A DNA stretch of 64,000 nucleotides from Pedobacter chitinilyticus (GTDB taxonomy: Bacteria; Bacteroidota; Bacteroidia; Sphingobacteriales; Sphingobacteriaceae). Where the stretch lies: the NCBI RefSeq assembly GCF_003313385.1, contig NZ_QMHN01000001.1:1166097-1230096 (forward strand), written 5' to 3'. The position numbers and the translations under genes were made by a program. Shown one piece after another: positions 1-64,000 of the stretch (position 1 is the stretch's first letter; each line of letters begins with the position of its first letter). Below the pieces are notes generated by a model. The model saw only the letters and a list, made by a program, of their open reading frames with translations. It did no database searches and was not told where the DNA came from.

Positions 1-1
1 G

Positions 2-547
2 CCTATAAAACAAAAGCAGGACAGGGCGAAGGAAAACATGAAACTTTTGGATGCTGTTAACGAAAAAATTTATACGCTTGAAAAAAGGTTCATGGATAGT
101 GAAATAGAAAGTTCGACCTACAACAGGTGGTTTCAACAGTACAAGGAAGAGAAGGCACAACTTGAACATGCCCTAAGCGGTAAAGCAAGGTCAAAGGATA
201 GTAGTTACGAGATTATTGAACGTATTCTGCCTTGGATGGCAAAGCTGTTTTTCATCTATCAAAAATGTAATATTTTCCAGAAGCATATTATCGTTAGAGG
301 GGTGTTCAAAGACAATTTGGCCTTTGCAGGGGGTGCATTTAGAACACCTTTCATTGACAGAACCTTCGAGCATAATCTATTGACCCTCAAAGAGAAAGGA
401 TTGCTCTTTCGGGAGCAATCCTTTCGATATTCGGAGATAAATCCGATTAGTACCCCCAACAGGATTCGAACCTGTGACCTACGGTTTAGAAAACCGGTGC
501 TCTATCCAGCTGAGCTATGGAGGCCTCCCTTAAGAAAACAACGATAA
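2..547 (+). CDS. serine-type recombinase, C-terminal part (partial at window start)
   Basis: The frame is open from the window edge, so the N-terminal catalytic part lies outside and only about 180 residues are seen. The lysine/glutamate-rich helix (KEEKAQLEHAL) followed by a stretch ending RTPFIDRTFEHNLLTLKEKG matches the C-terminal coiled coil and tail of Bacteroidota 'recombinase family' serine integrases; the match is from memory of the family. The normal end of such proteins is near LKEKGLLF. Here the frame continues for about 45 codons through a hairpin and then antisense through the tRNA-Arg gene (NRIRTCDLRFRKP is translated tRNA) to a TAA at 545-547. This suggests the gene sits at one end of an integrated element whose attachment site overlaps the tRNA 3' end. 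The first ATG at 38 is internal, not the real start. Confidence 0.7.
   Translation, partial: PIKQKQDRAKENMKLLDAVNEKIYTLEKRFMDSEIESSTYNRWFQQYKEEKAQLEHALSGKARSKDSSYEIIERILPWMAKLFFIYQKCNIFQKHIIVRGVFKDNLAFAGGAFRTPFIDRTFEHNLLTLKEKGLLFREQSFRYSEINPISTPNRIRTCDLRFRKPVLYPAELWRPPLRKQR
394..425 (-). terminator. hairpin downstream of tRNA-Arg
   Basis: A perfect 13-bp inverted repeat (394-406 with 413-425) with a 6-base loop lies 25 bases past the tRNA 3' end. On the minus strand it is followed by a pyrimidine-rich tract (TCTTT), so it probably ends the tRNA transcript. It also encodes the last conserved codons of the recombinase on the other strand. Confidence 0.55.
451..524 (-). tRNA. tRNA-Arg (anticodon TCT)
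   Basis: Read on the minus strand this 74-base stretch folds as a cloverleaf. The acceptor arm GCCTCCA pairs with TGGGGGT (two G-U pairs), the D-arm is GCTC/GAGC, and the anticodon loop TTTCTAA gives TCT. The T-arm is ACAGG/CCTGT with loop TTCGAAT, and the discriminator is A. The outer anticodon-stem pair looks mismatched. CCA is not encoded. Its 3' half overlaps the read-through end of the recombinase frame, as expected for a tRNA used as an integration site. Confidence 0.92.
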
Positions 548-619
548 GTGGTTTCCCTTATGGTGGTGCAAAGATATAATTTCTACACCATAATCAAAAA
601 AAGTTTAAAAATTCTTTTT

Positions 620-1795
620 CTAATAATTGCCTGTCACACCCAATTCCAATCCACGTAATTCGGCCAAACCACGCAAACGGCCTATGGCTGAGTAACCTGG
701 GTTGGTTACCTTATTTAAATCATCCAGCATTTGGTGTCCGTGATCAGGTCTAAAAGGAATAGGTGCGGTACGTTTAGCATTCTCTGCCGTCACGACTTTC
801 ATTACTTCGTACATGTTTACATCACCTCCTAAGTGATCGGCTTCGTAAAAATTACCCTCTTCATCCTTGGTGACATTACGCAAATGCAAAAAGTAAACGC
901 GTTCTTTTACGGCTTCAAAAATCTCAACCAAATTGTTTTTGTCGCCTGGACCCAATGAACCTGTGCAATAGCAAATGCCATTGAAAGCTTGGTCTACGCT
1001 ACGCAAAATACTCACTAAATCTTCTTTAGTGCTTGCTACACGCGGCAAACCTAAAATTGGATAAGGAGGGTCATCAGGGTGGATGGTCATTTTAATGCCC
1101 AGCTCGGTACATGTTTCGGCAATGCCCTCTAAAAACCAAGTAAGGTTGGCCCTTAGTCCATCGTGGCCAATGGCTTTATATTCGTCAATGCTGGCACGTA
1201 AGGCCTCTAATTCAATTTCTTTTTCATTGGGAATACCCATTAATACATTGATGCGCAAGTCATCTAACTCGGCTTGGCTCATGGTTTCAAATTTGGTTTT
1301 GGCCTTTGCTGCTATTTGAGGTGTATAATCAGCTTCGGCTCCTTCCCTCTTGAAAATGAACAAATCAAAAATGGCCAGATCTGTCCAATTGAAATAAAGG
1401 GCTTTGGCACCGTTAGGCATTTCAAGATCCAGTTGTGTACGGGTCCAATCTAATACGGGCATAAAATTGTAGCAAATGGTTTTTATGCCACATTGTGCTA
1501 AATTCCTTAACGATTGGTTATAGTTTTGCAGGTAATGCTCGGCATTAGGTCTACGGGTTTTGATGGCCTCGTGTACTGGTACGCTTTCGACCACACTCCA
1601 GGTCAATCCAGCGGCTTCAATGATGGCTTTACGTTCTAATATATCTTCTACGGGCCAAACTTCGCCGTGTGGAATATGGTGCAGGGCACTTACAATGCCA
1701 CTTGCTCCAGCTTGTCTAACATCTTGTAATGAAACTGGATCATTTGGTCCGTACCAACGCCAAGTTTGTAATAGTTTATGTTTTTGGTTGCTCAT
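620..1795 (-). CDS. uxuA: D-mannonate dehydratase
   Basis: This 391-residue cytoplasmic enzyme converts D-mannonate to 2-keto-3-deoxy-D-gluconate in glucuronate catabolism. The N-terminus (QTWRWYGPNDPVSLQDVRQAG) and the central metal-binding stretches (MTIHPDDPP, YCTGSLGPG, HLRNV, FRPDHGHQM) are the family's characteristic segments, and the length fits UxuA. The ATG at 1795 is the only good start. The gene stands alone: no uxaC, uxuB or kdgK follows, and the next gene on the left is the tRNA. A 20-base LacI-type palindrome lies 70 bases upstream, so repression by a hexuronate-responsive regulator encoded elsewhere is likely. Confidence 0.95.
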   Translation of the reverse strand: MSNQKHKLLQTWRWYGPNDPVSLQDVRQAGASGIVSALHHIPHGEVWPVEDILERKAIIEAAGLTWSVVESVPVHEAIKTRRPNAEHYLQNYNQSLRNLAQCGIKTICYNFMPVLDWTRTQLDLEMPNGAKALYFNWTDLAIFDLFIFKREGAEADYTPQIAAKAKTKFETMSQAELDDLRINVLMGIPNEKEIELEALRASIDEYKAIGHDGLRANLTWFLEGIAETCTELGIKMTIHPDDPPYPILGLPRVASTKEDLVSILRSVDQAFNGICYCTGSLGPGDKNNLVEIFEAVKERVYFLHLRNVTKDEEGNFYEADHLGGDVNMYEVMKVVTAENAKRTAPIPFRPDHGHQMLDDLNKVTNPGYSAIGRLRGLAELRGLELGVTGNY

Positions 1796-1865
1796 TCTAT
1801 TTATATATGGACAGCCAATATTACAGAATTTCGCCTACAACAGCCCTAACAAGGGTTTAAAATAG

Positions 1866-1885
1866 TTACGGAAACGTTATCGTAA
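1866..1885. promoter_or_regulatory. LacI-family-type operator upstream of uxuA
   Basis: The sequence TTACGGAAACGTTATCGTAA is a near-perfect palindrome of the form TTACGnnAACGTTnnCGTAA. The central AACGTT with a CpG core is the hallmark of LacI/GalR-family operators. It lies 70 bases before the uxuA ATG. The function is inferred from the symmetry and the neighbouring gene; no LacI-type gene is in the window. Confidence 0.55.
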
Positions 1886-1922
1886 ACAAAGGGATACTGG
1901 TTGATGACACTCCATAACAAGG

Positions 1923-1982
1923 AAAAAAAAGCCCGCCACCAGAGGATCATCAGATGATTAGAAAACACCAGAAGGTGACGGG
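1923..1982 (-). terminator. rho-independent terminator / second attenuator-like hairpin
   Basis: On the minus strand CCCGTCACC (1982-1974) pairs with GGTGGCGGG (1940-1932), with one G-U pair and about 33 bases between the arms. Eight T residues (1930-1923) follow directly. The right arm is identical to that of the hairpin at 2067-2130, so the two can form alternative pairings. It lies between the leader ORF and uxuA. Confidence 0.65.
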
Positions 1983-2037
1983 TGCGACGGGATCAAACGC
2001 CGACTTTTCTTTCTATGAAAAAAGAAGATCAATCAAA

Positions 2038-2166
2038 TCAAATGGGGTAAAATCCATTACCATTACAAAAAATGCCCGCCACCACAGAAATTAAATTAAA
2101 CCCAAGATTATGTATAAGAAGGCGGCGGGCAAATCGGTAAAAAATGATGGTGGCAACAACCATCAT
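2038..2166 (-). CDS. putative leader peptide of an attenuator (42 codons)
   Basis: A short minus-strand ORF starts with two ATG codons at 2166 and 2163 and reads MMVVATIIFYRFARRLL before continuing for about 25 codons to TGA. The run Val-Val-Ala-Thr-Ile-Ile lies in the first hairpin, and the Ala-Arg-Arg codons form the left arm of the first strong terminator hairpin. That is the layout of translation-coupled attenuators of branched-chain amino-acid operons. No such biosynthetic operon follows; the next gene is uxuA. The arrangement of codons and hairpins is directly visible; a regulatory role is inference. Confidence 0.4.
   Translation of the reverse strand: MMVVATIIFYRFARRLLIHNLGFNLISVVAGIFCNGNGFYPI
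2067..2130 (-). terminator. rho-independent terminator / first attenuator-like hairpin
   Basis: On the minus strand GCCCGCCGCC (2130-2121) pairs over all ten positions, one of them G-U, with GGTGGCGGGC (2083-2074). A six-T tract (2072-2067) follows after one A. The loop is about 37 bases. The left arm begins inside the leader ORF just after its Val/Thr/Ile codons. Confidence 0.65.
2139..2166 (-). terminator. weak hairpin over the leader start codons with T tail
   Basis: On the minus strand ATGATGG (2166-2160) pairs with CCATCAT (2150-2144), with a 9-base loop, and T residues run on to 2139. The hairpin covers the leader start and control codons. It could act as a pause hairpin (the '1:2' element of an attenuator) rather than as a terminator. 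Confidence 0.35.
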
Positions 2167-2180
2167 CTTATATTAAATAA

Positions 2181-2307
2181 CCAGTCCTTAAGGCATTATT
2201 ACATGCCGCAGCGGAAAAACCGTATTGCTTATTACAAAAATTTACCTACCTTGTGTTTGCGAAAACCCCAAAGCAAGTACCCTAATTGTTAAGCTTTTAA
2301 GGACTGG
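2181..2307. other. structured non-coding segment closed by an 11-bp inverted repeat
   Basis: CCAGTCCTTAA (2181-2191) is exactly complementary to TTAAGGACTGG (2297-2307). The intervening 105 bases hold smaller hairpins, for example GGCAT/ATGCC just inside the left arm and CTTG/CAAG around 2250-2277. On the minus strand a T-tailed hairpin follows 15 bases later. This is compatible with a small structured RNA or a long leader. I do not recognise a known RNA family. The rest of the spacer to the HTH gene (2308-2625) shows only a 7-bp hairpin at 2451-2467 and no gene. Confidence 0.35.
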
Positions 2308-2625
2308 TGCCAAGGAAAATGTAGCCTGCCTTTGATTTTTTCCACCTCTCTCTCATTGGGCTTACAGCTATTTTACTTGGAGTTTCTTATCGGCTTAACA
2401 GAAGGAACTAGCTACGTTTTTAAAAAGGCTTTTTTGGAAGAATTTCTGTTTTACCTCCTTGAGGTAAGCACAGTAAATGTTGATTTTTTTATTTTTCATT
2501 TCGGTTGAATTTTTGACCAAATGTTAAGCGGGCTATCTAGTACCGCTGTTAAATTTCAACAGCTTTTTCTAATACTTATGAAAGCCAATTTTACTTGTTT
2601 TCGCATTATGGTTGAACAATAGTAC

Positions 2626-2656
2626 AAAAAGTTTCTCATTAAACGATAAACTTTTT
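2626..2656. promoter_or_regulatory. inverted repeat before the small HTH gene
   Basis: AAAAAGTTT (2626-2634) and AAACTTTTT (2648-2656) form a perfect 9-bp inverted repeat with a 13-base spacer. It ends 19 bases before the ATG at 2676. It is a reasonable autoregulatory operator for the HTH protein, but its AT-rich content means chance cannot be excluded. Confidence 0.35.
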
Positions 2657-2675
2657 GAAATATTTTTTTTCTAAA

Positions 2676-2897
2676 ATGAAGAAAATTAATCGTTTAAGCG
2701 AAATACTGGAAGAGAAGGGCATATACAATAGGGAAATTGCTAAACTCTTAAATAAATCAGACCAGACGGTCTCTAGGTGGATTCATAACCATCGGCAACC
2801 TTCGGTTACCGATTTATATGCGATTGCTGAATATTTAAAAATTGATATCAGAAGTCTTCTTTATCCAACAGATTGGACAAAAAAGACTTCGAAGTAA
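2676..2897 (+). CDS. small XRE-family helix-turn-helix protein
   Basis: The 73-residue protein is almost entirely one XRE/Cro-type HTH domain. After an N-terminal helix, NREIAKLLNKSDQTVSRWIHNHRQPSVTD forms the helix-turn-helix, and AIAEYLKIDIRSLL the following helices. It has no effector domain, so it is likely a DNA-binding repressor or an orphan antitoxin-like regulator. An upstream TTG at 2655 is in frame, but it would add FFFS-type residues and overlap the inverted repeat, so the ATG at 2676 is preferred. No toxin partner is adjacent: the downstream gene is convergent. Confidence 0.8.
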   Translation: MKKINRLSEILEEKGIYNREIAKLLNKSDQTVSRWIHNHRQPSVTDLYAIAEYLKIDIRSLLYPTDWTKKTSK

Positions 2898-2912
2898 TTT
2901 GAGTCGATCAGT

Positions 2913-3917
2913 TTATCTTAAAACTTCGGCTACTATTTCGTAAGACCGTAACCTTGCTTGGTGATCATAAATGTGGGAGGTTACCATTAGTTCGTCTACT
3001 TGGGTGTGTTTTAGAAAGGATTGAAGTTGTTCTTTTAGTTTTTCTGGACCAGCAATAAAGGTGAAATCTAGCATTTGCTCTACTGCAGCTTCTTCTATAT
3101 CGCTCCAAATCCCCTCCATACTGTCTACAGGAGGTTGTAGCAGACGTCGTTTGTTGGTTACAATGCCCATAAACAACATTTTTAAAGAGGTTGATAGTCT
3201 TTCCGCTTCTTCATCGGTATCCGCTGCAACAACGTTTACACAAGAAAGCACATAAGGTTTTTGTAAGACCTCTGATGGTCTAAAGTTTTGACGATAGATT
3301 TGGATGGCTTCAAAGAAATGGGTGGGTGCAAAATGACTGGCGAAGGCATAAGGCAATCCATAAGAGGCTGCTAAATGCGCACTCTCTGTACTAGAACCTA
3401 AAATCCAGATGGGTACATTGGTTCCTTCACCAGGAATAGCCCTTACCCTACTGTCGTAGTTATCATCGCCTAAATATTGTTGCAGCTTCCGTACGTCTTG
3501 TGGGAAATTTTGCGACGAATGAAAACGTTCACCTCTAATCTCGAAGGCTGTTAATTGATCGGTACCGGGTGCTCGCCCCAAACCTAGGTCTATCCTATTG
3601 GGGTAAATGGTGGCCAGTGTTCCAAATTGTTCGGCAATAATAAGTGGTGTATGGTTGGGAAGCATGATGCCGCCAGAACCTACCCTAATGGTTTTGGTAT
3701 GGCCTGCAATGTGGCCAATCAATACTGAAGTGGCTGAGCTGGCTACGCTGATCATGTTGTGGTGTTCGGCTAACCAGTAACGGTTGTAACCCAGCTTTTC
3801 GGCATGTTGGGCTAAACTTACACTGTTGTTAAAAGTGTCGGCAATGGTATGTCCTTCTATAACGCCTGCCAAATCCAATACGGAATACGGCAGTCCTGAT
3901 AATTTTTTTTCGCTCAT
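2913..3917 (-). CDS. LLM-class (bacterial luciferase-like) flavin-dependent oxidoreductase
   Basis: The 334-residue protein is a single TIM-barrel monooxygenase domain of the luciferase-like superfamily. Family signatures are visible: LDLAGV near the start, [12 protein letters not shown] around residues 44-55, [14 protein letters not shown] around 97-110, and [11 protein letters not shown] around 130-140. It resembles the uncharacterised YhbW/MsnO8-type group that uses FMNH2; the substrate is unknown. It follows an ArsR-type regulator by only 10 bases and is surely co-transcribed with it, so expression probably depends on the signal sensed by that regulator. Confidence 0.9.
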
Positions 3918-3927
3918 GTTGTTCTTT

Positions 3928-4230
3928 CTATAAAGTGTCGATCAGGTTACCCAAAGTGGCAATGGTTTCTTCATTACGTTTGTAATAGGTCCACTGCCCT
4001 ACTCGAGTGGCGGAAACGAGTCCTACCCTATGCAATGTTGATAGGTACTCGGAAATGGTAGACTGCGTAAGCCCTGATTTCTTTTGGATGTAGCCCACGC
4101 AAACGCCCACATCTGTAGAGCCGCAAGCAGGTTCATAATCTGGGAAATGTTCTTCTGGGGATTTTAACCAAGTTAAAATCTGCAGTCTAGTTTTATTTGC
4201 TAAGGCTTTAAATAGCTCTACCTGATCCAT
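3928..4230 (-). CDS. ArsR/SmtB-family winged-helix regulator
   Basis: The roughly 100-residue protein has the ArsR fold: [17 protein letters not shown] (helix 1-2), [27 protein letters not shown] (recognition helices) and [13 protein letters not shown] (wing). Two cysteines, in EPACGS and VGVCVG before the recognition helix, sit near the metal-binding site of ArsR/SmtB relatives and could bind a metal or react with electrophiles. A longer frame starts at 4266. The ATG at 4230 is preferred because a TATCTTTG promoter element ends five bases before it and the family starts at [10 protein letters not shown]. It probably represses its own operon with the downstream flavin oxidoreductase. Confidence 0.88.
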
Positions 4231-4234
4231 GGCA

Positions 4235-4242
4235 CAAAGATA
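4235..4242 (-). promoter_or_regulatory. -7 element of the arsR-type promoter
   Basis: The minus strand reads TATCTTTG, a match to the Bacteroidota TAnnTTTG element. It ends four bases before the ATG at 4230, implying a leaderless or nearly leaderless mRNA and supporting that start. Confidence 0.6.
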
Positions 4243-4302
4243 TATCGACTTTTTCCGATATTCCAATTATGGGTAGCAGAGATGACAAACCGCAGATATT
4301 TT

Positions 4303-4350
4303 TAGGAACTAGGAACTAGGAACTAGTGGTTAGTGGCTAGTAGCTAGTGG
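4303..4350. repeat. CTAG/TTAG-rich dispersed repeat
   Basis: The stretch is made of short imperfect copies of GGAACTA and TAGTGGTTAGTGGCTAG. The same style of sequence occurs at 14163-14228, 15858-15900, 24909-25003, 38101-38125 and 63979-64000. It is always in spacers, so it is a dispersed repeat family. Confidence 0.65.
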
Positions 4351-4357
4351 TTAGTTG

Positions 4358-4389
4358 GTTCATTAGTTCATTAGTTCATTAGTTCATTA
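4358..4389. repeat. octamer tandem array (GTTCATTA)x4
   Basis: Four exact head-to-tail copies of the 8-base unit GTTCATTA lie in the spacer before the metal-responsive two-component genes. Confidence 0.95.
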
Positions 4390-4397
4390 GGGATTGG

Positions 4398-4453
4398 TTT
4401 AATTGTTTAATTGTTTAATTGTTTAATTGTTTAATTGTTTAATTGTTTAACTG
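4398..4453. repeat. octamer tandem array (TTTAATTG)x6 plus one degenerate unit
   Basis: Six exact copies of TTTAATTG are followed by TTTAACTG. The array begins eight bases after the GTTCATTA array and ends about 100 bases before the response-regulator promoter. Arrays of this type change length by slippage. Confidence 0.95.
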
Positions 4454-4555
4454 GTTAATTTTTTATTAGGGATTAACAGCTAACAACCTACTCATTATCA
4501 CATTGGCTTATTATCAAATTATCGCATCCAATTGTCGCATTAGCTAATTGTTTAC

Positions 4556-4563
4556 TACTTTTG
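4556..4563 (+). promoter_or_regulatory. -7 element of the response-regulator promoter
   Basis: TACTTTTG matches TAnnTTTG, and a TTG lies 21 bases upstream (4532-4534) as a possible -33 element. The ATG follows 25 bases downstream. Confidence 0.55.
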
Positions 4564-4588
4564 GCGCCAAACCCTAATCTACAAGCGT

Positions 4589-5272
4589 ATGTATAGAATT
4601 GGACTAGCGGAAGACGACCAAAAGATTGCCTTGCTGATTAAAAGTGGCTTAGCGGAACATGGCTACGAAGTGAGTACTTATCCTGATGGGCAAATTGCAC
4701 TCGATGCTTTCCAATCTGAAACTTTCCAGTTGCTGATTTTAGATGTGATGATGCCTAAAGTTAGCGGCATTGCGATTTGTGAGCAGTTGCGTGAACAGCA
4801 AAACCATACACCCATTTTAATGCTCACCGCTTTGGGCACCATTGACGATAAGGTAAATGGACTGGCTGTAGGTGCAGATGATTATTTGGTAAAGCCTTTT
4901 CATTTTAGGGAACTATTGGCCAGAATTGAAGCGCTGCTACGCCGACAAAACCTCAATGGACCTGTTAAACAATCCATCAAGCAGCTACAGTTTGAAGACT
5001 TGGTCTTGGACATCCAAAGTAAAGAAGTAAGAAGGGCCGGAACGTTGATTGAGCTTACCGCTAAAGAATTTCATCTGCTGGAACTGTTTCTGAGAAATCC
5101 CAACCGCTTACTTTCCCGACCATACATTGCCGAGCAGGTTTGGGAAGTGAGTTTTGATACAGGCACCAATGTGGTAGATGTATACATTAACTTTTTACGC
5201 AATAAAATAGAAAAGGGTTTTGAGCGAAAGCTCATCCGCACCAAAATTGGCATGGGTTACATTTTGAAATAG
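4589..5272 (+). CDS. OmpR-family response regulator of the metal-efflux island
   Basis: This 227-residue cytoplasmic transcription factor has a receiver domain (residues 1-117) and a winged-helix DNA-binding domain (about 130-227). The acidic pair D9/D10, phospho-acceptor D52 (LLILDVMMP), T80 and K102 (YLVKPF) are all present. The C-terminal part shows the OmpR-type features LTAKEFHLLELFLRNPNR and TNVVDVYINFLRNKI. It is followed 62 bases later by a histidine kinase and then a TolC/adaptor/RND operon. That order is typical of CusRS/CzcRS-type systems, so it most likely activates the efflux genes when periplasmic metal rises. The metal itself cannot be read from the sequence. Confidence 0.93.
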   Translation: MYRIGLAEDDQKIALLIKSGLAEHGYEVSTYPDGQIALDAFQSETFQLLILDVMMPKVSGIAICEQLREQQNHTPILMLTALGTIDDKVNGLAVGADDYLVKPFHFRELLARIEALLRRQNLNGPVKQSIKQLQFEDLVLDIQSKEVRRAGTLIELTAKEFHLLELFLRNPNRLLSRPYIAEQVWEVSFDTGTNVVDVYINFLRNKIEKGFERKLIRTKIGMGYILK

Positions 5273-5310
5273 CTCCTGCTCTACTCCAAACCTCTTAAAA
5301 CAGGAATCCC

Positions 5311-5318
5311 TATCTTTG
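5311..5318 (+). promoter_or_regulatory. -7-like element between regulator and kinase
   Basis: TATCTTTG ends 16 bases before the kinase ATG. The kinase may therefore have its own promoter in addition to read-through from the regulator gene. Confidence 0.5.
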
Positions 5319-5334
5319 TTGTCCCCATCGTAAC

Positions 5335-6696
5335 ATGAAAATAAAAGATCGTTTAGCCCTTTACTTTACCCTTATTAGTACTATGGTATTATTGGCGGTA
5401 CTGTTTGCGGTCTATTTTATCTTCATCAAGTTTCTGGAAAGCGACTTTTACGACAGGTTGAACGACAGGGCTTTTATCAACGCTAAATTATATCTGGAAG
5501 CGGATGAGATCTCTGCCGACTCCTTAAAGCGCGTGAAGATTGCCTACTTGGAAAGCCTAAACGGCGAGGTGGTCCGTATTTACGACAATCACAACAGACC
5601 TCGTTTCATTAAGGACCAGCAGCAATTTTGGACCAGTGAGGTGATTAACCAAGTGCGCAAAACTGGCAAGGTGAGATTTAAGGAAGGCATGCGGCAAACG
5701 GTTGGTGTTTTCTACAAGGATAATCAGGGAGATTTTGTCATCCTCGCTTCGGCTATTGATCAAAGCACCTATTCACGTATCGACAAGTTGCGCATCAGCA
5801 TGATTGCTACCTTTTTTGTGATTGCTGTAGGCTTACTGTTATCCTCCAGATGGGTAGCCAATCGTATTTTAAAACCGCTGAACATATTCATTTCCGATGT
5901 CAAAAAGATCAAATCCAACAATTTAGATTATCGGGTACAGGAAGGCAGTAATAAGGATGAAATTAACCTGTTAGCACAAAACTTTAACCAGCTGATGGAC
6001 CATTTGGAACAGGCTTTTATCCTTCAAAAAACCTTTGTGGCTAATGCCTCTCATGAGTTGCGAACCCCCATTACCAGTTTGCTGATGGAGGCGGAGATTG
6101 CTTTAAACCAACCTCGAAGCACAGCAGAATATCAAAAGGCCCTCCGCTCGGTGATTGAGGACGTGGATAAAATGAATGCCACGATCAACAGTCTTTTAAG
6201 TTTGGCACAAGCCGATTTGGAATTGGGCAATTTGCAAGCAGACGGCATCAGGATAGATGAGCTTTTGTGGCAGCTTAAAACGGAATGGCAAAGGAAAAAT
6301 GCGAGTAAAGCAACACTTCATGTCCAAATGGAAAACCTGCCCTCGCAAAGTGAAAAACTGACCATTATTTTCAATCAACCCTTGTTGGAAATTGCTTTCA
6401 ATAACATCATTGCCAATGCCTTTAAGTTTTCGAATCAGCAAGATGTGGTTTGTATTTTAAGTGCAAATGAGTCGGGGTTTGAAGTTGCCATTAGAGATCA
6501 AGGTGTAGGCATCCACCAAGACGATGCGTCAAAAATCTATCAACCATTTTATACTTCGAGTAAAGAAGATACACCCAAAGGAAATGGCATGGGTTTGTAC
6601 ATGGCCCATAAAATTATCACGCTCGCCAAAGGCGAATTGAGCTTTACTTCCACCGAGCAGGGCACTACCTTTTATATTCGGTTTGCTTATTCATAA
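5335..6696 (+). CDS. HAMP-domain sensor histidine kinase
   Basis: The 453-residue inner-membrane kinase has a first membrane helix (about 12-32), a periplasmic sensor loop of about 120 residues, and a second helix (about 153-170). A HAMP linker follows (about 171-225), then HisKA with phospho-acceptor H240 in ANASHELRTP. The ATPase domain has the N box (FNNIIANAFKF), DQGVGI and GNGMGLYMAHKI. Its partner is the regulator 62 bases upstream. The short periplasmic domain lacks obvious His/Met clusters, so ligand identity is open. The efflux genes begin 80 bases downstream, making this the sensor of the island. Confidence 0.93.
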   Translation: MKIKDRLALYFTLISTMVLLAVLFAVYFIFIKFLESDFYDRLNDRAFINAKLYLEADEISADSLKRVKIAYLESLNGEVVRIYDNHNRPRFIKDQQQFWTSEVINQVRKTGKVRFKEGMRQTVGVFYKDNQGDFVILASAIDQSTYSRIDKLRISMIATFFVIAVGLLLSSRWVANRILKPLNIFISDVKKIKSNNLDYRVQEGSNKDEINLLAQNFNQLMDHLEQAFILQKTFVANASHELRTPITSLLMEAEIALNQPRSTAEYQKALRSVIEDVDKMNATINSLLSLAQADLELGNLQADGIRIDELLWQLKTEWQRKNASKATLHVQMENLPSQSEKLTIIFNQPLLEIAFNNIIANAFKFSNQQDVVCILSANESGFEVAIRDQGVGIHQDDASKIYQPFYTSSKEDTPKGNGMGLYMAHKIITLAKGELSFTSTEQGTTFYIRFAYS

Positions 6697-6762
6697 AGCT
6701 ACATCAAACTGTTTTTAATCGCTTTTTAATTTCGATTTAATTCGCGTTTAATTCCGTCGAAA

Positions 6763-6770
6763 TAACTTTG
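6763..6770 (+). promoter_or_regulatory. -7 element of the efflux operon promoter
   Basis: TAACTTTG matches TAnnTTTG and ends six bases before the ATG at 6777, implying a transcript with almost no leader. This promoter would let the efflux genes be switched separately from the sensor genes. Confidence 0.55.
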
Positions 6771-6776
6771 GCGGCA

Positions 6777-8045
6777 ATGAAAATAAAGTTACTTTTTCTA
6801 TGCTGCTTTTTAGCATGCGCTCGTTTTGCAGCTGCACAGGATACGCTGAAGCTAAGTATTACTGATGCCGAAAAACTTTTCTTGGCCAACAATTATCAAC
6901 TTTTACTGGCTAACTACGATATAGCACAGGCCAAGGCCGATGTGATTACCGCGAGGCTTTTCGACAATCCCGAAATCAGCCACGAAAACCTTTTCTACAA
7001 TCACGAGACCAAGCGTTTCCTCGAAACTTCCTTTGCTACGGGACAGTTCAACACACAAATTTCGCAGTTGTTTAAGTTGGCAGGTAAGCGTAACAAGCAA
7101 ATCAAGCTGGCACAAACCGCTGTAAAAATGGAGGAGTATGCTTATTACGATCTGATGCGCACTTTACGTTATCAGCTTCGTAGCAACTTCTTTAAGCTTC
7201 ATGGCTTGCAACAATCGGCCAAAACCTACAGCCGACAAATTAAGGCATTAGAGCAACTGCTACAAGCTTCTAACAAGCAATTGACCTTGGGTAACATCGC
7301 TCAAAAGGACATCATCCGTATTAAATCGCTGCTGTACAACTTACAGGTAGAACGTCAGCAAATGCTTACTGAAATTGCGGAGTTAGGTACAGAATTGAAG
7401 CTCCTTACTCAAATCAGTCCAAATATGGTGATTGAAACGATTGTTGACGGCGATACTCAAAAACAAGCTACGCTCTCTACGCTCCTGCCCTATACTACCT
7501 TACTGGATTCGGCCATGAACAACAGGGTCGACCTTAAGAACTCGCAAATGGCCATTACCTATGCCCAACAAAACTTAAGGTTACAAAAAGCCAATGCCAT
7601 TCCCGATGTACAGCTTTCTTTAGCTTACGATTTGAAAGGTAATTATCCCGAGAAATATACGGGTATTGGGATCAGCATGCCTATTCCTTTGTTCAACAGG
7701 AATCAGGGCGAGATTAAAAAAGCTAAAATCGCCATTGAAGCACAACAAGCAACACACCAGCAATTAGAAAACACTTTGGCTAACGAAGTATTTAAGGCTT
7801 ACCAAAACGCCAACAGAGTCGAGGAACTGTATGCAGGCATGGATAATAATTTCGGTGCCGACTACCAAAAGCTCATTGATGAGGTGACCGTCAACTTCAG
7901 TAAAAGAAACATCAGTTTATTAGAATTCTTAGATTTTTACGAGGCCTACAAAGATCACGTCTTACAATACAACCAATTACTTTTTGAGCGCAAAAATGCC
8001 AAAGAGGAAATCAATTTTGTTACTGGAACCAGCATTTATAAATAA
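6777..8045 (+). CDS. TolC/CzcC-type outer-membrane efflux porin
   Basis: The roughly 422-residue precursor has a clear signal peptide ending in FAAAQ. It carries two internally related outer-membrane-efflux halves with long alanine/glutamine-rich coiled coils (for example residues 130-210 and 320-370). The ISMPIPLFNRNQGEIKKAKI segment is typical of CzcC/CusC relatives. It forms the outer-membrane channel of the tripartite pump whose adaptor begins four bases after its stop and whose RND subunit follows. A TTG at 6768 is in frame, but it lies inside the -7 element, so the ATG at 6777 is chosen. Confidence 0.92.
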   Translation: MKIKLLFLCCFLACARFAAAQDTLKLSITDAEKLFLANNYQLLLANYDIAQAKADVITARLFDNPEISHENLFYNHETKRFLETSFATGQFNTQISQLFKLAGKRNKQIKLAQTAVKMEEYAYYDLMRTLRYQLRSNFFKLHGLQQSAKTYSRQIKALEQLLQASNKQLTLGNIAQKDIIRIKSLLYNLQVERQQMLTEIAELGTELKLLTQISPNMVIETIVDGDTQKQATLSTLLPYTTLLDSAMNNRVDLKNSQMAITYAQQNLRLQKANAIPDVQLSLAYDLKGNYPEKYTGIGISMPIPLFNRNQGEIKKAKIAIEAQQATHQQLENTLANEVFKAYQNANRVEELYAGMDNNFGADYQKLIDEVTVNFSKRNISLLEFLDFYEAYKDHVLQYNQLLFERKNAKEEINFVTGTSIYK

Positions 8046-8049
8046 CAGC

Positions 8050-9144
8050 ATGTCTAATTTTACATTGTCAAAAAAATACTTCTTCATCCTTTCATTAGTA
8101 GGTCTAATGGCCCAAAGCTGTACAACCAACAACCCTCCTGCGGGAAAAGAGCAGTTCGAAATCACCGATTCGCTACTCAGCAAACTTATTATTGATACCG
8201 TGCAATCGGCCAACAACAGCACCGACTTAAACTTTTCGGCCAAAATTACGGCTAACGAAGACCTTCAAGCTTCGGTATACCCTATGGTAAGCGGTATTGT
8301 GGGCAATGTAAATGTAAAAATTGGCGACAGGGTTAACCGAGGACAGCTATTGGCCAGTATAAATAGTGCAGAAATGGTTGGGTTTGACAAAGAGGTGATT
8401 AGTGCTAACGCTGAACTTAAAAATGCGGAAAGGGCATTGCAACAAGCGGAAGAACTTTATAAAGGTGGCTTAACCTCGGCTAGAGAAATGGAAGAAGCAC
8501 AAAACGACTTTGTGATTAAAAAAGCGGAGTTACAACGAGCTAAAAGTGTGCTAAAGCTAAATGGTGGCCATAGTAAAGGGTCTTATCAAATCACTTCGCC
8601 CATTAGCGGCTATGTGATAGAGAAAAACTTGAACAGTCACATGCAGTTGCGCCCCGACCATGAAGGGGTAGTTTTTAAAGTTGCCGATTTATCCAGTGTT
8701 TGGGCTGTGATCAACATTTACGAATCGGAACTTGGTATGCTTAAAGAAGGCGATGCGGTGGAAGTATCCGTATTGTCCTATCCAGAGAAGATGTACCATG
8801 GGAAAATTGAACGTATTTACCAAACGATAGACAACGAGAGCAAAGTCATCAATGCTCGTGTAAGTATCAGCAATAAAGATTTGAGTCTAAAACCAGGCAT
8901 GATGGCGACGGTAAAGGTGATGGCGAAATCAGACATCAATCTGCCTTCTGTCAATCCACAGGTGGTTATTTTCGACGAGAATAAGAATTACGTGCTAGTG
9001 CTGGATGGTAAGCAAAAAGTGCGTATTCAAGAAATAGAAATTGGTCGCAAAACCAGCAACCGTTCCTATGTAAGTAAAGGTTTAAATGCTGGGGATAAGG
9101 TGATTGCTTCTAAGCAGGTATTTCTTTTTGAAAGTTTGAAGTAG
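8050..9144 (+). CDS. RND efflux periplasmic adaptor (membrane fusion) lipoprotein
   Basis: The 364-residue protein has a lipoprotein signal (LVGLMAQSC, lipidated Cys about residue 20). A barrel-sandwich/lipoyl half (SVYPMVSGIVGNVNVKIGDRV), an alpha-helical hairpin (about 105-160), the second lipoyl half (GYVIEKNLNSHM) and the beta-barrel and membrane-proximal domains follow. This is the CzcB/CusB-type order. It links the inner-membrane pump to the TolC channel. The frame extends upstream to 7984 inside the porin gene, but the ATG at 8050, four bases past the porin stop, gives the lipobox in the right place. I saw no CusF-like metal-binding domain. Confidence 0.92.
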   Translation: MSNFTLSKKYFFILSLVGLMAQSCTTNNPPAGKEQFEITDSLLSKLIIDTVQSANNSTDLNFSAKITANEDLQASVYPMVSGIVGNVNVKIGDRVNRGQLLASINSAEMVGFDKEVISANAELKNAERALQQAEELYKGGLTSAREMEEAQNDFVIKKAELQRAKSVLKLNGGHSKGSYQITSPISGYVIEKNLNSHMQLRPDHEGVVFKVADLSSVWAVINIYESELGMLKEGDAVEVSVLSYPEKMYHGKIERIYQTIDNESKVINARVSISNKDLSLKPGMMATVKVMAKSDINLPSVNPQVVIFDENKNYVLVLDGKQKVRIQEIEIGRKTSNRSYVSKGLNAGDKVIASKQVFLFESLK

Positions 9145-9170
9145 TTGGTTAGGAATCCCTCATAATAATA

Positions 9171-9255
9171 CGTCATTCCCTTGAAAACGAGAATCTTAAC
9201 ACTTAAGTCCATTAATTTTATTGCTTTAGGATACCCAATCGAGTTGGGTATGACG
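9171..9255. repeat. GTCATTCCC...GGGTATGACG dispersed palindrome
   Basis: CGTCATTCCC (9171-9180) pairs with GGGTATGACG (9246-9255) with one mismatch. The right end, CCCAATCGAGTTGGGTATGACG, has its own small hairpin and closely resembles the copy ending at 15261. It is a dispersed element between the adaptor and RND genes and could weaken read-through. Confidence 0.55.
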
Positions 9256-9288
9256 CAACACACAATGGTGCTATAAAAACGATCCAAC

Positions 9289-12200
9289 ATGAACAAGTTC
9301 ATTAAAACCATTATCGGGTTTTCCCTGAAAAATAAATACTTCATTTTCTTTACTACGTTCATCCTCATTTTGGCGGGCTATTTCAGCTTCAAAAAAACCA
9401 CTATCGAGGCTTTTCCTGACGTGACTAACACCAGTGTCACGATTATTACGCAGTGGCCAGGCAGAAGTGCGGAAGAGGTTGAGAAATTTGTAAGTCGTCC
9501 GCTGGAAATAGCCATGAACCCAACGGAAAAGCGTACCAGTATCCGCTCCTCTTCCCTTTTTGGTTTATCCATTGTGAAGGTTACTTTTGATGATGAGGTA
9601 GATTACGCTTTTGCCCGTGTACAAATCAACAACCATATTGAAGAAGCAGATTTACCCGATGGCGTACAGCCAGAAGTACAACCGCCTTACGGACCTACTG
9701 GTGAAATTTTCCGTTATACGCTGACCAGTGACAAAAAAACCGTCAAGGAGCTTAAAACCATTCAGGATTGGACGATTCAACGAGAATTATTATCTGTTTC
9801 TGGCATTGCCGATGTGGTCAGTTTTGGTGGTGAAGTAAAAACCTACCAAATTACCGTTGACCCTCAAAAAGCCATTCAATATAACATTAGTGCCACCGAG
9901 CTTTTTGAAGCGGTTTCGAAAAGTAACATCAACGTAGGTGGCGATGTGATTGTACAAGGCGGACAAGCTTATGTGGTACGGGGAATTGGCGTACTCAATA
10001 ACATCGAAGAGATTAAGAATGTAGTGGTTGACAACTACAATGGTACGCCTATTTATGTAAAAACCATTGCAGAGGTGACTGAATCGGCACTTCCACGTTT
10101 AGGGCAAGTGGGTAGAGATTACGACCCCGATGTGGTAGAGGGAATTGTGGTGATGCGCAAAGGTGAAAACCCTAGCGAAGTCATTAAAAAACTTAAAGTA
10201 AAAATTGACGACATCAACAACAACATCTTACCCGATGATGTTAAAATCAAAGCGTTTTATGACCGCGAAGACTTGGTGAACTTTGCGACCCATACGGTAA
10301 TGGGCAATATGTTCGAGGGTATCTTATTCGTTACCGTAATTGTGTTCCTCTTTATGGCCGATTGGCGTACTACGCTCATTGTATCGGTGGTTATACCGTT
10401 GGCCTTGTTGTTTGCCTTTATCTGCTTAAAACTAAGAGGTATGTCGGCTAATTTACTTTCCATGGGAGCCATCGACTTTGGAATCATCATAGATGGTGCG
10501 GTGGTGATGGTTGAAGGTATTTTTGTCGTCCTTGATCATAAAGCAAAAGCCGTGGGCATGGAGAAGTTCAACAAAATAAGCAAGCTGGGTTTGATCAAAA
10601 AGGCTTGTTTAGAAAACGGAAAAGGGATTTTCTTCGCTAAACTGATTATCATTACAGGTTTAATGCCCATCTTCACCTTTGAAAAAGTAGAGGGTAAAAT
10701 GTTCTCGCCTTTGGCTTGGACCTTAAGCTTTGCTTTATTAGGCGCCTTGTTGCTGACCTTTACCCTAGTGCCTGCCATGGCCAGCATGCTCCTCAAAAAG
10801 AACGTAAGGGAAAAACATAATTTCTTTCTCGAATTCATTACTAAATACACTTTAAAAATATATGATAAATGTTTTAAATTCAAAAAAATAGCATTTACCA
10901 CTTCAATGATCATTTTAGTTTTTGGCGTGATCAGTTTCAAGTTTTTGGGTAGCGAGTTTTTGCCGAATTTAGATGAAGGTTCTATTTACGTACGTGCTAC
11001 TGGCCCACTCAGTATTTCTTTGGATGAAACCAAAAAGCTCTCCAACGAAATGCGTAAAATCTTCCTAAGTTTTGATGAGGTAAAACAAGTCCTCTCCCAA
11101 ACAGGACGACCTAATGATGGAACTGACGCTACTGGTTTTTACAACATGGAATTCCATGTAGACATTTACCCTAAAAAGGAATGGAAGCGCAAACAAACCA
11201 AGGAGCAGCTAATTGAGCGCATGCAGGAAAAATTAAAAGGGTTTCCTGGCATCAGCCTAAACTTCTCCCAACCTATTTCAGATAACGTGGAAGAAGCCGT
11301 TTCTGGGGTGAAAGGCTCCATTGTGGTAAAATTGTTCGGCGATAATTTCGAATTTATTGAGCAGGAAGAGGAAAAAATCTACAACATCCTTAAAACCGTT
11401 GAAGGTATTGAAGATTTGGGAATCCTTAGAAACTTAGGTCAGCCAGAGTTACAAATAGACCTCAGTCAACGCAAAATGGGCTTATACGGGGTAAGTACCG
11501 CCGATGCCAATGCCGTAGTAGAAATGGCCATTGGAGGTAAAGCTGCCAGCCAAATTTACGAAGGCGAAAAGAAATTCGATTTGGTGATCCGCTACCCTGA
11601 AGACTTTAGAAATGATGAGACAGCGATTGCCAATTTACGAGTACCTACCATTTCGGGTTCGAAAGTACCATTGGGTGAAATTGCCCGCATCAAGAAAATT
11701 ACTGGTCCCAGCATGATTTATCGTGACAAACATACCCGCTACGGCGCTATTAAATTCTCTATCCGTGGTCGGGATATGGGAAGTGTGATTGCCGAAGCAC
11801 AACAAAAAGTAAACGCAGCCATTAAGTTGCCAAAGCCATACCGTTTAGAATGGGCAGGAGATTTTGAAAATCAGCAAAGGGCAAGCAAGCAGCTTTCCCA
11901 AGCGGTTCCTATTAGTTTATTACTGATTTTCTTTATCCTGTTCATTTTATTCGGCAATGCCAAAGATTCGCTCTTAGTGCTTAACAACGTACCTTTCGCC
12001 ATGATTGGAGGTATCTTAGCCTTATTGGCCACGGGCATTAACTTTAACATCTCGGCAGGTATAGGTTTTATTGCGCTATTTGGTATTTGTGTGCAAAACG
12101 GTGTAATCCTCATTACTAAGTTCAAAAGTAATATTACCGAGCTTAAGCATCACCCCACATGGTCTTTTGCCGATGCGGTGAAAGACGGCGTGGCTAACCG

Positions 12201-12417
12201 TATGCGTCCCGTCATTATGACTGCTTTAATGGCTGCGATTGGTTTGTTGCCAGCAGCACTTTCTACAGGGATAGGCTCCGAAGCTTCTAAGCCATTGGCC
12301 GTAGTGGTTATTGGTGGTTTAATTACCAATACGTTGTTTAATTTATTTGTATATCCTATTGTTTTTTACTGGAGTTACAAAAAGAAGGTTAAACATTTAC
12401 AGGAAGTGATTATTTAA
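9289..12417 (+). CDS. CzcA/CusA-family heavy-metal RND efflux pump
   Basis: The 1042-residue inner-membrane proton antiporter has the standard RND topology: TM1 at about 13-32, a large periplasmic loop, TM2-6 at about 340-510, a second periplasmic loop, and TM8-12 at about 865-1030. TM4 carries GAIDFGIIIDGAVVMVEG; the DFGxxxDG pattern is, as I recall the HME classification, that of pumps for divalent ions (Zn, Co, Cd) rather than the monovalent-ion CusA pattern. It is the third gene of the efflux operon, 144 bases after the adaptor and separated from it by a palindromic repeat. Substrate assignment is inference. Confidence 0.94.
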   Translation: MNKFIKTIIGFSLKNKYFIFFTTFILILAGYFSFKKTTIEAFPDVTNTSVTIITQWPGRSAEEVEKFVSRPLEIAMNPTEKRTSIRSSSLFGLSIVKVTFDDEVDYAFARVQINNHIEEADLPDGVQPEVQPPYGPTGEIFRYTLTSDKKTVKELKTIQDWTIQRELLSVSGIADVVSFGGEVKTYQITVDPQKAIQYNISATELFEAVSKSNINVGGDVIVQGGQAYVVRGIGVLNNIEEIKNVVVDNYNGTPIYVKTIAEVTESALPRLGQVGRDYDPDVVEGIVVMRKGENPSEVIKKLKVKIDDINNNILPDDVKIKAFYDREDLVNFATHTVMGNMFEGILFVTVIVFLFMADWRTTLIVSVVIPLALLFAFICLKLRGMSANLLSMGAIDFGIIIDGAVVMVEGIFVVLDHKAKAVGMEKFNKISKLGLIKKACLENGKGIFFAKLIIITGLMPIFTFEKVEGKMFSPLAWTLSFALLGALLLTFTLVPAMASMLLKKNVREKHNFFLEFITKYTLKIYDKCFKFKKIAFTTSMIILVFGVISFKFLGSEFLPNLDEGSIYVRATGPLSISLDETKKLSNEMRKIFLSFDEVKQVLSQTGRPNDGTDATGFYNMEFHVDIYPKKEWKRKQTKEQLIERMQEKLKGFPGISLNFSQPISDNVEEAVSGVKGSIVVKLFGDNFEFIEQEEEKIYNILKTVEGIEDLGILRNLGQPELQIDLSQRKMGLYGVSTADANAVVEMAIGGKAASQIYEGEKKFDLVIRYPEDFRNDETAIANLRVPTISGSKVPLGEIARIKKITGPSMIYRDKHTRYGAIKFSIRGRDMGSVIAEAQQKVNAAIKLPKPYRLEWAGDFENQQRASKQLSQAVPISLLLIFFILFILFGNAKDSLLVLNNVPFAMIGGILALLATGINFNISAGIGFIALFGICVQNGVILITKFKSNITELKHHPTWSFADAVKDGVANRMRPVIMTALMAAIGLLPAALSTGIGSEASKPLAVVVIGGLITNTLFNLFVYPIVFYWSYKKKVKHLQEVII

Positions 12418-12423
12418 CGTTCT

Positions 12424-12506
12424 TGTCATTCTGAGCTTGCAAAGAATCTCTTTCATCGATTGCAGATGCTTCGATAAACTCAGCATGACAGCGTATTAAT
12501 GGACAG
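12424..12506. repeat. TGTCATTCTGAG...CTCAGCATGACA palindromic repeat, copy 1
   Basis: TGTCATTCTGAG (12424-12435) pairs with CTCAGCATGACA (12479-12490) with one mismatch just after the RND stop. Bases 12451-12506 recur almost exactly at 12689-12744. It may act as a terminator or be a mobile REP-like element. Confidence 0.7.
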
Positions 12507-12517
12507 TTAAAAATAAT

Positions 12518-12555
12518 CGCAAAGAAAAAGAAGAGTGACGCAAAGAAAGCAAAGT
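12518..12555. repeat. CGCAAAG-rich repeat, copy 1
   Basis: The motif CGCAAAGAAA occurs twice within 40 bases, with a matching array at 12820-12906. The spacer 12418-13010 is otherwise free of genes and is made mostly of such repeats. Confidence 0.5.
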
Positions 12556-12688
12556 GTTTCGTGTTTAAAAAGTAGTTAGTGTTTAATTTTTATTAAAAGC
12601 AGTGTGTAGCATTTCATATCAAACGATAGTCCTGCTGTGCGCTGCTATCTTTTTGTCACCCCTTTCATCCTAAGCCCATCGAAGGATG

Positions 12689-12744
12689 TTTCATCGCTTG
12701 CAGATGCTTCGATAAACTCAGCATGACAGCTTATTGATGGGCAG
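12689..12744. repeat. direct copy 2 of the 12451-12506 repeat
   Basis: The 56 bases match 12451-12506 at all but about four positions, including TGCAGATGCTTCGATAAACT and the trailing CAGCATGACAG. Two copies 240 bases apart flank a stretch with no gene. Confidence 0.8.
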
Positions 12745-12819
12745 ATAAAACAAAAAGGATATTCGCTACCATCAGGTTTAATGAACAACAAACTCTGCAT
12801 CAACTATAGCGATACCCAT

Positions 12820-12906
12820 CTTTGCGTTCTTTGCGAATACTTTGAAACTCTTTGCGGTTAAATTTTAACGCAAAGGAAAAAGATGAGTGTCGCTAAGGAC
12901 GCAAAG
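12820..12906. repeat. CTTTGCG/CGCAAAG inverted repeat cluster
   Basis: CTTTGCGTTCTTTGCG at the left faces TAACGCAAAGG and GGACGCAAAG at the right, with CTTTGCGGTTAAATTTTAACGC in the middle. The cluster can fold into several alternative hairpins. It is a dispersed spacer repeat; no coding potential was seen. Confidence 0.55.
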
Positions 12907-13010
12907 TATTCACCACCATCCACAGGTATTTGACGAAAATCATTTATTCCTATGTAATATTTACCATATTTGCATATCTCATTAACTCACAACCATTAGT
13001 ATATATAGAT

Positions 13011-13367
13011 ATGAAAAAACTAAGTTTACTGATATTATTTGCAAGTTTTGCCTTTTTTGCAAATGCACAAACCACTCCTAGCAAAGCATCAGCTCAAAAA
13101 ATTGAGAAAAAAGCAGTAGAAGTTGCCTGTGGCGAATGTATGTTCAAGATGCCCGGAAAAGGCTGTGATTTAGCCATCAAAATTGACGGTGCGACTTATT
13201 TCGTAGATGGTAGAAAAATTGACGACTTTGGTGATGCGCATGCTGATGACGGTTTTTGCAATGCGGTTAGAAAAGCTGTGGCTACAGGCGAAGTCGTTGA
13301 TGGCAGATTTAAAGCCAAATCCATCCAATTGGTAGAAGATAAGAAAGCTTCAAAACCAAAATCTTAA
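13011..13367 (+). CDS. small exported Cys-containing protein (DUF6370-like)
   Basis: The 118-residue precursor has a signal peptide (positive start, hydrophobic core, cleavage after FFANAQ). The mature part holds ACGECMFKMPGKGCDLAIKI, in which three cysteines frame a Met/Lys stretch, and a fourth Cys in DDGFCNAVRKA. This matches my memory of the DUF6370 family, whose role is unknown. It follows the RND metal pump after a repeat-rich spacer, so a periplasmic metal-binding or metal-relay role is an attractive guess. The frame extends upstream to 12930, but that part looks non-coding and the ATG at 13011 places the signal peptide correctly. Confidence 0.8.
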   Translation: MKKLSLLILFASFAFFANAQTTPSKASAQKIEKKAVEVACGECMFKMPGKGCDLAIKIDGATYFVDGRKIDDFGDAHADDGFCNAVRKAVATGEVVDGRFKAKSIQLVEDKKASKPKS

Positions 13368-13376
13368 TCATTATTG

Positions 13377-13425
13377 CCACAGATACACAGATTTTAGTTT
13401 CAATTTTTTATCTGTTCATCTGTGG
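13377..13425. repeat. CCACAGAT...ATCTGTGG palindrome
   Basis: CCACAGATACACAGAT at the left pairs with ATCTGTTCATCTGTGG at the right (two mismatches). A second member of this family lies at 25791-25829. Both sit directly after genes, so they may act as weak terminators. Confidence 0.6.
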
Positions 13426-13433
13426 TTAAACCC

Positions 13434-13441
13434 TATCTTTG
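13434..13441 (+). promoter_or_regulatory. -7 element of the pdxJ promoter
   Basis: TATCTTTG ends five bases before the ATG at 13446. It implies a leaderless transcript and rules out the longer frame starting at 13422. Confidence 0.6.
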
Positions 13442-13445
13442 CGGC

Positions 13446-14162
13446 ATGACAAAGTTATCGGTTAACATCAATAAAATAGCCACTTTGCGCAATAGCAGAG
13501 GCGGTAATAACCCTGATTTGGTAAAAGTAGCGCTAGACTGTGAACGCTTCGGCGCACAGGGCATCACGGTGCATCCCCGTCCTGACGAGCGACATATCCG
13601 TTACCAAGATACTTTTGATCTTAAAGCTGTTATTGCTACAGAATTTAACATAGAAGGCAATTGCAAGGAACAAAAATTTGTAGACCTTGTATTGGCCAAC
13701 CAACCCGCACAGGTGACCCTTGTTCCCGATGCAGAAGGTCAAATCACTTCTAACCACGGTTGGGACACCATCAAACATCAAAATTATTTAAAGGAAATGG
13801 TGGCTGTGTTTAAAAATGCAGGTATTCGTGTTTCTATTTTTGTTGACCCTGTGGTGGAAATGGTTGAAGCGGCTGTAAGTACTGGAACTGATAGAATTGA
13901 ACTTTACACCGAGGCTTACGCTCAACATTATCATACCGATAGAGAAAAAGCCATTGCCCCTTACCTAGCGGCTGCCATTAAAGCTAACGAGCTTGGTATT
14001 GGCATTAACGCTGGTCACGATTTGGATTTGCACAACCTTCGATATTTTGCGCAAACCATTCCTAACTTATTAGAGGTTTCTATTGGCCATGCGCTAGTGA
14101 GCGACGCGCTTTATTTAGGATTAGAAGAAACTATTAAGCGTTATTTAGCGCAACTTAATTAG
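13446..14162 (+). CDS. pdxJ: pyridoxine 5'-phosphate synthase
   Basis: The 238-residue cytoplasmic TIM-barrel enzyme condenses 1-deoxy-D-xylulose 5-phosphate with 3-amino-2-oxopropyl phosphate, the last ring-forming step of DXP-dependent vitamin B6 synthesis. Diagnostic segments are [21 protein letters not shown] at the start, [13 protein letters not shown] around 43-55, QVTLVPD around 95-101, and [15 protein letters not shown] around 185-199. The length matches PdxJ. The start at 13446 fits the family and the promoter. It stands apart from other B6 genes. Confidence 0.96.
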
Positions 14163-14228
14163 TAGTTAGGAATTAGGAGCTAGGTATTAGTTTTGACCGC
14201 TAAATACTAGTTCCTACCCCCTAGCTAC
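14163..14228. repeat. TAG-rich inverted repeat
   Basis: GTTAGGAATTAGGAGCTAGG at the left is roughly complementary to GTTCCTACCCCCTAGCTAC at the right, with a short centre. It is the same CTAG/TTAG family as at 4303-4350. Confidence 0.6.
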
Positions 14229-14241
14229 TTATCACTCGACT

Positions 14242-15153
14242 ATGTTAAGAGGCATTTTATTAGTACTATTTGGCGCTTGCAGCTTTGGTATTCTCTCTAC
14301 CTTTGTAAAACTGGCCTATAAAGAGGGTTACACCCTTGGTGACGTTACAGGTACACAAGCTTTATTTGGCGTAATCCTCTTGTGGAGCATTTATTTTATC
14401 CAGCGTAAAACGCAAAGTAAAGACCAGCCAAAACCTGTTATTAAAACACACTGGCTTAAATTAATGCTCGCAGGCACGGTTACTGGCCTAGTGAGTTTAA
14501 CCTACTACCAATGTGTAAAACTCGTTCCTGCTTCTATAGCCATTATTTTGCTCATGCAGTTTGTATGGATGAGCTCGCTATTAGAATTTATCTTTTTCAA
14601 AAAGAAACCTAGTAAGCTGCAAATACTGGCCATCATCTTCATTTTGATTGGTACAGTAGCAGCCAGTGGCTATTATGAAAACACGGGCGGTAGCCTAAGC
14701 TTATTGGGCATTGGTTACGGATTGGCTGCTGCGCTTTGCTATGCTACTTTCCTATTACTGAACGGGAATTTAGGCAATGAATATCCGCCTATCCAGAAAA
14801 GTGCCCTGATGATTACAGGGGCTTGTCTTTTAATCTTTTTGGTTTTACCTCCCCATTTCTTAATCAACGGTGCTTTAGGTGGCAGTTTATTTAAGTGGGG
14901 GTTGATTCTAGCCGTCTTCGGAACAGTGATCCCGCCTTTGTGCTTTGCTTCTGGCATCCCTAAAATAGGTTTAACGTTAAGTTCTATCCTTAGTTCTGCA
15001 GAGCTTCCTGTAGCGGTAAGCATGTCGGCATTGGTTTTACACGAAGAAGTGAGTTTGATTAGATGGGTTGGTGTTTTGATTATTTTATCATCAATGATTC
15101 TTCCAAATTTGGAAAATTTAAAGAAGGCGAATAACTTTAAAAGAAAAACTTAA
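14242..15153 (+). CDS. EamA/DMT-family transporter
   Basis: The 303-residue inner-membrane protein has about ten hydrophobic helices arranged as two EamA repeats (about 1-140 and 155-295). The GACSFGILSTFVKLAYKEG start, the LVPASIAIILL segment in the first repeat, and the SSAELPVAVSMSALVLHE segment in the second are typical. Such proteins export or import small metabolites; no substrate can be deduced. It is flanked by two dispersed repeats and is probably a single-gene unit. Confidence 0.88.
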   Translation: MLRGILLVLFGACSFGILSTFVKLAYKEGYTLGDVTGTQALFGVILLWSIYFIQRKTQSKDQPKPVIKTHWLKLMLAGTVTGLVSLTYYQCVKLVPASIAIILLMQFVWMSSLLEFIFFKKKPSKLQILAIIFILIGTVAASGYYENTGGSLSLLGIGYGLAAALCYATFLLLNGNLGNEYPPIQKSALMITGACLLIFLVLPPHFLINGALGGSLFKWGLILAVFGTVIPPLCFASGIPKIGLTLSSILSSAELPVAVSMSALVLHEEVSLIRWVGVLIILSSMILPNLENLKKANNFKRKT

Positions 15154-15179
15154 ATTTAGATTTCACTGTTACCTATTAG

Positions 15180-15261
15180 CGTCATTCCCTTCTAAATGGG
15201 AATACTAAAGAGCGATACACTTTTTATCAAATCAAGTTCCTCAATCGAGTTGAGGATGACG
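15180..15261. repeat. GTCATTCCC...GAGGATGACG dispersed palindrome
   Basis: CGTCATTCCCTTC at the left and TCAATCGAGTTGAGGATGACG at the right belong to the same element as 9171-9255. It lies between the transporter and a lipoprotein gene. Confidence 0.55.
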
Positions 15262-15297
15262 ACTAAATGAAAGACAGTAAGTACTCAAATAAAAACT

Positions 15298-15855
15298 ATG
15301 AAAAAGACCATACTAGCAGTATTACTAACCACTACCTTATTTGCTTGTAAAAACACTTCTACCATTAATACCGATGAAGCTGGAAAAGTAATTACCACTT
15401 ATTTGAAAGGCAATCCTGAGTATAAAACCACCAAGTTCGATTTTGGCGAGCTGAAATTCAACAGCGAAAAGGAATACGCTGAACTGGAAAATTACCGTCA
15501 ATTAGCGGATGATGGCTACATCACTTTAACCCTGCTGAGCTCTAAAAAGAAGTTTTTATCCAAAGACAGTAGTTACGTATACAGTGCCAAGCTTACCCAA
15601 AAGGCCAGTGAGTTTGTACTCAAACAGGATGCTAATCAGGCCACGGTTAAAGCGGTAACCTACGAACTTACTGACGAAAAACCTGTTGACTTCTCCAAAG
15701 TGAATGATGCTACCGCCAAGGTAACGGTATCTTTAAAAAAGACAAATACACCCTTCGCTCCTTTTCAAAGAAAACCTGAAGAGAATAGTGAGTTCTTAAC
15801 TAAGACCTATCGTTTAAAATTTGATAAGCAAGAGGGTTGGAAAGTGAGGAAATAG
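15298..15855 (+). CDS. lipoprotein of unknown function
   Basis: The 185-residue precursor has a lipobox (TTTLFAC, lipidated Cys at about residue 17). The mature part is lysine- and threonine-rich, with alternating beta-strand-like stretches (KTTKFDFGELKF, YITLTLLSSKK, ATVKAVTYELTD, AKVTVSLKKTNTPFAPF). I do not recognise the family. It ends in a basic YRLKFDKQEGWKVRK tail, reminiscent of small periplasmic beta-sandwich lipoproteins of Bacteroidota. Neighbouring repeats on both sides isolate it as a single-gene unit. Confidence 0.75.
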   Translation: MKKTILAVLLTTTLFACKNTSTINTDEAGKVITTYLKGNPEYKTTKFDFGELKFNSEKEYAELENYRQLADDGYITLTLLSSKKKFLSKDSSYVYSAKLTQKASEFVLKQDANQATVKAVTYELTDEKPVDFSKVNDATAKVTVSLKKTNTPFAPFQRKPEENSEFLTKTYRLKFDKQEGWKVRK

Positions 15856-15857
15856 TT

Positions 15858-15900
15858 TAGGAGCTAGTAGCTAGTAGCTAGTGGTTAGGAGTTAGTGTTA
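15858..15900. repeat. CTAG/TTAG-rich dispersed repeat
   Basis: GCTAGTAGCTAGTAGCTAGT is a short tandem of GCTAGTA followed by GGTTAGGAGTTAGTG. It is a member of the TAG family. The spacer 15856-16314 also holds a partial REP-like end near 15945-15972 (GCTTCGTAAAGCTCGCAATG) and the element at 16019. Confidence 0.6.
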
Positions 15901-16018
15901 GAAAGCACAGTTCATAATTTCTATAGTCAAAATTTAATCGTTATAGATTGCTTCGTAAAGCTCGCAATGACGTTCCTATTTAATTTCTGCAATATTACCA
16001 CCGAACTTTGTAAACCAA

Positions 16019-16174
16019 ACCTGATAGCAACGGAAATACTTTTTGTTGAACTCGATGAACAAACCTCTTAGGTTTTAAAAACCTAAGAGGTTTAGGCGGA
16101 TGCAATCACAAAAAGATTGAAGTGAATAGCAGGGCTACGGGAAGCGATAAAAACCTAAACCTGCTTTTCAAAAC
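16019..16174. repeat. REP/BIME-like element with nested 15-bp palindrome
   Basis: The element begins CCTGATAGCAACGG and ends CCTGCTTTTCAAAAC. Inside, AAACCTCTTAGGTTT (16061-16075) is perfectly complementary to AAACCTAAGAGGTTT (16079-16093) with a 3-base loop. The outer parts (TACTTTTTG and CAAAAAGATTGAAGTGAATA) can pair partially. From memory, similar elements are scattered in Bacteroidota spacers. Confidence 0.55.
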
Positions 16175-16281
16175 TATTTAAAACAAGAAACTGCCCTTTG
16201 CCTACAAAAACGATAGATTTTATCAGCTGTATTATGACTTTTATTAAGGATTTGTTACGATAATATCTCCTGCAAAATACT

Positions 16282-16289
16282 TACCTTTG
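16282..16289 (+). promoter_or_regulatory. -7 element of the gcvP promoter
   Basis: TACCTTTG matches TAnnTTTG and lies 25 bases before the gcvP ATG. No glycine-riboswitch core could be recognised in the spacer. Confidence 0.55.
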
Positions 16290-16314
16290 CGGGCATTAAA
16301 AATGCTAGCATTCA

Positions 16315-19194
16315 ATGAGCTTAAACATCCATTACCAAGAGAACTTTAAAGACCGCCATATTGCGCCAAATGAGGCCGATACTAAGGCAATGTTAGAAAC
16401 CGTTGGCGTTAATTCTATCGACGAATTAATTGAGCAAACGATTCCTGCAACCATCAGATTAAAGCAAGGTTTAAACCTTCCTGAAGCAAAATCTGAAGTT
16501 GATTATTTGAGTAGCCTTAAGCAAACGGCTTCTTTAAACAAAGTTTTCAAATCATTTATTGGACAGGGTTATTATGATAACATTACCCCTGGTGTAATTT
16601 TACGTAACGTATTTGAAAATCCAGGATGGTACACGCAATACACGCCTTATCAGGCTGAAATTGCACAGGGTCGTTTACAGGCTTTGTTGAATTTCCAAAC
16701 CATGGTGATTGACCTTACTGGAATGGAGATTGCCAACGCGTCTTTATTAGACGAAGGTACTGCCGCTGCAGAAGCCATGTTTATGCAATACAGTTTGCGT
16801 AAAAAAGAGCAAGGTAATAAGTACTTCGTTTCTGAAGCTATTTTTGCTCAAACTATTGATATTTTAAAAACCAGGGCTAATCCTTTCGGGATTGAATTGG
16901 TGATTGGTAACCACGAAACTTTTGAACCTAATGCAGAATTCTTTGGTGCCATTGTACAGTATCCAGCAGGCAACGGCGAGGTTTATGACTATAGCCATTT
17001 TGCGAATGTCCTACATGAGCAAAGTGTTAAATTAACGGTTATTGCCGATTTATTAAGCTTAACCTTGTTAACTCCTCCAGGTGAATGGGGTGCTGATGTG
17101 GTAGTAGGTACTACGCAACGTTTTGGTATCCCAATGGGATTTGGTGGTCCTCATGCGGCATTTTTCGCAACTAAGGATGAGTACAAACGTTCTATCCCAG
17201 GTCGTATTATTGGTGTAACCATTGACAGCAACGACAATTATGCTTTACGTATGGCGCTACAAACTCGTGAGCAGCACATCCGTAGAGACAAAGCGACTTC
17301 AAATATTTGTACAGCACAAGCTTTATTGGCGATTATGGCTGGCTTTTACGCTGCTTATCATGGTCCAAAAGGCTTAAAATTAATTGCTGAACGTACGCAC
17401 GGCTTAACGATTTCACTAGCTGAATCGTTAAAAGCAATTGGCTACAAAGTAAATAACCAAGCTTATTTTGATACGATTGAAGTAGAACTTGGCGATTTAA
17501 AAGGCGCTATTCATAAAGATTGTTTAGACAACAACATTAACCTTAACTATAAAGGTGATAAAGCAACCATTTCATTAGACGAAACCACCAATTTTGAAGA
17601 CGTTAGTTTATTGGTTCGTATTTTCTCTAAAGTAAAAGCAATTGCTACGGATAGCGTAGTGGTAGTAGATAATGTAAGCACTACTATTCCTGCTGCTTTA
17701 CAACGTACTAGCGAATACTTAACTCACCCTGTGTTTAACTCGCACCACTCAGAACACGAGATGTTGCGTTATATCAAATCATTAGAGACTAAGGATTTAT
17801 CGCTTTGTCACTCGATGATTGCTTTAGGTTCATGTACCATGAAACTTAATGCCACTACAGAGATGATTCCTGTCACTTGGCCAGAGTTTGGTAAAATACA
17901 TCCTTTTGCGCCTAGCGACCAAGTTTTAGGTTATTATACTGTATTTGATGAGTTGGATAAATGGTTGAGCGAAATCACAGGATTTGCGGCCATGAGCTTA
18001 CAGCCTAACGCTGGTGCCCAAGGCGAGTACGCAGGTTTAATGGTGATTAGAGCTTACCACCAAGATCGTGGCGATCATCACCGTAACATTGCTTTAATTC
18101 CTGCTTCGGCACACGGTACCAACCCTGCTTCGGCAGCGATGGCTGGAATGAAAATCGTCGTAGTAAAATCTACCGAAAAAGGTGAAATTGATGTAGAAGA
18201 TTTGAAAGCTAAAGCGAAAGAGCATGCTGAAAATCTTTCTTGCTTAATGGTCACCTACCCTTCTACTCACGGTGTATTCGAAGAAAGCATTATCGAAATC
18301 TGTAAGGTAATTCACGAAAACGGTGGACAGGTTTACATGGATGGTGCCAACATGAACGCACAAGTAGGCTTAACTAGTCCTGCTAATATTGGTGCAGACG
18401 TTTGTCACTTAAACTTACATAAAACCTTCTGTATTCCTCACGGTGGTGGTGGTCCTGGTATGGGTCCAATTGGTGTGGCAGCACACTTAGTTCCTTATCT
18501 TCCTGGTCACGCTGTAGTTAATATTGATAAAGGAAAATCTATTCCTGCGGTTTCTTCAGCGCCTTGGGGTTCGGCCAGCATTTTGTTAATTTCTCACGCT
18601 TACATTGCTATGATGGGTGCTGACGGTTTAACCAATGCGACTAAATATGCCATTTTGAATGCCAATTACATGAAGGCTCGTTTAGAGCAACATTATCCAG
18701 TATTGTATGCTGGTGCGAATGGTCGTTGTGCACACGAAATGATTTTAGATTGCCGTGGGTTTAAAAACTTCGGTATTGAGGTAGTTGATATTGCAAAACG
18801 TTTAATGGATTATGGTTTCCACGCCCCTACGGTATCATTCCCAGTGGCTGGCACCTTAATGGTTGAGCCTACTGAAAGTGAGCCTAAACATGAGTTAGAC
18901 CGTTTCTGTGATGCTTTAATTGCGATTAGAAGTGAGATTAGCCAAGTAGAAAATGGTCAACTTGATAAAGTGGACAATCCTTTGAAAAATGCGCCTCACA
19001 CTGCTGCAGTAGTGACTGGAAACGAATGGAATCACGATTACAGCCGTCAAACTGCTGCATTCCCACTACCTTATGTAGCCGCTTATAAATTCTGGCCGTC
19101 GGTAGGTAGAGTGAATGATAGTCACGGTGACCGCTCATTGATTTGCGCTTGTCCTCCTTTAGAGAGCTATATGGAAGAGGAAGCAACTGCTTAA
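16315..19194 (+). CDS. gcvP: glycine dehydrogenase (aminomethyl-transferring), P-protein
   Basis: The 959-residue PLP enzyme decarboxylates glycine and passes the aminomethyl group to lipoylated H-protein. It is a fused alpha-beta form: two homologous halves, about 1-440 and 450-959. The PLP-binding lysine is K703 in [18 protein letters not shown], and the glycine-rich [11 protein letters not shown] follows it. [13 protein letters not shown] at the start is typical. gcvT and gcvH are not adjacent, which is normal in this phylum. A strong terminator follows 20 bases after the stop, so the gene is monocistronic. Confidence 0.97.
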
Positions 19195-19213
19195 TCTTCA
19201 CATTAAATCATAC

Positions 19214-19246
19214 AAAAGCCCGAACCTAAACCGTTCGGGCTTTTTT
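19214..19246 (+). terminator. gcvP terminator
   Basis: AAAAGCCCGAAC (19214-19225) pairs perfectly with GTTCGGGCTTTT (19233-19244) with a 7-base loop. Six T residues on the plus strand follow the GC core. Confidence 0.92.
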
Positions 19247-19296
19247 GTGTAACCTGATTTTCAGTTTCTGCGTCTCAGAAGTAAAACCAATAAGAC

Positions 19297-20367
19297 GTGA
19301 AAAAAATATTACTACTTTTCGCTGCGATAGCGATGCTTTTATCTCCTACATACGCACAAATCAACAGCAAAAAAGTAGATAGCTTACTATCTGTACTATT
19401 TACTGACAAAGATGGTCCTGGCGGTGCCTTTTTAATAGCTAAAGCTGGACAACCTATTTATCAAAAAGCTTTTGGTAAAGCCAACATCGAGTTAGGTGTA
19501 GATATGACTACCCAAAATATTTTCCAACTGGGCTCCATCACCAAACAGTTTACCGCAATTGCCATCTTGATGTTGGAAGAGCAACACTTATTATCTACCC
19601 AAGATCCAATTTCTAAATACATTCCCGATTATCCCAACGGAGATAAAATTACCATCCACCACCTCCTCACCCATACTTCGGGTATTAAGGATTTTACCAA
19701 GATGAAATCCATTTCCCAAATTGCACAGAAAGACTTGTCACCAAAAGAATTGGTTGATTTCTTTAAAAACGAACCTATAGATTTTTTACCTGGGGAAAAA
19801 TTTGAATACAACAACTCTGGCTACGCTGTGTTGGGTTATGTCATTGAACTTACTTCTAAAGATACTTACGAGCATTTTATCCAGAAAAACATCTTTGCAA
19901 AAGCTGGCATGACCAACTCTAGGTATGCAAGTGATGTAGCCATCATCAAAAAAAGAGCTTATGGCTATCAACAAAAAAACAATCAATATGTAAACAAAAC
20001 GAGAATTAGCTTTAACATTCCTTATGCTTCGGGTTCCTTAATGTCTACCATAGGCGATATGTTAAAATGGCAAACTGCTTTAAATAAAAACACTTTACTC
20101 AAAGCAAGCAGTAGCAAAAAAGCTTTTACAGCCTACCAATTGAACAATGGTACCTCCATTAATTATGGATACGGTTGGCACATCAGCCAAATCAATGGCG
20201 CTCCTTCTCGGGAACATGGCGGAAGCGTATTTGGCTTTAAAACCATGGGTATTTATTTGCCTCAACAAGATATTTATGTGATTGGCTTGAGCAATTGCGA
20301 CTGTAACTCTCCTACCCAGGTTACTAGGGATATTGCCAAATTGGTTTTAGAAACCTTTAAAGACTGA
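19297..20367 (+). CDS. serine hydrolase of the class C beta-lactamase/PBP4 fold
   Basis: The 356-residue exported protein starts with GTG and has a signal peptide cleaved after TYAQ. The catalytic SxxK is S80-ITK-K83 in LGSITKQFT, the YxN motif is in EYNNSGYAVLGY, and the KTG-equivalent is EHGGSVFGF. It could be a peptidase, esterase or D-aminopeptidase acting in the periplasm; true AmpC activity is unlikely to be provable from sequence. The GTG start is chosen because the signal peptide begins there with MKK. Confidence 0.9.
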   Translation: MKKILLLFAAIAMLLSPTYAQINSKKVDSLLSVLFTDKDGPGGAFLIAKAGQPIYQKAFGKANIELGVDMTTQNIFQLGSITKQFTAIAILMLEEQHLLSTQDPISKYIPDYPNGDKITIHHLLTHTSGIKDFTKMKSISQIAQKDLSPKELVDFFKNEPIDFLPGEKFEYNNSGYAVLGYVIELTSKDTYEHFIQKNIFAKAGMTNSRYASDVAIIKKRAYGYQQKNNQYVNKTRISFNIPYASGSLMSTIGDMLKWQTALNKNTLLKASSSKKAFTAYQLNNGTSINYGYGWHISQINGAPSREHGGSVFGFKTMGIYLPQQDIYVIGLSNCDCNSPTQVTRDIAKLVLETFKD

Positions 20368-20443
20368 GAAGATGACTTCGCGAAGGGCTACTAAAATTAC
20401 AGCTAGATTTCCCCAAAGCTAGAATGATAGCAATATTGAAGAG

Positions 20444-20480
20444 AGACTTACGAAGTTTATAAAACTTTGTAAGTCTTCTT
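20444..20480. terminator. bidirectional hairpin between convergent genes
   Basis: AGACTTACGAAGTT (20444-20457) pairs with AACTTTGTAAGTCT (20463-20476) over 14 positions, one of them G-T, with a TATAA loop. TCTTT follows on the plus strand. It separates the serine hydrolase gene from the convergent DUF1343 gene. Confidence 0.7.
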
Positions 20481-20507
20481 TAAAGAACAATCTGAATCAG
20501 ACTGATA

Positions 20508-21722
20508 CTAAGGATAAAGCAGATATTTTAATCTCATTTTTTTATAGGCTTCTAAACCTGGCTCCCAACCTGCTCGTATGGTTTCGATAGGTACATCATC
20601 AATAATCTGTTGCCTAAAATCGCCACGACCAATTTGAATTTCTATGTTGTTCATTTGGTTGCTGAACTTAGATTCGAAAAATTTCTCTTTTTGAGGATGC
20701 GCTTTGTAGAGTTCCTTAATCCAACTGAAATTAATCTTTTTGCTCTTTCTTAAAAGTTCGGTATCGTAATTACGCAAGTCGATACCATAACAAACTTCAT
20801 CCATAAAAATTGGTGATTCTGCCATCCCTTTGATACTTTTTGGTGTAAAGCTAAAGCTGTAAATTCCCTTGTAAGCTGGACTACCCAATACTGTAAAAGG
20901 GTTATAAGTTCCTCTACCGTGGTTTACGTAAACACCTTCAAACATACATACACTTGGATATAATAAAATAGCTTGTTGCGTATTCAAATTTGGTGATGGA
21001 GGCACTGGCAATGTGTAAGGTGTATCATGCGTATAATTGGCCACTGGAATAATCTTGATATCTGCTTTAACTTTATTGCTTAGCCAACCTTCACCGTTAA
21101 CCATTTGCGCAAATTCGCCTACGGTTAAGCCATGTGACATTGGAATTGGAAACATACCAATACCCGATTTATATTTCATGTCTAATACAGGTCCATCAAT
21201 TAAATAGCCATTTGGGTTTGGTCGATCCAAAATTAGTAGCGGCTTTTTATTGGCTTCACAAGCTTCCATTAATCTAGCCAAAGCATTAATATTGGTATAA
21301 AAACGAACACCAACATCCTGCAAATCATAAATTAAAATATCTACATCTTGTAAATCTTCATTACTTGGCTTGTTCTTTTTTCCATATAATGAGATGATAG
21401 GAATCCCAGTACGCTCATCTATGGCATCGGCAATTTTTGCGCCAGCACTAGCATTACCCCTAAAACCATGCTCTGGGCCAAATACTTTCACTATTTTAAC
21501 GCCCAATTTCTGCAGGCTATCTACTAAATGGGTTTTACCAATAATTGAAGTTTGATTGGCTAATACGGCTACCCTTTTTCCTTTTAATAAAGGCAAGTAT
21601 AATTCGGTTTGTTCTGCACCTGTTTTAATACTTGAATTAGCTATATCGGTTTTGGTTGCCTTAATTTTTGGCGAACACGAGAATAATAGTGTAGCAACAG
21701 CTAGCAAGGAAAACAATTTCAT
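20508..21722 (-). CDS. DUF1343 lipoprotein, NamZ-type exo-beta-N-acetylmuramidase family
   Basis: The 404-residue protein has a lipobox (ATLLFSC) and a full DUF1343 domain. Visible segments are KRVAVLANQTSIIGKTHLVD, FGPEHGFRG, DILIYDLQDVGVRFYTNI, LDRPNPNG and the central VPPSPNL. As I recall, the DUF1343 family includes the NamZ exo-muramidase, which releases terminal MurNAc from peptidoglycan fragments. This copy is lipid-anchored in the periplasm or at the outer membrane. It lies next to an M23 peptidase gene in the same direction, which supports a role in cell-wall turnover. Confidence 0.88.
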   Translation of the reverse strand: MKLFSLLAVATLLFSCSPKIKATKTDIANSSIKTGAEQTELYLPLLKGKRVAVLANQTSIIGKTHLVDSLQKLGVKIVKVFGPEHGFRGNASAGAKIADAIDERTGIPIISLYGKKNKPSNEDLQDVDILIYDLQDVGVRFYTNINALARLMEACEANKKPLLILDRPNPNGYLIDGPVLDMKYKSGIGMFPIPMSHGLTVGEFAQMVNGEGWLSNKVKADIKIIPVANYTHDTPYTLPVPPSPNLNTQQAILLYPSVCMFEGVYVNHGRGTYNPFTVLGSPAYKGIYSFSFTPKSIKGMAESPIFMDEVCYGIDLRNYDTELLRKSKKINFSWIKELYKAHPQKEKFFESKFSNQMNNIEIQIGRGDFRQQIIDDVPIETIRAGWEPGLEAYKKMRLKYLLYP

Positions 21723-21846
21723 GGTTATTTATTTGATTGAATGATAAAGATAAATAAGAAATACAATAAACATAATTGATATTGCAAGTTTTTGCATGTT
21801 TATGCAATTATTTATGATAAAATATCCTATTTCCTTTAGATTGTTT

Positions 21847-23160
21847 TTATTTCAAAGGTATCCATCCTACCGTTCCATCTATAGTGCTAACCAATTGAAA
21901 GTCTTCAAAGTTTCCAATCACATTTACAGTTTTACCGACTGCCAAGCTAGCTTTAATGCCTGCGTTCACATTAGGGGAATCGAACAGTGATTGATTGTTT
22001 GATGTGATTTTAAGTGCCCTCATCGGCTTTGTTTCTACAAGAGATTTATTGGAAACATATCCAGATTTTCCGTTAGGCAATTCTATTTTATAATAACTGC
22101 TGGTTACGGCCAATACACGAGCTACGGTATTTAGTTTCAACGTTGCCGTTTGCTTTAACGGCAGACTATTTGAAATTTCGGCAGACCTGTTTATACGCAT
22201 GGTCGTGTTTAAAGTGGTAACATTGCCATTAATATTAGGAACTGGAGGAATTAATGGGTCAATAAACGGAAGTGGGTCAACAGCACCACTGCTAGTATAC
22301 ACTCCAAAATGGAGATGTGGTGGAGTAGTTTTAGCATTTCCAGTATTCCCCATCAAACCTAGCGTGTCTCCTATCATTACGTCTTGACCAGGAGTTACCA
22401 ATTGTTCATCTAAATGGGCATAATACAAGGTATAGTCTTTTCCTTTTGGCCTGAACCAAACCACCTTACCACCTAAATTATTTTCGTTAACACCTGTAAC
22501 GGTACCTTCTGAAACGGCTATTACAGGTGTCCTGAAAGTTGAAAAGATATCTATTCCCTCGTGCCGCCGAGTGTCATTATCTCTACCCACTCCAAAGAAA
22601 CTCTGAAGTTGCCTTCGATTCGCGACTTTTAAAGGATAGGCCAAGGATGGACCCACTGTCAATTCAAGGGTATAAGATCCACTGCCCAGAAGCTCTGGTT
22701 GTAAACGTAGGAAATAATCACCGCTTCGTTTTGCCTCCAACTGTAAATCCGAACCTAAGCTATCGGCAAAAGCCAATAGTTTAAATTCACTATTATCATT
22801 TTGTTCCCATATATCCATATAAATGGCGAAGCTATTTACAGATTGTTTGGTTAGCTTGGCAGTAAGCATTTGACCTCTTTCCAATTTAAATTTGAAGCTA
22901 GCACCGTCTAGTTTATCGGCAGCAAAATAGCCTGTTTCTTTGTAGGGAACTTTAACCTTGGAGGCGCTTTGCAACAAAGTATTGGCTTTGCTAATCCAAC
23001 CGCTCCCCATGGTGCTTTGGTTAAGCCCAGCATTTAACAACTTTCGTTCATATTGTTGATGTGGCGAGGAAGGCTTTAACAGGTTGAAAGGTCCGCTTTT
23101 ACATGCGGCCATTAAAGCAAAAGTACCTACCAATAAAATATATCTCCATTTTAAGCCCAT
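21847..23160 (-). CDS. M23-family metallopeptidase with SH3-like domain
   Basis: The 437-residue lipoprotein has a lipobox (FALMAAC). The N-terminal part is a beta-rich region that resembles a pre-peptidase C-terminal domain (about 60-170). The LytM/M23 catalytic domain follows with HEGIDIF (Zn ligands H and D), YYAHLDE and PPHLHFGVY. The last 120 residues look like bacterial SH3 repeats (SGYVSNKSL, GWIPLK). All M23 metal ligands are present, so it is probably an active peptidoglycan endopeptidase. It starts 10 bases after the lipid kinase gene, suggesting an operon. Confidence 0.92.
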   Translation of the reverse strand: MGLKWRYILLVGTFALMAACKSGPFNLLKPSSPHQQYERKLLNAGLNQSTMGSGWISKANTLLQSASKVKVPYKETGYFAADKLDGASFKFKLERGQMLTAKLTKQSVNSFAIYMDIWEQNDNSEFKLLAFADSLGSDLQLEAKRSGDYFLRLQPELLGSGSYTLELTVGPSLAYPLKVANRRQLQSFFGVGRDNDTRRHEGIDIFSTFRTPVIAVSEGTVTGVNENNLGGKVVWFRPKGKDYTLYYAHLDEQLVTPGQDVMIGDTLGLMGNTGNAKTTPPHLHFGVYTSSGAVDPLPFIDPLIPPVPNINGNVTTLNTTMRINRSAEISNSLPLKQTATLKLNTVARVLAVTSSYYKIELPNGKSGYVSNKSLVETKPMRALKITSNNQSLFDSPNVNAGIKASLAVGKTVNVIGNFEDFQLVSTIDGTVGWIPLK

Positions 23161-23170
23161 TAATTTTAAC

Positions 23171-24076
23171 TTATTTGGTTAGCAAAACTTCAATCATATG
23201 CGGTAAAACACCAACATCCCAAGTGTGCTGATTAGTTTCCATCAACTCGTCGTCCACATGAATGTCCTTAGTATCTAATTTGATTTTAAATTGATTTACG
23301 GCAATGGATTTAATTGGAAATTGCGGCTTTTTCCCTGCTACTATTTCTTCTAAGTATTTGATGATCAACGGACGCTGTTTGGCCTTAATCAAGATCAGTT
23401 CCAACATTCCATCACCTGGGTTGGCATTTTTAGCGAGTACCAACTTTGGACCTAACCTTGAAATGTTAAGCAGTTCGATCATCAAGAATTCATCATTTAG
23501 CTCCTTGCCATCAAGAAGTATCGTCGCTGGTATTGGCTGGTAATGTTTCGCCAAATGCAATAAGGCATTATGCGCTTGCAAAACTTCTTCATTAGGATCT
23601 TCTGAAAGCGTTTTAGGTTGTTCATCCATCCATTTGATTAAGGCTGGAAAAAGACCAAAACCAAAAGATTCGATAAAATACTTTTCCTCCTTACGTGTTG
23701 TGGCAACACCTATATCTAGCTTCTGTAATTTTTCCTGTTTCCACGATTCGGCATTTAACCTCAAGTTTTCTTCAATCCCTAGCGAACTAGCGATGTTATT
23801 GGCTGTCCCCAAAGGTAAGACCGCGAGCGGTCTTTTGTACTTCAATTTCTTATCCAACATAGTCAGTACTACCTTTCGCACTGTCCCATCTCCGCCAGCA
23901 ACTGCGATATACTTTACATCCGTAGCAATTTTCTTCATGATTTTTTTCTTTGAAGAAGCATAACTGCAACGATATCCAGCTGCATTGAGCATTTCCATCA
24001 AATGCTCGGCCTCATGTTCTTCGGCCCCAGCTGTAGGGTTGTGTATTAACTGTATTTTCGTCTGATTGATTTTCAT
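23171..24076 (-). CDS. diacylglycerol/lipid kinase family protein (YegS-like)
   Basis: The roughly 301-residue protein carries the DAGK catalytic domain. IQLIHNPTAG lies at the N-terminus, the nucleotide-binding AVAGGDGTVRKV around residues 56-67, and PLAVLPLGTANNIASSLG around 80-97. The C-terminal beta-sandwich ends with the phosphate-binding region. It probably phosphorylates a lipid such as diacylglycerol or a sphingoid base; Bacteroidota make sphingolipids, but the substrate is not readable. The frame extends to 24187, but MKINQTKIQLIHNP at 24076 is the natural start. It is divergent from surE and upstream of the M23 gene. Confidence 0.87.
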   Translation of the reverse strand: MKINQTKIQLIHNPTAGAEEHEAEHLMEMLNAAGYRCSYASSKKKIMKKIATDVKYIAVAGGDGTVRKVVLTMLDKKLKYKRPLAVLPLGTANNIASSLGIEENLRLNAESWKQEKLQKLDIGVATTRKEEKYFIESFGFGLFPALIKWMDEQPKTLSEDPNEEVLQAHNALLHLAKHYQPIPATILLDGKELNDEFLMIELLNISRLGPKLVLAKNANPGDGMLELILIKAKQRPLIIKYLEEIVAGKKPQFPIKSIAVNQFKIKLDTKDIHVDDELMETNQHTWDVGVLPHMIEVLLTK

Positions 24077-24186
24077 AACTACGCTATTTTCAAAGTCGTT
24101 AAGGCCATAAATCACCTTATTTTCATTTCTTGTCAACAATAAGAGGCTTACAATAGTTTTTAATACATCACTAAAAAATATTGGCA

Positions 24187-24912
24187 ATGAATATATTGAT
24201 CACCAACGATGATGGGATTTATAGCCCAGGGATAGCCGCTTTGGCACAAATTGCACTTGGTTTTGGTACGGTTAGAATCGTAGCACCCGATGTAGAACAA
24301 TCTTCCATGGGACATGCCATTACCCATTCGAGACCGCTTACGTATAAAAAATCACCCATTACTTTCGAAGGCATTGAAGCCTTTCGCGTGAACGGCACGC
24401 CTGCAGACTGCGTAGCTTTAGGTTTGCACATGTATCCAGATACGCAAGTGGTGCTATCAGGCATAAATATGGGACCTAACTTGGGAAACTCTATGTGGCA
24501 TTCGGGAACTTTAGCAGCAGCCAAGCAAGCGGTGTTATTAGGTGTAAAAGGCATTGCCTTAAGCACGCCCGTAGGAAAAACAGAACCAGATTTTTCAATA
24601 TTGAAACCATTTGTGGAACAATGTCTTGAAATGCTTTTTGAAACCAGTGAAAGTGCTTTATACAACGTAAACTTCCCTCAACATCCTACACAAATCAAAT
24701 GGACGAGGCAATCGGTAAGCTTGTATGATGGAACGGTAATTCCTGGCGAAGATCCAATGGGCAGAAAAAACTTTTGGATTTCAGTAAAGGCCCTAGAGCA
24801 AGCGGAAGAATATAGCGACAGATGGGCCATGGAACACAACTACGTATCCATCACTCCTTTAAGGCTAGATTTGACGGATGAAGTGAGGTTAAAGGAAAAA
24901 ATTGGAAGCTAG
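24187..24912 (+). CDS. surE: 5'/3'-nucleotidase SurE
   Basis: The 241-residue cytoplasmic metal-dependent phosphatase dephosphorylates nucleoside monophosphates. MNILITNDDGIYSPGI holds the metal ligands D8 and D9. APDVEQSSMGHAITH and GTPADCV follow, and INMGPNLGNSMWHSGT contains the second metal-binding Asn. The frame could start at a TTG at 24181, but the ATG at 24187 gives the canonical N-terminus. It is divergent from the lipid kinase, with a 110-base spacer, and is followed by a TAG-rich inverted repeat. Confidence 0.96.
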   Translation: MNILITNDDGIYSPGIAALAQIALGFGTVRIVAPDVEQSSMGHAITHSRPLTYKKSPITFEGIEAFRVNGTPADCVALGLHMYPDTQVVLSGINMGPNLGNSMWHSGTLAAAKQAVLLGVKGIALSTPVGKTEPDFSILKPFVEQCLEMLFETSESALYNVNFPQHPTQIKWTRQSVSLYDGTVIPGEDPMGRKNFWISVKALEQAEEYSDRWAMEHNYVSITPLRLDLTDEVRLKEKIGS

Positions 24913-25003
24913 TAGTTAGGGATTAGGAGTTAGTGATTAGTGATTAGTGGTTAGTGGTTAGTGATGGGCTGTCTGACTAGCTCCTAATCCCTATTTCCTA
25001 GAC
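24909..25003. repeat. TAG-rich inverted repeat after surE
   Basis: AGGGATTAGGAGTTAGT (24918-24934) is complementary to ACTAGCTCCTAATCCCT (24976-24992) with one mismatch. Between them are tandem copies of TTAGTGAT/TTAGTGG. It is the best-formed member of the TAG family and shows it is palindromic. Confidence 0.7.
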
Positions 25004-25080
25004 ACTAACATATTTTACATATAGGCAACATTGAATACGCATTGATTTTGCAACTTTGATTTCAATTTTATTTAGAACAT

Positions 25081-25782
25081 ATGAGTTTAGAAAATAAGGT
25101 AGCCTACATTACTGGCGGTACAAAAGGAATTGGCTTTGGCATTGCCGAGGCTTTGGTTAAAGCAGGTTTAAAAGTGGCCATCTCTGGCAGAAAACAAACT
25201 GACGTAGAAAAAGCTAAACAGGATTTAGGTGGAGATAACGTATTGGCCATTGCCTCTGACGTTAGGAATTTTGAGGACGAGCAAAAAGCGGTGGAACAAA
25301 TCGTTGCCACTTTTGGCAAACTAGATATTGTGATTGCTAACGCTGGCTTGGGTAAGTTTGCACCTATTGACCAATTGAGTTTAGAGGATTGGAACGCCAT
25401 GATAGACACCAATTTAACGGGTGTTTTTCATACCCTAAAAGCGAGCGTTGAGCAGCTTAAAGCCAATAAAGGCTATTATATTTCTATTGCTAGTTTAGCG
25501 GGCACTAACTTTTTTGCCAACGGCGCTGGATACAACGCTTCTAAATTTGGCGTAGTTGGTTTCACGCAAGCTGCGATGTTAGATTTAAGAGAACATGATA
25601 TTAAAACGACCACCATTATGCCAGGCTCGGTGACTTCTCACTTTAATGAGCACGAACCTAACGAGGCTGATGGTTGGAAAATACAGCCAGAAGATTTAGG
25701 TCAAATGGTTGTTGATTTACTGAACTTAAATCCTAACGTGCTTCCTTCTAAAATTGAAGTAAGACCAACTAAAACAAAATAG
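25081..25782 (+). CDS. short-chain dehydrogenase/reductase
   Basis: The 233-residue cytoplasmic NAD(P)-dependent oxidoreductase is of the classical SDR type. The Rossmann motif TGGTKGIGFG is at 11-20, NAG in VIANAGLG around 86-93, the catalytic serine in SIASLAG, and the catalytic YNASK follows 14 residues later. The basic residue after the second strand (SGRKQ) favours NADP(H). Substrate unknown. It is followed by a 13-bp palindrome and a convergent gene. Confidence 0.92.
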   Translation: MSLENKVAYITGGTKGIGFGIAEALVKAGLKVAISGRKQTDVEKAKQDLGGDNVLAIASDVRNFEDEQKAVEQIVATFGKLDIVIANAGLGKFAPIDQLSLEDWNAMIDTNLTGVFHTLKASVEQLKANKGYYISIASLAGTNFFANGAGYNASKFGVVGFTQAAMLDLREHDIKTTTIMPGSVTSHFNEHEPNEADGWKIQPEDLGQMVVDLLNLNPNVLPSKIEVRPTKTK

Positions 25783-25790
25783 AATTAGAA

Positions 25791-25829
25791 AGCCACAGAT
25801 GTACGGATTTAGACCATACATCTGTGGCT
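25791..25829. terminator. CCACAGAT-type palindrome between convergent genes
   Basis: AGCCACAGATGTA (25791-25803) pairs perfectly with TACATCTGTGGCT (25817-25829), with a 13-base loop. It is the same family as 13377-13425. There is no strong T-run, so it may be a dispersed repeat that incidentally blocks read-through. Confidence 0.55.
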
Positions 25830-25839
25830 AAATCTAAGC

Positions 25840-26454
25840 TTAACCTAATTCTTCGACAGCACTAAATTGTTCCATTAAGTGTTGTTCGTACTTTTCTTTA
25901 TAGTCCGCTATTCTTTCTGGAGTGGCATTTTTCTCCAAATCATGGAAATGAAACCCAGGAATTCGGGTCATTCCAGTAAATTGGTTCATTTTATGAAAGC
26001 CAAATAAAACTCCCTTGTCTACCGAAGTTTGGTCAAAAAATTCCCCTTCTAAAGTAAAAGCAGTTTCTGGCGCATTCCAAGTAGTGGTAACCATGTACTT
26101 TTTACCGTGCATCAATCCGCCAGTGCCATAATTGATTTCAGGGGTTGCTCTTGAACGACCGTCGCTGGCATAAATCCCGTTTTGGTGTCCCGCAGTAAAC
26201 ACTTCGTCGATATAGTGCTTTAATTTATTAGGTACCTGAAACCACCAGATTGGGGTATGATAAATGATCACATCAGCCCATTTAAAATTTTCTACTTCCA
26301 CCACAGGCTCATAAGTGTCGTTAATATTGGTTGTTCTCACTTCATATCCATTCGATTTTAAAATATCTATGGTCCAATGAGTTAAAGTAGTATTGAATTT
26401 CCCGCCAGAGTGAGCAAAATATTGTCCTCCGTTGATAATGAATATTTTTTGCAT
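25840..26454 (-). CDS. NAD(P)H:quinone oxidoreductase (MdaB/flavodoxin-like fold)
   Basis: The 204-residue cytoplasmic flavoprotein starts MQKIFIINGGQ, then HSGGKFNTTL and VIYHTPIWWFQVPNKLKHYIDEVF, and later GRSRATPEINYGTGGLMHGKKY. This is the order of MdaB-type FAD-dependent quinone reductases. They reduce quinones by two electrons and protect against redox-cycling compounds. It is transcribed divergently from a LysR regulator with a 19-bp palindrome between them, a common arrangement for inducible quinone reductases. Confidence 0.9.
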   Translation of the reverse strand: MQKIFIINGGQYFAHSGGKFNTTLTHWTIDILKSNGYEVRTTNINDTYEPVVEVENFKWADVIIYHTPIWWFQVPNKLKHYIDEVFTAGHQNGIYASDGRSRATPEINYGTGGLMHGKKYMVTTTWNAPETAFTLEGEFFDQTSVDKGVLFGFHKMNQFTGMTRIPGFHFHDLEKNATPERIADYKEKYEQHLMEQFSAVEELG

Positions 26455-26490
26455 GTCAATTGTATTTAAACTGATGCAAATGTCTTAAGT

Positions 26491-26509
26491 ATTTTAATAT
26501 AATTAAAAT
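26491..26509. promoter_or_regulatory. LysR-type operator palindrome
   Basis: ATTTTAATATAATTAAAAT is a perfect 8+3+8 palindrome midway between the divergent quinone reductase and LysR genes. It also satisfies the loose T-N11-A rule for LysR-family sites. Confidence 0.5.
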
Positions 26510-26547
26510 AAATTAAATTGTATATTTATATCATAATAATTATAGAT

Positions 26548-27453
26548 ATGCAATTAAATCTGGAATGGTTAAGAACTTTTAAGGCGATATACGAAACAGG
26601 TACGTTATCCGCTGCTGCACAGGCACTATATATTTCTCAACCTGGCGTAAGTTTGCATCTTAATTCACTAGAGGCTTACACAGGCTATAAATTATTTGAT
26701 AGGGCTGCACGTAAAATGGTGCCTACCGAAAGAGGAAAAATCCTATATAATTTCATCATCGACCCCATTAAGAAACTAGAAACAGCAGAGCAGCATTTCC
26801 ATAAACGCTCTCAAGCCGACCGCGCCACCATTAGTGTGGGCATGTGCTTCGAGACCTTTCAATACACCTTGGAAGAACATATTCCAGAACTCCCATTTAA
26901 TGTCATCATTAAATTTGGTGAATACCCACAAATGCAACAGGATTTAGACAATGGGGTGTTAGATTTGATCATTACCCCACAAAAGGGCAATCAGAAAAAC
27001 CTGTTGTATGATGCCTTTTCTAAAGAAAGAATTGTATTGGTCGCAGGCAAAAACACCGAGATAGGTTTCTTGCAACAATGGCTAATGGAGGGTAAATTTC
27101 AGGAAGCTACACAATTTTTAAAGCAACAACTGTGGTATAGCACTGCAGGCGACATGGAGCATCTTAAAAACTTCTGGCTAAAGAATTTTGGCGAACATCC
27201 CGATTTTCGTCCAAATTATATTGTGCCTAACATTAGTTCGATACTACGTTGTTTGAGCAATGCCAACGGTTTTTCTATCGTTCCTGATTTCCTCTGCAAA
27301 GAAGCGATTGAAAATAAAAAAGTGAAAATGGTTTGGCGGGGAATACAGCCACTGGAAAACACGCTTTACTTTGGTAAAAGGAAAAACACCATTTACCACC
27401 ATGAGCTTGACCAGCTGGAAAATATCTTTAAGCAAAAATGGGAAACTGAATAA
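26548..27453 (+). CDS. LysR-family transcriptional regulator
   Basis: The 301-residue protein has an N-terminal winged HTH (LEWLRTFKAIYETGTLSAAAQALYISQPGVSLHLNSLE, residues 5-42) and a periplasmic-binding-protein-like effector domain (about 90-295). The upstream TTG frame start at 26518 is rejected because MQLNLEWLRTF is the canonical beginning. It most likely controls the divergent quinone reductase in response to a quinone or electrophile; this rests on gene arrangement only. Confidence 0.93.
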   Translation: MQLNLEWLRTFKAIYETGTLSAAAQALYISQPGVSLHLNSLEAYTGYKLFDRAARKMVPTERGKILYNFIIDPIKKLETAEQHFHKRSQADRATISVGMCFETFQYTLEEHIPELPFNVIIKFGEYPQMQQDLDNGVLDLIITPQKGNQKNLLYDAFSKERIVLVAGKNTEIGFLQQWLMEGKFQEATQFLKQQLWYSTAGDMEHLKNFWLKNFGEHPDFRPNYIVPNISSILRCLSNANGFSIVPDFLCKEAIENKKVKMVWRGIQPLENTLYFGKRKNTIYHHELDQLENIFKQKWETE

Positions 27454-27457
27454 GGTT

Positions 27458-28345
27458 TTACTTCTCTTTCAACAATTGTTCCTTATAACCCGCCAAGGCT
27501 TCTACTTCTGCTTTTGGCAGTTTGGGAAATTGCAAATCCAGACTTTCTAGCTTTTCAGCAATAATTTGACTCACCGCTAATCTTGTATACCACTTTTTAT
27601 CTGCTGGGATTACATACCAAGGTGCTTCATCTGTAGAAGTTTCATTCAAAGCTTCTTCATACGCTTTCATATAATCATCCCACAAAGCCCTTTCCTTGAT
27701 ATCTCCAGAAGAAAACTTCCAATTTTTGGCTGGATCTTCTATCCTATCCAAAAAACGCTTTTTTTGTTCATCTTTAGAAACATGTAAAAAGAACTTCAAA
27801 ATTACTACGCCGTTGTTGGTCAAATGCCTTTCAAAATTTCGAATGCTTTCATAACGATTCTTCCAAAAATCCTCATCTATTTTATCTACCGAAGTATAAT
27901 TGGGCAATCTTTCAGACAGGATATATTCAGGGTGCACTTTACAAACCAGTACATTTTCGTAATGTGAGCGGTTGTGGATGCCGATCCTGCCTCTTTCAGG
28001 CAGTGCTTTATAATGTCGCCACAAAAAATCGTGGTCATATTCTTCTGCATTTGGCGTTTTAAAACTATACACTTGACATCCTTGAGGATTTAATCCAGAC
28101 ATCACATGTGCAATCACACCATCTTTACCCGCTGCATCCATCGCTTGAAAGATAATCAGTACTGACCGCGAATCAGCGGCATATAAAACCTCCTGATACT
28201 TGGCCAGTTCTCCCTTTACCCTATCCAACTCGCTCTTACCAACCTCTTTATCCAGATGTCCATTATAATCTGTGTCAAAGTCAGCCATTTTTATTTTTTT
28301 GCCTGGTTTCACCAGATACTTGTCAGTATTTGTTTTAACAGTCAT
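27458..28345 (-). CDS. polyphosphate kinase 2 family nucleotide phosphotransferase
   Basis: The 295-residue cytoplasmic enzyme has a single PPK2 domain. The Walker A loop is FQAMDAAGKDGVI (about 66-78), followed by GCQVYSFKTPN, ERGRIGIHNRSHYENVLV and the Walker B/lid region FLHVSKDEQKKRFLDR. It transfers phosphate between polyphosphate and nucleotides. The single-domain short form, close to the class III type able to act on AMP and ADP, suits ATP regeneration from polyphosphate. It is convergent with lysR, with a 4-base gap, and divergent from the PBP gene. Confidence 0.92.
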   Translation of the reverse strand: MTVKTNTDKYLVKPGKKIKMADFDTDYNGHLDKEVGKSELDRVKGELAKYQEVLYAADSRSVLIIFQAMDAAGKDGVIAHVMSGLNPQGCQVYSFKTPNAEEYDHDFLWRHYKALPERGRIGIHNRSHYENVLVCKVHPEYILSERLPNYTSVDKIDEDFWKNRYESIRNFERHLTNNGVVILKFFLHVSKDEQKKRFLDRIEDPAKNWKFSSGDIKERALWDDYMKAYEEALNETSTDEAPWYVIPADKKWYTRLAVSQIIAEKLESLDLQFPKLPKAEVEALAGYKEQLLKEK

Positions 28346-28496
28346 AATAATTAGTTAAATAGTCAAAAAAGAAGCGTTTGTAAGGATATTTTTAAAGATA
28401 GAACTAAAATTAAGAAAATTAAATACGTTAATTTGTATTGTTTGTTTTAACACTATTTAACAAGTACTTTTTTACGTTTTTTATCATCTTTATAGC

Positions 28497-30947
28497 ATGT
28501 TTAAAGAAATCAAAAATAAATATCTCAGGTATTTAATCATCTTTATATATTTTATCATCCTTTTCTTTTGTGCGCTGCAAATCAACTTTTTATGGTTATT
28601 TGGCTACTCTCCTTCTTATGCCGACATTAAGAAACCTTCTCAACGTGTAGGTTCAGAGCTCTACACTTCTGATGGAAAACTGATTGGTCGTTACTTTAAG
28701 GAAAACCGCACACCAGTAGCTTTCAATGAGATTTCTAAAAACGTAGTGAATGCGCTGGTAGCTACCGAAGACGTGCGTTTTTACAAACACAATGGTATCG
28801 ATATCCAAGCATTGGGCCGTGCCGTAGTGGGTATGGGTAAAGAAGGTGGCGCCAGTACCATCACCCAACAATTAGCGAAGAATCTTTATAGAACCCGCTA
28901 CAACAAATCTTCGGGTTTAGCTAAACGCATTCCGCTAGTAAGAACCATTATTCCAAAACTGAAGGAATGGATGACCGCTATTAAACTTGAATCCAACTAC
29001 AGTAAAGACGAAATATTGACCATGTACCTTAATACGGTATCATTTGGCAACAATACTTATGGCATTAAAACCGCTTCACGCATTTATTTCAATAAAGAAG
29101 CTAGTCAACTTAGCGTACCTCAAGCGGCTTTATTAGTTGGAATGTTAAAGGCAACGACTTCTTACAATCCTATTAAAAATCCTGAGAAGTCCTTAGAGCG
29201 AAGAAATGTGGTGCTTTCACAAATGAGCAAATACAATTATCTGCCTAAAACAGCGCTTGAGAAATACAAAACTTCACCAATAGGTATTGAAGCAGGAAAT
29301 GATGATGAGAGTAGCGAAAATGATTCGTATTTAAGAACTGCCGTAGATAAATATTTGGAGAAATGGTGTGACGAGAACAATTATAATCTTTACGAAGACG
29401 GACTGAAAATTTATACGACCATCGATTCTAAACTTCAAGGCTATGCCGAAGAAGCAGTTAAAGATCAAATGCGTATTCTACAACGTAGATTTTACAGCGT
29501 TTGGGGAAATGAAGATCCTTGGGAAGATAGTGAACGCAAGAAAGTAGATTATCCCGACAGGGCTAAAAAATCCTTGCCTATTTACGCATTGTTGCAAAAG
29601 AAATTCCCTAATCAACCCGATTCAGTTGAAGCCTATTTCAACAAAAAGAAAAAGATGAAGATCTTTTCTTACAAAGGCGACAGAGATACGTTGTTTTCTA
29701 CCATGGATTCGATTAGATACTACGGTAAAATTCTGAATACTGGAATGATGACCATGGAACCTAGAAGTGGAAAAATTAAAGTTTGGGTGGGTGGTATTGA
29801 CCATAAGTTTTTCAAATACGACCATGTTAATCAGGCCAAACGTCAAGCAGGTTCCACTTTTAAACCTTTTGCTTATTTAGCGGCGCTGGAAAGTGGCATG
29901 AGCCCTTGCGATAAGTTCACCGATAAACCTGTACGCATTGCTTATCAGGATAAAGGTGAAACCAAATATTGGGAACCTAAAAATGCCGACTGGAGCTACA
30001 GTTATCAAGAAATGTCCTTACGTTGGGCCATGGGTCGCTCGGTAAATACCATTACGGCACAGGTAACTGAAAAAGTAGGTTGGGATAATGTAGTAAAATG
30101 GGCACATGAATGCGGTATCGACAGCCATCTGGAGTCGGTTCCTTCAGTAAGTCTGGGTTCTAATGATGTTACGGTATATGAAATGGTAAAAGCTTATGGC
30201 ACCTTCTTAAATGAAGGCAACAAGGTTGACCCTATCCTAGTTGAAAAAATTACCGATCAAAACGATAATGTGATTGAAGAATTTACAGCAAAGGTTAAGC
30301 GTGCGTTGAGTGAAGAAATTGCCTGGTTAATGCTTTACATGTTTAGAGGCGGGATTGAAGAACCTAGAGGTACTTCACAAGCACTATGGGAATGGGATTT
30401 ATTCAAGAAAAACAACCAAATTGGTGGTAAAACAGGTACTTCATCTGATTATGTAGACGCTTGGTATATGGGCATCACGAAAGATTTGGTGACCGGTGTT
30501 TGGGTAGGTTGCGATGAACGTACTGCACACTTTAAAAATGGCGAACAAGGTGAAGGCTCTAGAACTGCTCTTCCTATTTTCGCCAAGTTTATGGAAAAGG
30601 TTTATAAAGACCCTACCAGCGGCTACACTTACGGTCCTTTCCCTAAAGCCAAGGTAGAAATTACCCGTACGTACAATTGCCCTAGCCCTCGAATTCAGGT
30701 TGATACTGTACAAACCGATTCAATTTCTGTCGATTCGACAGCATTAGATATTCCAGTTATAGACCAACCAGAGCCTATAAAAATTGAACAACCTAAAGTT
30801 GAAGAGAAAAAACCTACAGAAAACCAACCTAAGCAAGAACCTGTAGCTACCGTTCCTTTAACCAGAAAAGAAGAAAGAGAATTAAAAAGAAAGCAAAGAA
30901 AAGAGCAAAAGGAGAAAGAAAAAGAGCAGAAGAATAACAATCAATAA
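28497..30947 (+). CDS. class A penicillin-binding protein (transglycosylase/transpeptidase)
   Basis: This 816-residue bifunctional peptidoglycan synthase is anchored by one N-terminal membrane helix (about 10-32). The GT51 domain has the catalytic Glu in VATEDVRFYKHNGID and GGASTITQQLAKNLY. The transpeptidase domain has SxxK in AGSTFKPFAY, SVN in MGRSVNTITAQV and KTGTSS. The C-terminal 80 residues are a proline-, glutamate- and lysine-rich tail (PTENQPKQEPVATV then KEERELKRKQRKEQKEKEKE). The charged tail is low-complexity and probably disordered. A surface-metallopeptidase-like gene starts 60 bases downstream. Confidence 0.96.
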   Translation: MFKEIKNKYLRYLIIFIYFIILFFCALQINFLWLFGYSPSYADIKKPSQRVGSELYTSDGKLIGRYFKENRTPVAFNEISKNVVNALVATEDVRFYKHNGIDIQALGRAVVGMGKEGGASTITQQLAKNLYRTRYNKSSGLAKRIPLVRTIIPKLKEWMTAIKLESNYSKDEILTMYLNTVSFGNNTYGIKTASRIYFNKEASQLSVPQAALLVGMLKATTSYNPIKNPEKSLERRNVVLSQMSKYNYLPKTALEKYKTSPIGIEAGNDDESSENDSYLRTAVDKYLEKWCDENNYNLYEDGLKIYTTIDSKLQGYAEEAVKDQMRILQRRFYSVWGNEDPWEDSERKKVDYPDRAKKSLPIYALLQKKFPNQPDSVEAYFNKKKKMKIFSYKGDRDTLFSTMDSIRYYGKILNTGMMTMEPRSGKIKVWVGGIDHKFFKYDHVNQAKRQAGSTFKPFAYLAALESGMSPCDKFTDKPVRIAYQDKGETKYWEPKNADWSYSYQEMSLRWAMGRSVNTITAQVTEKVGWDNVVKWAHECGIDSHLESVPSVSLGSNDVTVYEMVKAYGTFLNEGNKVDPILVEKITDQNDNVIEEFTAKVKRALSEEIAWLMLYMFRGGIEEPRGTSQALWEWDLFKKNNQIGGKTGTSSDYVDAWYMGITKDLVTGVWVGCDERTAHFKNGEQGEGSRTALPIFAKFMEKVYKDPTSGYTYGPFPKAKVEITRTYNCPSPRIQVDTVQTDSISVDSTALDIPVIDQPEPIKIEQPKVEEKKPTENQPKQEPVATVPLTRKEERELKRKQRKEQKEKEKEQKNNNQ

Positions 30948-31006
30948 GCTTTTTCTTAAATTTAAATACGCTCACGAAAATGCCAAAAGCCTTAAATTAT
31001 TCATTT

Positions 31007-34000
31007 ATGAACAATTTTTTAAAACAATCTATCTTTATCGCATTTATCATGCTGACCTTTGTGGTCACTGCAAATGCGCAATACTTCGGACAAAATAAGG
31101 TTCGATACAAGAACGAGAAATTTAAGGTGATGGAAACACCGCATTTCGAAATCTACTACTATCTTAAAAATGAAAAGATGGTAAAGAAATTCGCGCAGGA
31201 TGCGGAAACTTGGTATAAAATGCACCAAGAGATTTTCAGGGATACCTTTTTAAAGAAAAATCCCATCATTCTTTACAATAACCATCCTGACTTTCAGCAA
31301 ACCACTGCCTTACAAGGCGAAATTGGCATAGGAACTGGTGGTGTTACAGAAGCTTTCAAAAACAGGGTGATTATGCCTATGATGGAACTTGGAAGCCAAA
31401 CCAGACACGTTTTGGGCCACGAGTTGGTGCACGCATTCCAATACCACCTTTTACTAGAGAAAGATTCGATCCCATTGGAAAACGTTGGACAAACGCCACT
31501 TTGGATGGTTGAGGGTATGGCCGAATATTTATCGGTAGGCAAAAAGGATGCCTTTACCTCCATGTGGATGCGTGATGCGCTTTTGAATAGAGATATTCCT
31601 TCCTTAAAAGATCTTACTAATTCCAATAAATATTTCCCTTACCGTTATGGTCAGGCTTTCTGGACCTTTGTAGGCTCTCTTTATGGCGATACCACTATTG
31701 TTCCGCTATTTAAAGCAACTGCCAGATTTGGCTACGAGAATGGGATCAGATATACTTTTGGGTACGATGACAAAACCTTATCTGGTTTGTGGAAAAATGC
31801 CATTGAGCAGCATTATCGTCCAATGTTAAGGCCAGATAGTTCTCAAATCAGAATTTCGGGCGCTAAAATTATCGACAACAAAAATGCAGGCAATATGAAC
31901 GTTGCTCCTGCCATAAGTCCAGATGGAAAACATTTAGCTTTCCTTTCTGAAAAGGATTTGTTTGGAATTGACTTATTCCTTGCCGACGCTAAAACTGGAA
32001 AAATCATTAGGAAATTGAGTAGCCAAATATCCAATTCCCATATCGACGATTTCAACTTTTTGGAATCTGCTGGAGCTTGGTCGCCAGACAGTAAGAAATT
32101 TGCCTTCAGTATATTCAGCAAGGGTCGAAATCAATTGATGATTATTAATATTGAGAACGGCAAAGTGTTAATGAAAGAAAAAATGGACAAGGTTGAACAA
32201 TTTGGCAACCTCACTTGGTCTCCAAACGGTAAAGACATTGCTTTTTCTGGGATGGTCGAAGGCCAAAGCGACATCTTCTCTTACAATTTAGACACGAAAC
32301 AAGTTACTCAAATCACAGATGACGAATACTCCGATTATGCACCTAGTTATTCTCCTGATGGCACTAAAATAGTTTTCTCATCAGACCGTGCAGCTTTACA
32401 AGCTAAAAATCAAAATGCGGTAAATCCAATCAATTTAACCATTTACGACATTGCTACTAAAGCATTAAGCAACGTTCCTGTGTTTCCAGGAGCAAATAAC
32501 CTTAACGCCCAGTTCTCTGGCGATAGCAAACGTATCTTCTTCCTATCTAACAGAGATGGTTTCAGAAATCTTTACGAGTACAATTTAGAAAACAGCAATT
32601 TAAAGCAGCTTACAGACTATTTTACTGGAATTAGTGGAATTACGGAGTTTTCTCCTGCCATTACCGTGTCTAGAAACGACGATATTATTTATAGCTACTA
32701 TCGTTACCAACGTTATACACTTTATAATTCGGCTTACAGTAATTTTAAGGCAAAAGATGCAAATGCCAACGATGTGAATTTTGATGCAGCTATTTTACCT
32801 CCAAAAGAAAACGTCGGCGTAAATATCGTTAACTCTAACCTTGGCAATTTCAACAGGTTTGAGCGCACCCATCTTGATTCGTTAAAAAATATCCGTTATC
32901 GTCCAAAATTTAAGCTAGATTATTTAGCAAACAGCGGTGGTATTGGCGTAAGCACCAGCCGTTTTGGTACAGGTATGCAAGGTGGTATCATGGGGATGTT
33001 TAGTGACATCGTAGGACAAAACCAAATTGTTGCCAATTTAGCCATTAACGGAGAAATTCAGGATTTTGGAGGTATGGCGGCCTATATTAATCAAGCGAGT
33101 AGGATTAATTGGGGAGGTTCAGTATCGCACATTCCTTACATTACAGGTTTCTTTACTAGAGACATTACCAGAGAAAGTCCAACAGCTACCCCCTATTTAG
33201 TTGAGAGAACCAATATCTTAAGAACTTTTGAAGATCAGCTTCAACTTTTTGCGGCCTATCCATTTAACAAAGTACACAGGTTTGAATTGGGTGGTGCGGT
33301 ATCTAGATACAGTTATCGCGTTGATCGTTTTAATAATTATTATCAACTAAGTGACGATGAGAGTCAAATTTTAGGTTACGCTGGCTCTGATAGAGAAAAG
33401 CTAGATAAAGATGAAATTACAAGCTACTTAGGAACTCCACTAAAGTCATTTAATATATTTCAAACCAATGCCTATTTTGTAGGTGACAATTCCATTTTTG
33501 GGGTTACTGCTCCATTAGATGGTTTTAGATATAGAGTTGGTGCAGAAAAATATTTTGGTGATTACAACTTTGTTGCGGTAACCGCAGATTTAAGGAAGTA
33601 CTTTCGCTTTAAACCAGTTACGCTTGCAGTACGTGGTTATACTTACATGCGTATAGGTAGAGATGGTGAAAACCTTTATCCACTATATGCTGGTTATAAC
33701 TACCTAATTAGAGGTTATGAGCCTAATTCATTTTATAACAACCAAAGCCTAAATAGTAGTAATTTCGATATCAATCAGCTTTCAGGAAGTAAGCTGGCGG
33801 TATTTAACCTAGAATTGAGGTTACCTTTTACGGGTCCAAAAAAATTGGCGCAAATTCCTTCTGGATTCTTGTTTACTGATCTTAACCTCTTTTTTGATGC
33901 AGGCGTGGCTTGGACAGAAGATTCTAAAGTGGTATTTAAAAGCCAACCTAGCAATTTACTATTGCCAGATGGACAACCTTATGAACGTGTTCCTGCTTTA

Positions 34001-34129
34001 AGTGCTGGTATATCCGTAAGGGTTAACGTGCTTGGAGCAATGATATTAGAACCTTATTACGCCTTCCCTTTCACTCGCAAAGATATCAAAGGTGGTGTGT
34101 TTGGTTTAACCTTTGCCCCTGGTTGGTAG
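31007..34129 (+). CDS. fusion protein: HEXXH peptidase-like domain, TolB beta-propeller, outer-membrane beta-barrel
   Basis: The roughly 1040-residue exported protein has a signal peptide ending TANAQ. About residues 25-280 form a gluzincin-like domain with HELVH in LGHELVHAFQYH and the downstream GMAEYLSVG glutamate. Residues about 285-590 hold TolB/WD40-like propeller blades (APAISPDGKHLAFLSEKD, YAPSYSPDGTKIVFSSD, FSGDSKRIFFLSNRDG). The last 400 residues are alternating aromatic strands ending in a BamA/surface-antigen-like barrel. The first ATG at 30980 adds nine residues; 31007 gives the best signal peptide. Substrate and role are unknown, and active protease function is inferred only from the zinc motif. 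Confidence 0.85.
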   Translation: MNNFLKQSIFIAFIMLTFVVTANAQYFGQNKVRYKNEKFKVMETPHFEIYYYLKNEKMVKKFAQDAETWYKMHQEIFRDTFLKKNPIILYNNHPDFQQTTALQGEIGIGTGGVTEAFKNRVIMPMMELGSQTRHVLGHELVHAFQYHLLLEKDSIPLENVGQTPLWMVEGMAEYLSVGKKDAFTSMWMRDALLNRDIPSLKDLTNSNKYFPYRYGQAFWTFVGSLYGDTTIVPLFKATARFGYENGIRYTFGYDDKTLSGLWKNAIEQHYRPMLRPDSSQIRISGAKIIDNKNAGNMNVAPAISPDGKHLAFLSEKDLFGIDLFLADAKTGKIIRKLSSQISNSHIDDFNFLESAGAWSPDSKKFAFSIFSKGRNQLMIINIENGKVLMKEKMDKVEQFGNLTWSPNGKDIAFSGMVEGQSDIFSYNLDTKQVTQITDDEYSDYAPSYSPDGTKIVFSSDRAALQAKNQNAVNPINLTIYDIATKALSNVPVFPGANNLNAQFSGDSKRIFFLSNRDGFRNLYEYNLENSNLKQLTDYFTGISGITEFSPAITVSRNDDIIYSYYRYQRYTLYNSAYSNFKAKDANANDVNFDAAILPPKENVGVNIVNSNLGNFNRFERTHLDSLKNIRYRPKFKLDYLANSGGIGVSTSRFGTGMQGGIMGMFSDIVGQNQIVANLAINGEIQDFGGMAAYINQASRINWGGSVSHIPYITGFFTRDITRESPTATPYLVERTNILRTFEDQLQLFAAYPFNKVHRFELGGAVSRYSYRVDRFNNYYQLSDDESQILGYAGSDREKLDKDEITSYLGTPLKSFNIFQTNAYFVGDNSIFGVTAPLDGFRYRVGAEKYFGDYNFVAVTADLRKYFRFKPVTLAVRGYTYMRIGRDGENLYPLYAGYNYLIRGYEPNSFYNNQSLNSSNFDINQLSGSKLAVFNLELRLPFTGPKKLAQIPSGFLFTDLNLFFDAGVAWTEDSKVVFKSQPSNLLLPDGQPYERVPALSAGISVRVNVLGAMILEPYYAFPFTRKDIKGGVFGLTFAPGW

Positions 34130-34159
34130 AATCAAAATAAAGAAATAAAGATCATATAT

Positions 34160-34195
34160 AAGGAGTACTAAGCTGATTAGTACTCCTTTTGTTTT
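34160..34195 (+). terminator. terminator after the propeller/barrel gene
   Basis: AAGGAGTACTA (34160-34170) pairs with TAGTACTCCTT (34178-34188) with a 7-base loop, followed by TTGTTTTAT on the plus strand. It also overlaps the end of the convergent GIY-YIG gene. Confidence 0.85.
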
Positions 34196-34538
34196 ATACC
34201 GTAAAAGGCAATAAAGATTGATTATTAATTTTCTGATGCATATACATGCTCTCAAAATCCAAACCAGCAGTTAAATCAATCCAATCTGGATTACAAGAAC
34301 GTACCAGCCTTTCTTTTTGAGCTCTGGTAAATCTGCTCACCATTTTAAATCTACTTAAAGCCTGTTCCTCGGTTCTAAATTCTTCAAAATACACCAAGCG
34401 GGTAAGTTGTTGCGCACTATCAAAGAAGAGGTTTGGCATTTTCTTGTAAAAATCAAGGGTCTTCATCAAATCGGCACTCATACCTACATGTAAAGTGGTT
34501 CTGTTTCTGTCGGTAACGATATAAACGATCTTTTTCAT
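34194..34538 (-). CDS. GIY-YIG domain protein
   Basis: The 114-residue protein has the GIY-YIG fold in a divergent form: YIVTDRNRTTLHVGMSADLMK matches the GIY...YIG core (here YIV and HVG), and FEEFRTEEQALSRF supplies the conserved aromatic/acidic helix. The family includes UvrC-type and homing nucleases. Bacteroidota carry many short single-domain copies of unclear role. It is divergent from an S24 regulator gene with a 134-base spacer, so the two may be regulated together as part of a DNA-damage response; this is inference. Confidence 0.8.
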   Translation of the reverse strand: MKKIVYIVTDRNRTTLHVGMSADLMKTLDFYKKMPNLFFDSAQQLTRLVYFEEFRTEEQALSRFKMVSRFTRAQKERLVRSCNPDWIDLTAGLDFESMYMHQKINNQSLLPFTV

Positions 34539-34603
34539 AATTGCTACAACTAAGGGTTAAAAACTAATTATATTAGATAAAATTTGGCGATACAAATTAT
34601 AAT

Positions 34604-34643
34604 TACTAATTTTATTGGCACAATAATACTAACAATTTTAGTA
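34604..34643. promoter_or_regulatory. candidate operator TACTAA/TTAGTA
   Basis: TACTAACAATTTTAGTA (34627-34643) is a 6-5-6 inverted repeat, and an extra half-site TACTAA lies at 34604-34609. The pair sits between the divergent GIY-YIG and S24-regulator genes and ends 29 bases before the regulator ATG. It is a plausible self-binding site. Confidence 0.4.
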
Positions 34644-34672
34644 AAAACAAATTTATTTTAAATTATTTTTAT

Positions 34673-35449
34673 ATGTCTAACATTTCAGCTAACCTTAAAT
34701 ACTTAAGAAAGAAAAACGGCTTAACACAGCAACAATTTGCTGATAACATGGAAATTAAGCGATCTTTGATAGGTGCTTACGAAGAAGACAGGGCCGAGCC
34801 AAAATATGATTTACTAAAAAAAATAGCAGAATACTTCGAGTTAACGATCGATGAATTCATCAACGAAAAGATAAACGACAACTGGAAACCCAAGCCAAAA
34901 AGCCAAGGCTCTAACTTAAGAGTATTGAGCATTTCAGTAGACAAAGATGATAATGAAAATATCGAACTGGTTCCTGTTAAAGCTAGCGCTGGTTATTTGA
35001 ATGGTTTTTCTGATCCTCAATATATTCAAGAACTACCAAGATTCCAACTTCCTATTCCTTCTCTTAAACAGGGTACTTACAGAGCTTTCGAAATCAAAGG
35101 CGATTCGATGCTTCCTATACAGTCAGGCAGTATTATTATTGGCGAATACCTGGAAAATTGGAACGACATCAAAATTGGCGATACTTATGTCATCATTAGC
35201 AAAAATGAAGGCGTAGTTTACAAACGTGCTGGAAATAAATTCAAGGAAGACAGAGAACTGAAATTGATTTCAGACAATAAGGTGTATGATCCCTATGCAA
35301 TTCCTGCGGAAGATATTCTAGAAATATGGAAAGCAAAAGCATATTTTTCTACTGCCCTGCCTGATCCAACACCAGAGCCAACCATTGAAACCTTATCTAC
35401 CATGATGGCGCAAATGCAAAAATCTATTTCTCAATTAAATAAGAATTAA
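34673..35449 (+). CDS. XRE-family regulator with LexA/S24-like C-terminal domain
   Basis: The 258-residue protein has an N-terminal HTH (NLKYLRKKNGLTQQQFADNMEIKRSLIGAYEE, 6-37) and a C-terminal S24 fold. KGDSMLPIQSGSIIIG carries the nucleophile Ser, and EGVVYKRAGN the general-base Lys. These are the pieces of CI/LexA-type repressors that cleave themselves. A canonical Ala-Gly/Cys-Gly scissile bond is not obvious, although KASAGYLNGF lies in the right region (about 103-112). It may control itself and the divergent GIY-YIG gene. Confidence 0.88.
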   Translation: MSNISANLKYLRKKNGLTQQQFADNMEIKRSLIGAYEEDRAEPKYDLLKKIAEYFELTIDEFINEKINDNWKPKPKSQGSNLRVLSISVDKDDNENIELVPVKASAGYLNGFSDPQYIQELPRFQLPIPSLKQGTYRAFEIKGDSMLPIQSGSIIIGEYLENWNDIKIGDTYVIISKNEGVVYKRAGNKFKEDRELKLISDNKVYDPYAIPAEDILEIWKAKAYFSTALPDPTPEPTIETLSTMMAQMQKSISQLNKN

Positions 35450-35529
35450 CATTTTTTAACAGCAGACTATTTAAACCAATAGCCTGTCATTACATCTCAA
35501 TAGTAAAATGAAACTTAATTAAAATTGAG

Positions 35530-35946
35530 ATGAGAAAATTATTGTATACGGTAGCATTTGTTGCACTAGGTTTTGCAACAAGCTATGCACAAAGACCAAC
35601 AAAGAGTAGAGGTACTGCCGAAGAGAGAGCAGAAAAAGCGGCAACTGCCATGCAACAGAAACTAAGCTTGAATGATGAACAGAAATCTAAAATCAAGCAA
35701 ATAGAACTGGATAGATTTAAAGAGCACGATGCTTTGCGCCAAAAAGATGAAGCGGCAATGAAAGCGAAATTTGAAGAAAGAAAAGCGGACATGAAAGCAC
35801 ATCAAGCTAAAATTGATGCGGTACTAACTCCAGAACAAAAAACAAAACTGGCTGCTTCGAGGGAAGAAATGAAAGGCAAAATGAAAGAACGCCTTAAAGA
35901 AAGAAAAGGCAGACCTCATAAAGCTCCAAAAACAGAAAGCAATTAA
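35530..35946 (+). CDS. Spy/CpxP-like periplasmic protein (DUF4890-type)
   Basis: The 138-residue precursor has a signal peptide cleaved after SYAQ. The mature part is all-helical and very rich in Lys/Glu/Ala, with a repeated pattern LSLNDEQKSKIKQIELDRF ... VLTPEQKTKLAASREEMKGKMKERLKER. That LTxEQ pattern is the signature of Spy/CpxP-like LTXXQ proteins, chaperone-like or metal-responsive periplasmic helpers. It ends in a palindromic repeat before a convergent gene. Confidence 0.8.
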   Translation: MRKLLYTVAFVALGFATSYAQRPTKSRGTAEERAEKAATAMQQKLSLNDEQKSKIKQIELDRFKEHDALRQKDEAAMKAKFEERKADMKAHQAKIDAVLTPEQKTKLAASREEMKGKMKERLKERKGRPHKAPKTESN

Positions 35947-35954
35947 AAATCAAA

Positions 35955-36017
35955 CCTGTCATTCTGAGACCAGAAGGATTCGTCTAAAAGATTCTTCGCT
36001 ACGCTCAGAATGACAGG
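35955..36017. repeat. CCTGTCATTCTGAG...CTCAGAATGACAGG perfect palindrome
   Basis: The 14-base arms at 35955-35968 and 36004-36017 are perfectly complementary, with a 35-base centre containing its own TCTTCGCTACG-type end. It is the best-preserved member of the GTCATTC family. It sits exactly between two convergent genes, so it may end transcription from both sides. Confidence 0.75.
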
Positions 36018-36028
36018 TATATGAAAAA

Positions 36029-36730
36029 CTACTTCAAATAACCACCCTTATTTAAAACCTCGGCCCAAACCTGGTAACCAGCAGGAATTAAATGCAAACC
36101 ATCCTTAGTCAATTCAGCTTTTAATCTTTTTTGTTCATCTAAAAAATGAGGATAAAGATCGATAATGGTTACATTTTTTGCTGCCAACTTCCTGATTTCA
36201 TCATTTAAGTAAAGGATATGTTCATCCTTACCATAATGGTTCTTAAACTTTTCGAAAGAAGCATTTACAGGCAACATCGTATAAAAATAAATCTGCGTTT
36301 TCTTAGACCCCTCTCTAATACGTTGAATCATCTTTTTATAATTCCTTAAGATTAAACTATCAGGAATATTCCGCGAAATATCGTTAATTCCAATCAGGAT
36401 AAACACCTTTGCTGGTTTTCTGTCGATCACTTCCTGCAAACGTTCCAATACGCCAAAAGTAATGTCGCCAGATATGCCTCTGTTTTTTGCTTGAGGCAAG
36501 TTGAGCAACTTACTCCAATCGGTTCCAGCAGTGATGCTGTTTCCTAAAAAGATATAATCCTTTTTAGCAATGGGCTCTTCATTAAACTTCTGTACCAATT
36601 CTTTGTACTTACCCGGACGGTAGGTGGTATCGTAACTAAGGGTTTGCGCATTTGCGTTATTAAACCATAGTAAAGCGCTTAAAACAACGAGAACAAAAAA
36701 TCTATTTTTTATAGTCATAAACATTTTCAT
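36029..36730 (-). CDS. SGNH/GDSL-family hydrolase
   Basis: The 233-residue exported protein has a signal peptide ending NNANAQ. The catalytic blocks are YIFLGNSITAGTDW (nucleophile Ser; GNS in place of GDS), KNRGISGD, LIGINDIS (block III Asn) and DGLHLIPAGYQVW (Asp/His). It should be an esterase, lipase or deacetylase. It is the last gene of the glycerophosphodiester series and its ATG overlaps the antiporter stop (TAATG), so the two are co-translated. Removal of acyl groups from phospholipids before phosphodiester cleavage is one possible role; this is inference. A start at 36724 is also possible. Confidence 0.85.
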   Translation of the reverse strand: MKMFMTIKNRFFVLVVLSALLWFNNANAQTLSYDTTYRPGKYKELVQKFNEEPIAKKDYIFLGNSITAGTDWSKLLNLPQAKNRGISGDITFGVLERLQEVIDRKPAKVFILIGINDISRNIPDSLILRNYKKMIQRIREGSKKTQIYFYTMLPVNASFEKFKNHYGKDEHILYLNDEIRKLAAKNVTIIDLYPHFLDEQKRLKAELTKDGLHLIPAGYQVWAEVLNKGGYLK

Positions 36731-38097
36731 TAATGAGACAAAGATGTAAGATTGGCTAAATTTTTCTTCTCTCTATTCCAAGTGAATGCCGTGAAGAAGA
36801 TTGCTAAAATACTAGAAATAGCAATAGTGATAAAACAAGCATCCCATCCGTAGCTATCTACTAAGCCACCCAAGGCTGCATTTGCCAATAAATCTCCAAT
36901 AAAATAACCAAACAATCCAGTTAAACCTGCTGCTGTACCTGCCGCTTTTTTAGGTACTAAGTCTATAGCTTGTACACCAATCAGCATTACTGGACCATAA
37001 ATAAAGAAACCAATTGCCCAAAGAGAAAGATTTTGCAACAAATGATGATTTGAAGTTTTCCAGTAAACAATTACCCCTAGCAAGGTAAAAAACATATAAA
37101 TGATGGTTACTGGCGCCCTTCTTCCCTTAAACAATTTATCGCTCATAATCCCACATAGCAACGTACCTGGAATAGCCGCAAGCTCATAACCTCCAGACGC
37201 CCAAGCCGCTTCAGCTTGCGTGTAGTTTTTCGCCTCTTGTAAAAAAGTTGGTGCCCAGTTGATAATTCCATTCCTCACTAAATAAACAAAAGCATTGGCT
37301 ATGGCTATAAACCAAAGCAATCTGTTATTGAATACATATTTGAAGAAAATTTCTTTGGCCGAAAACTCTTTTTCTTGTGTCTTGGCATCGTAACTTTTAG
37401 GGTAATCGTTATTGTATTCCTCTATTGCAGGTAAACCGACAGATTGCGGCGTATCTCTAACGAATAAAAAAGCCACTAAAGCAAATATAATGGCAACCAA
37501 TCCTGGAAAGTAAAGTTTGGCATGCCAATCTGCAAACAACTCGAAAGCTAAAACGGTTAGTGGCCCTACCAAAAAGCCGCCCACATTATGTGCTAAATTC
37601 CAAATAGACATTGCGGTACCTCTTTCTCTAATAGAATACCAATGTGCCACGACCCTACCACATGGAGGCCAGCCCATACCTTGCACCCAACCGTTAATAA
37701 ACAGCAAACCGAACATTAATGCTATAGATGATGTTGCAAAAGGCACAAGCCCCATAAAAATCATCGTAAAAGCAGATAGCACCAGTCCGATAGATAGAAA
37801 ATATCGAGCATCACTTCTATCGGAAATATTGCCCATTAAAAATTTACTAAAACCATAGGCTATTGACAGCGCAGAAAAGGCAAAACCAAGCTCCTTTTTA
37901 CTAAAGCCACCATTTTCCCCCAATTGAAGATCGGGAATGGCAAAAGAAAAATTCTTTCGAACAAAATAATAAGCTGCGTAACCTACGAAAATGCCAATAA
38001 AAACCTTGATTCTTTCTTTACTGTATATCGACTTTACTTTATCATCGGGTAATAGCGGTTGATGCGCCGCTGGTTTTGGAAATATTCTAAATCCCAT
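36730..38097 (-). CDS. MFS transporter of the GlpT/UhpT (organophosphate:phosphate antiporter) family
   Basis: The 455-residue inner-membrane protein has about 12 membrane helices in two six-helix halves separated by a loop near residues 205-250. The N-terminus YAAYYFVRKNFSFAIPDL is characteristic of the OPA family, and GWVQGMGWPPCGRVVAHWYSIRERG matches the GlpT signature. It should exchange glycerol 3-phosphate, or a related organophosphate, for phosphate. Its place directly after a glycerophosphodiester phosphodiesterase and before an SGNH hydrolase supports glycerol 3-phosphate as substrate. Other OPA substrates remain possible. Confidence 0.9.
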   Translation of the reverse strand: MGFRIFPKPAAHQPLLPDDKVKSIYSKERIKVFIGIFVGYAAYYFVRKNFSFAIPDLQLGENGGFSKKELGFAFSALSIAYGFSKFLMGNISDRSDARYFLSIGLVLSAFTMIFMGLVPFATSSIALMFGLLFINGWVQGMGWPPCGRVVAHWYSIRERGTAMSIWNLAHNVGGFLVGPLTVLAFELFADWHAKLYFPGLVAIIFALVAFLFVRDTPQSVGLPAIEEYNNDYPKSYDAKTQEKEFSAKEIFFKYVFNNRLLWFIAIANAFVYLVRNGIINWAPTFLQEAKNYTQAEAAWASGGYELAAIPGTLLCGIMSDKLFKGRRAPVTIIYMFFTLLGVIVYWKTSNHHLLQNLSLWAIGFFIYGPVMLIGVQAIDLVPKKAAGTAAGLTGLFGYFIGDLLANAALGGLVDSYGWDACFITIAISSILAIFFTAFTWNREKKNLANLTSLSH

Positions 38098-38144
38098 TGT
38101 TGGTTAGTGGTTAAGTTGGTTAGTAGAGAGCGTTGATTTAGAAG

Positions 38145-39047
38145 TTATAATAAATTGGTATAGTCTGTGATCACGCCATCGATTCCGAGTGATTTTAGTT
38201 GAGTGATCTCTTCGGCACTGTTAACGGTCCAAGGAATTACTTTTACACCATCAGCATGAGCGCTTTTTACAAATTCCGCATCCACCATTTTTGAATTAGG
38301 GCTTATGATAAAAGGCTTGAAGCCTAAATCGGCAATATTTTCTGCATATGTTTTCTTATTTGCTACTAAAAAAGAAGTTTTGATATGAGGATATTCCCTG
38401 TTAAGAATTTGGATGGTTCGCTTATCAAAAGACTGAATCACCACGTATTGCTCGATCTTTTTAGATTTAATCACTTCCATTAATAGTTTTACAAAAACTG
38501 CTGGTTCTGGATTGGTTACACCATCGCCTTTGGCACTACATTTTGTTTCAATATTATAGAAATATTGCTTTTTGCCCTTGACTTTAATCTCATGTTGAAC
38601 ACTATCGATCAAATCTGCCAAAAGAGGGATGTAGGTTTTCACCTTCTTTTGTTGAGGAAAATCCTTATGGAATTTAGTCCCGATATCAAAAGTTTTCAAC
38701 TGACTATAATCCATTTGGAAAACGTTGTATTTTTTAGCATCTGACGCTGGAATTTCTTTTCCATCTGGCGTGAGCATAAAACCAGGGCTTAGATAATCAT
38801 CATGGGTTACCACTACTTTACCATCTTTAGTAATGTGAGTATCCATTTCCAACGTGGTTACGGCAGGATAGCTCATGGCATCTTTCATTGCCAAAATGGT
38901 ATTTTCTGGCACTAAGCCTCTGCCTCCACGATGGGCTTCGGCACTAAAATTAGGGAATTCCATTTTCTTAGCATTTGGTGTTTTTTGTGCGGAGCAGGCA
39001 CTAAAGGCTGCAAATAAAACGCCTAAAGGGAAAACTATTTTATTCAT
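38145..39047 (-). CDS. glycerophosphodiester phosphodiesterase, lipoprotein (GlpQ-like)
   Basis: The 300-residue lipoprotein has a lipobox (LFAAFSAC). The TIM-barrel GDPD domain has catalytic HRGGRGLVPENT (about 39-50), metal ligands in LEMDTHITKDGKVVVTHDD, and a late PWTVNS. It hydrolyses glycerophosphodiesters to glycerol 3-phosphate plus an alcohol in the periplasm or at the surface. It is downstream of a calcineurin-like phosphoesterase and upstream of the GlpT-type antiporter that would import its product. The symbol glpQ is not assigned because distinct GDPD subtypes exist. Confidence 0.93.
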   Translation of the reverse strand: MNKIVFPLGVLFAAFSACSAQKTPNAKKMEFPNFSAEAHRGGRGLVPENTILAMKDAMSYPAVTTLEMDTHITKDGKVVVTHDDYLSPGFMLTPDGKEIPASDAKKYNVFQMDYSQLKTFDIGTKFHKDFPQQKKVKTYIPLLADLIDSVQHEIKVKGKKQYFYNIETKCSAKGDGVTNPEPAVFVKLLMEVIKSKKIEQYVVIQSFDKRTIQILNREYPHIKTSFLVANKKTYAENIADLGFKPFIISPNSKMVDAEFVKSAHADGVKVIPWTVNSAEEITQLKSLGIDGVITDYTNLL

Positions 39048-39072
39048 TGGAATAGGTCTTTTATTTTGAGGT

Positions 39073-40488
39073 TTAAGATAACTTTTTTTCTACGGTAAAC
39101 TGTTCTCCAAAACGGTCTGTCGCTACAATTTTTACGGTTTTCACGGAAGAGCCGCAATGTGTCATGAAGAGATGCTCGGTTCTTGTTGGTTCTGCAAAAG
39201 GTCTACTGGCAGGTAACTTATCACCTAAATACAACCTTACTGATTCAGGGTCAAAACCTTTCATCATCTCCATTGGGGTTAATACACCATCTAAAAAGCA
39301 TTCCACTTTCCACTCAGGGTCATGGTTCCATACGTTGGCAATGATACGATTGTTGCCCGTTAAAGGCTCAATATCGACAGTTAATTGGTGCTTTCTGTCC
39401 AATCCAGTCCCTTTATAATACCATTTCAATTGCTTACCAGTCACTTCGTAAACACCATAACCTCTGGGAGCTCCATCACTACAAATCGGTCCAGTCCACC
39501 AAGCCCCGCAAACAGCTCCATGGTTATGCTCAAATACGCCGTCGCGAATAACGTTGCGATTGTAATGGGTATGACCAGACATTACATGCACATTGGTAAA
39601 GCTTTTAAGAATTTGATAAAATGCTTCATTATTTTTAACACTGTTGTGGATTGGAATATGTGCATTGATGATCACTAAATTATCCTTAGGAACATGCTGA
39701 AGGTCTTTTTCCATCCAAGCTAATTGCTCTTCGGTGATAAAACCATCATATTTCCTTTCTTCGCCCAAATACCTTACATCATCCAACACAATGTAATGCG
39801 CTTTGCCTCTATTGAAAGAGTAGTAAGTTGGGCCGTAGTATTTTTTAAAGGTTCTGTCGGAAGTTTCATCTCCACCTTGGCGATAATCCATATCGTGATT
39901 ACCTAAACATTGGAAAAATGGAATACCCATTTGCTCCACTGCTTTATTGTAATCATCAAAAAGAGGAAGATTATCCCAAACTAAATCGCCTACTCCTATG
40001 CCATGAACTAGTTCTTTGGGTCCTATTTCTTTTAGCAAGCGCTTTACATCTGGCACAGAGGTCTCCATCATCTGGGCAACATCTTTTTTATTTTTAACCT
40101 GTGGATCAGCCCAAATGATAAAATGGTGTCTATCATCACTTTGCTTAAGTTTGGTTAACTTAAAATTGATCTCATTACGAGCTCCCAAGTTTTCATATTG
40201 TCTGTTAACACTGCCTACATCAGTTTTAAAATCATAACCAGAAGGCGTACTCAGGAATAAAAACTCTGATTTATCGTTGAGATGAATAGTGTAACGTCCG
40301 TTAGCATCCGTTTTCACGACAGCAAATCCATCGGACAACACCACGTCTGCAATAGGTTTCTTTCCATCGGTTACAGTTCCGTTGATACTGCCGCCATGGC
40401 TAAGGTTGTTAAATGCATTGGATTTTAAGCTCACCACCATTCCAGTGGCCAGTAATCCAAATCGTTCCAAGAATATTCTACGATTCAT
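39073..40488 (-). CDS. calcineurin-like metallophosphoesterase with N- and C-terminal accessory domains
   Basis: The 471-residue exported protein starts MNRRIFLERFGLLATG, which has a twin-arginine pattern. A beta-sandwich domain (GTVTDGKKPIADVVLSDG...NGRYTIHL) covers about 33-100. The metallophosphoesterase core follows with WADPQ, GVGDLVWD, CLGNHDMDY, INAHIPIHN and SGHTHYN, and a C-terminal immunoglobulin-like domain covers about 350-471. All dimetal motifs are present; DPQ replaces the usual DxH in the first block, which I believe is typical of this Bacteroidota subfamily. It likely removes phosphate from extracytoplasmic phosphoesters. A terminator separates it from the T9SS gene upstream. 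Confidence 0.9.
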   Translation of the reverse strand: MNRRIFLERFGLLATGMVVSLKSNAFNNLSHGGSINGTVTDGKKPIADVVLSDGFAVVKTDANGRYTIHLNDKSEFLFLSTPSGYDFKTDVGSVNRQYENLGARNEINFKLTKLKQSDDRHHFIIWADPQVKNKKDVAQMMETSVPDVKRLLKEIGPKELVHGIGVGDLVWDNLPLFDDYNKAVEQMGIPFFQCLGNHDMDYRQGGDETSDRTFKKYYGPTYYSFNRGKAHYIVLDDVRYLGEERKYDGFITEEQLAWMEKDLQHVPKDNLVIINAHIPIHNSVKNNEAFYQILKSFTNVHVMSGHTHYNRNVIRDGVFEHNHGAVCGAWWTGPICSDGAPRGYGVYEVTGKQLKWYYKGTGLDRKHQLTVDIEPLTGNNRIIANVWNHDPEWKVECFLDGVLTPMEMMKGFDPESVRLYLGDKLPASRPFAEPTRTEHLFMTHCGSSVKTVKIVATDRFGEQFTVEKKLS

Positions 40489-40520
40489 TGATATTTAGGA
40501 TTGTAGTGTATGTTAAAACT

Positions 40521-40554
40521 AAAAAAAGATCAGAAGGAACTCATTCACCTTCTG
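40521..40554 (-). terminator. terminator after the T9SS protein gene
   Basis: On the minus strand CAGAAGG (40554-40548) pairs with CCTTCTG (40537-40531), followed after three bases by seven T residues (40527-40521). It lies between the surface-binding genes and the phosphoesterase-GDPD-antiporter genes, splitting the series into two transcription units or setting a stoichiometric step. Confidence 0.8.
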
Positions 40555-40573
40555 TCCTATATAAATTGGCTTA

Positions 40574-42316
40574 TTAAAACTTTGCGGACACGCTTGCACC
40601 AGCTTGCGAAACCTTGATGATATGTAGCGACTTACTTAAATTGATAGGAATATGAATTTGATTATTCCCCACACTTACTGTTTTTTCAATCGTTGTTACC
40701 TTGGCACCTGTAATACTATAGATGGCAAAAAGTGCTTTCCCGTTAGTGGCTGTATGATAAGCTACCTCAATAGAAGTTCTGTCCGCTGCAACAGCTACGG
40801 TTAGATTGTCGCTGTCCAAACCTACTTTAGCTACCGCAATATTAGAGAACGAGGATTTTCCGTCATAATCTACCTGCGTTAAACGATAGTAGTTTGCACC
40901 AATGATTGGATTAACATCGGTATAACTATAGTTCCTAAGTACATCTGAATTGTTATTTCCTTTAACCTCTCCTACCTTTTCAAATTTTTCACCATTAACA
41001 GAGCGTGTGATACCAAAATGAGAGTTATTTTGTTCTGAAGCTGTTGTCCAAGCTAGGTTTACGGTTCCTTGTTTGTTTGCTTTTGCAGTGAATGAAGTCA
41101 ATTTTACAGGCAAGGGCTGATCGGTAATTTGCCCTCTCAATTGCAAACTGTACAAATTTTGATCTGCAGCAAATCTTCCTATTGCAAAAGTTCCTGTTGT
41201 AGTAGTGAAACCCCAAGCGTGCAACCTAAACTTAATCGCAGTAGCACTTGGTATGTTTTTCAAATCAGCAACGGCCGACAAGTCTATGGAAGCTTGTGCA
41301 TAACCTTCATCAGATACCAACAATGTTATCGGAGTACCGATATCAACAAATGTACCGTTATCTTTACTGTAAGACCAAATATAGGTAGTAGCACCCCCTG
41401 AAGTTCTTCTTAAACGTGCATCAATAGTTGATAGCGTTAAATATTTATTCGAAACATTTGGAGTAACATCAAATTCGAAATATTCCCCATCTACTTTAGT
41501 ACTACCAACGGTACCAATAGCACTAACGCCTCTTGGCAAGCTTCCGTTACCAAAACCATTTCTAACTAATGTTGAGGCGTTTAAATTTGAGTTTACATTC
41601 GTAGCCACTATGGTTGCTTCGCCACCAGTCGTAGCTCCTCCCGCAGCTGCAACATTCATATCCCAACCAAGTAAGTTAGCTGATCCGTTTAATTCACCAT
41701 ACAAAGCTAAAAAATGTGTAAGATCTGTTGCGGCATATTGTCCAAAAGCAAATGTCCCTGTACTAGTCGAAAAACCCCAGCCATACAAACGGAAGGTAAC
41801 CTTAGTGGAAGAACTTAGATTTTGAAGTTCGGGGATTGAAGTTAGGTTAATTATTGGCTGCAGCACACCTGCCGTGTTCGTATCTCCAAAAGAGACATCA
41901 GCTCCAATATCCACAAAAGCCCCATCATTGATACTATAGGCCCAACGATAAGTATTAGGACCACCGCCAGTCCTCCTCAATCTGGCTCCAATACCAGAAA
42001 GCGACATGGTGCGACCAGCTTCTGCCTGTGCGGTAAATTGATAATACTCATTAGCGTTTCTTACCGTAGGGTTATTACCAGCCGAATAAGAGGCTGAAGT
42101 GCTCGAAAAAGATCTAGCTAATGTTGCAGGCAAAAGACCAGCCCCCCTATCCAAGGTTGAGCTTTCCATCCCCAAAGCCTTATAAATAGCATTGCTGGGG
42201 CCAGCTGGCTGTGTTGGAGCTGGATTGCTTAATTGCCAACCTAGCAGTTGACCAAACTGGGCATCTGCCTTAAAAAAGGCACTAAAAAATAGCAACGTGA
42301 GTAAAAGTTTTTTCAT
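40574..42316 (-). CDS. T9SS-secreted protein with two tandem lectin-like domains
   Basis: The 580-residue protein has a signal peptide (cleaved after ADAQ) and two homologous domains at about 30-210 and 215-400. Each contains an ARLRRTxGGxxTYxWxYS motif, a 'FVDIG' turn and a YGWGFSTSTGTFAFG-like strand (HAWGFTTTTGTFAIG in the second). A fibronectin/immunoglobulin-like linker follows (LPVKLTSFTAKANKQGTVNLAWTTASEQNNSHFGI), ending in a type A T9SS sorting domain. It is thus exported across the outer membrane and probably anchored. I do not recognise an enzymatic motif; binding of substrate or a nuclease-like partner is possible. Confidence 0.8.
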   Translation of the reverse strand: MKKLLLTLLFFSAFFKADAQFGQLLGWQLSNPAPTQPAGPSNAIYKALGMESSTLDRGAGLLPATLARSFSSTSASYSAGNNPTVRNANEYYQFTAQAEAGRTMSLSGIGARLRRTGGGPNTYRWAYSINDGAFVDIGADVSFGDTNTAGVLQPIINLTSIPELQNLSSSTKVTFRLYGWGFSTSTGTFAFGQYAATDLTHFLALYGELNGSANLLGWDMNVAAAGGATTGGEATIVATNVNSNLNASTLVRNGFGNGSLPRGVSAIGTVGSTKVDGEYFEFDVTPNVSNKYLTLSTIDARLRRTSGGATTYIWSYSKDNGTFVDIGTPITLLVSDEGYAQASIDLSAVADLKNIPSATAIKFRLHAWGFTTTTGTFAIGRFAADQNLYSLQLRGQITDQPLPVKLTSFTAKANKQGTVNLAWTTASEQNNSHFGITRSVNGEKFEKVGEVKGNNNSDVLRNYSYTDVNPIIGANYYRLTQVDYDGKSSFSNIAVAKVGLDSDNLTVAVAADRTSIEVAYHTATNGKALFAIYSITGAKVTTIEKTVSVGNNQIHIPINLSKSLHIIKVSQAGASVSAKF

Positions 42317-42344
42317 TATGATAAGCTTCTAAATGATTTATATT

Positions 42345-42914
42345 TTAGTTTTGAAAAACGGTGAAATCATCAACACTCAACCTACCATCCCTTACTCCAG
42401 ACTCCTTTTTTGCAGCCTCGATACTTAACTTAGTAATTCTAAAACGTACAGGTTCTTTGATATCCATCACAAAGTCAGCTGTTTTTTGCTTAGCATTTGC
42501 ATCAGTAATATCATTTCCCACCTGCTTCCATGTCTGTCCTTTATCAGTCGAATACTCCAACTTGATTACACTAGGGCTGTCCTTGTAGTAAACTCCATAC
42601 ATGAAGGTTACTCTAGAAGCGCCTTTTGGTAAATCAAAATTCATTTGCAGGTAACCAGAGTTTTCCTTGTTTTGGTGCATACGTACCGATTGCTTTCCAT
42701 TGAAACGATCACGATTTTCAACAGCACCTAAAATTGCTTGATCAAAAGTCCAGCTACCTGTTTTCAGTTGAACATCCGCTTTCTTGTATTTGGCTTTAGC
42801 AGAAGTATCTGGCATTTCAAAATCTTCTGGGAATTTATCATAGATTCTACCTTTTTGGGCAAAAGCAGTAGCCGAAACCATTAGAACAATAATGGCTAAA
42901 AATATTTTCTTCAT
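42345..42914 (-). CDS. small secreted beta-sandwich protein, function unknown
   Basis: The 189-residue precursor has a signal peptide (cleaved after TAFAQ). The mature part has GSWTFDQAILGAVENRDRFNGKQSVRMHQ, SGYLQMNFDLPKGASRVTFMYG, IKLEYSTDKGQTWKQVG and RLSVDDFTVFQ. These strands resemble the jelly-roll of choice-of-anchor or carbohydrate-binding-like domains (the STDKGQTWKQVG turn is typical). It has no sorting domain. Its place between DUF5689 and the T9SS protein suggests it belongs to the same surface complex. A minus-strand terminator lies directly upstream of it. Confidence 0.7.
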   Translation of the reverse strand: MKKIFLAIIVLMVSATAFAQKGRIYDKFPEDFEMPDTSAKAKYKKADVQLKTGSWTFDQAILGAVENRDRFNGKQSVRMHQNKENSGYLQMNFDLPKGASRVTFMYGVYYKDSPSVIKLEYSTDKGQTWKQVGNDITDANAKQKTADFVMDIKEPVRFRITKLSIEAAKKESGVRDGRLSVDDFTVFQN

Positions 42915-42942
42915 GATTCAAATTATCTTCTAGGAATAGTAT

Positions 42943-42979
42943 AATAAAAATATGGCTAATACAATGTATTAGCCATATT
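42943..42979 (-). terminator. terminator between the DUF5689 gene and the next gene
   Basis: AATATGGCTAATA and TATTAGCCATATT (42949-42961 and 42967-42979) pair perfectly over 13 bp with a 5-base loop. On the minus strand TTTTTATTAT follows. It begins three bases after the DUF5689 stop, so susC-susD-DUF5689 may be the abundant transcript with partial read-through beyond. Confidence 0.8.
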
Positions 42980-42981
42980 CT

Positions 42982-44523
42982 TTAATTGATAACCTTTGTT
43001 ACATCGGCCCTTCCTTCAATATCGGCCAAAGTTTTAGGCGTAAGTACAGGCTTATCTACACGTAGTGAGCCTACCCATTTTTTTGCAGTAGCATCATAAA
43101 CACCTCCCAAACAACTAAAACTATTCACCCCTGGATTTGCCCCCACTTTATTACTTGTAGTATTAGTTCCCTGTCCGTAAAAAGGTTGAAAAACAGCACC
43201 GTTATACCTCTTATATCGATCGTTATCGCATATGGCATAACCAACACCATCACCAAACAAACTACCACCTCCAGCATAAAAAACAACATCAGAAGGAATA
43301 GTGTTCAGATTAACATTTGTAGTTGCGAAAACAGCGATTCCACCTGCGTTACCAGTGTTAGCTAACAAGTTTGAAGTCTTAGTTCCTATGCCATCATCAC
43401 CATCCAAGTTGGCATATTGCTTGCTAACTACCCAATTAGCATTGCTAATATCAGTAGAGCCGTTTCCATTAATTACTTTATTCCCGCCAACATAAAAGAA
43501 AGTTCCCTTTGCCACAGTACCTCTGGTAATATTAAACTTATATGTCCTCAAATCACCTGTAACCCAACCATTAACAGGAAAACCAGTTGGCGTAGAAGCT
43601 CCAGCATTATTGGTAGTAATTAAACTAAAGTTCTTTTGCCTAAAGTCGAGATCTTGAGTTGCCATTAACTGTATGTATTCGAAATTAGCGTCTGTACTAG
43701 TTGGATCAGCAAAAAAGCCAGTAATAATAACAGGATTTGGACCCAGCGGTATGTTGGGGTCAACTGTAAGGCTGGTTGGGGTAAAATCGGCCTTAAAGCG
43801 TGGGTAAATTTGTTGAACACCTGAAGAAGATGGGATAATTAAACCCTTTATTATTGCTGAATATGGTAAAAATTCATTTTTAAAGTTTGCATTAGAACTT
43901 ACGTTCATCTGCATATCCCCAGAGCCTTCATTAAATATCTTCACACCCTCCACAGTCTCAATTCCAATATTAGGTTCAAAATTACAGTTATATATTAACG
44001 CCAAACAGCTTTCAAATCGTTCCGGATTAGATTTAAGATTTGAAGTTGAAACCTGAACTACTCTTAAATTTACCCCAGATGCCTTTTTTTCAATTTTGGC
44101 CGCCGTTAAACCTGTAATTTGCAGGATCCCATTCACACGCTTAAGAACCCCTCCCTCTATATTTACATGAATAGAATCACCAGGGATATAATTGGCAGCA
44201 GCAGCGCCAATATTTATAGCAATTCCTCTTAGCGAATCAACACTACCTCCTAAGTTCTTTGCATTCTGTACAAATAGCAAGCCTTGAGGTAAATTACCAG
44301 CCGAATGATCGGAAATGACCTGGCCTCTCAGATAAATTGCTTCACGGGTAGCCTCCTTGGTTAACGTCACATCACTTCCCCTGTATATTCTTCGTAAATC
44401 TAAATTTGCGATATAAGGACTAGGTGTACCTTCTATGATATTAATTTTATCATCCCTCTTACAACTAGACCAGATTGTTGCCAACGCAGCAAGTGCAACT
44501 ATATATTTTTTAAGATTTTTCAT
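42982..44523 (-). CDS. DUF5689 surface lipoprotein
   Basis: The 513-residue lipoprotein has a lipobox (ATIWSSC). The DUF5689 domain (about 35-230) contains YIANLDLRRIYRG, AIYLRGQVISDHSAGNLPQGLLFVQ and YIPGDSIHVNIEGGVLKRVNG. The C-terminal half (about 255-513) looks like a lamin-tail-type immunoglobulin fold (EYIQLMATQDLDFRQKNFSLITT). DUF5689 proteins are regular partners of SusC/SusD pairs in Bacteroidota. Its role is probably that of a surface glycan- or ligand-binding protein, analogous to SusE/F. It follows susD by 33 bases. Confidence 0.85.
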   Translation of the reverse strand: MKNLKKYIVALAALATIWSSCKRDDKINIIEGTPSPYIANLDLRRIYRGSDVTLTKEATREAIYLRGQVISDHSAGNLPQGLLFVQNAKNLGGSVDSLRGIAINIGAAAANYIPGDSIHVNIEGGVLKRVNGILQITGLTAAKIEKKASGVNLRVVQVSTSNLKSNPERFESCLALIYNCNFEPNIGIETVEGVKIFNEGSGDMQMNVSSNANFKNEFLPYSAIIKGLIIPSSSGVQQIYPRFKADFTPTSLTVDPNIPLGPNPVIITGFFADPTSTDANFEYIQLMATQDLDFRQKNFSLITTNNAGASTPTGFPVNGWVTGDLRTYKFNITRGTVAKGTFFYVGGNKVINGNGSTDISNANWVVSKQYANLDGDDGIGTKTSNLLANTGNAGGIAVFATTNVNLNTIPSDVVFYAGGGSLFGDGVGYAICDNDRYKRYNGAVFQPFYGQGTNTTSNKVGANPGVNSFSCLGGVYDATAKKWVGSLRVDKPVLTPKTLADIEGRADVTKVIN

Positions 44524-44556
44524 TACAATTTTTTTAATATTTAATGATGTGAAAAA

Positions 44557-46161
44557 CTATGGCTTTTGCCACCATACTAAAGTATTAATATCGTCGGCGC
44601 CTTGTGCAGCTATAGCATTCTTGTAATTGGTAGGATTAGTTGACTGAGTAATTGTAGGATAAAACAACCTAGCAGGCATTCTACCTCCATTCACCAAACC
44701 AGCTCCTTTTGGTAGTTGAGGATGCCCTGTACGTCTATATTCAAACCATTGTTGAAAATCGACCAAAAACATAGCATAGTATTTCTGCAGATGTATCATT
44801 TCCATTTTACTATTATTGCCATAAGTAGCATCATCTAACGGCAATGCGGGATTCCACAATAAATTATTTACAGTTAAATAATTAATGAAATTGGCGTCGG
44901 ATGTACTGGTCACAAAATTTGGTCTCCAATAATTAATAGCATCAGCTATACCTTTGTAATAAAAATTGCCTGCATCGCCATTAATCCAACCTTTTGCCGC
45001 CGCTTCAGCCTTTATAAAGCTTAGCTCGGCTACATTCATGATAATACCAGTATAGGCATCTCTTTGTAGATTGTATGATTTTTTACGAGGTGAGGTACCA
45101 GTACCATCTACATCATCATCAGCATTAAAATGTGCTAGTATACTTGTAATCGCATTTGGCACATAACCACTTGGAATACCTTCAACACCGTCAATACTCC
45201 AGCGCGATGTATAAGAAGGTGCTCCCATATTTATTACGCAAGGATGTCCCCAGCTCATCAGTTTACCTAAAAAGAAATCGCATAAACCTATAGCTCTAAA
45301 GTCATTAGGACGTATACTGGCCATAAAAGGTGAGGTATATAATGCCGCTGCAGAATTTGAACCAGTCCATAACAACCTGCCATTATCACCATTTGGATTG
45401 GTAGTACTTTGATCGTTATTTGTAATGACTGGATAGTTTGCTGGATTGATATCGATGATTTCCTTCATTTTAGCCACAGCAGCTGTAGCAGCTTCGGCCT
45501 TGCCAGAAACACGCAATAACAATCTTAGATATAGAGAATTTCCTAACTTACGCCACTTTGCAACATCTCCTTTATAAACGGGATCACTTTGAGGTGCAAT
45601 TGCCTTTCCAGTTTTAAGTAGATCATTGGCTTGCTCCAATTTTTTAAATAAATCCGCATAAATATCTTTCTGTTTATCAAAAGCCGGCTGCAGGTTATTT
45701 TTTCCGTCATTAGCTTGTGTGTAAGGAACATCACCATAAGTATCGGTCAATAACGAATACACCCACGCTTGAACTATAAGTGAAATACCTTGATAGGATT
45801 CGTTAAGGGTCTCCGGCTTACTTGCAATGTCATAAATGTCTTTTATGTTGGTTAAATTAACATACCAACCATTCCAAGTATTGTCTGCCTGCGTGCGTCT
45901 AACGTCGTATCTAAACACTCTACCTTCAGACTGGCTCACTTCAACAGTCACCTGCATTAATTCGTTATTAAAATTACGATTACGCAACATATTTGTCGAC
46001 ATCAAGTTCACCAGTGTTGGTGCCAAAAGCTGTTCGGGAGTAGCCGTAGGTTTACCTAATGGGTCTGTATTAACTTCATTAAAATCTTTCGTACATGAGA
46101 AAGTTGACAGACCGAAAGAGGCTAAAAGTATATATATAATATTTTTTCTATTTATTTTCAT
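44557..46161 (-). CDS. SusD/RagB-family outer-membrane lipoprotein (SusD-like type 2)
   Basis: The roughly 534-residue lipoprotein has a lipobox (GLSTFSC). The helical TPR scaffold of SusD-like type-2 proteins follows: FNEVNTDPLGKPTATPEQLLAPTLVN, QAWVYSLLTDTYGDVPYTQA, and the C-terminal QKYYAMFLVDFQQWFEYRRTGHPQL. It caps the partner SusC transporter and captures the substrate on the cell surface. The start at 46164 would be GTG directly before ATG, so the ATG at 46161 is preferred. It lies 11 bases after susC. The SusD type seen here is frequent in systems not tied to classical polysaccharide enzymes. Confidence 0.92.
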   Translation of the reverse strand: MKINRKNIIYILLASFGLSTFSCTKDFNEVNTDPLGKPTATPEQLLAPTLVNLMSTNMLRNRNFNNELMQVTVEVSQSEGRVFRYDVRRTQADNTWNGWYVNLTNIKDIYDIASKPETLNESYQGISLIVQAWVYSLLTDTYGDVPYTQANDGKNNLQPAFDKQKDIYADLFKKLEQANDLLKTGKAIAPQSDPVYKGDVAKWRKLGNSLYLRLLLRVSGKAEAATAAVAKMKEIIDINPANYPVITNNDQSTTNPNGDNGRLLWTGSNSAAALYTSPFMASIRPNDFRAIGLCDFFLGKLMSWGHPCVINMGAPSYTSRWSIDGVEGIPSGYVPNAITSILAHFNADDDVDGTGTSPRKKSYNLQRDAYTGIIMNVAELSFIKAEAAAKGWINGDAGNFYYKGIADAINYWRPNFVTSTSDANFINYLTVNNLLWNPALPLDDATYGNNSKMEMIHLQKYYAMFLVDFQQWFEYRRTGHPQLPKGAGLVNGGRMPARLFYPTITQSTNPTNYKNAIAAQGADDINTLVWWQKP

Positions 46162-46172
46162 CACCTTAATTA

Positions 46173-49100
46173 TTAAATGCCCACAACTAAACGTAAACCA
46201 AAATTCCTAGTTGATGGCAACTGCCCAACCTCAAAACCTTGCTGAATATCAGATCCAGACAACGTACCAAATTCAGGATCGAAACCTGGCCAAGGTGACC
46301 ATATAAATAGGTTACGACCATAGGCACTAAGCGTCATCTTAGTAAAGCCAATTCTTTGCAAAAATTTCTTATTAAATGTATAAGTAATGTTAGCCTCCCT
46401 AAATTTCAAATAATCTGTGCTATAGACACTTCCTTCAGCCTGATTATAACCTATCACTTCATAATAATTCTGTACATCAGTAGCTATTACATCATTCGGA
46501 CGGTAGGTTCCTAGATATTTACCTGAAGCATCCTTGTTTTCCAAAACTCCTTTCCCCAAAATACCATTATTTCTGCCTGGTAAAGTAAGCGTAGATTTTC
46601 CAAATCTTACTAATTGAGTAATGGTCATAGAGTGCCCCACAGCTCCTACTTGAGCATCAAATAGTACATTCATACCAAATTGCTTATAAGTTATACCTGT
46701 ACCAAAACTATACCTGAACAATGGCATAGTATTGCCCAAATATTTAACATTATTATCTATTCTTGGAGCCCCTGTACCCTCATCAAATACGACTTGCCCA
46801 TCCGGTGAACGCAAAAAGCCAGTACCATACAAATCGCCCATACTACCTCCCACTTGAGCAACTATCTGGCCTCCGTTACTGAAGCCACCAGTACGTAACA
46901 CTACCGCACTATCGGCCAATTCTTTGATTTTATTACGATTCGCAGTGAAGGTACCGTTAACCGTCCAACTAAAATTTTTAGTTTTTACTGGTGTACCATT
47001 CAATGCAATCTCAATTCCTTTATTATCTACACGCCCAACATTAAATACACCTATTGTATATCCAGTAGATCTGTCAATAATTCGATTAAGTATTTGATTT
47101 TTTGTATTGCCTGAGTAAACTGCAAAATCAAGATTTAATCGATTTTTAAACATTTTCAAATCCAAACCTAATTCTACAGTAGTAGTAATTAGCGGTTTAA
47201 GATTTGGGTTAGGCAGAATGGTTGGATTTGTTAGCGCATTCCCTGGATAAATACCGTTTGAAGCAATGAGGTAATTATACTCTGTGCGATAAGGTATAGT
47301 GCTGCCACTACCAACCTGAGCAATGGAAGCTCTAAACTTTGCAAGGTTTACAAACTTTGGCAGCTTCCAATAATCTGAAGCCACAAAAGCTAAACTAGCC
47401 GAAGGGTAAAAGAAACCCACATTATCTGTTCTCGTAATAGTAGCCAAGGTACTGTTCCAATCTTGACGAGCAGTTAAATCTAGATACAAATAGTTTTTAT
47501 ATGAAAAAGATAAGGCTGCGTAAAAACTGTTAATCCGATATCTAGCGGTATCTGGTACGTAAACCAAAGGATTTCTGTTATTATCCAATCTATAAACATT
47601 AGGAACTAACAACCCATCAGCACGCACCTCCAGTCTATCATATTGGTTACGCATTTGACTACCACCAACGCTGGCGTTAACATGAAAATCTTTGTTAATT
47701 TTTTTATCATATTTAACCATAAAATCAGCACTTATTTCATAAGAACGAATATTATTTACACGATAAGCTCCCTGAGCCCAACCTGTTCCATTAGCATCGA
47801 AAGGTCGCTTGGTTTCCCTTATATCCTTATTTAAATCTCCTGAAGCTCTAACCATCAAGCTTAAATCTTTTGTGAACCTATAGGTTGCCTGTATGTTACC
47901 TAGAAATCCATTACGGCGCTGGCCATTTAAATACTGTTCCGAAATGGCATAAGGTCCTTCAGGAAATGAAGTAGTTAAATTTGAAAACTGTTCAAACTCT
48001 TTACCTGGCGCCCAGTAATCCCTATACCAATCAGTATTAATATTAGGTTGCGAGAAAGCAAACCAGTACATTAAGGATTGATTTCCGAAACCAGTAGTAG
48101 GCAAATTATCCGCATGCCTATTACTGTATTGCGCTTTGATATTTATACTAAGTTTTTTTGTAATATTCGCATTGGCATTTAAAGCTACAGAAGTACGCTC
48201 TAGACCAGTATTTGGTACGATCCATTCATTCTCACCATGACTTGCGGTTAAACGCAAACCCACTTTCTTATAGGTACCATCTAAAGTAATGGAGTTTGTC
48301 TGCTCAAATCCCGTCACAAAAAAGGCATCTATAGGATCTTCGTAAGCCACAAATGGAGTAAGTTTAGTGCCAAGCGCTTTAGTTGTAGGATCATACTGAT
48401 AGAATTGCAATCCAACTCCTAGAGGTGGACCATAAGCTGCACTAGTTGCACCTGTACCCCATTGGTAAAAGTTCGCACCATCGTTACCTTGGCCAAATTC
48501 GGTCTGTCTATCTGGTTTACGGTTAACTTGCTCCCAAGCGCTATTTGAAGTAAGCGTAATACCAACAGTTTTTCTATTTTTAGTAGCCGATTTAGTAGTT
48601 ATAATAATTGCTCCATTAGCCCCTCTCTGACCATAAAGAGCAGAAGCCGCTGGTCCCTTTAACACCGTAACACTCTCTATATCTTCAGAATTCAAATCAT
48701 TCAAGCCACTGCCAAAATCCACCGGCATAATATCACCACCTGTACCGTAAGCACCTCCGCCTGTAGCCGCAGTTCTTCTAGAGCTACTTGAAGCTACCAC
48801 GCCATCAATTACAATCAAAGCTTCATTATCGCCCGTTAAGTTGTTCTCTCCCCTTAATATAATTTTATTAGATGCTGCTGGTCCACTATTACGAACTAAA
48901 TTTAGACCAGCAACCTTACCTGAAAGCGCATCTGTCCAGTTACTTGCAATTGCATTTGTAATTTGGGTGCTATCAACTGTAGTAACCGCATACCCTAAAG
49001 CTTTCTCTTCACGCTTAATACCAAGAGCCGTAACCACTACTGTATTCAATTCATTAGTAGAAGATTTCATACTAATAGAAACACCTGTTTGCGCATTAGC

Positions 49101-49484
49101 AAAAGTTCTGCTCACAGCGGCATAACCAATCATGGTAAAATTAACGGTAGTACCCTTAGCAATGGTAATACTGAAATCACCTCTGCTATCCGTTAATCCA
49201 AGCACCTTCTTTGTGTTATCGGTAATGCTAACGCCTGGTATACCAGTATTGTCGCCAGCATCAACTATAGTACCTTTTACCGTAATGTTTTGTGAAGAAG
49301 TTTGTGCCACTACATTTTGTAACAGTAAAAATTGAAAAAGCAAAACAAGTAGAAATGTAACGCTACTTACATTTCGATACTGCTTCTTCAAAATACCGAT
49401 TACAGAAAGCTGTGACTGCGGTTTGCTTTCGCATTCCGCGGCATGTAGGCACATGCGAGCCTTTTGAGTAATTGTTTTGTTCAT
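46173..49484 (-). CDS. SusC/RagA-family TonB-linked outer-membrane transporter
   Basis: The 1103-residue protein has an unusually long N-terminus: about 40 hydrophilic residues with two Cys precede the hydrophobic signal core (FLLVLLFQFLLLQNVVAQ). A CarboxypepD-regulatory-like domain (about 65-150), a plug (about 155-300) with IESVTVLKGPAASALYGQRGANG, and the beta-barrel follow. No STN (secretin/TonB) domain is seen, so it is not coupled to an anti-sigma factor and regulation must come from elsewhere. It imports a TonB-dependent ligand with the adjacent SusD; gene context points to glycerophosphodiesters or glycerol-phosphate polymers. Confidence 0.95.
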   Translation of the reverse strand: MNKTITQKARMCLHAAECESKPQSQLSVIGILKKQYRNVSSVTFLLVLLFQFLLLQNVVAQTSSQNITVKGTIVDAGDNTGIPGVSITDNTKKVLGLTDSRGDFSITIAKGTTVNFTMIGYAAVSRTFANAQTGVSISMKSSTNELNTVVVTALGIKREEKALGYAVTTVDSTQITNAIASNWTDALSGKVAGLNLVRNSGPAASNKIILRGENNLTGDNEALIVIDGVVASSSSRRTAATGGGAYGTGGDIMPVDFGSGLNDLNSEDIESVTVLKGPAASALYGQRGANGAIIITTKSATKNRKTVGITLTSNSAWEQVNRKPDRQTEFGQGNDGANFYQWGTGATSAAYGPPLGVGLQFYQYDPTTKALGTKLTPFVAYEDPIDAFFVTGFEQTNSITLDGTYKKVGLRLTASHGENEWIVPNTGLERTSVALNANANITKKLSINIKAQYSNRHADNLPTTGFGNQSLMYWFAFSQPNINTDWYRDYWAPGKEFEQFSNLTTSFPEGPYAISEQYLNGQRRNGFLGNIQATYRFTKDLSLMVRASGDLNKDIRETKRPFDANGTGWAQGAYRVNNIRSYEISADFMVKYDKKINKDFHVNASVGGSQMRNQYDRLEVRADGLLVPNVYRLDNNRNPLVYVPDTARYRINSFYAALSFSYKNYLYLDLTARQDWNSTLATITRTDNVGFFYPSASLAFVASDYWKLPKFVNLAKFRASIAQVGSGSTIPYRTEYNYLIASNGIYPGNALTNPTILPNPNLKPLITTTVELGLDLKMFKNRLNLDFAVYSGNTKNQILNRIIDRSTGYTIGVFNVGRVDNKGIEIALNGTPVKTKNFSWTVNGTFTANRNKIKELADSAVVLRTGGFSNGGQIVAQVGGSMGDLYGTGFLRSPDGQVVFDEGTGAPRIDNNVKYLGNTMPLFRYSFGTGITYKQFGMNVLFDAQVGAVGHSMTITQLVRFGKSTLTLPGRNNGILGKGVLENKDASGKYLGTYRPNDVIATDVQNYYEVIGYNQAEGSVYSTDYLKFREANITYTFNKKFLQRIGFTKMTLSAYGRNLFIWSPWPGFDPEFGTLSGSDIQQGFEVGQLPSTRNFGLRLVVGI

Positions 49485-49538
49485 AATTAATTTATATCGG
49501 GTTATTTACTAGTTTCAATTATAATTTCCCGATTGCCG

Positions 49539-49546
49539 CAAAACTA
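49539..49546 (-). promoter_or_regulatory. -7 element of the susC promoter
   Basis: The minus strand reads TAGTTTTG, which fits TAnnTTTG, 54 bases before the susC ATG. No good -33 TTTG was found at the usual distance. The spacer 49485-49863 contains only this promoter, the repeated GAAA boxes and the glpR terminator. Confidence 0.5.
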
Positions 49547-49590
49547 GGCTGCTTTTGTTAATTATATATTAACTAAGCATTAACCTATTT

Positions 49591-49802
49591 GAAACAATTC
49601 GCAATTACAATTTGTATTATTTGATTCAAATATAGAATAATAAACAATAAATAAAAACAAATTGAAACTAAAGAAAAATAATGATTTCTCAAAACAATTT
49701 GAAAATTACTCGGATTACACTACTAAAACAGCAACAAATGAATGAACAAAGGCTTAGTCAAAACCAAAAACACAAAATGAAAGAAAAACAAGAAACAATT
49801 CG
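49591..49802. promoter_or_regulatory. GAAACAATTCG boxes, candidate DeoR-family sites upstream of susC
   Basis: GAAACAATTCG occurs twice (49591-49601 and 49792-49802). Between them are further GAAA-bearing boxes (TTGAAACTAAAG, TTTGAAAATTAC, ATGAAAGAAAAACAAGAAAC) at irregular spacing. Read on the minus strand these are TTTC-rich sites like those bound by AgaR/GlpR-type DeoR proteins. A 60-codon K/Q-rich ORF here is not a credible gene. Confidence 0.4.
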
Positions 49803-49811
49803 AAAACAAAA

Positions 49812-49838
49812 TAAAAAAGCGCAATATTTCTATTGCGC
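49812..49838 (-). terminator. glpR-side terminator
   Basis: GCGCAATA (49819-49826) pairs perfectly with TATTGCGC (49831-49838) with a TTTC loop. On the minus strand a six-T tract follows (49818-49813). It lies 26 bases after the DeoR-type regulator stop and isolates it from the susC operon. Confidence 0.9.
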
Positions 49839-49863
49839 TCTTATTTTATGGAGATTTAGATAG

Positions 49864-50631
49864 CTAAACCATGGTAACTGTAATACCTAAGCCTTCTAAA
49901 TGATTGATCATCTGTTGAGAAATACCCCTATCGGTAATAATATGATCCACATCTTCAAAACCACATATTTTACCAAACCCTCTTTTACCAAACTTAGTTG
50001 AATCGGCCAACACGACTACTTTTTGAGAAACCTTGATCATTTGCCTATTCAGATGTGCTTCCATAGCATTGGTGGTTGTAAAACCATGCTCCAAATCAAT
50101 ACCATCTACACCCAAAAACAAAGTACTAAAGTAGAAATCTTGCAAAACCTGTTCTGCATAAGCTCCCATTACAGAAGAAGAGCTCTTTCTTAGCAAGCCG
50201 CCCAACTGGATCACTTCCACTTCTGGATTTCGTAAAAATTCAATAGATATATTTAAGGAGGAAGTTACTACTGTTATATTAAGGCCTGCAGGAATATTTT
50301 TAGCGAAATACAATAAGGTAGTACCCGAAGCAACCACAATAGAATCATTCTCTTTCAATAACTTAGTCGCAGCAATACCTATTTTGTTTTTCTCGTTCGA
50401 CTGCATCTTCTCCTTCTCGTTCACTGGACGATCAACCGCATAAGGATTATTCAAGGTTGCGCCACCATGTGTTCTGAAAAGAAGATTTTTATCTTCCAAT
50501 AATTTTAAATCTTTACGAATAGTAACTGAAGATACTTTTAGCTCTTTACAGAGTTCTACAACATTTATATATTGATCTTGCTGAATACGATTAAGTATAA
50601 ATTGGTGCCTTTCGGCCAGCGTCATGCTCAT
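49864..50631 (-). CDS. DeoR/GlpR-family transcriptional regulator
   Basis: The roughly 255-residue cytoplasmic protein has a DeoR HTH (AERHQFILNRIQQDQYINVVELCKELKVSSVTIRKDLKLLEDKNLLFRTHGGA, about 5-57) and a sugar-phosphate-binding DeoRC domain (about 75-240) with VASGTTLLYFAKNI and LGVDGIDLEHGFTT. Divergence from glpD makes glycerol 3-phosphate the likely effector and GlpR the likely role. The ORF could begin at 50682, but the first 17 residues look non-coding; MSMTLAERH at 50631 (or the Met two codons later) is preferred. Neighbouring TTTCG boxes are plausible operators. Confidence 0.88.
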   Translation of the reverse strand: MSMTLAERHQFILNRIQQDQYINVVELCKELKVSSVTIRKDLKLLEDKNLLFRTHGGATLNNPYAVDRPVNEKEKMQSNEKNKIGIAATKLLKENDSIVVASGTTLLYFAKNIPAGLNITVVTSSLNISIEFLRNPEVEVIQLGGLLRKSSSSVMGAYAEQVLQDFYFSTLFLGVDGIDLEHGFTTTNAMEAHLNRQMIKVSQKVVVLADSTKFGKRGFGKICGFEDVDHIITDRGISQQMINHLEGLGITVTMV

Positions 50632-50721
50632 AGCGTTTACATTTAATCGCAAGTTAATAATTAATATAAATACCCTTACCATATTTATTGTAGAAAAATA
50701 TTTTCATCAAAGTTTCTATTA

Positions 50722-50767
50722 TTTCGATTTTGATTACTTATAATTGCTTATTGTTTCGTTTTATTAC
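50722..50767. promoter_or_regulatory. paired TTTCG boxes, candidate GlpR operators before glpD
   Basis: TTTCGATTTTGATTAC (50722-50737) and TTTCGTTTTATTAC (50754-50767) are near-copies in direct orientation, 16 bases apart. They lie in the space between the divergent regulator and glpD. The TTTCRTTT-type core is known for DeoR-family (AgaR/GlpR-like) operators. Binding is inferred. Confidence 0.45.
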
Positions 50768-50776
50768 AATTTAGAC

Positions 50777-52369
50777 ATGCAAAGAATACACAAACATAAC
50801 TTGGTCGATAAATCTGAATGGGATGTAATTATTATAGGCGGAGGCGCAACGGGGCTTGGAACCGCATTAGATGCCGCGAGTAGAGGATTAAAAACCCTAT
50901 TGGTTGAACAAGCGGACTTTGCAAAAGGAACATCAAGCAGAAGCACCAAGTTAGTTCATGGCGGAGTGAGGTATCTTGCCCAAGGGGATATCGCACTGGT
51001 AAAACATGCTTTGAAAGAACGGGGTCTGATGCAAAAAAACGCTGCTCATTTAGTACATAAAGAGGAATTTCTTATACCGTGTTACGATTGGTTCTCCGTA
51101 GCCAAGTACCTTATAGGTTTGAAACTATATGATTGGTTAGCGGGACGTTTCAGTTTCGGAACTTCTAAGTTTTTCTCAAAAAGCGAAACCTTACATTTGA
51201 TGCCAGGCATTAAAGAGCAAGGCTTAAAGGGTTCTATCCGTTATTTTGACGGGCGTTTTGATGATGCAAGACTAGCCATTAACATTGCACAAACTGCAAA
51301 AGAGAATGGCGCCACTTTAGTGAACTACATGAAGGTGACTGGCCTACTTAAAAATGGTGGGCAAATTACTGGCATCACAGCTACTGACGCTATTACAAAC
51401 GAAATCTTCCATTTACATGGCAAAGTGGTGATCAATGCCACAGGAGTATTTGTAGATGAGATTTTACAGATGAGCAATGCCAAAGCCAAGAAAACCGTAA
51501 GACCAAGTCAAGGCGTACACATTGTATTGAAGAAAGAATTTCTAAACAGCGATTCGGCTTTGATGATTCCTAAAACTTCTGATGGCAGAGTACTTTTTGC
51601 CGTACAATGGCACAACCATTTATTGGTGGGCACTACCGACACACCCTTGGATGAGCACAGTTTGGAACCCAGAGCATTAAAAGAAGAAACAGATTTCATT
51701 TTAAATACAGCGGCCAGCTATTTCAAGACCAAACCTATAGAAAACGATATTCTGAGCGTTTTCTCTGGATTACGTCCACTAGCCGCCCCTACTGATAGCA
51801 ATTCCAACAGCACCAAAGAAATTAGCAGGGATCACAAGCTGATGGTTTCGGCAAAAGGCTTAATCACCATTACAGGTGGCAAATGGACCACCTATCGCCG
51901 TATGGCAGAAGAAACGGTCAACTTAGCCATCAAGGAAGCAGGGCTACCTCAAAAAGCTTGTCAAACTACTCAATTGGCGATTCACGGCTGCAATGAAAGT
52001 ACGGACCACAATTATCTGAATATTTACGGTACCGACAGATCAAATATAGAAGCACTAATCAAAAAAAGACCAGAGCTCGCTCAAAAACTACATCCTGATT
52101 TCCCGTATACTTTTGCAGAAATAGTATGGAGTACTAAAAATGAAATGGCCGAAACAGTAGAAGACATTTTAAGTAGACGCTTAAGGGTATTGATTATTGA
52201 TGCCAAAGCAGCGATAGAAATGAGCGCAACCGTAGCTGCTATCATGGCTAATGAGATCGGTGCCGATAAACAATGGGAAGATGAACAAGTAAAATCTTTT
52301 GTTAAATTAGCAGAAGGATATACTTACCAAATAAAAAACAAAAAGGAAAATCCCGTTTTAGCGGAATAG
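50777..52369 (+). CDS. glpD: aerobic glycerol-3-phosphate dehydrogenase/oxidase
   Basis: This 530-residue FAD enzyme oxidises glycerol 3-phosphate to dihydroxyacetone phosphate at the membrane and feeds electrons to quinone. The FAD site is VIIIGGGATGLGTALDAASRG (about 16-36), followed by SSRSTKLVHGGVRYLAQ, RYFDGRFDDARLAI, and GLRPLAAP near residue 330. The C-terminal GlpD extension is present. The track-like upstream start at 50744 is TTG; the ATG at 50777 is preferred. It is the first gene of glpD-glpK-glpF, with a 24-base gap to glpK. Confidence 0.95.
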   Translation: MQRIHKHNLVDKSEWDVIIIGGGATGLGTALDAASRGLKTLLVEQADFAKGTSSRSTKLVHGGVRYLAQGDIALVKHALKERGLMQKNAAHLVHKEEFLIPCYDWFSVAKYLIGLKLYDWLAGRFSFGTSKFFSKSETLHLMPGIKEQGLKGSIRYFDGRFDDARLAINIAQTAKENGATLVNYMKVTGLLKNGGQITGITATDAITNEIFHLHGKVVINATGVFVDEILQMSNAKAKKTVRPSQGVHIVLKKEFLNSDSALMIPKTSDGRVLFAVQWHNHLLVGTTDTPLDEHSLEPRALKEETDFILNTAASYFKTKPIENDILSVFSGLRPLAAPTDSNSNSTKEISRDHKLMVSAKGLITITGGKWTTYRRMAEETVNLAIKEAGLPQKACQTTQLAIHGCNESTDHNYLNIYGTDRSNIEALIKKRPELAQKLHPDFPYTFAEIVWSTKNEMAETVEDILSRRLRVLIIDAKAAIEMSATVAAIMANEIGADKQWEDEQVKSFVKLAEGYTYQIKNKKENPVLAE

Positions 52370-52393
52370 TTTTCCTAAACCAAAATATAAGCT

Positions 52394-53881
52394 ATGAGCA
52401 ATTACATTTTATCTCTAGACCAAGGGACAACAAGTTCACGTGCCATTGTTTTCGACCACAGTGGCGAAATCATTGCCATAGCCCAAAAGGAATTTACGCA
52501 GATATATCCCGAAGCTGGATGGGTAGAGCACAACCCTGGTGAAATTTGGTCTACCCAACTATCCGTAGCTACCGAGGTCATTGCCAAAGCTAATTTAACC
52601 GCTGCCGATATCAAGGCCATTGGAATTACCAACCAGCGAGAAACTACTGTGGTTTGGGATAAAACCAATGGAAAACCAGTGTATAATGCCATTGTTTGGC
52701 AAGACAGACGAACCTCGGAATACTGTAATTCGATTAAAAAGCAAGGTTTATCTCAAAAGATACAAGAGAAAACGGGATTGATCATCGACTCCTATTTTTC
52801 GGCAACCAAGGTAAAATGGGTTTTAGAGCATTTAGAGGGTGCAAGAGAAAAGGCGGAAAAAGGAGAATTAGCTTTCGGCACTGTTGACAGCTGGTTAATT
52901 TGGAACTTAACTGCAGGAAAAGTTCACGTAACGGACGTAAGCAATGCTTCACGCACCATGCTTTACAACATTCACTCCTTAACATGGGATAAAGATCTGC
53001 TTGAATTATTCGGTATTCCAGGCTCCATGCTACCCGAAGTAAAATCATCGAGCGAAGTGTATGGCACTACCGCAGGGAACATTTTGGCCGCACAAATTCC
53101 AATTGCGGGCATTGCAGGTGACCAGCAATCGGCTTTATTTGGACAAATGTGTACGCAACCAGGAATGGTAAAAAACACTTATGGCACAGGCTGTTTCATG
53201 CTAATGAACATCGGCAAAACTCCAAAAACTTCTACCAATAACCTATTGACCACCATAGCTTGGCAAATTAACGGCGAAGTGAATTATGCACTTGAAGGTA
53301 GCATTTTCATTGCTGGTGCAATTGTACAGTGGTTGAGGGACGAATTAGGCTTGATTGAAAAATCGGCAGATGTAGAGCAGCTTGCTCAAAAAGTTGAAGA
53401 TACACAAGGGGTTTATATTGTTCCTGCATTTGCTGGACTAGGTGCGCCCTACTGGAACCAAGATGCCAGAGGCACCATCACAGGCATTACTCGTGGCACC
53501 AACAAATCGCACATGGCTAGGGCTGCTTTAGAAAGTATCGCGTATCAAACCATGGATGTTTTAAATGCCATGCAGGCAGATGCTGGTACTCCTATCGCGG
53601 AATTGAGAGTTGATGGGGGTGCTACCGCCAATAATCTACTAATGCAATTTCAAGCAGATTTACTGAACTGCAAAGTAGTAAGACCAGAAGTAACTGAAGT
53701 AACTGCCATTGGCGCTGCTTACCTGGCGGGTTTGGCTACCGGATTTTGGCAAAATATCGAAGAAATCAAATCTCAATGGCAAGTAAACAAAACCTTTGTT
53801 GCCAACGCCAATATTGATAATAGCAAACGCATCAGTGGCTGGAAAAAAGCCGTAAGAGCTGCCATTGCAAATACGGAATAA
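52394..53881 (+). CDS. glpK: glycerol kinase
   Basis: The 495-residue FGGY-family kinase phosphorylates glycerol to glycerol 3-phosphate. [16 protein letters not shown] (6-21), [55 protein letters not shown] and the C-terminal [20 protein letters not shown] are all canonical. It is the middle gene of the glp operon between glpD and the glycerol channel. Key residues are intact. Confidence 0.97.
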
Positions 53882-53942
53882 TTTTCAGTTGCCATATTTA
53901 ACTATTAACCAAATAACCAGTTCGCACCATTAATCAATCCTT

Positions 53943-54677
53943 ATGAACATTTACGTTGCAGAATTTATAGGTACAGCCATTATGATTTTATTAGGAAATG
54001 GTGTGGTAGCCAACGTGGTACTCAAAGAAACCAAAGGTAACGGCAGTGGCTGGATGGTAATTACCACCGCTTGGGCACTGGCTGTATTTGTAGCAGTAGT
54101 TGTTGCTGGCCCTCATAGTGGAGCACACCTTAACCCAGCGGTAACACTAGCCTTGGCCATTACAAATACTTTTGAATGGACTAAAGTACCTTATTATGTA
54201 CTTGCTCAATTAGGTGGCGCCATTACAGGCTCATTATTGGTATGGCTTTTTTATAAAGACCATTTTGATGTGACCGAAGATAAGGGCTTAAAAGCAGCAC
54301 CCTTCGCCACAGGCCCAGCCATCGCTAATAAAACTTCTAACCTGTTCTCTGAAATTGTAGGCACTTTTGTTCTTATTTTTGTGATTTTCTACATCACGGG
54401 AGGGGAAATGGGCAGCGAAAAAACACCTATTGGGCTTGGCTCTGTTGGCGCATTACCTGTAGCCTTTTTAGTCTGGGTAATTGGTTTAAGCTTAGGCGGA
54501 ACTACGGGTTACGCCATCAATCCCGCAAGAGATTTAGGACCACGAATTGTACATAGCATTATTCCTATGAAAGGAAAAGGCAATAGCAATTGGGGCTACG
54601 CATGGATTCCCATCGTAGGTCCAGTAATAGGCGCTAGCTTAGCGGCATTATTGCACCTGTTCCTAAAAATCAATTAA
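53943..54677 (+). CDS. glpF: glycerol uptake facilitator (aquaglyceroporin)
   Basis: The 244-residue MIP-family channel has six membrane helices and two half-helices with NPA motifs: HLNPAVTLALA (about residue 62) and AINPARDLGPR (about 192). The Asp after the second NPA (NPARD) and the larger GlpF-type loop mark it as a glycerol rather than a water channel. It ends the glp operon, and its 3' end overlaps the convergent hybrid kinase gene by eight bases. Confidence 0.95.
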   Translation: MNIYVAEFIGTAIMILLGNGVVANVVLKETKGNGSGWMVITTAWALAVFVAVVVAGPHSGAHLNPAVTLALAITNTFEWTKVPYYVLAQLGGAITGSLLVWLFYKDHFDVTEDKGLKAAPFATGPAIANKTSNLFSEIVGTFVLIFVIFYITGGEMGSEKTPIGLGSVGALPVAFLVWVIGLSLGGTTGYAINPARDLGPRIVHSIIPMKGKGNSNWGYAWIPIVGPVIGASLAALLHLFLKIN

Positions 54678-56454
54678 CGTGCTTACGTAATTCTTCAAAT
54701 AAATCATCTGGATGGAAAGGCTTAGACAAATAACCATTCATCCCCACCGCCAAAACATCATCCAGCACTTGACTATTTACAGTGGCAGTAAGTGCAATGA
54801 TAGGAACATTCGCTTTGCGATCATCAACTAAACTTCTAATCACTTTAGTGGTTTCGTATCCATCCAATTCAGGCATGTACAAGTCCATTAAAATAAGGTC
54901 GTATTCATTAGCAGCAATCATTTCAAGGGCCATTTTTCCATTTTCGGCCACATCTGGATTAATTTCCATCCTATTGAGTGTTTTACGAATGACCAAGATG
55001 TTTACCGCATTATCTTCCACCACCAAAACCTTCAATTTTGATAAATTAGCAGACTTGCTTTCCTTAACGGCACTATTTTTCACGTCATCAGCAATATCCT
55101 TTCGGTAAGGGAAAACAATATCAAAACTGAACCTTGCCCCATTCCCAATACTACTGTCAATCTGTACCGTCGATTGGTACAGTTCCAGTACTCTCTTCAC
55201 AATAGGGAGGCCCAATCCAGTACCACCATAATTCCTTGTGGTACTTACAGAAGCCTGCACAAATTCATCAAAAATACCTCGCTGCCTGCTTTCCTCTATC
55301 CCAATGCCCGTATCCTCTACTACAAACCTTATCTCAACGCTCTCATCCCTGATTGCCAATTCGCTGCAACTTAATTTCACATACCCCTTCTCGGTAAATT
55401 TAACCGCATTATTCAACAGATTTAACAATACTTGTGTAATACGAGTGGGGTCACCAATTAAAGTGAGTGAACGCAATGGATCTGAAACTTCGAAAGAAAA
55501 ATCAAGCTGCTTTTCTGAGGCCTTCAGCTTTGTTGCTGCGCAGATATTTTCTATTAAATCATACAGGTTAAAAGGCGTACTTTCTAGCTCTACCACATCC
55601 GAATCGAGCTTATTGAAATCTAAAATATCGTTGACCAAAGCAAGCAAGTTCTCTGCTGAAAATTTAAGTACCGAAAGGGTTTCTTCTTGATCTTTACGAG
55701 GTTCCTGATGCAATAACACGTTAGTCAATCCTATCACCCCATTTAATGGTGTTCTAAGCTCGTGCGACATGGTCGATAAAAATCTCATCCTCACATTAGA
55801 AAGCTCCTTAATTTCTTCAATGGTTTTATTTAGCTTCTCATTAGTGTTGTTAAGTTGGTTTTTTGTTTCTGTTAAAGTCGTGATATTCTTGTTAAATACC
55901 TTGAAAAAAAAGTAATGCAAAAATGCAATGGCAAAAAAATCGTAGATCAGCACATAAATATAGATAGGTCTAGCAACCACCTGTGGACCAGCGCCTAAAA
56001 AGAAATAATCCTTACTAAAAAATGTCGCATCAATTAATACTGGTGCAATATTAATTACCGCATATACCCAACCTACCTTTGAACCATGCATATAAAAACC
56101 AAAGGCACAAGCTAACCAAATATACTGTAAAGTAGCTGCGTTAATACCTTGTACATAAATCAAGATATTTGCCCAAACCCCCATCACCGTAATCAAAACC
56201 AACACAATATGCGACAATATTCGCCACACATTAAAGGTGTAATGCACATATAAGGCGATGATGGCCAAAATAGAAATGACAATTGCTCTAATCAGTTGGG
56301 GAATTTGTCCCGTGTAAGCATAAGCAACGGTTAGTGATAAACCGAAAAAGAAATAGGCCATCACCAGATAAAATAACATTTGCGTACGGGCCTGATTGAT
56401 TGGATCGCTTTCCCTAGCAGTTATTCTTTCGATGAAATCTCGTATAAGAGGCAT
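54670..56454 (-). CDS. hybrid sensor histidine kinase/response regulator
   Basis: The 594-residue protein has about six membrane helices (28-190), forming a membrane-embedded sensor without a large periplasmic loop. A coiled coil (about 190-222), HisKA with H231 in STMSHELRTPLNG, and an HATPase domain (NNAVKFTEKG, DTGIGI, GGTGLGLPIVK) follow. A C-terminal receiver domain has D524 in LILMDLYMP and K in YLSKPF. A separate histidine-phosphotransfer protein or response regulator would be needed for output. It is convergent with glpF; function and ligand are unknown. Confidence 0.93.
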   Translation of the reverse strand: MPLIRDFIERITARESDPINQARTQMLFYLVMAYFFFGLSLTVAYAYTGQIPQLIRAIVISILAIIALYVHYTFNVWRILSHIVLVLITVMGVWANILIYVQGINAATLQYIWLACAFGFYMHGSKVGWVYAVINIAPVLIDATFFSKDYFFLGAGPQVVARPIYIYVLIYDFFAIAFLHYFFFKVFNKNITTLTETKNQLNNTNEKLNKTIEEIKELSNVRMRFLSTMSHELRTPLNGVIGLTNVLLHQEPRKDQEETLSVLKFSAENLLALVNDILDFNKLDSDVVELESTPFNLYDLIENICAATKLKASEKQLDFSFEVSDPLRSLTLIGDPTRITQVLLNLLNNAVKFTEKGYVKLSCSELAIRDESVEIRFVVEDTGIGIEESRQRGIFDEFVQASVSTTRNYGGTGLGLPIVKRVLELYQSTVQIDSSIGNGARFSFDIVFPYRKDIADDVKNSAVKESKSANLSKLKVLVVEDNAVNILVIRKTLNRMEINPDVAENGKMALEMIAANEYDLILMDLYMPELDGYETTKVIRSLVDDRKANVPIIALTATVNSQVLDDVLAVGMNGYLSKPFHPDDLFEELRKHVN

Positions 56455-56560
56455 AGAGGTAAATTTAGTGTGTTAACCAATTATACGAAGCTTAAATGTA
56501 AAATCCATCAAATTATACACTTATTGACAAAAAAATAAATAATCTAGCGGCGCCGCTCTA

Positions 56561-57439
56561 CTATTCGTCCTCGTGAAGATGATGCTTTACTTGTGGGTCG
56601 TATATTTCTATCTCACCAAAGCCTTTACGATAAATAAGCCAAGCTATCCATACCATTAAAAGAGCGGTACAGAAAATTGAACCTTCGATACCGAAGGCAC
56701 CGCCAGAAAGATAAGTTGAACCTATGGGCGTAGCTTTTAATGCGCCAGGCATTTCATTACCACTTACATTGTAACCCAAAAGCACACCCTGCGTAAAATT
56801 CCATCCAAAATGGATGCCTATAGCCCATGAAATGTTTTTCCTTTGCAAAGTGTAAATACAAAAAAGCACGCCCGCTAAAAGAATATTAAACAAACCCAAA
56901 GCTGTGAAATTTGGATTTCCAAAATGTGCCAAAGCAAACAATATCCCATTAAAAAAAATAGTGAACCATACAGGATATCGCTCTGCAAAAGCAAATAAAG
57001 GATAAGCCCTAAACAACATCTCTTCAAAAACAGCAATTAGCAAAAAGTAAACTAAGTACAACAATACTGCTGAAACGGCTATATTTTTCAAACTAAAGCT
57101 CACATTACCGTTAAGATAGAGCAACAATGCACAAAGCCCCATAAACACTAAACCAATTACCGAACCTTTTAAGAAACCACTAAGGGCTTTCTCCTTTCTT
57201 ACAAATATGGCATAGAAATCCAGATAAGGCAAAATTCTGAATATCATCAGAGAAGCGCTAATCACTACGACAACTAAGCTGGCCTGTGCCGAAATATCCG
57301 CAAGTAATTGATTTGGCGCTGGAGGCAGCAAATTAAGCTGAACAACTAAACCAAACGGAAGAACACAAACAAAACACAGAAAAATAAATAGCGTAACCCT
57401 AAACACCGGGGCTAGGTGATAAAAAATATTATTTCTCAT
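56561..57439 (-). CDS. CPBP-family intramembrane metalloprotease
   Basis: The roughly 292-residue protein has eight or more membrane segments. The CPBP/Abi motifs are FEEMLFRAYP (EExxxR), FNGILFALAHFGN (FxxxH) and GIHFGWNF (HxxxN). These are the proposed zinc ligands of the family, related to Rce1/MroQ. Substrates in Bacteroidota are unknown. The first ATG is at 57439; the upstream TTG at 57445 is less likely. The start overlaps the end of the NUDIX gene by 11 bases, so both are in one operon with the CDF transporter. Confidence 0.9.
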   Translation of the reverse strand: MRNNIFYHLAPVFRVTLFIFLCFVCVLPFGLVVQLNLLPPAPNQLLADISAQASLVVVVISASLMIFRILPYLDFYAIFVRKEKALSGFLKGSVIGLVFMGLCALLLYLNGNVSFSLKNIAVSAVLLYLVYFLLIAVFEEMLFRAYPLFAFAERYPVWFTIFFNGILFALAHFGNPNFTALGLFNILLAGVLFCIYTLQRKNISWAIGIHFGWNFTQGVLLGYNVSGNEMPGALKATPIGSTYLSGGAFGIEGSIFCTALLMVWIAWLIYRKGFGEIEIYDPQVKHHLHEDE

Positions 57440-57872
57440 ACACAAGTGCTTTCAACAATTCCACAACAGTTTTATCGGTTCTAAAAGTAACATCATCCTG
57501 CGTAAGCTCGTTAATTTTCTTCCACCTAAAAGACTGGCTCAGTCCCTCATCAAAATCAAAAACTTTGATTTTAAAATTCAGTTGCAACGGATGAACGGCT
57601 TTAACCAAATAATAAACACTAATCACCTGGCTTTCGTTAAAGGAAGACTTTTCGTAAAAATCAGTGGTATAAAAATGATTAATCACCTCTACTTCCGCCT
57701 CACATTCTTCCATAAACTCTCGTTTTAACCCATCAATTAGTCCTTCCCCCAATTCCAATCCGCCACCAGGAAATTTGGTAAAATACCGCCCTACTTCAAA
57801 TTCATCACTCAACAAAACTTCTTGATGTTGGTTAATCAGCAACCCGTAAACTCTAATATTGAAATAGCTCAT
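57429..57872 (-). CDS. NUDIX hydrolase
   Basis: The 147-residue cytoplasmic hydrolase has the Nudix box GGLELGEGLIDGLKREFMEEC. It is close to GX5EX7REX2EEXGU, but the usual Gly after EEC is Glu. FPGGGLELGEGL is typical of nucleotide- or diphosphate-linked substrates, which cannot be specified. Its ATG starts on the base after the CDF stop, and its 3' end overlaps the CPBP gene, so the three genes form a tightly packed operon. Confidence 0.9.
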   Translation of the reverse strand: MSYFNIRVYGLLINQHQEVLLSDEFEVGRYFTKFPGGGLELGEGLIDGLKREFMEECEAEVEVINHFYTTDFYEKSSFNESQVISVYYLVKAVHPLQLNFKIKVFDFDEGLSQSFRWKKINELTQDDVTFRTDKTVVELLKALVYEK

Positions 57873-58847
57873 TTATTGAAAGTGCTTTTGATTCTTAGTA
57901 ACGTTCTCCATATTCCATTTAATTTCGGCCCTAAAAGCTTCTGCTCTTACTGTGCAGTTTTCCATTTTGCAATAATGACAGCAAGCAGGCAAACACGGAT
58001 CGGCATGGATAAACAGCTCTGTTTGATGGTTCACAGATTGATTAATAAGCTTATCTATAGCTGATATTTCCTGATGAACGGTGTTCAAATCAAAATAGTA
58101 TGGCAAGGTTACGTGGCAATCGATATGCAAATCGGCTCCATATTGCTGCGCCCTTAAATTATGTACATCAATCCAACTTGGCTGCCTATTTTCTTGCAAC
58201 ACCTTCACCACCTCTTCCACCAGTTCTATATTGCTTTCATCCATTAATCCGCCTACCGATTTTCGGGTAAGTTTATAGCCACTAAAAACAATATAAATCC
58301 CTAAAAGAATGGAAATCACACTATCCAACCATAAAATTTGAGTAAGCTGGATAATGATAATTCCAATCACTAAACCAGCGCTACTTAACGCATCGGTGAG
58401 TAAGTGTTTACCATCAGCCTCCAAGGTTAACGACCTGTTCGCCTTTCCAGTGCTCATCAGAAAAAGCCCTACCACAAGATTAATCAAACCAGTAGCCCCA
58501 ATAATAAGCGCACCGTTATACAAATCACTTACCTCATTTCCATAAAACAAGCTATAAATTGATTTAATCACAATCACTACACCCGCAATGCAAATGAGTA
58601 CTCCCTCTACAAAAGCTGAAAAAAACTCTACTTTTCCATGTCCATACGGATGATTTTCGTCTTTAGGCAACGTGGCCAAGTAAATGCTATAAAAGGCAAA
58701 ACCGCTAGCCAAAACATTCACGATACTTTCAGCAGCATCGGTTAAAATAGCGTTGGAATTGGTAATGAAATAAGCTACAAACTTGGCTAGCATCAATAAA
58801 ATACTGGCACACAGCGATATCAATATGGCTCTTTTATTCGTGGTCAA
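57873..58847 (-). CDS. cation diffusion facilitator (CDF) transporter with Cys-rich C-terminus
   Basis: The 324-residue inner-membrane antiporter has six membrane helices (about 7-195). The CDF metal site residues are in ILTDAAESIVNVLA (TM2) and LLTDALSSAG (TM5), and the cytoplasmic ZT-dimer domain covers about 205-290. The C-terminal end, CLPACCHYCKMENC, adds five cysteines to the usual fold and may bind metal. The start codon is TTG at 58847, supported by TTNKRAILISL, a typical N-terminus, and by a TAATTTTG element 21 bases upstream. It exports a divalent metal such as Zn, Fe or Mn. Confidence 0.9.
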   Translation of the reverse strand: MTTNKRAILISLCASILLMLAKFVAYFITNSNAILTDAAESIVNVLASGFAFYSIYLATLPKDENHPYGHGKVEFFSAFVEGVLICIAGVVIVIKSIYSLFYGNEVSDLYNGALIIGATGLINLVVGLFLMSTGKANRSLTLEADGKHLLTDALSSAGLVIGIIIIQLTQILWLDSVISILLGIYIVFSGYKLTRKSVGGLMDESNIELVEEVVKVLQENRQPSWIDVHNLRAQQYGADLHIDCHVTLPYYFDLNTVHQEISAIDKLINQSVNHQTELFIHADPCLPACCHYCKMENCTVRAEAFRAEIKWNMENVTKNQKHFQ

Positions 58848-58867
58848 AGCTAGCTTGTTTTATCTGC

Positions 58868-58875
58868 CAAAATTA
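58868..58875 (-). promoter_or_regulatory. -7 element of the CDF operon promoter
   Basis: The minus strand reads TAATTTTG (TAnnTTTG), 21 bases before the TTG start of the transporter. Confidence 0.5.
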
Positions 58876-59077
58876 CGCTTAAAAAGTCTTAAGTTTACAT
58901 ACAAAAGCATTGTTTCTTTCCTCAATAAGAAAGCAAAAGCATATTCGTAATTAGACAAGCCAAACGCTAAAATCTTTGGGCAGAAATCCTATTGTCAAAT
59001 TATCAACAAAACCACAAAAACATTAAACAAATGCCATTAAAATACATCTTTTATTAGGGTGTTACAAATAAGGTTTC

Positions 59078-59085
59078 TATATTTG
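59078..59085 (+). promoter_or_regulatory. -7 element of the aminotransferase promoter
   Basis: TATATTTG matches TAnnTTTG and lies 18 bases before the ATG at 59104. It sits within the longer reading frame that begins at 59059, so it supports the shorter gene. Confidence 0.55.
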
Positions 59086-59103
59086 TTATCTCACAAAAGC
59101 ATC

Positions 59104-60300
59104 ATGAGTATTTTATCAGACAGAATAAATAATCTTTCAGAATCCGCTACGCTAAAAATGACCAAACTAGGTCGCGAGTTAGCTGCAAAAGGCGTAAACG
59201 TAATTAGTTTAAGTGTAGGCGAACCAGATTTTAACACGCCAGACCACGTTAAAGAAGCTGCAAAAAAAGCATTGGACGAAAATTATACTCGTTACTCACC
59301 AGTACCGGGCTATCCAGATTTGCGCCAAGCTATTGTAAATAAACTAAAAACTGAGAACAACCTCGATTACGACATTTCTCAAATTGTAGTTTCTACAGGA
59401 GCTAAGCAATCTTTATCGAACGTTATTTTAACCTTAATTAACCCTGGCGACGAAGTAATTATCCCTACACCGTACTGGGTTTCTTACTCTGAAATGGTAA
59501 CCCTTGCCGAAGGAAAATCTGTTTTCATTAACACTTCCATTGAAAGTGATTTCAAAATCACCCCCGAGCAATTAGAAGCGGCCATTACTCCAAAAAGTAA
59601 GTTGTTCATGTTCTCTTCGCCAAACAACCCAACAGGTACCGTTTACAGCAAAGATGAACTCGCAGCGCTAGCTAAAGTATTCGAAAAATACCCTAACATC
59701 TACATCCTTTCAGATGAGATTTACGAACATATCAACTTTGTAGACAAACACGAATCGATTGCTCAATTTCCAAGCATTAAAGACCGTGTAATTATCGTAA
59801 ATGGCTTCTCTAAAGCATTTGCAATGACAGGATGGCGTTTAGGCTACATTGCTGCAAACAAAGAAATTGCTGCTGCAAATGATAAACTACAAGGCCAAAC
59901 TACTTCGGGCACCTGCTCTATTGCACAACGTGCCGGTATCGTAGCTTACGAGCAAGGTTTAGATACCGTTAACGAGATGAAGAAAGCTTTCGAACGTCGT
60001 CGCCAGTTGGTGTACGATTTGTTGAAAGAAATTCCGGGAGTAAAAACCAACCTACCAGAAGGTGCATTCTATTTCTTCCCAGAAATCAGCTCGTTTTTTG
60101 GCAAAAAAGATGCAGAAGGCAACGTAATCAAAAACTCTAGCGACTTGGCGCTTTACCTATTAAACGTTGGCCATGTGGCTACCGTAGGTGGTGATAGTTT
60201 CGGAAACGACAACTACATCCGCTTGTCTTACGCCGCTTCAGACGAAAGTTTGGTAGAAGCTTTAAGAAGAATCAAAGAAGCACTAGGTAAATTAAGCTAG
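59104..60300 (+). CDS. class I aspartate aminotransferase (PLP-dependent)
   Basis: The 398-residue cytoplasmic enzyme interconverts aspartate and oxaloacetate. It starts MSILSDRINNLSESATLKMT and contains ISLSVGEPDFNTP and FSSPNNPTGTVYS. The PLP lysine is K237 in NGFSKAFAMTGWRLGY, and NYIRLSYA lies near the C-terminus. It belongs to the class I gamma-type aspartate aminotransferases common in Bacteroidota. The frame extends to a GTG at 59059, but the promoter element and the family N-terminus favour 59104. A strong terminator follows. Confidence 0.94.
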   Translation: MSILSDRINNLSESATLKMTKLGRELAAKGVNVISLSVGEPDFNTPDHVKEAAKKALDENYTRYSPVPGYPDLRQAIVNKLKTENNLDYDISQIVVSTGAKQSLSNVILTLINPGDEVIIPTPYWVSYSEMVTLAEGKSVFINTSIESDFKITPEQLEAAITPKSKLFMFSSPNNPTGTVYSKDELAALAKVFEKYPNIYILSDEIYEHINFVDKHESIAQFPSIKDRVIIVNGFSKAFAMTGWRLGYIAANKEIAAANDKLQGQTTSGTCSIAQRAGIVAYEQGLDTVNEMKKAFERRRQLVYDLLKEIPGVKTNLPEGAFYFFPEISSFFGKKDAEGNVIKNSSDLALYLLNVGHVATVGGDSFGNDNYIRLSYAASDESLVEALRRIKEALGKLS

Positions 60301-60323
60301 TCGAATTTCTCATAAAATAACAG

Positions 60324-60355
60324 AAGAGTCTTGGTGAACGCCAAGGCTCTTTTTT
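60324..60355 (+). terminator. terminator after the aminotransferase gene
   Basis: AGAGTCTTGG (60325-60334) pairs with CCAAGGCTCT (60341-60350), with one G-T pair and a TGAACG loop, followed by TTTTT on the plus strand. Confidence 0.9.
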
Positions 60356-60369
60356 GTTAGAAAAGCAAT

Positions 60370-60480
60370 AGCACCACTCCTAGCTCCCCAAAGTCGGGCT
60401 ATTCGCTTCAAGTCCTCATTACGCTACGCTACATTCCGGGCTTTACACTGCTATCCCGTTTAATTAACAACCGTCTGGGC
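60370..60480. repeat. GGGCTATTCGCTTCAAGTCC-type dispersed element
   Basis: A GC-rich 100-base stretch (CACTCCTAGCTCCCCAAAG then CGGGCTATTCGCTTCAAGTCC and CATTCCGGGCTTTACACTGC) stands out from the AT-rich spacer 60301-60553. From memory, very similar elements occur scattered in Sphingobacteriales spacers. No coding function seen. Confidence 0.55.
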
Positions 60481-60553
60481 AACAAACAAAATGTTCAGCA
60501 ACATAGTCCTATAATTTTTATTTAACTTTATAAAAGCCAAAACCATACCCAGC

Positions 60554-61381
60554 ATGAAGCAACTCACTGTTTTGTTTTTAATCTTGTTTGCTTTCACAAG
60601 CTGCAATTATTCTCAATCAAAAGAAAATAATAAAAGCACTGAGCAAAAAGCTTTTAAAAACATCACAAAGTTTGACACGACCACCAAAACGATCCATATT
60701 TACGTGGCCTTGTGCGACAATAAATACCAAGGGATAGTACCTGTCCCTGCAAAAATTGGCAACGGACAAGACCTAAATAGCAACTTATACTGGGGCTGTA
60801 GCTTCGGAATACGTACTTACTTTAAGAAAAGCAAAGAATGGGATTTGATCAAATCTCAAAAGCTAGATTCGGTTAGACTAGAGAGGTTAGTGTTCAAACA
60901 CAAACAAAAAAACTACTATCTCGTTGCTGACGCCTACGACGGACGTTATATTAAACAATGCACAAAAGATTTCCTAAAAAGCAGTGCAGGACAAACAAGA
61001 GACACTATAAATATTAATAAAACTACCATTGGAATATCAGGAAATGCCAAACTAATCTCCTATATTGGACATGACGGCCTCATGGATTTCCAATTACCCG
61101 ATAGTTACCAAAATACCGACAATATTAAAAGAGACGTAATTATTTTAGCTTGTTATAGCAAGAAATATTTCGCTCCTCATTTAAGATCAGCCAATGTTAA
61201 CCCACTAGTTTGGACCACAGGATTAATGTGCCCAGAAGCCTATACCATACATGATGCCATTACAGGCTATCTAAAAAAGGAAAACAATTCACAAATTAGA
61301 ACAAGAGCAGCTTTAGCCTATTCCAAATATCAAAAATGTAGTGAAGGCGCCGCTAAAAATCTATTAGTAACAAACTGGTAA
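60554..61381 (+). CDS. lipoprotein of unknown function
   Basis: The 275-residue precursor has a lipobox (LFAFTSC, Cys about 17). The mature part has THIYVALCDNKYQGIVPVPAKIGNG, SNLYWGCSFGIRTYFKKS, KNYYLVADAYDGRYIKQC and RDVIILACYSKKYFAPHLR. Seven or so cysteines in the mature part are unusual for an exported Bacteroidota lipoprotein. I do not recognise the family. Other strands such as HDGLMDF could be a catalytic or binding loop. It ends four bases before the convergent permease gene. Confidence 0.78.
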   Translation: MKQLTVLFLILFAFTSCNYSQSKENNKSTEQKAFKNITKFDTTTKTIHIYVALCDNKYQGIVPVPAKIGNGQDLNSNLYWGCSFGIRTYFKKSKEWDLIKSQKLDSVRLERLVFKHKQKNYYLVADAYDGRYIKQCTKDFLKSSAGQTRDTININKTTIGISGNAKLISYIGHDGLMDFQLPDSYQNTDNIKRDVIILACYSKKYFAPHLRSANVNPLVWTTGLMCPEAYTIHDAITGYLKKENNSQIRTRAALAYSKYQKCSEGAAKNLLVTNW

Positions 61382-61384
61382 ATA

Positions 61385-62632
61385 CTAACTCCTTATTGCC
61401 TCTACAGGATCTAATCTCGATGCTGCGTACGCTGGCCAAAAACCAGAGATGATCCCAATAATCACAGAAACCCCAATGCCCAGAACAATATTGCTCATAT
61501 AAAGAATCACTTCCAAATCGGCCAAATGCGTGATGACGACTGTGAGCAAATAGACGAGTGCTAAACCGCATAAACCACCCATCAAACAAAGCACCACCGA
61601 TTCGAAAATAAACTGTAAAAGGATAAAGTAGTTTTTAGCACCCAACGACTTTTGAATGCCGATAATATTGGTACGCTCCTTTACAGAAACGAACATAATA
61701 TTGGCAATACCAAAACCCCCTACCAAAATGGAGAAGCCTCCAATCACCCAACCACCAATATTAATAGCAGAGAACATGATGTCTAACTGGTTGGAAAGCA
61801 TGGTGGTTTTGTTTAAAGAAAAATCATCTTCTTGCCCAGGACTAATTCTTCTCACCGCTCGCATCTGTCCCTTTAACTCACTCTCCACCTCTTCAAAACT
61901 GATGCTTTCTTTACCTCTAACGGTAATTTGCGGATTATACCTTTCGTTGTTAATATCAAAAATACCTTTGGCAAAATTCATGGGAATCAATACGTTTTTA
62001 TCTTGCGACATCCCCATCATGTCCTCCCCTTCTTTCTTGAAAACGCCCACCACGGTAACACGTCTGCCCATTAGCTTAATCTGTTTTCCTATAGGGTCGT
62101 CGCTTCCAAAAAGCCCTTCGGCTATTTCAGCCCCCATAATACAAACTGGGCTTCCGGATCTGCCCTCATTTTCGGTAAAGTACCTACCTGCCTGAAACTC
62201 CAAGTTCCAAGTTCTGTCATACTCCTGTGTAGCAGCATTTAACGTTGCCCCTTCTACCGAATTACTTCTATACTTAATGGTTCTACTACTCGCTGATATT
62301 TCGAAGCAAACCCCTTGAGCACTTTCCATTCTTTCTTTTAGCGACAAATAATCTCTATAAGAAGGCTCTGGGCGGTTTACATATTTCCACCAAGGATAAT
62401 TGTCTCCGAAAATCCAAGGCCATTTCTGCACAAATAATGTGTTCGAACCAAGCTTGTCTACACTTGCCTGTATTTTATTGCGCATAGTATCTACCCCCGT
62501 AAAAACGGCGATAATGATAAAAATACCAATGGTTATTCCCAAAAGGGAAAGCGAAGTCCGCAATTTGTTCTGTCTAAGAGCGTCCCAGGCAAACCTAAAA
62601 CTCTCGCCAATAAGTCTAAAAACTAGCACCAT
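61385..62632 (-). CDS. MacB-family ABC transporter permease
   Basis: The roughly 415-residue inner-membrane protein has four membrane segments: TM1 at about 25-48 (LLGITIGIFIIIAVFTGV) and three near the C-terminus (about 275-400). Between them is a MacB periplasmic core of about 220 residues. FRFAWDALRQNKLRTSLSLLGI and the FtsX-like end AYAASRLDPVEAIRS are typical. It may export a lipoprotein or peptide, or act mechanically. No ATPase partner is adjacent. The start at 62656 is TTG; the ATG at 62632 (MVLVFRLIGE) is preferred. It is convergent with the lipoprotein gene. Confidence 0.92.
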   Translation of the reverse strand: MVLVFRLIGESFRFAWDALRQNKLRTSLSLLGITIGIFIIIAVFTGVDTMRNKIQASVDKLGSNTLFVQKWPWIFGDNYPWWKYVNRPEPSYRDYLSLKERMESAQGVCFEISASSRTIKYRSNSVEGATLNAATQEYDRTWNLEFQAGRYFTENEGRSGSPVCIMGAEIAEGLFGSDDPIGKQIKLMGRRVTVVGVFKKEGEDMMGMSQDKNVLIPMNFAKGIFDINNERYNPQITVRGKESISFEEVESELKGQMRAVRRISPGQEDDFSLNKTTMLSNQLDIMFSAINIGGWVIGGFSILVGGFGIANIMFVSVKERTNIIGIQKSLGAKNYFILLQFIFESVVLCLMGGLCGLALVYLLTVVITHLADLEVILYMSNIVLGIGVSVIIGIISGFWPAYAASRLDPVEAIRS

Positions 62633-62800
62633 AATCGTTAGACCAAATGTAATCAAAAAGGTTACACCTATTACGACTTAAAAGTAAAAAGGCGAATACA
62701 AAACTGTGGTAAACTATTTACTTCGCTTGTTTGTTAAAACATCTGACAATAGGCTGGCTTATCTACTGACATTTAATTGTAAATACAGAATATATTTTAG

Positions 62801-62808
62801 TAAATTTG
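62801..62808 (+). promoter_or_regulatory. -7 element of the queA promoter
   Basis: TAAATTTG matches TAnnTTTG, with TTG at 62777-62779 as a possible -33 element 21 bases upstream. The queA leader is about 115 bases, long for this genome, and contains a short ORF. No preQ1-riboswitch core could be recognised. Confidence 0.55.
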
Positions 62809-62833
62809 CGCCCTAATTTACTGTATCCAAAGT

Positions 62834-62884
62834 ATGAAATCACCTAAAATGCGCTTCCTTTTTATAAAGAGCAAAGCTTTATAG
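62834..62884 (+). CDS. short upstream ORF in the queA leader (16 codons)
   Basis: An ATG 26 bases after the -7 element opens a 16-codon frame ([16 protein letters not shown]) that ends in TAG 41 bases before queA. The composition is basic and hydrophobic. It may be a translated leader or an accident of AT-rich sequence. Confidence 0.3.
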
Positions 62885-62925
62885 GCAAATTCCATCTGAC
62901 AGATAAAAAACAATATAAATTACAC

Positions 62926-63975
62926 ATGAAATTATCTCAATTCAAGTTCAATCTACCCGACTCACTTCTGGCTTCTGATCCTGCCGAAGAAAGAGATGAA
63001 GCACGTTTAATGGTACTACATAAAGATACTGGTAAGATTGAGCATAAAATCTTCAAAGATGTTTTAAATTATTTTGACGATAAAGATGTAATGATTCTTA
63101 ACAACACCAAGGTTTTCCCTGCCCGTTTATACGGCAACAAGGAGAAAACTGGTGCTACCATAGAAGTATTCCTATTACGTGAACTAAACAAAGAATTACG
63201 TTTATGGGATGTTTTGGTTGATCCAGCACGTAAAATCCGTGTAGGAAACAAACTATATTTCGGGGATGATGATTTATTAGTTGCTGAAGTAGTGGATAAT
63301 ACCACTTCACGCGGTCGTACCATTCGTTTCCTATTTGATGGTACTGATGAAGAATTCAGAAGAAACGTTGAAATCTTAGGCGAAACACCACTTCCTAAAT
63401 ATATCAAGCGTAAAGCTACCGAAATGGACAAAGAGCGTTACCAAACGATTTTTGCTAAACACGAAGGTGCTGTTGCCGCTCCTACTGCTGGTTTACACTT
63501 TAGTAGAGAGTTAATGAAACGCCTTGAACTTAAAGGCATTGAGTTTGCTGAAGTAACCTTGCATGTTGGTTTAGGGACTTTCCGTCAAGTGGAGGTGGAG
63601 GATTTAACCAAGCACAAAATGGATTCTGAGCAATTCATCATCGAGCAAAAAGATGCTGATATTGTAAACAAAGGAATTGAGGATAAAAGAAGAATTTGTG
63701 CAGTTGGTACCACTTCTATGCGTGCTATCGAGTCTGCAGTTTCTGCTAATAAAACGTTGAAAGCTGCTAATGACTGGACTAGCAAGTTCATTTTCCCTCC
63801 TTATGATTTCAGCATTGCAAACTCAATGATTACCAATTTCCACACTTCTGAATCTACCTTGTTAATGATGGTAAGTGCTTTTGGTGGATATGAAAATGTA
63901 ATGAATGCATACGAAGTAGCTGTAAAAGAAAAATATCGTTTCTACAGCTATGGCGATGCGATGTTGATTATATAG
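62926..63975 (+). CDS. queA: S-adenosylmethionine:tRNA ribosyltransferase-isomerase
   Basis: The 349-residue cytoplasmic enzyme transfers the ribosyl part of SAM to preQ1 at tRNA position 34, giving epoxyqueuosine. Diagnostic segments are [73 protein letters not shown] and [20 protein letters not shown]. The length is normal. It begins after a leader of about 115 bases that contains a short ORF and is followed by TAG-rich repeat sequence at the window end. Confidence 0.97.
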
Positions 63976-63978
63976 GGC

Positions 63979-64000
63979 TTAGTAGTTAGTTTTTAGTAGG
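63979..64000. repeat. TAG-rich repeat at the window end (partial)
   Basis: GCTTAGTAGTTAGTTTTTAG begins directly after queA. It is the start of another member of the CTAG/TTAG family, cut by the window edge. Confidence 0.5.

Follow-up and report, generated by a model that had tools for sequence, protein, structure and literature searches.

The 64,000-nucleotide stretch of Pedobacter chitinilyticus DNA analysed here (the window) contains, in its first 3,000 nucleotides, the mannonate dehydratase gene uxuA and a small divergent gene for a Cro/C1-type HTH regulator, and the features in the gap between them are the subject of this report (Table 1). The gene order uxuA, T1/T2 region and HTH gene is shared by two relatives, G017 and G131, which were placed in Pedobacter from their best-named uxuA matches. 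An earlier sequence-only reading had named a mannonate dehydratase with its own palindrome as the next gene. Both remarks hold: the Pfam match is strong, and 9 of 27 relatives have a like palindrome in the 500 nt preceding uxuA. The gene probably has its own promoter. An inverted repeat like that in front of the HTH gene also precedes a like HTH gene at another locus (L011, by eye). Elsewhere in the window lie two Flavo-1 RNAs (RF01705; 12624-12783 on the minus strand and 16013-16140 on the plus strand) and an intergenic run of short tandem repeats at 4296-4480, noted by eye.

Table 1. Features at the uxuA-HTH locus (positions within the window)
Feature	Position	Strand	Details
uxuA, mannonate dehydratase	620-1795	-	PF03786, 2.4e-117
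Palindrome upstream of uxuA	near 1866-1886		
Predicted terminator T2	1923-1982	-	Stem 1974-1982 / 1932-1940; T-run 1923-1930
ORF MMVVATII..., 42 aa, mechanically called	2038-2166	-	Not conserved
Predicted terminator T1	2067-2130	-	Stem 2121-2130 / 2074-2083; 37-nt loop partly conserved in sequence; T-run 2067-2072
Inverted repeat over MMVVATII ORF start	2138-2151 / 2159-2172		
3' domain of the RNA (model R2)	2172-2338	-	Closing helix 2297-2308 / 2180-2191; weak T-run after it
Decayed ORF1	2395-2499	-	MKNKKINIYCAYLKEVKQKFFQKSLFKNVASSFC, then stop
Possible -7 element	2617-2624	-	TACTATTG; one mismatch to TAnnTTTG
Inverted repeat, possible operator	2626-2656		AAAAAGTTT...AAACTTTTT; flanked by the RNA promoter and the HTH gene
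Small divergent HTH (Cro/C1-type) regulator gene	2676-2897	+	PF01381, 1.8e-11

T1 and T2 are two stable, GC-rich hairpins on the minus strand, each followed by a T-run, and their right arms are identical over the ten letters GGTGGCGGGC, as the earlier reading had described. With at most one mismatch, GGTGGCGGGCNTTTTTT occurs twice in the window versus 0.00 times expected from 100 shuffles, and the minus strand from 2300 to 1915 folds with -110.58 kcal/mol versus -90.07 +/- 4.88 kcal/mol in 100 shuffles (z -4.20). Genome-wide, GGCGGGCNTTTTT has three occurrences, two of them at the T1/T2 region, which is the one place where the exact terminator pattern forms a pair. The idea of a repeat or mobile hairpin was rejected, since the paired pattern occurs nowhere else in the genome. 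A search of the genome retrieved only this region and a 54-nt stretch of a second RNA copy described below.

Alignment with G017 and G131 revealed that both hairpins are kept as base-paired stems with altered letters. A G-U pair in the T1 stem of the window is A-U in G131 and a C-G pair appears as U-G; in the T2 stem, U-G is replaced by C-G, C-G by U-A, and A-U by G-U. Four wobble cells in these stems, taken over the three genomes, pair on the minus strand only. A simple hairpin rule applied to the 500 nt upstream of uxuA detected T1 and T2 in the window and in G017, and such hairpins in 0 of 27 other relatives. Because the stems recur with changed letters and these 27 relatives have no such hairpin, the sequences indicate that T1 and T2 are real terminators, beyond chance. 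They sit between two transcription units and could thus merely serve uxuA or HTH housekeeping and have nothing to do with the RNA. However, on the minus strand they read away from the RNA, which precedes them, and come ahead of the uxuA palindrome; the 0 of 27 count also argues against this explanation, which we consider very unlikely.

The region had previously been interpreted as an ilv/thr-type attenuator, duplicated and left behind by a lost or moved biosynthetic operon, or else as a stand-alone regulatory RNA. The 42-codon MMVVATII ORF does exist, and an inverted repeat spans its start. That it is a gene, however, was not confirmed; G017 and G131 read MAYLWP-stop and MLLVLT-stop at the same place. 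In the same genome, ilvD (located via PF00920) and thrA (located via PF00742) keep leaders of their own, MRLTTVIINNIIVIPHQREGNRCI-stop (read from sequence) and MIFNSSIITTIIITGGKSYREQ-stop, respectively, each with a regulatory-codon run and a terminator, and by eye neither of these two leaders resembles the T1/T2 region. An amino-acid attenuator is therefore unsupported, because the ORF is not kept and ilvD and thrA have their own leaders. An intrinsic terminator is present at the T1/T2 region, whereas a conserved leader and a matching biosynthetic operon are absent; of the supposed duplication, the two terminators were found and a second leader was not seen. Thus, even with a Val/Thr/Ile-codon ORF, a hairpin and terminators in the correct order, a relic of an ilv/leu/thr leader-peptide attenuator is hardly credible, the more so as other members of the family to which the surrounding RNA belongs stand before receptor-like genes. 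The guess of a biosynthetic-operon relic falls with it, while the notion of a minus-strand regulatory RNA and of a relic of a moved unit survives: the T1/T2 region appears to form the 3' end of a structured RNA whose family usually precedes large receptor-like genes. Full copies of this RNA do carry a leader-peptide-like ORF, at another position and of another kind.

On the minus strand, 2172-2620 is a shortened copy of this structured RNA of about 650 nt. The R2 model of the 3' domain scores the window copy with 126.9 bits, the window copy itself being part of the model alignment. R1, the model of the 5' domain, found no match in it (best 7.7 bits in 2100-3000 with filters off). We therefore regard the window copy as a shortened variant, assigned to the family by its 3' domain, the remains of ORF1 and its genomic neighbourhood. 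The distance to the HTH start is 508 nt versus about 710 nt, making the copy about 200 nt shorter. It retains the 3' domain with its closing helix and the divergent small HTH gene; missing are R1, the next-to-last proline of ORF1 and a co-directional receptor-like ORF downstream, where uxuA is found. Its ORF1 ends KNVASSFC-stop, with phenylalanine at the next-to-last proline site, and G131 and G017 keep SPS-stop. The RNA start is predicted near 2610. The segment 2169-2340 shares 89-90% identity with its counterparts in G017 and G131, and 71% over about 140 nt with a third genome (G081). In blastn searches with E up to 0.001 it matched 22 of 145 Pedobacter genomes, although on visual inspection the rows of three of them (L103, L105, L109) seem to be chance hits to coding DNA. 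A second, full copy resides about 68 kb away in the same genome (L002/L012; G000:C2 near 1100400), followed by a thioredoxin-like gene and then a 1053-aa SusC-like ORF (by eye). From these sequence comparisons, the window copy is probably a shortened, decaying descendant of the full RNA, without its former target, and the window locus itself is a minor relic.

The family is defined by a conserved block of about 700 nt in alignments of 21 copies and of 18 full copies. Folding energy is -245 for the minus strand (window sense) versus -202 for the plus strand, and at 108 shared pairs 86 wobble cells pair on the minus strand only versus 34 on the plus strand only. We assign the RNA to the minus strand because of folding energy, wobble bias, promoter position and gene direction. 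A plus-strand RNA, to which a conserved TTG-N18-TACCTTG block had first been attributed as a promoter, was rejected. In the R1 model (50 pairs, 17 sequences), 96.0% of the cells are paired versus 87.5 shuffled, and there are 73 double-changed cells versus 20.4 shuffled, a count that relatedness of the sequences can inflate; slid controls collapse. R1 matches (E up to 0.01) were detected in 132 of 399 Sphingobacteriaceae genomes and 10 of 25 genera, with at most six per genome, and R2 matches in 49 of 144 Pedobacter genomes. Searched across the class (E up to 0.001), R1 matched 6 of 395 genomes: three genomes of the same genus, G723 of another family with a strong match, and two further genomes with weak matches.

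Rfam 15 returned three hits in the window at gathering score, all located elsewhere than the RNA. At E up to 5, the interval 1780-2700 gave seven weak hits (best 25.2 bits versus a cut-off of 60) and one full copy gave none, and in loci L115-L124 only a tRNA was found. A plasmid search with one full copy had no match, and a viral-contig match to a 17-mer was discarded as not being a family member by R1. No such RNA family appeared among the literature matches listed (for example, the best 20 of 1,280, with subscription papers mostly outside). As far as these Rfam and literature searches reach, the family is uncatalogued.

We inspected 41 copies, chosen from the best matches plus some weaker ones. 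From 5' to 3' they are ordered as divergent small ORF, R1, ORF1, R2 and a co-directional large ORF. By rule, the divergent small ORF was recognized in 36 of 41 copies; among the five missed, it is visible in L119, L130, L009 and L204 and not in L120. Two of six divergent small proteins tested matched HTH families in Pfam. The inverted repeats between the starts of the RNA and of the divergent gene differ among copies (by eye). Close to the 5' end, 33 of 38 earlier full copies and 17 of 18 new ones carry TAnnTTTG, which has been described as the -7 box of Flavobacterium psychrophilum (PMC9723704). In 32 of 41 copies, a large ORF (800 aa or more) in the same direction as the RNA lies within 6.5 kb; of the nine without one by rule, some are at loci that end early. 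Eight large ORFs were tested against Pfam: six contain a TonB plug, one is a lantibiotic dehydratase and one has no family. At L207 (8088-11033), a sigma factor (by eye) and the lantibiotic dehydratase are found downstream instead of a receptor. A sigma-factor-like gene lies directly 3' of the RNA at L125 and L127, the latter with sigma-70 region 4. Some Pedobacter copies contain, ahead of the receptor genes, another short ORF that ends KPKNPV-stop or KRNPE-stop and is followed by a terminator (L115-L118, L126, L128 and L012, with ..LYALKPKNPV-stop or ..LVKRNPE-stop, partly by eye); it is possibly a tandem second arrest peptide. Homology of T1 to the post-ORF2 terminators of other Pedobacter copies looked good by eye and was dropped, because with a profile of other copies' terminators neither the window nor G131 or G017 scored above shuffled sequences.

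Beyond the divergent small gene, defence-like genes are present at L117, L118, L119, L126, L130 and L209. They include TIR-LRR-Roc, PbeA helicase, GmrSD, a Septu-like pair, putAbiC and PDC-M71B. Ten proteins from seven loci were tested, of which two from L115 had weak or no PADLOC hits, and at 4 of the 7 loci the defence-like genes share the orientation of the regulator gene. The RNA is possibly a marker of a defence hotspot. An alternative that we consider rather unlikely is that full copies are independent RNAs associated with the HTH (and defence) side, parked beside receptor genes and ending, for example, at the GGGCTGGTTTTT helix. The frequent divergent small ORF, the defence-like genes past it in several loci and, in many copies, an R2 helix followed by a T-run would fit such an RNA. 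However, the proteins and cargo of the HTH side vary while a large co-directional ORF recurs in 32 of 41 copies, and ORF1 resembles a leader peptide. By analogy, full copies are most likely leader-peptide attenuators of TonB-receptor operons.

ORF1 encodes 28-47 residues in the 41 copies, with a proline at the next-to-last position in 40 of them, the window copy being the exception. Its tail is near Lys-Asn...Pro-X-stop, and some copies end RAPE or RAPQ; in G723, ORF1 reads MRTTFSTQLLIGPPE-stop. This proline is encoded by CCA (15), CCG (9), CCT (9) and CCC (7), and since all four CCN codons are used, the ORF1 peptide and not just the RNA appears to be under selection. In the 41 copies, ORF1 was selected with a pattern requiring KN close to its end (for L200 and L204, with a pattern that included the proline); the unbiased figure is therefore that of a rule without a proline requirement, applied to 30 loci, 12 used before and 18 new. 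Under this rule, the next-to-last proline is present in all 18 new copies and in 11 of the 12 used before, versus 104 of 1231 control ORFs; at L135, among the 12, the rule takes another, proline-less ORF. Full copies thus have the C-terminal proline-based core of arrest peptides, conserved at the peptide level. AAG at codon -8 (35 of 41) and AAC at codon -7 (37 of 41) are nearly fixed, beyond amino-acid need, which points to an RNA role of this stretch as well. The ORF1 tail can pair with the loop of the downstream terminator in 10 of 31 copies versus 2.1 expected. Judged by its likeness to known peptides, ORF1 looks able to stall ribosomes.

From the existence of the family, the strand on which it folds, the genes around it, the conservation of ORF1 and the losses in the window copy, all read from sequence, we propose how transcription, arrest, attenuation, insulation and HTH control might be connected. 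The RNA of the window would start near 2610, run through 2172-2338 and end at T1/T2, with the adjoining HTH regulator probably controlling it. Full members would act as leaders of about 650 nt, mostly of TonB-receptor-like operons, and encode the short peptide ORF1. Ribosomes stalling at the ORF1 end, or being released there, would refold the downstream RNA and so decide on termination before the receptor genes; this part is proposed because of the analogy with uA_NSP-stop and CruR discussed below. In many copies, the preceding GTTCGCC..CTATTG and the following GTTCGCCCTATTG can each pair with CAATAGGGCGAAC, an alternative pairing read by eye from alignments and folds that may constitute a switch. 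In the window copy, where the receptor genes and the 5' domain are missing and the ORF1 proline is lost, T1 and T2 would now end the RNA and keep transcription out of uxuA. We consider it reasonably probable that T1 and T2 are the 3' terminators of a minus-strand, decaying member of a leader-RNA family whose full members attenuate by ORF1 arrest. The mismatch in the -7 box of the window, the lack of an R1 match in the window copy, T1 being unlinked by profile, the restriction of the pairing between ORF1 tail and terminator loop to 10 of 31 copies, the two of eight downstream ORFs that are not TonB receptors and the nine of 41 copies without a large ORF by rule speak against it.

The letters of the T1 loop are partly conserved across the three genomes while those of the stem change, and no receptor gene follows in the clade of the window copy. 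This would suit a functional trans-acting small RNA, with the conserved T1 loop as its pairing site and the tandem terminators fixing its end; however, the wider family looks leader-like, and we regard such a small RNA as unlikely. If the leader reading with ORF1 arrest is true, it adds an arrest-peptide-based switch for TonB receptors and provides a natural peptide set for studying arrest near the stop codon. TonB receptors are nutrient gates that can also serve phages, and the adjoining defence genes make the region of interest as a joint receptor/defence locus. It is tempting to speculate, though we find it somewhat doubtful, that a widespread class of leaders of about 650 nt couples a RAP-like stop-proximal arrest peptide to conformational gating of TonB-receptor operons, the leaders using the same promoter region as divergent, rapidly changing HTH regulators that adjoin phage-defence genes, such that receptor display and defence are switched together. 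As it stands, a structured RNA absent from Rfam is present in a third of the sampled family genomes.

With the ilvD and thrA attenuators, the RNA family shares a leader ORF followed by a hairpin with a T-run, but it has neither a conserved regulatory-codon run nor a biosynthetic operon downstream. It resembles GOLLD, ROOL and OLE, described as large conserved bacterial RNAs (PMC12286853), but differs from them in having no Rfam match, encoding a peptide and mostly preceding receptor-like genes. The C-terminal Arg-Ala-Pro core reported for ApcA, ApdA and ApdP (PMC12992588, PMC10951233) is similar to the tail of the ORF1 copies that end RAPE or RAPQ, but these peptides are described with protein-localisation genes, and for ORF1 the arrest itself is a proposal. 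CruR (DUF2946) of the Bordetella bfrG operon is a nascent peptide with a C-terminal RAPP motif that reportedly regulates a TonB-dependent transporter through termination of transcription (PMC9426467). It differs in its 145 residues, its copper response via CXXC, Rho dependence and an mRNA stretch described as unstructured (PMC9426467), and its arrest was not directly demonstrated according to PMC10987492. In peptide design, ORF1 also resembles uA_NSP-stop, a short upstream ORF with conserved Lys, Asn and Pro at the very end, which originates from Sphingobacteriaceae (PMC10987492). That report gives in vitro peptidyl-tRNA levels of about 30-50% in the E. coli system and >50% in a B. subtilis system, and the stop codon plus the Lys, Asn and Pro near it mattered in vitro (PMC10987492). 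The uA peptides are described as preceding secA/secDF, having a predicted N-terminal localisation signal and carrying proline last (PMC10987492), whereas ORF1 has its proline next to last, lies mostly before TonB-receptor-like genes and is embedded in a large structured RNA.
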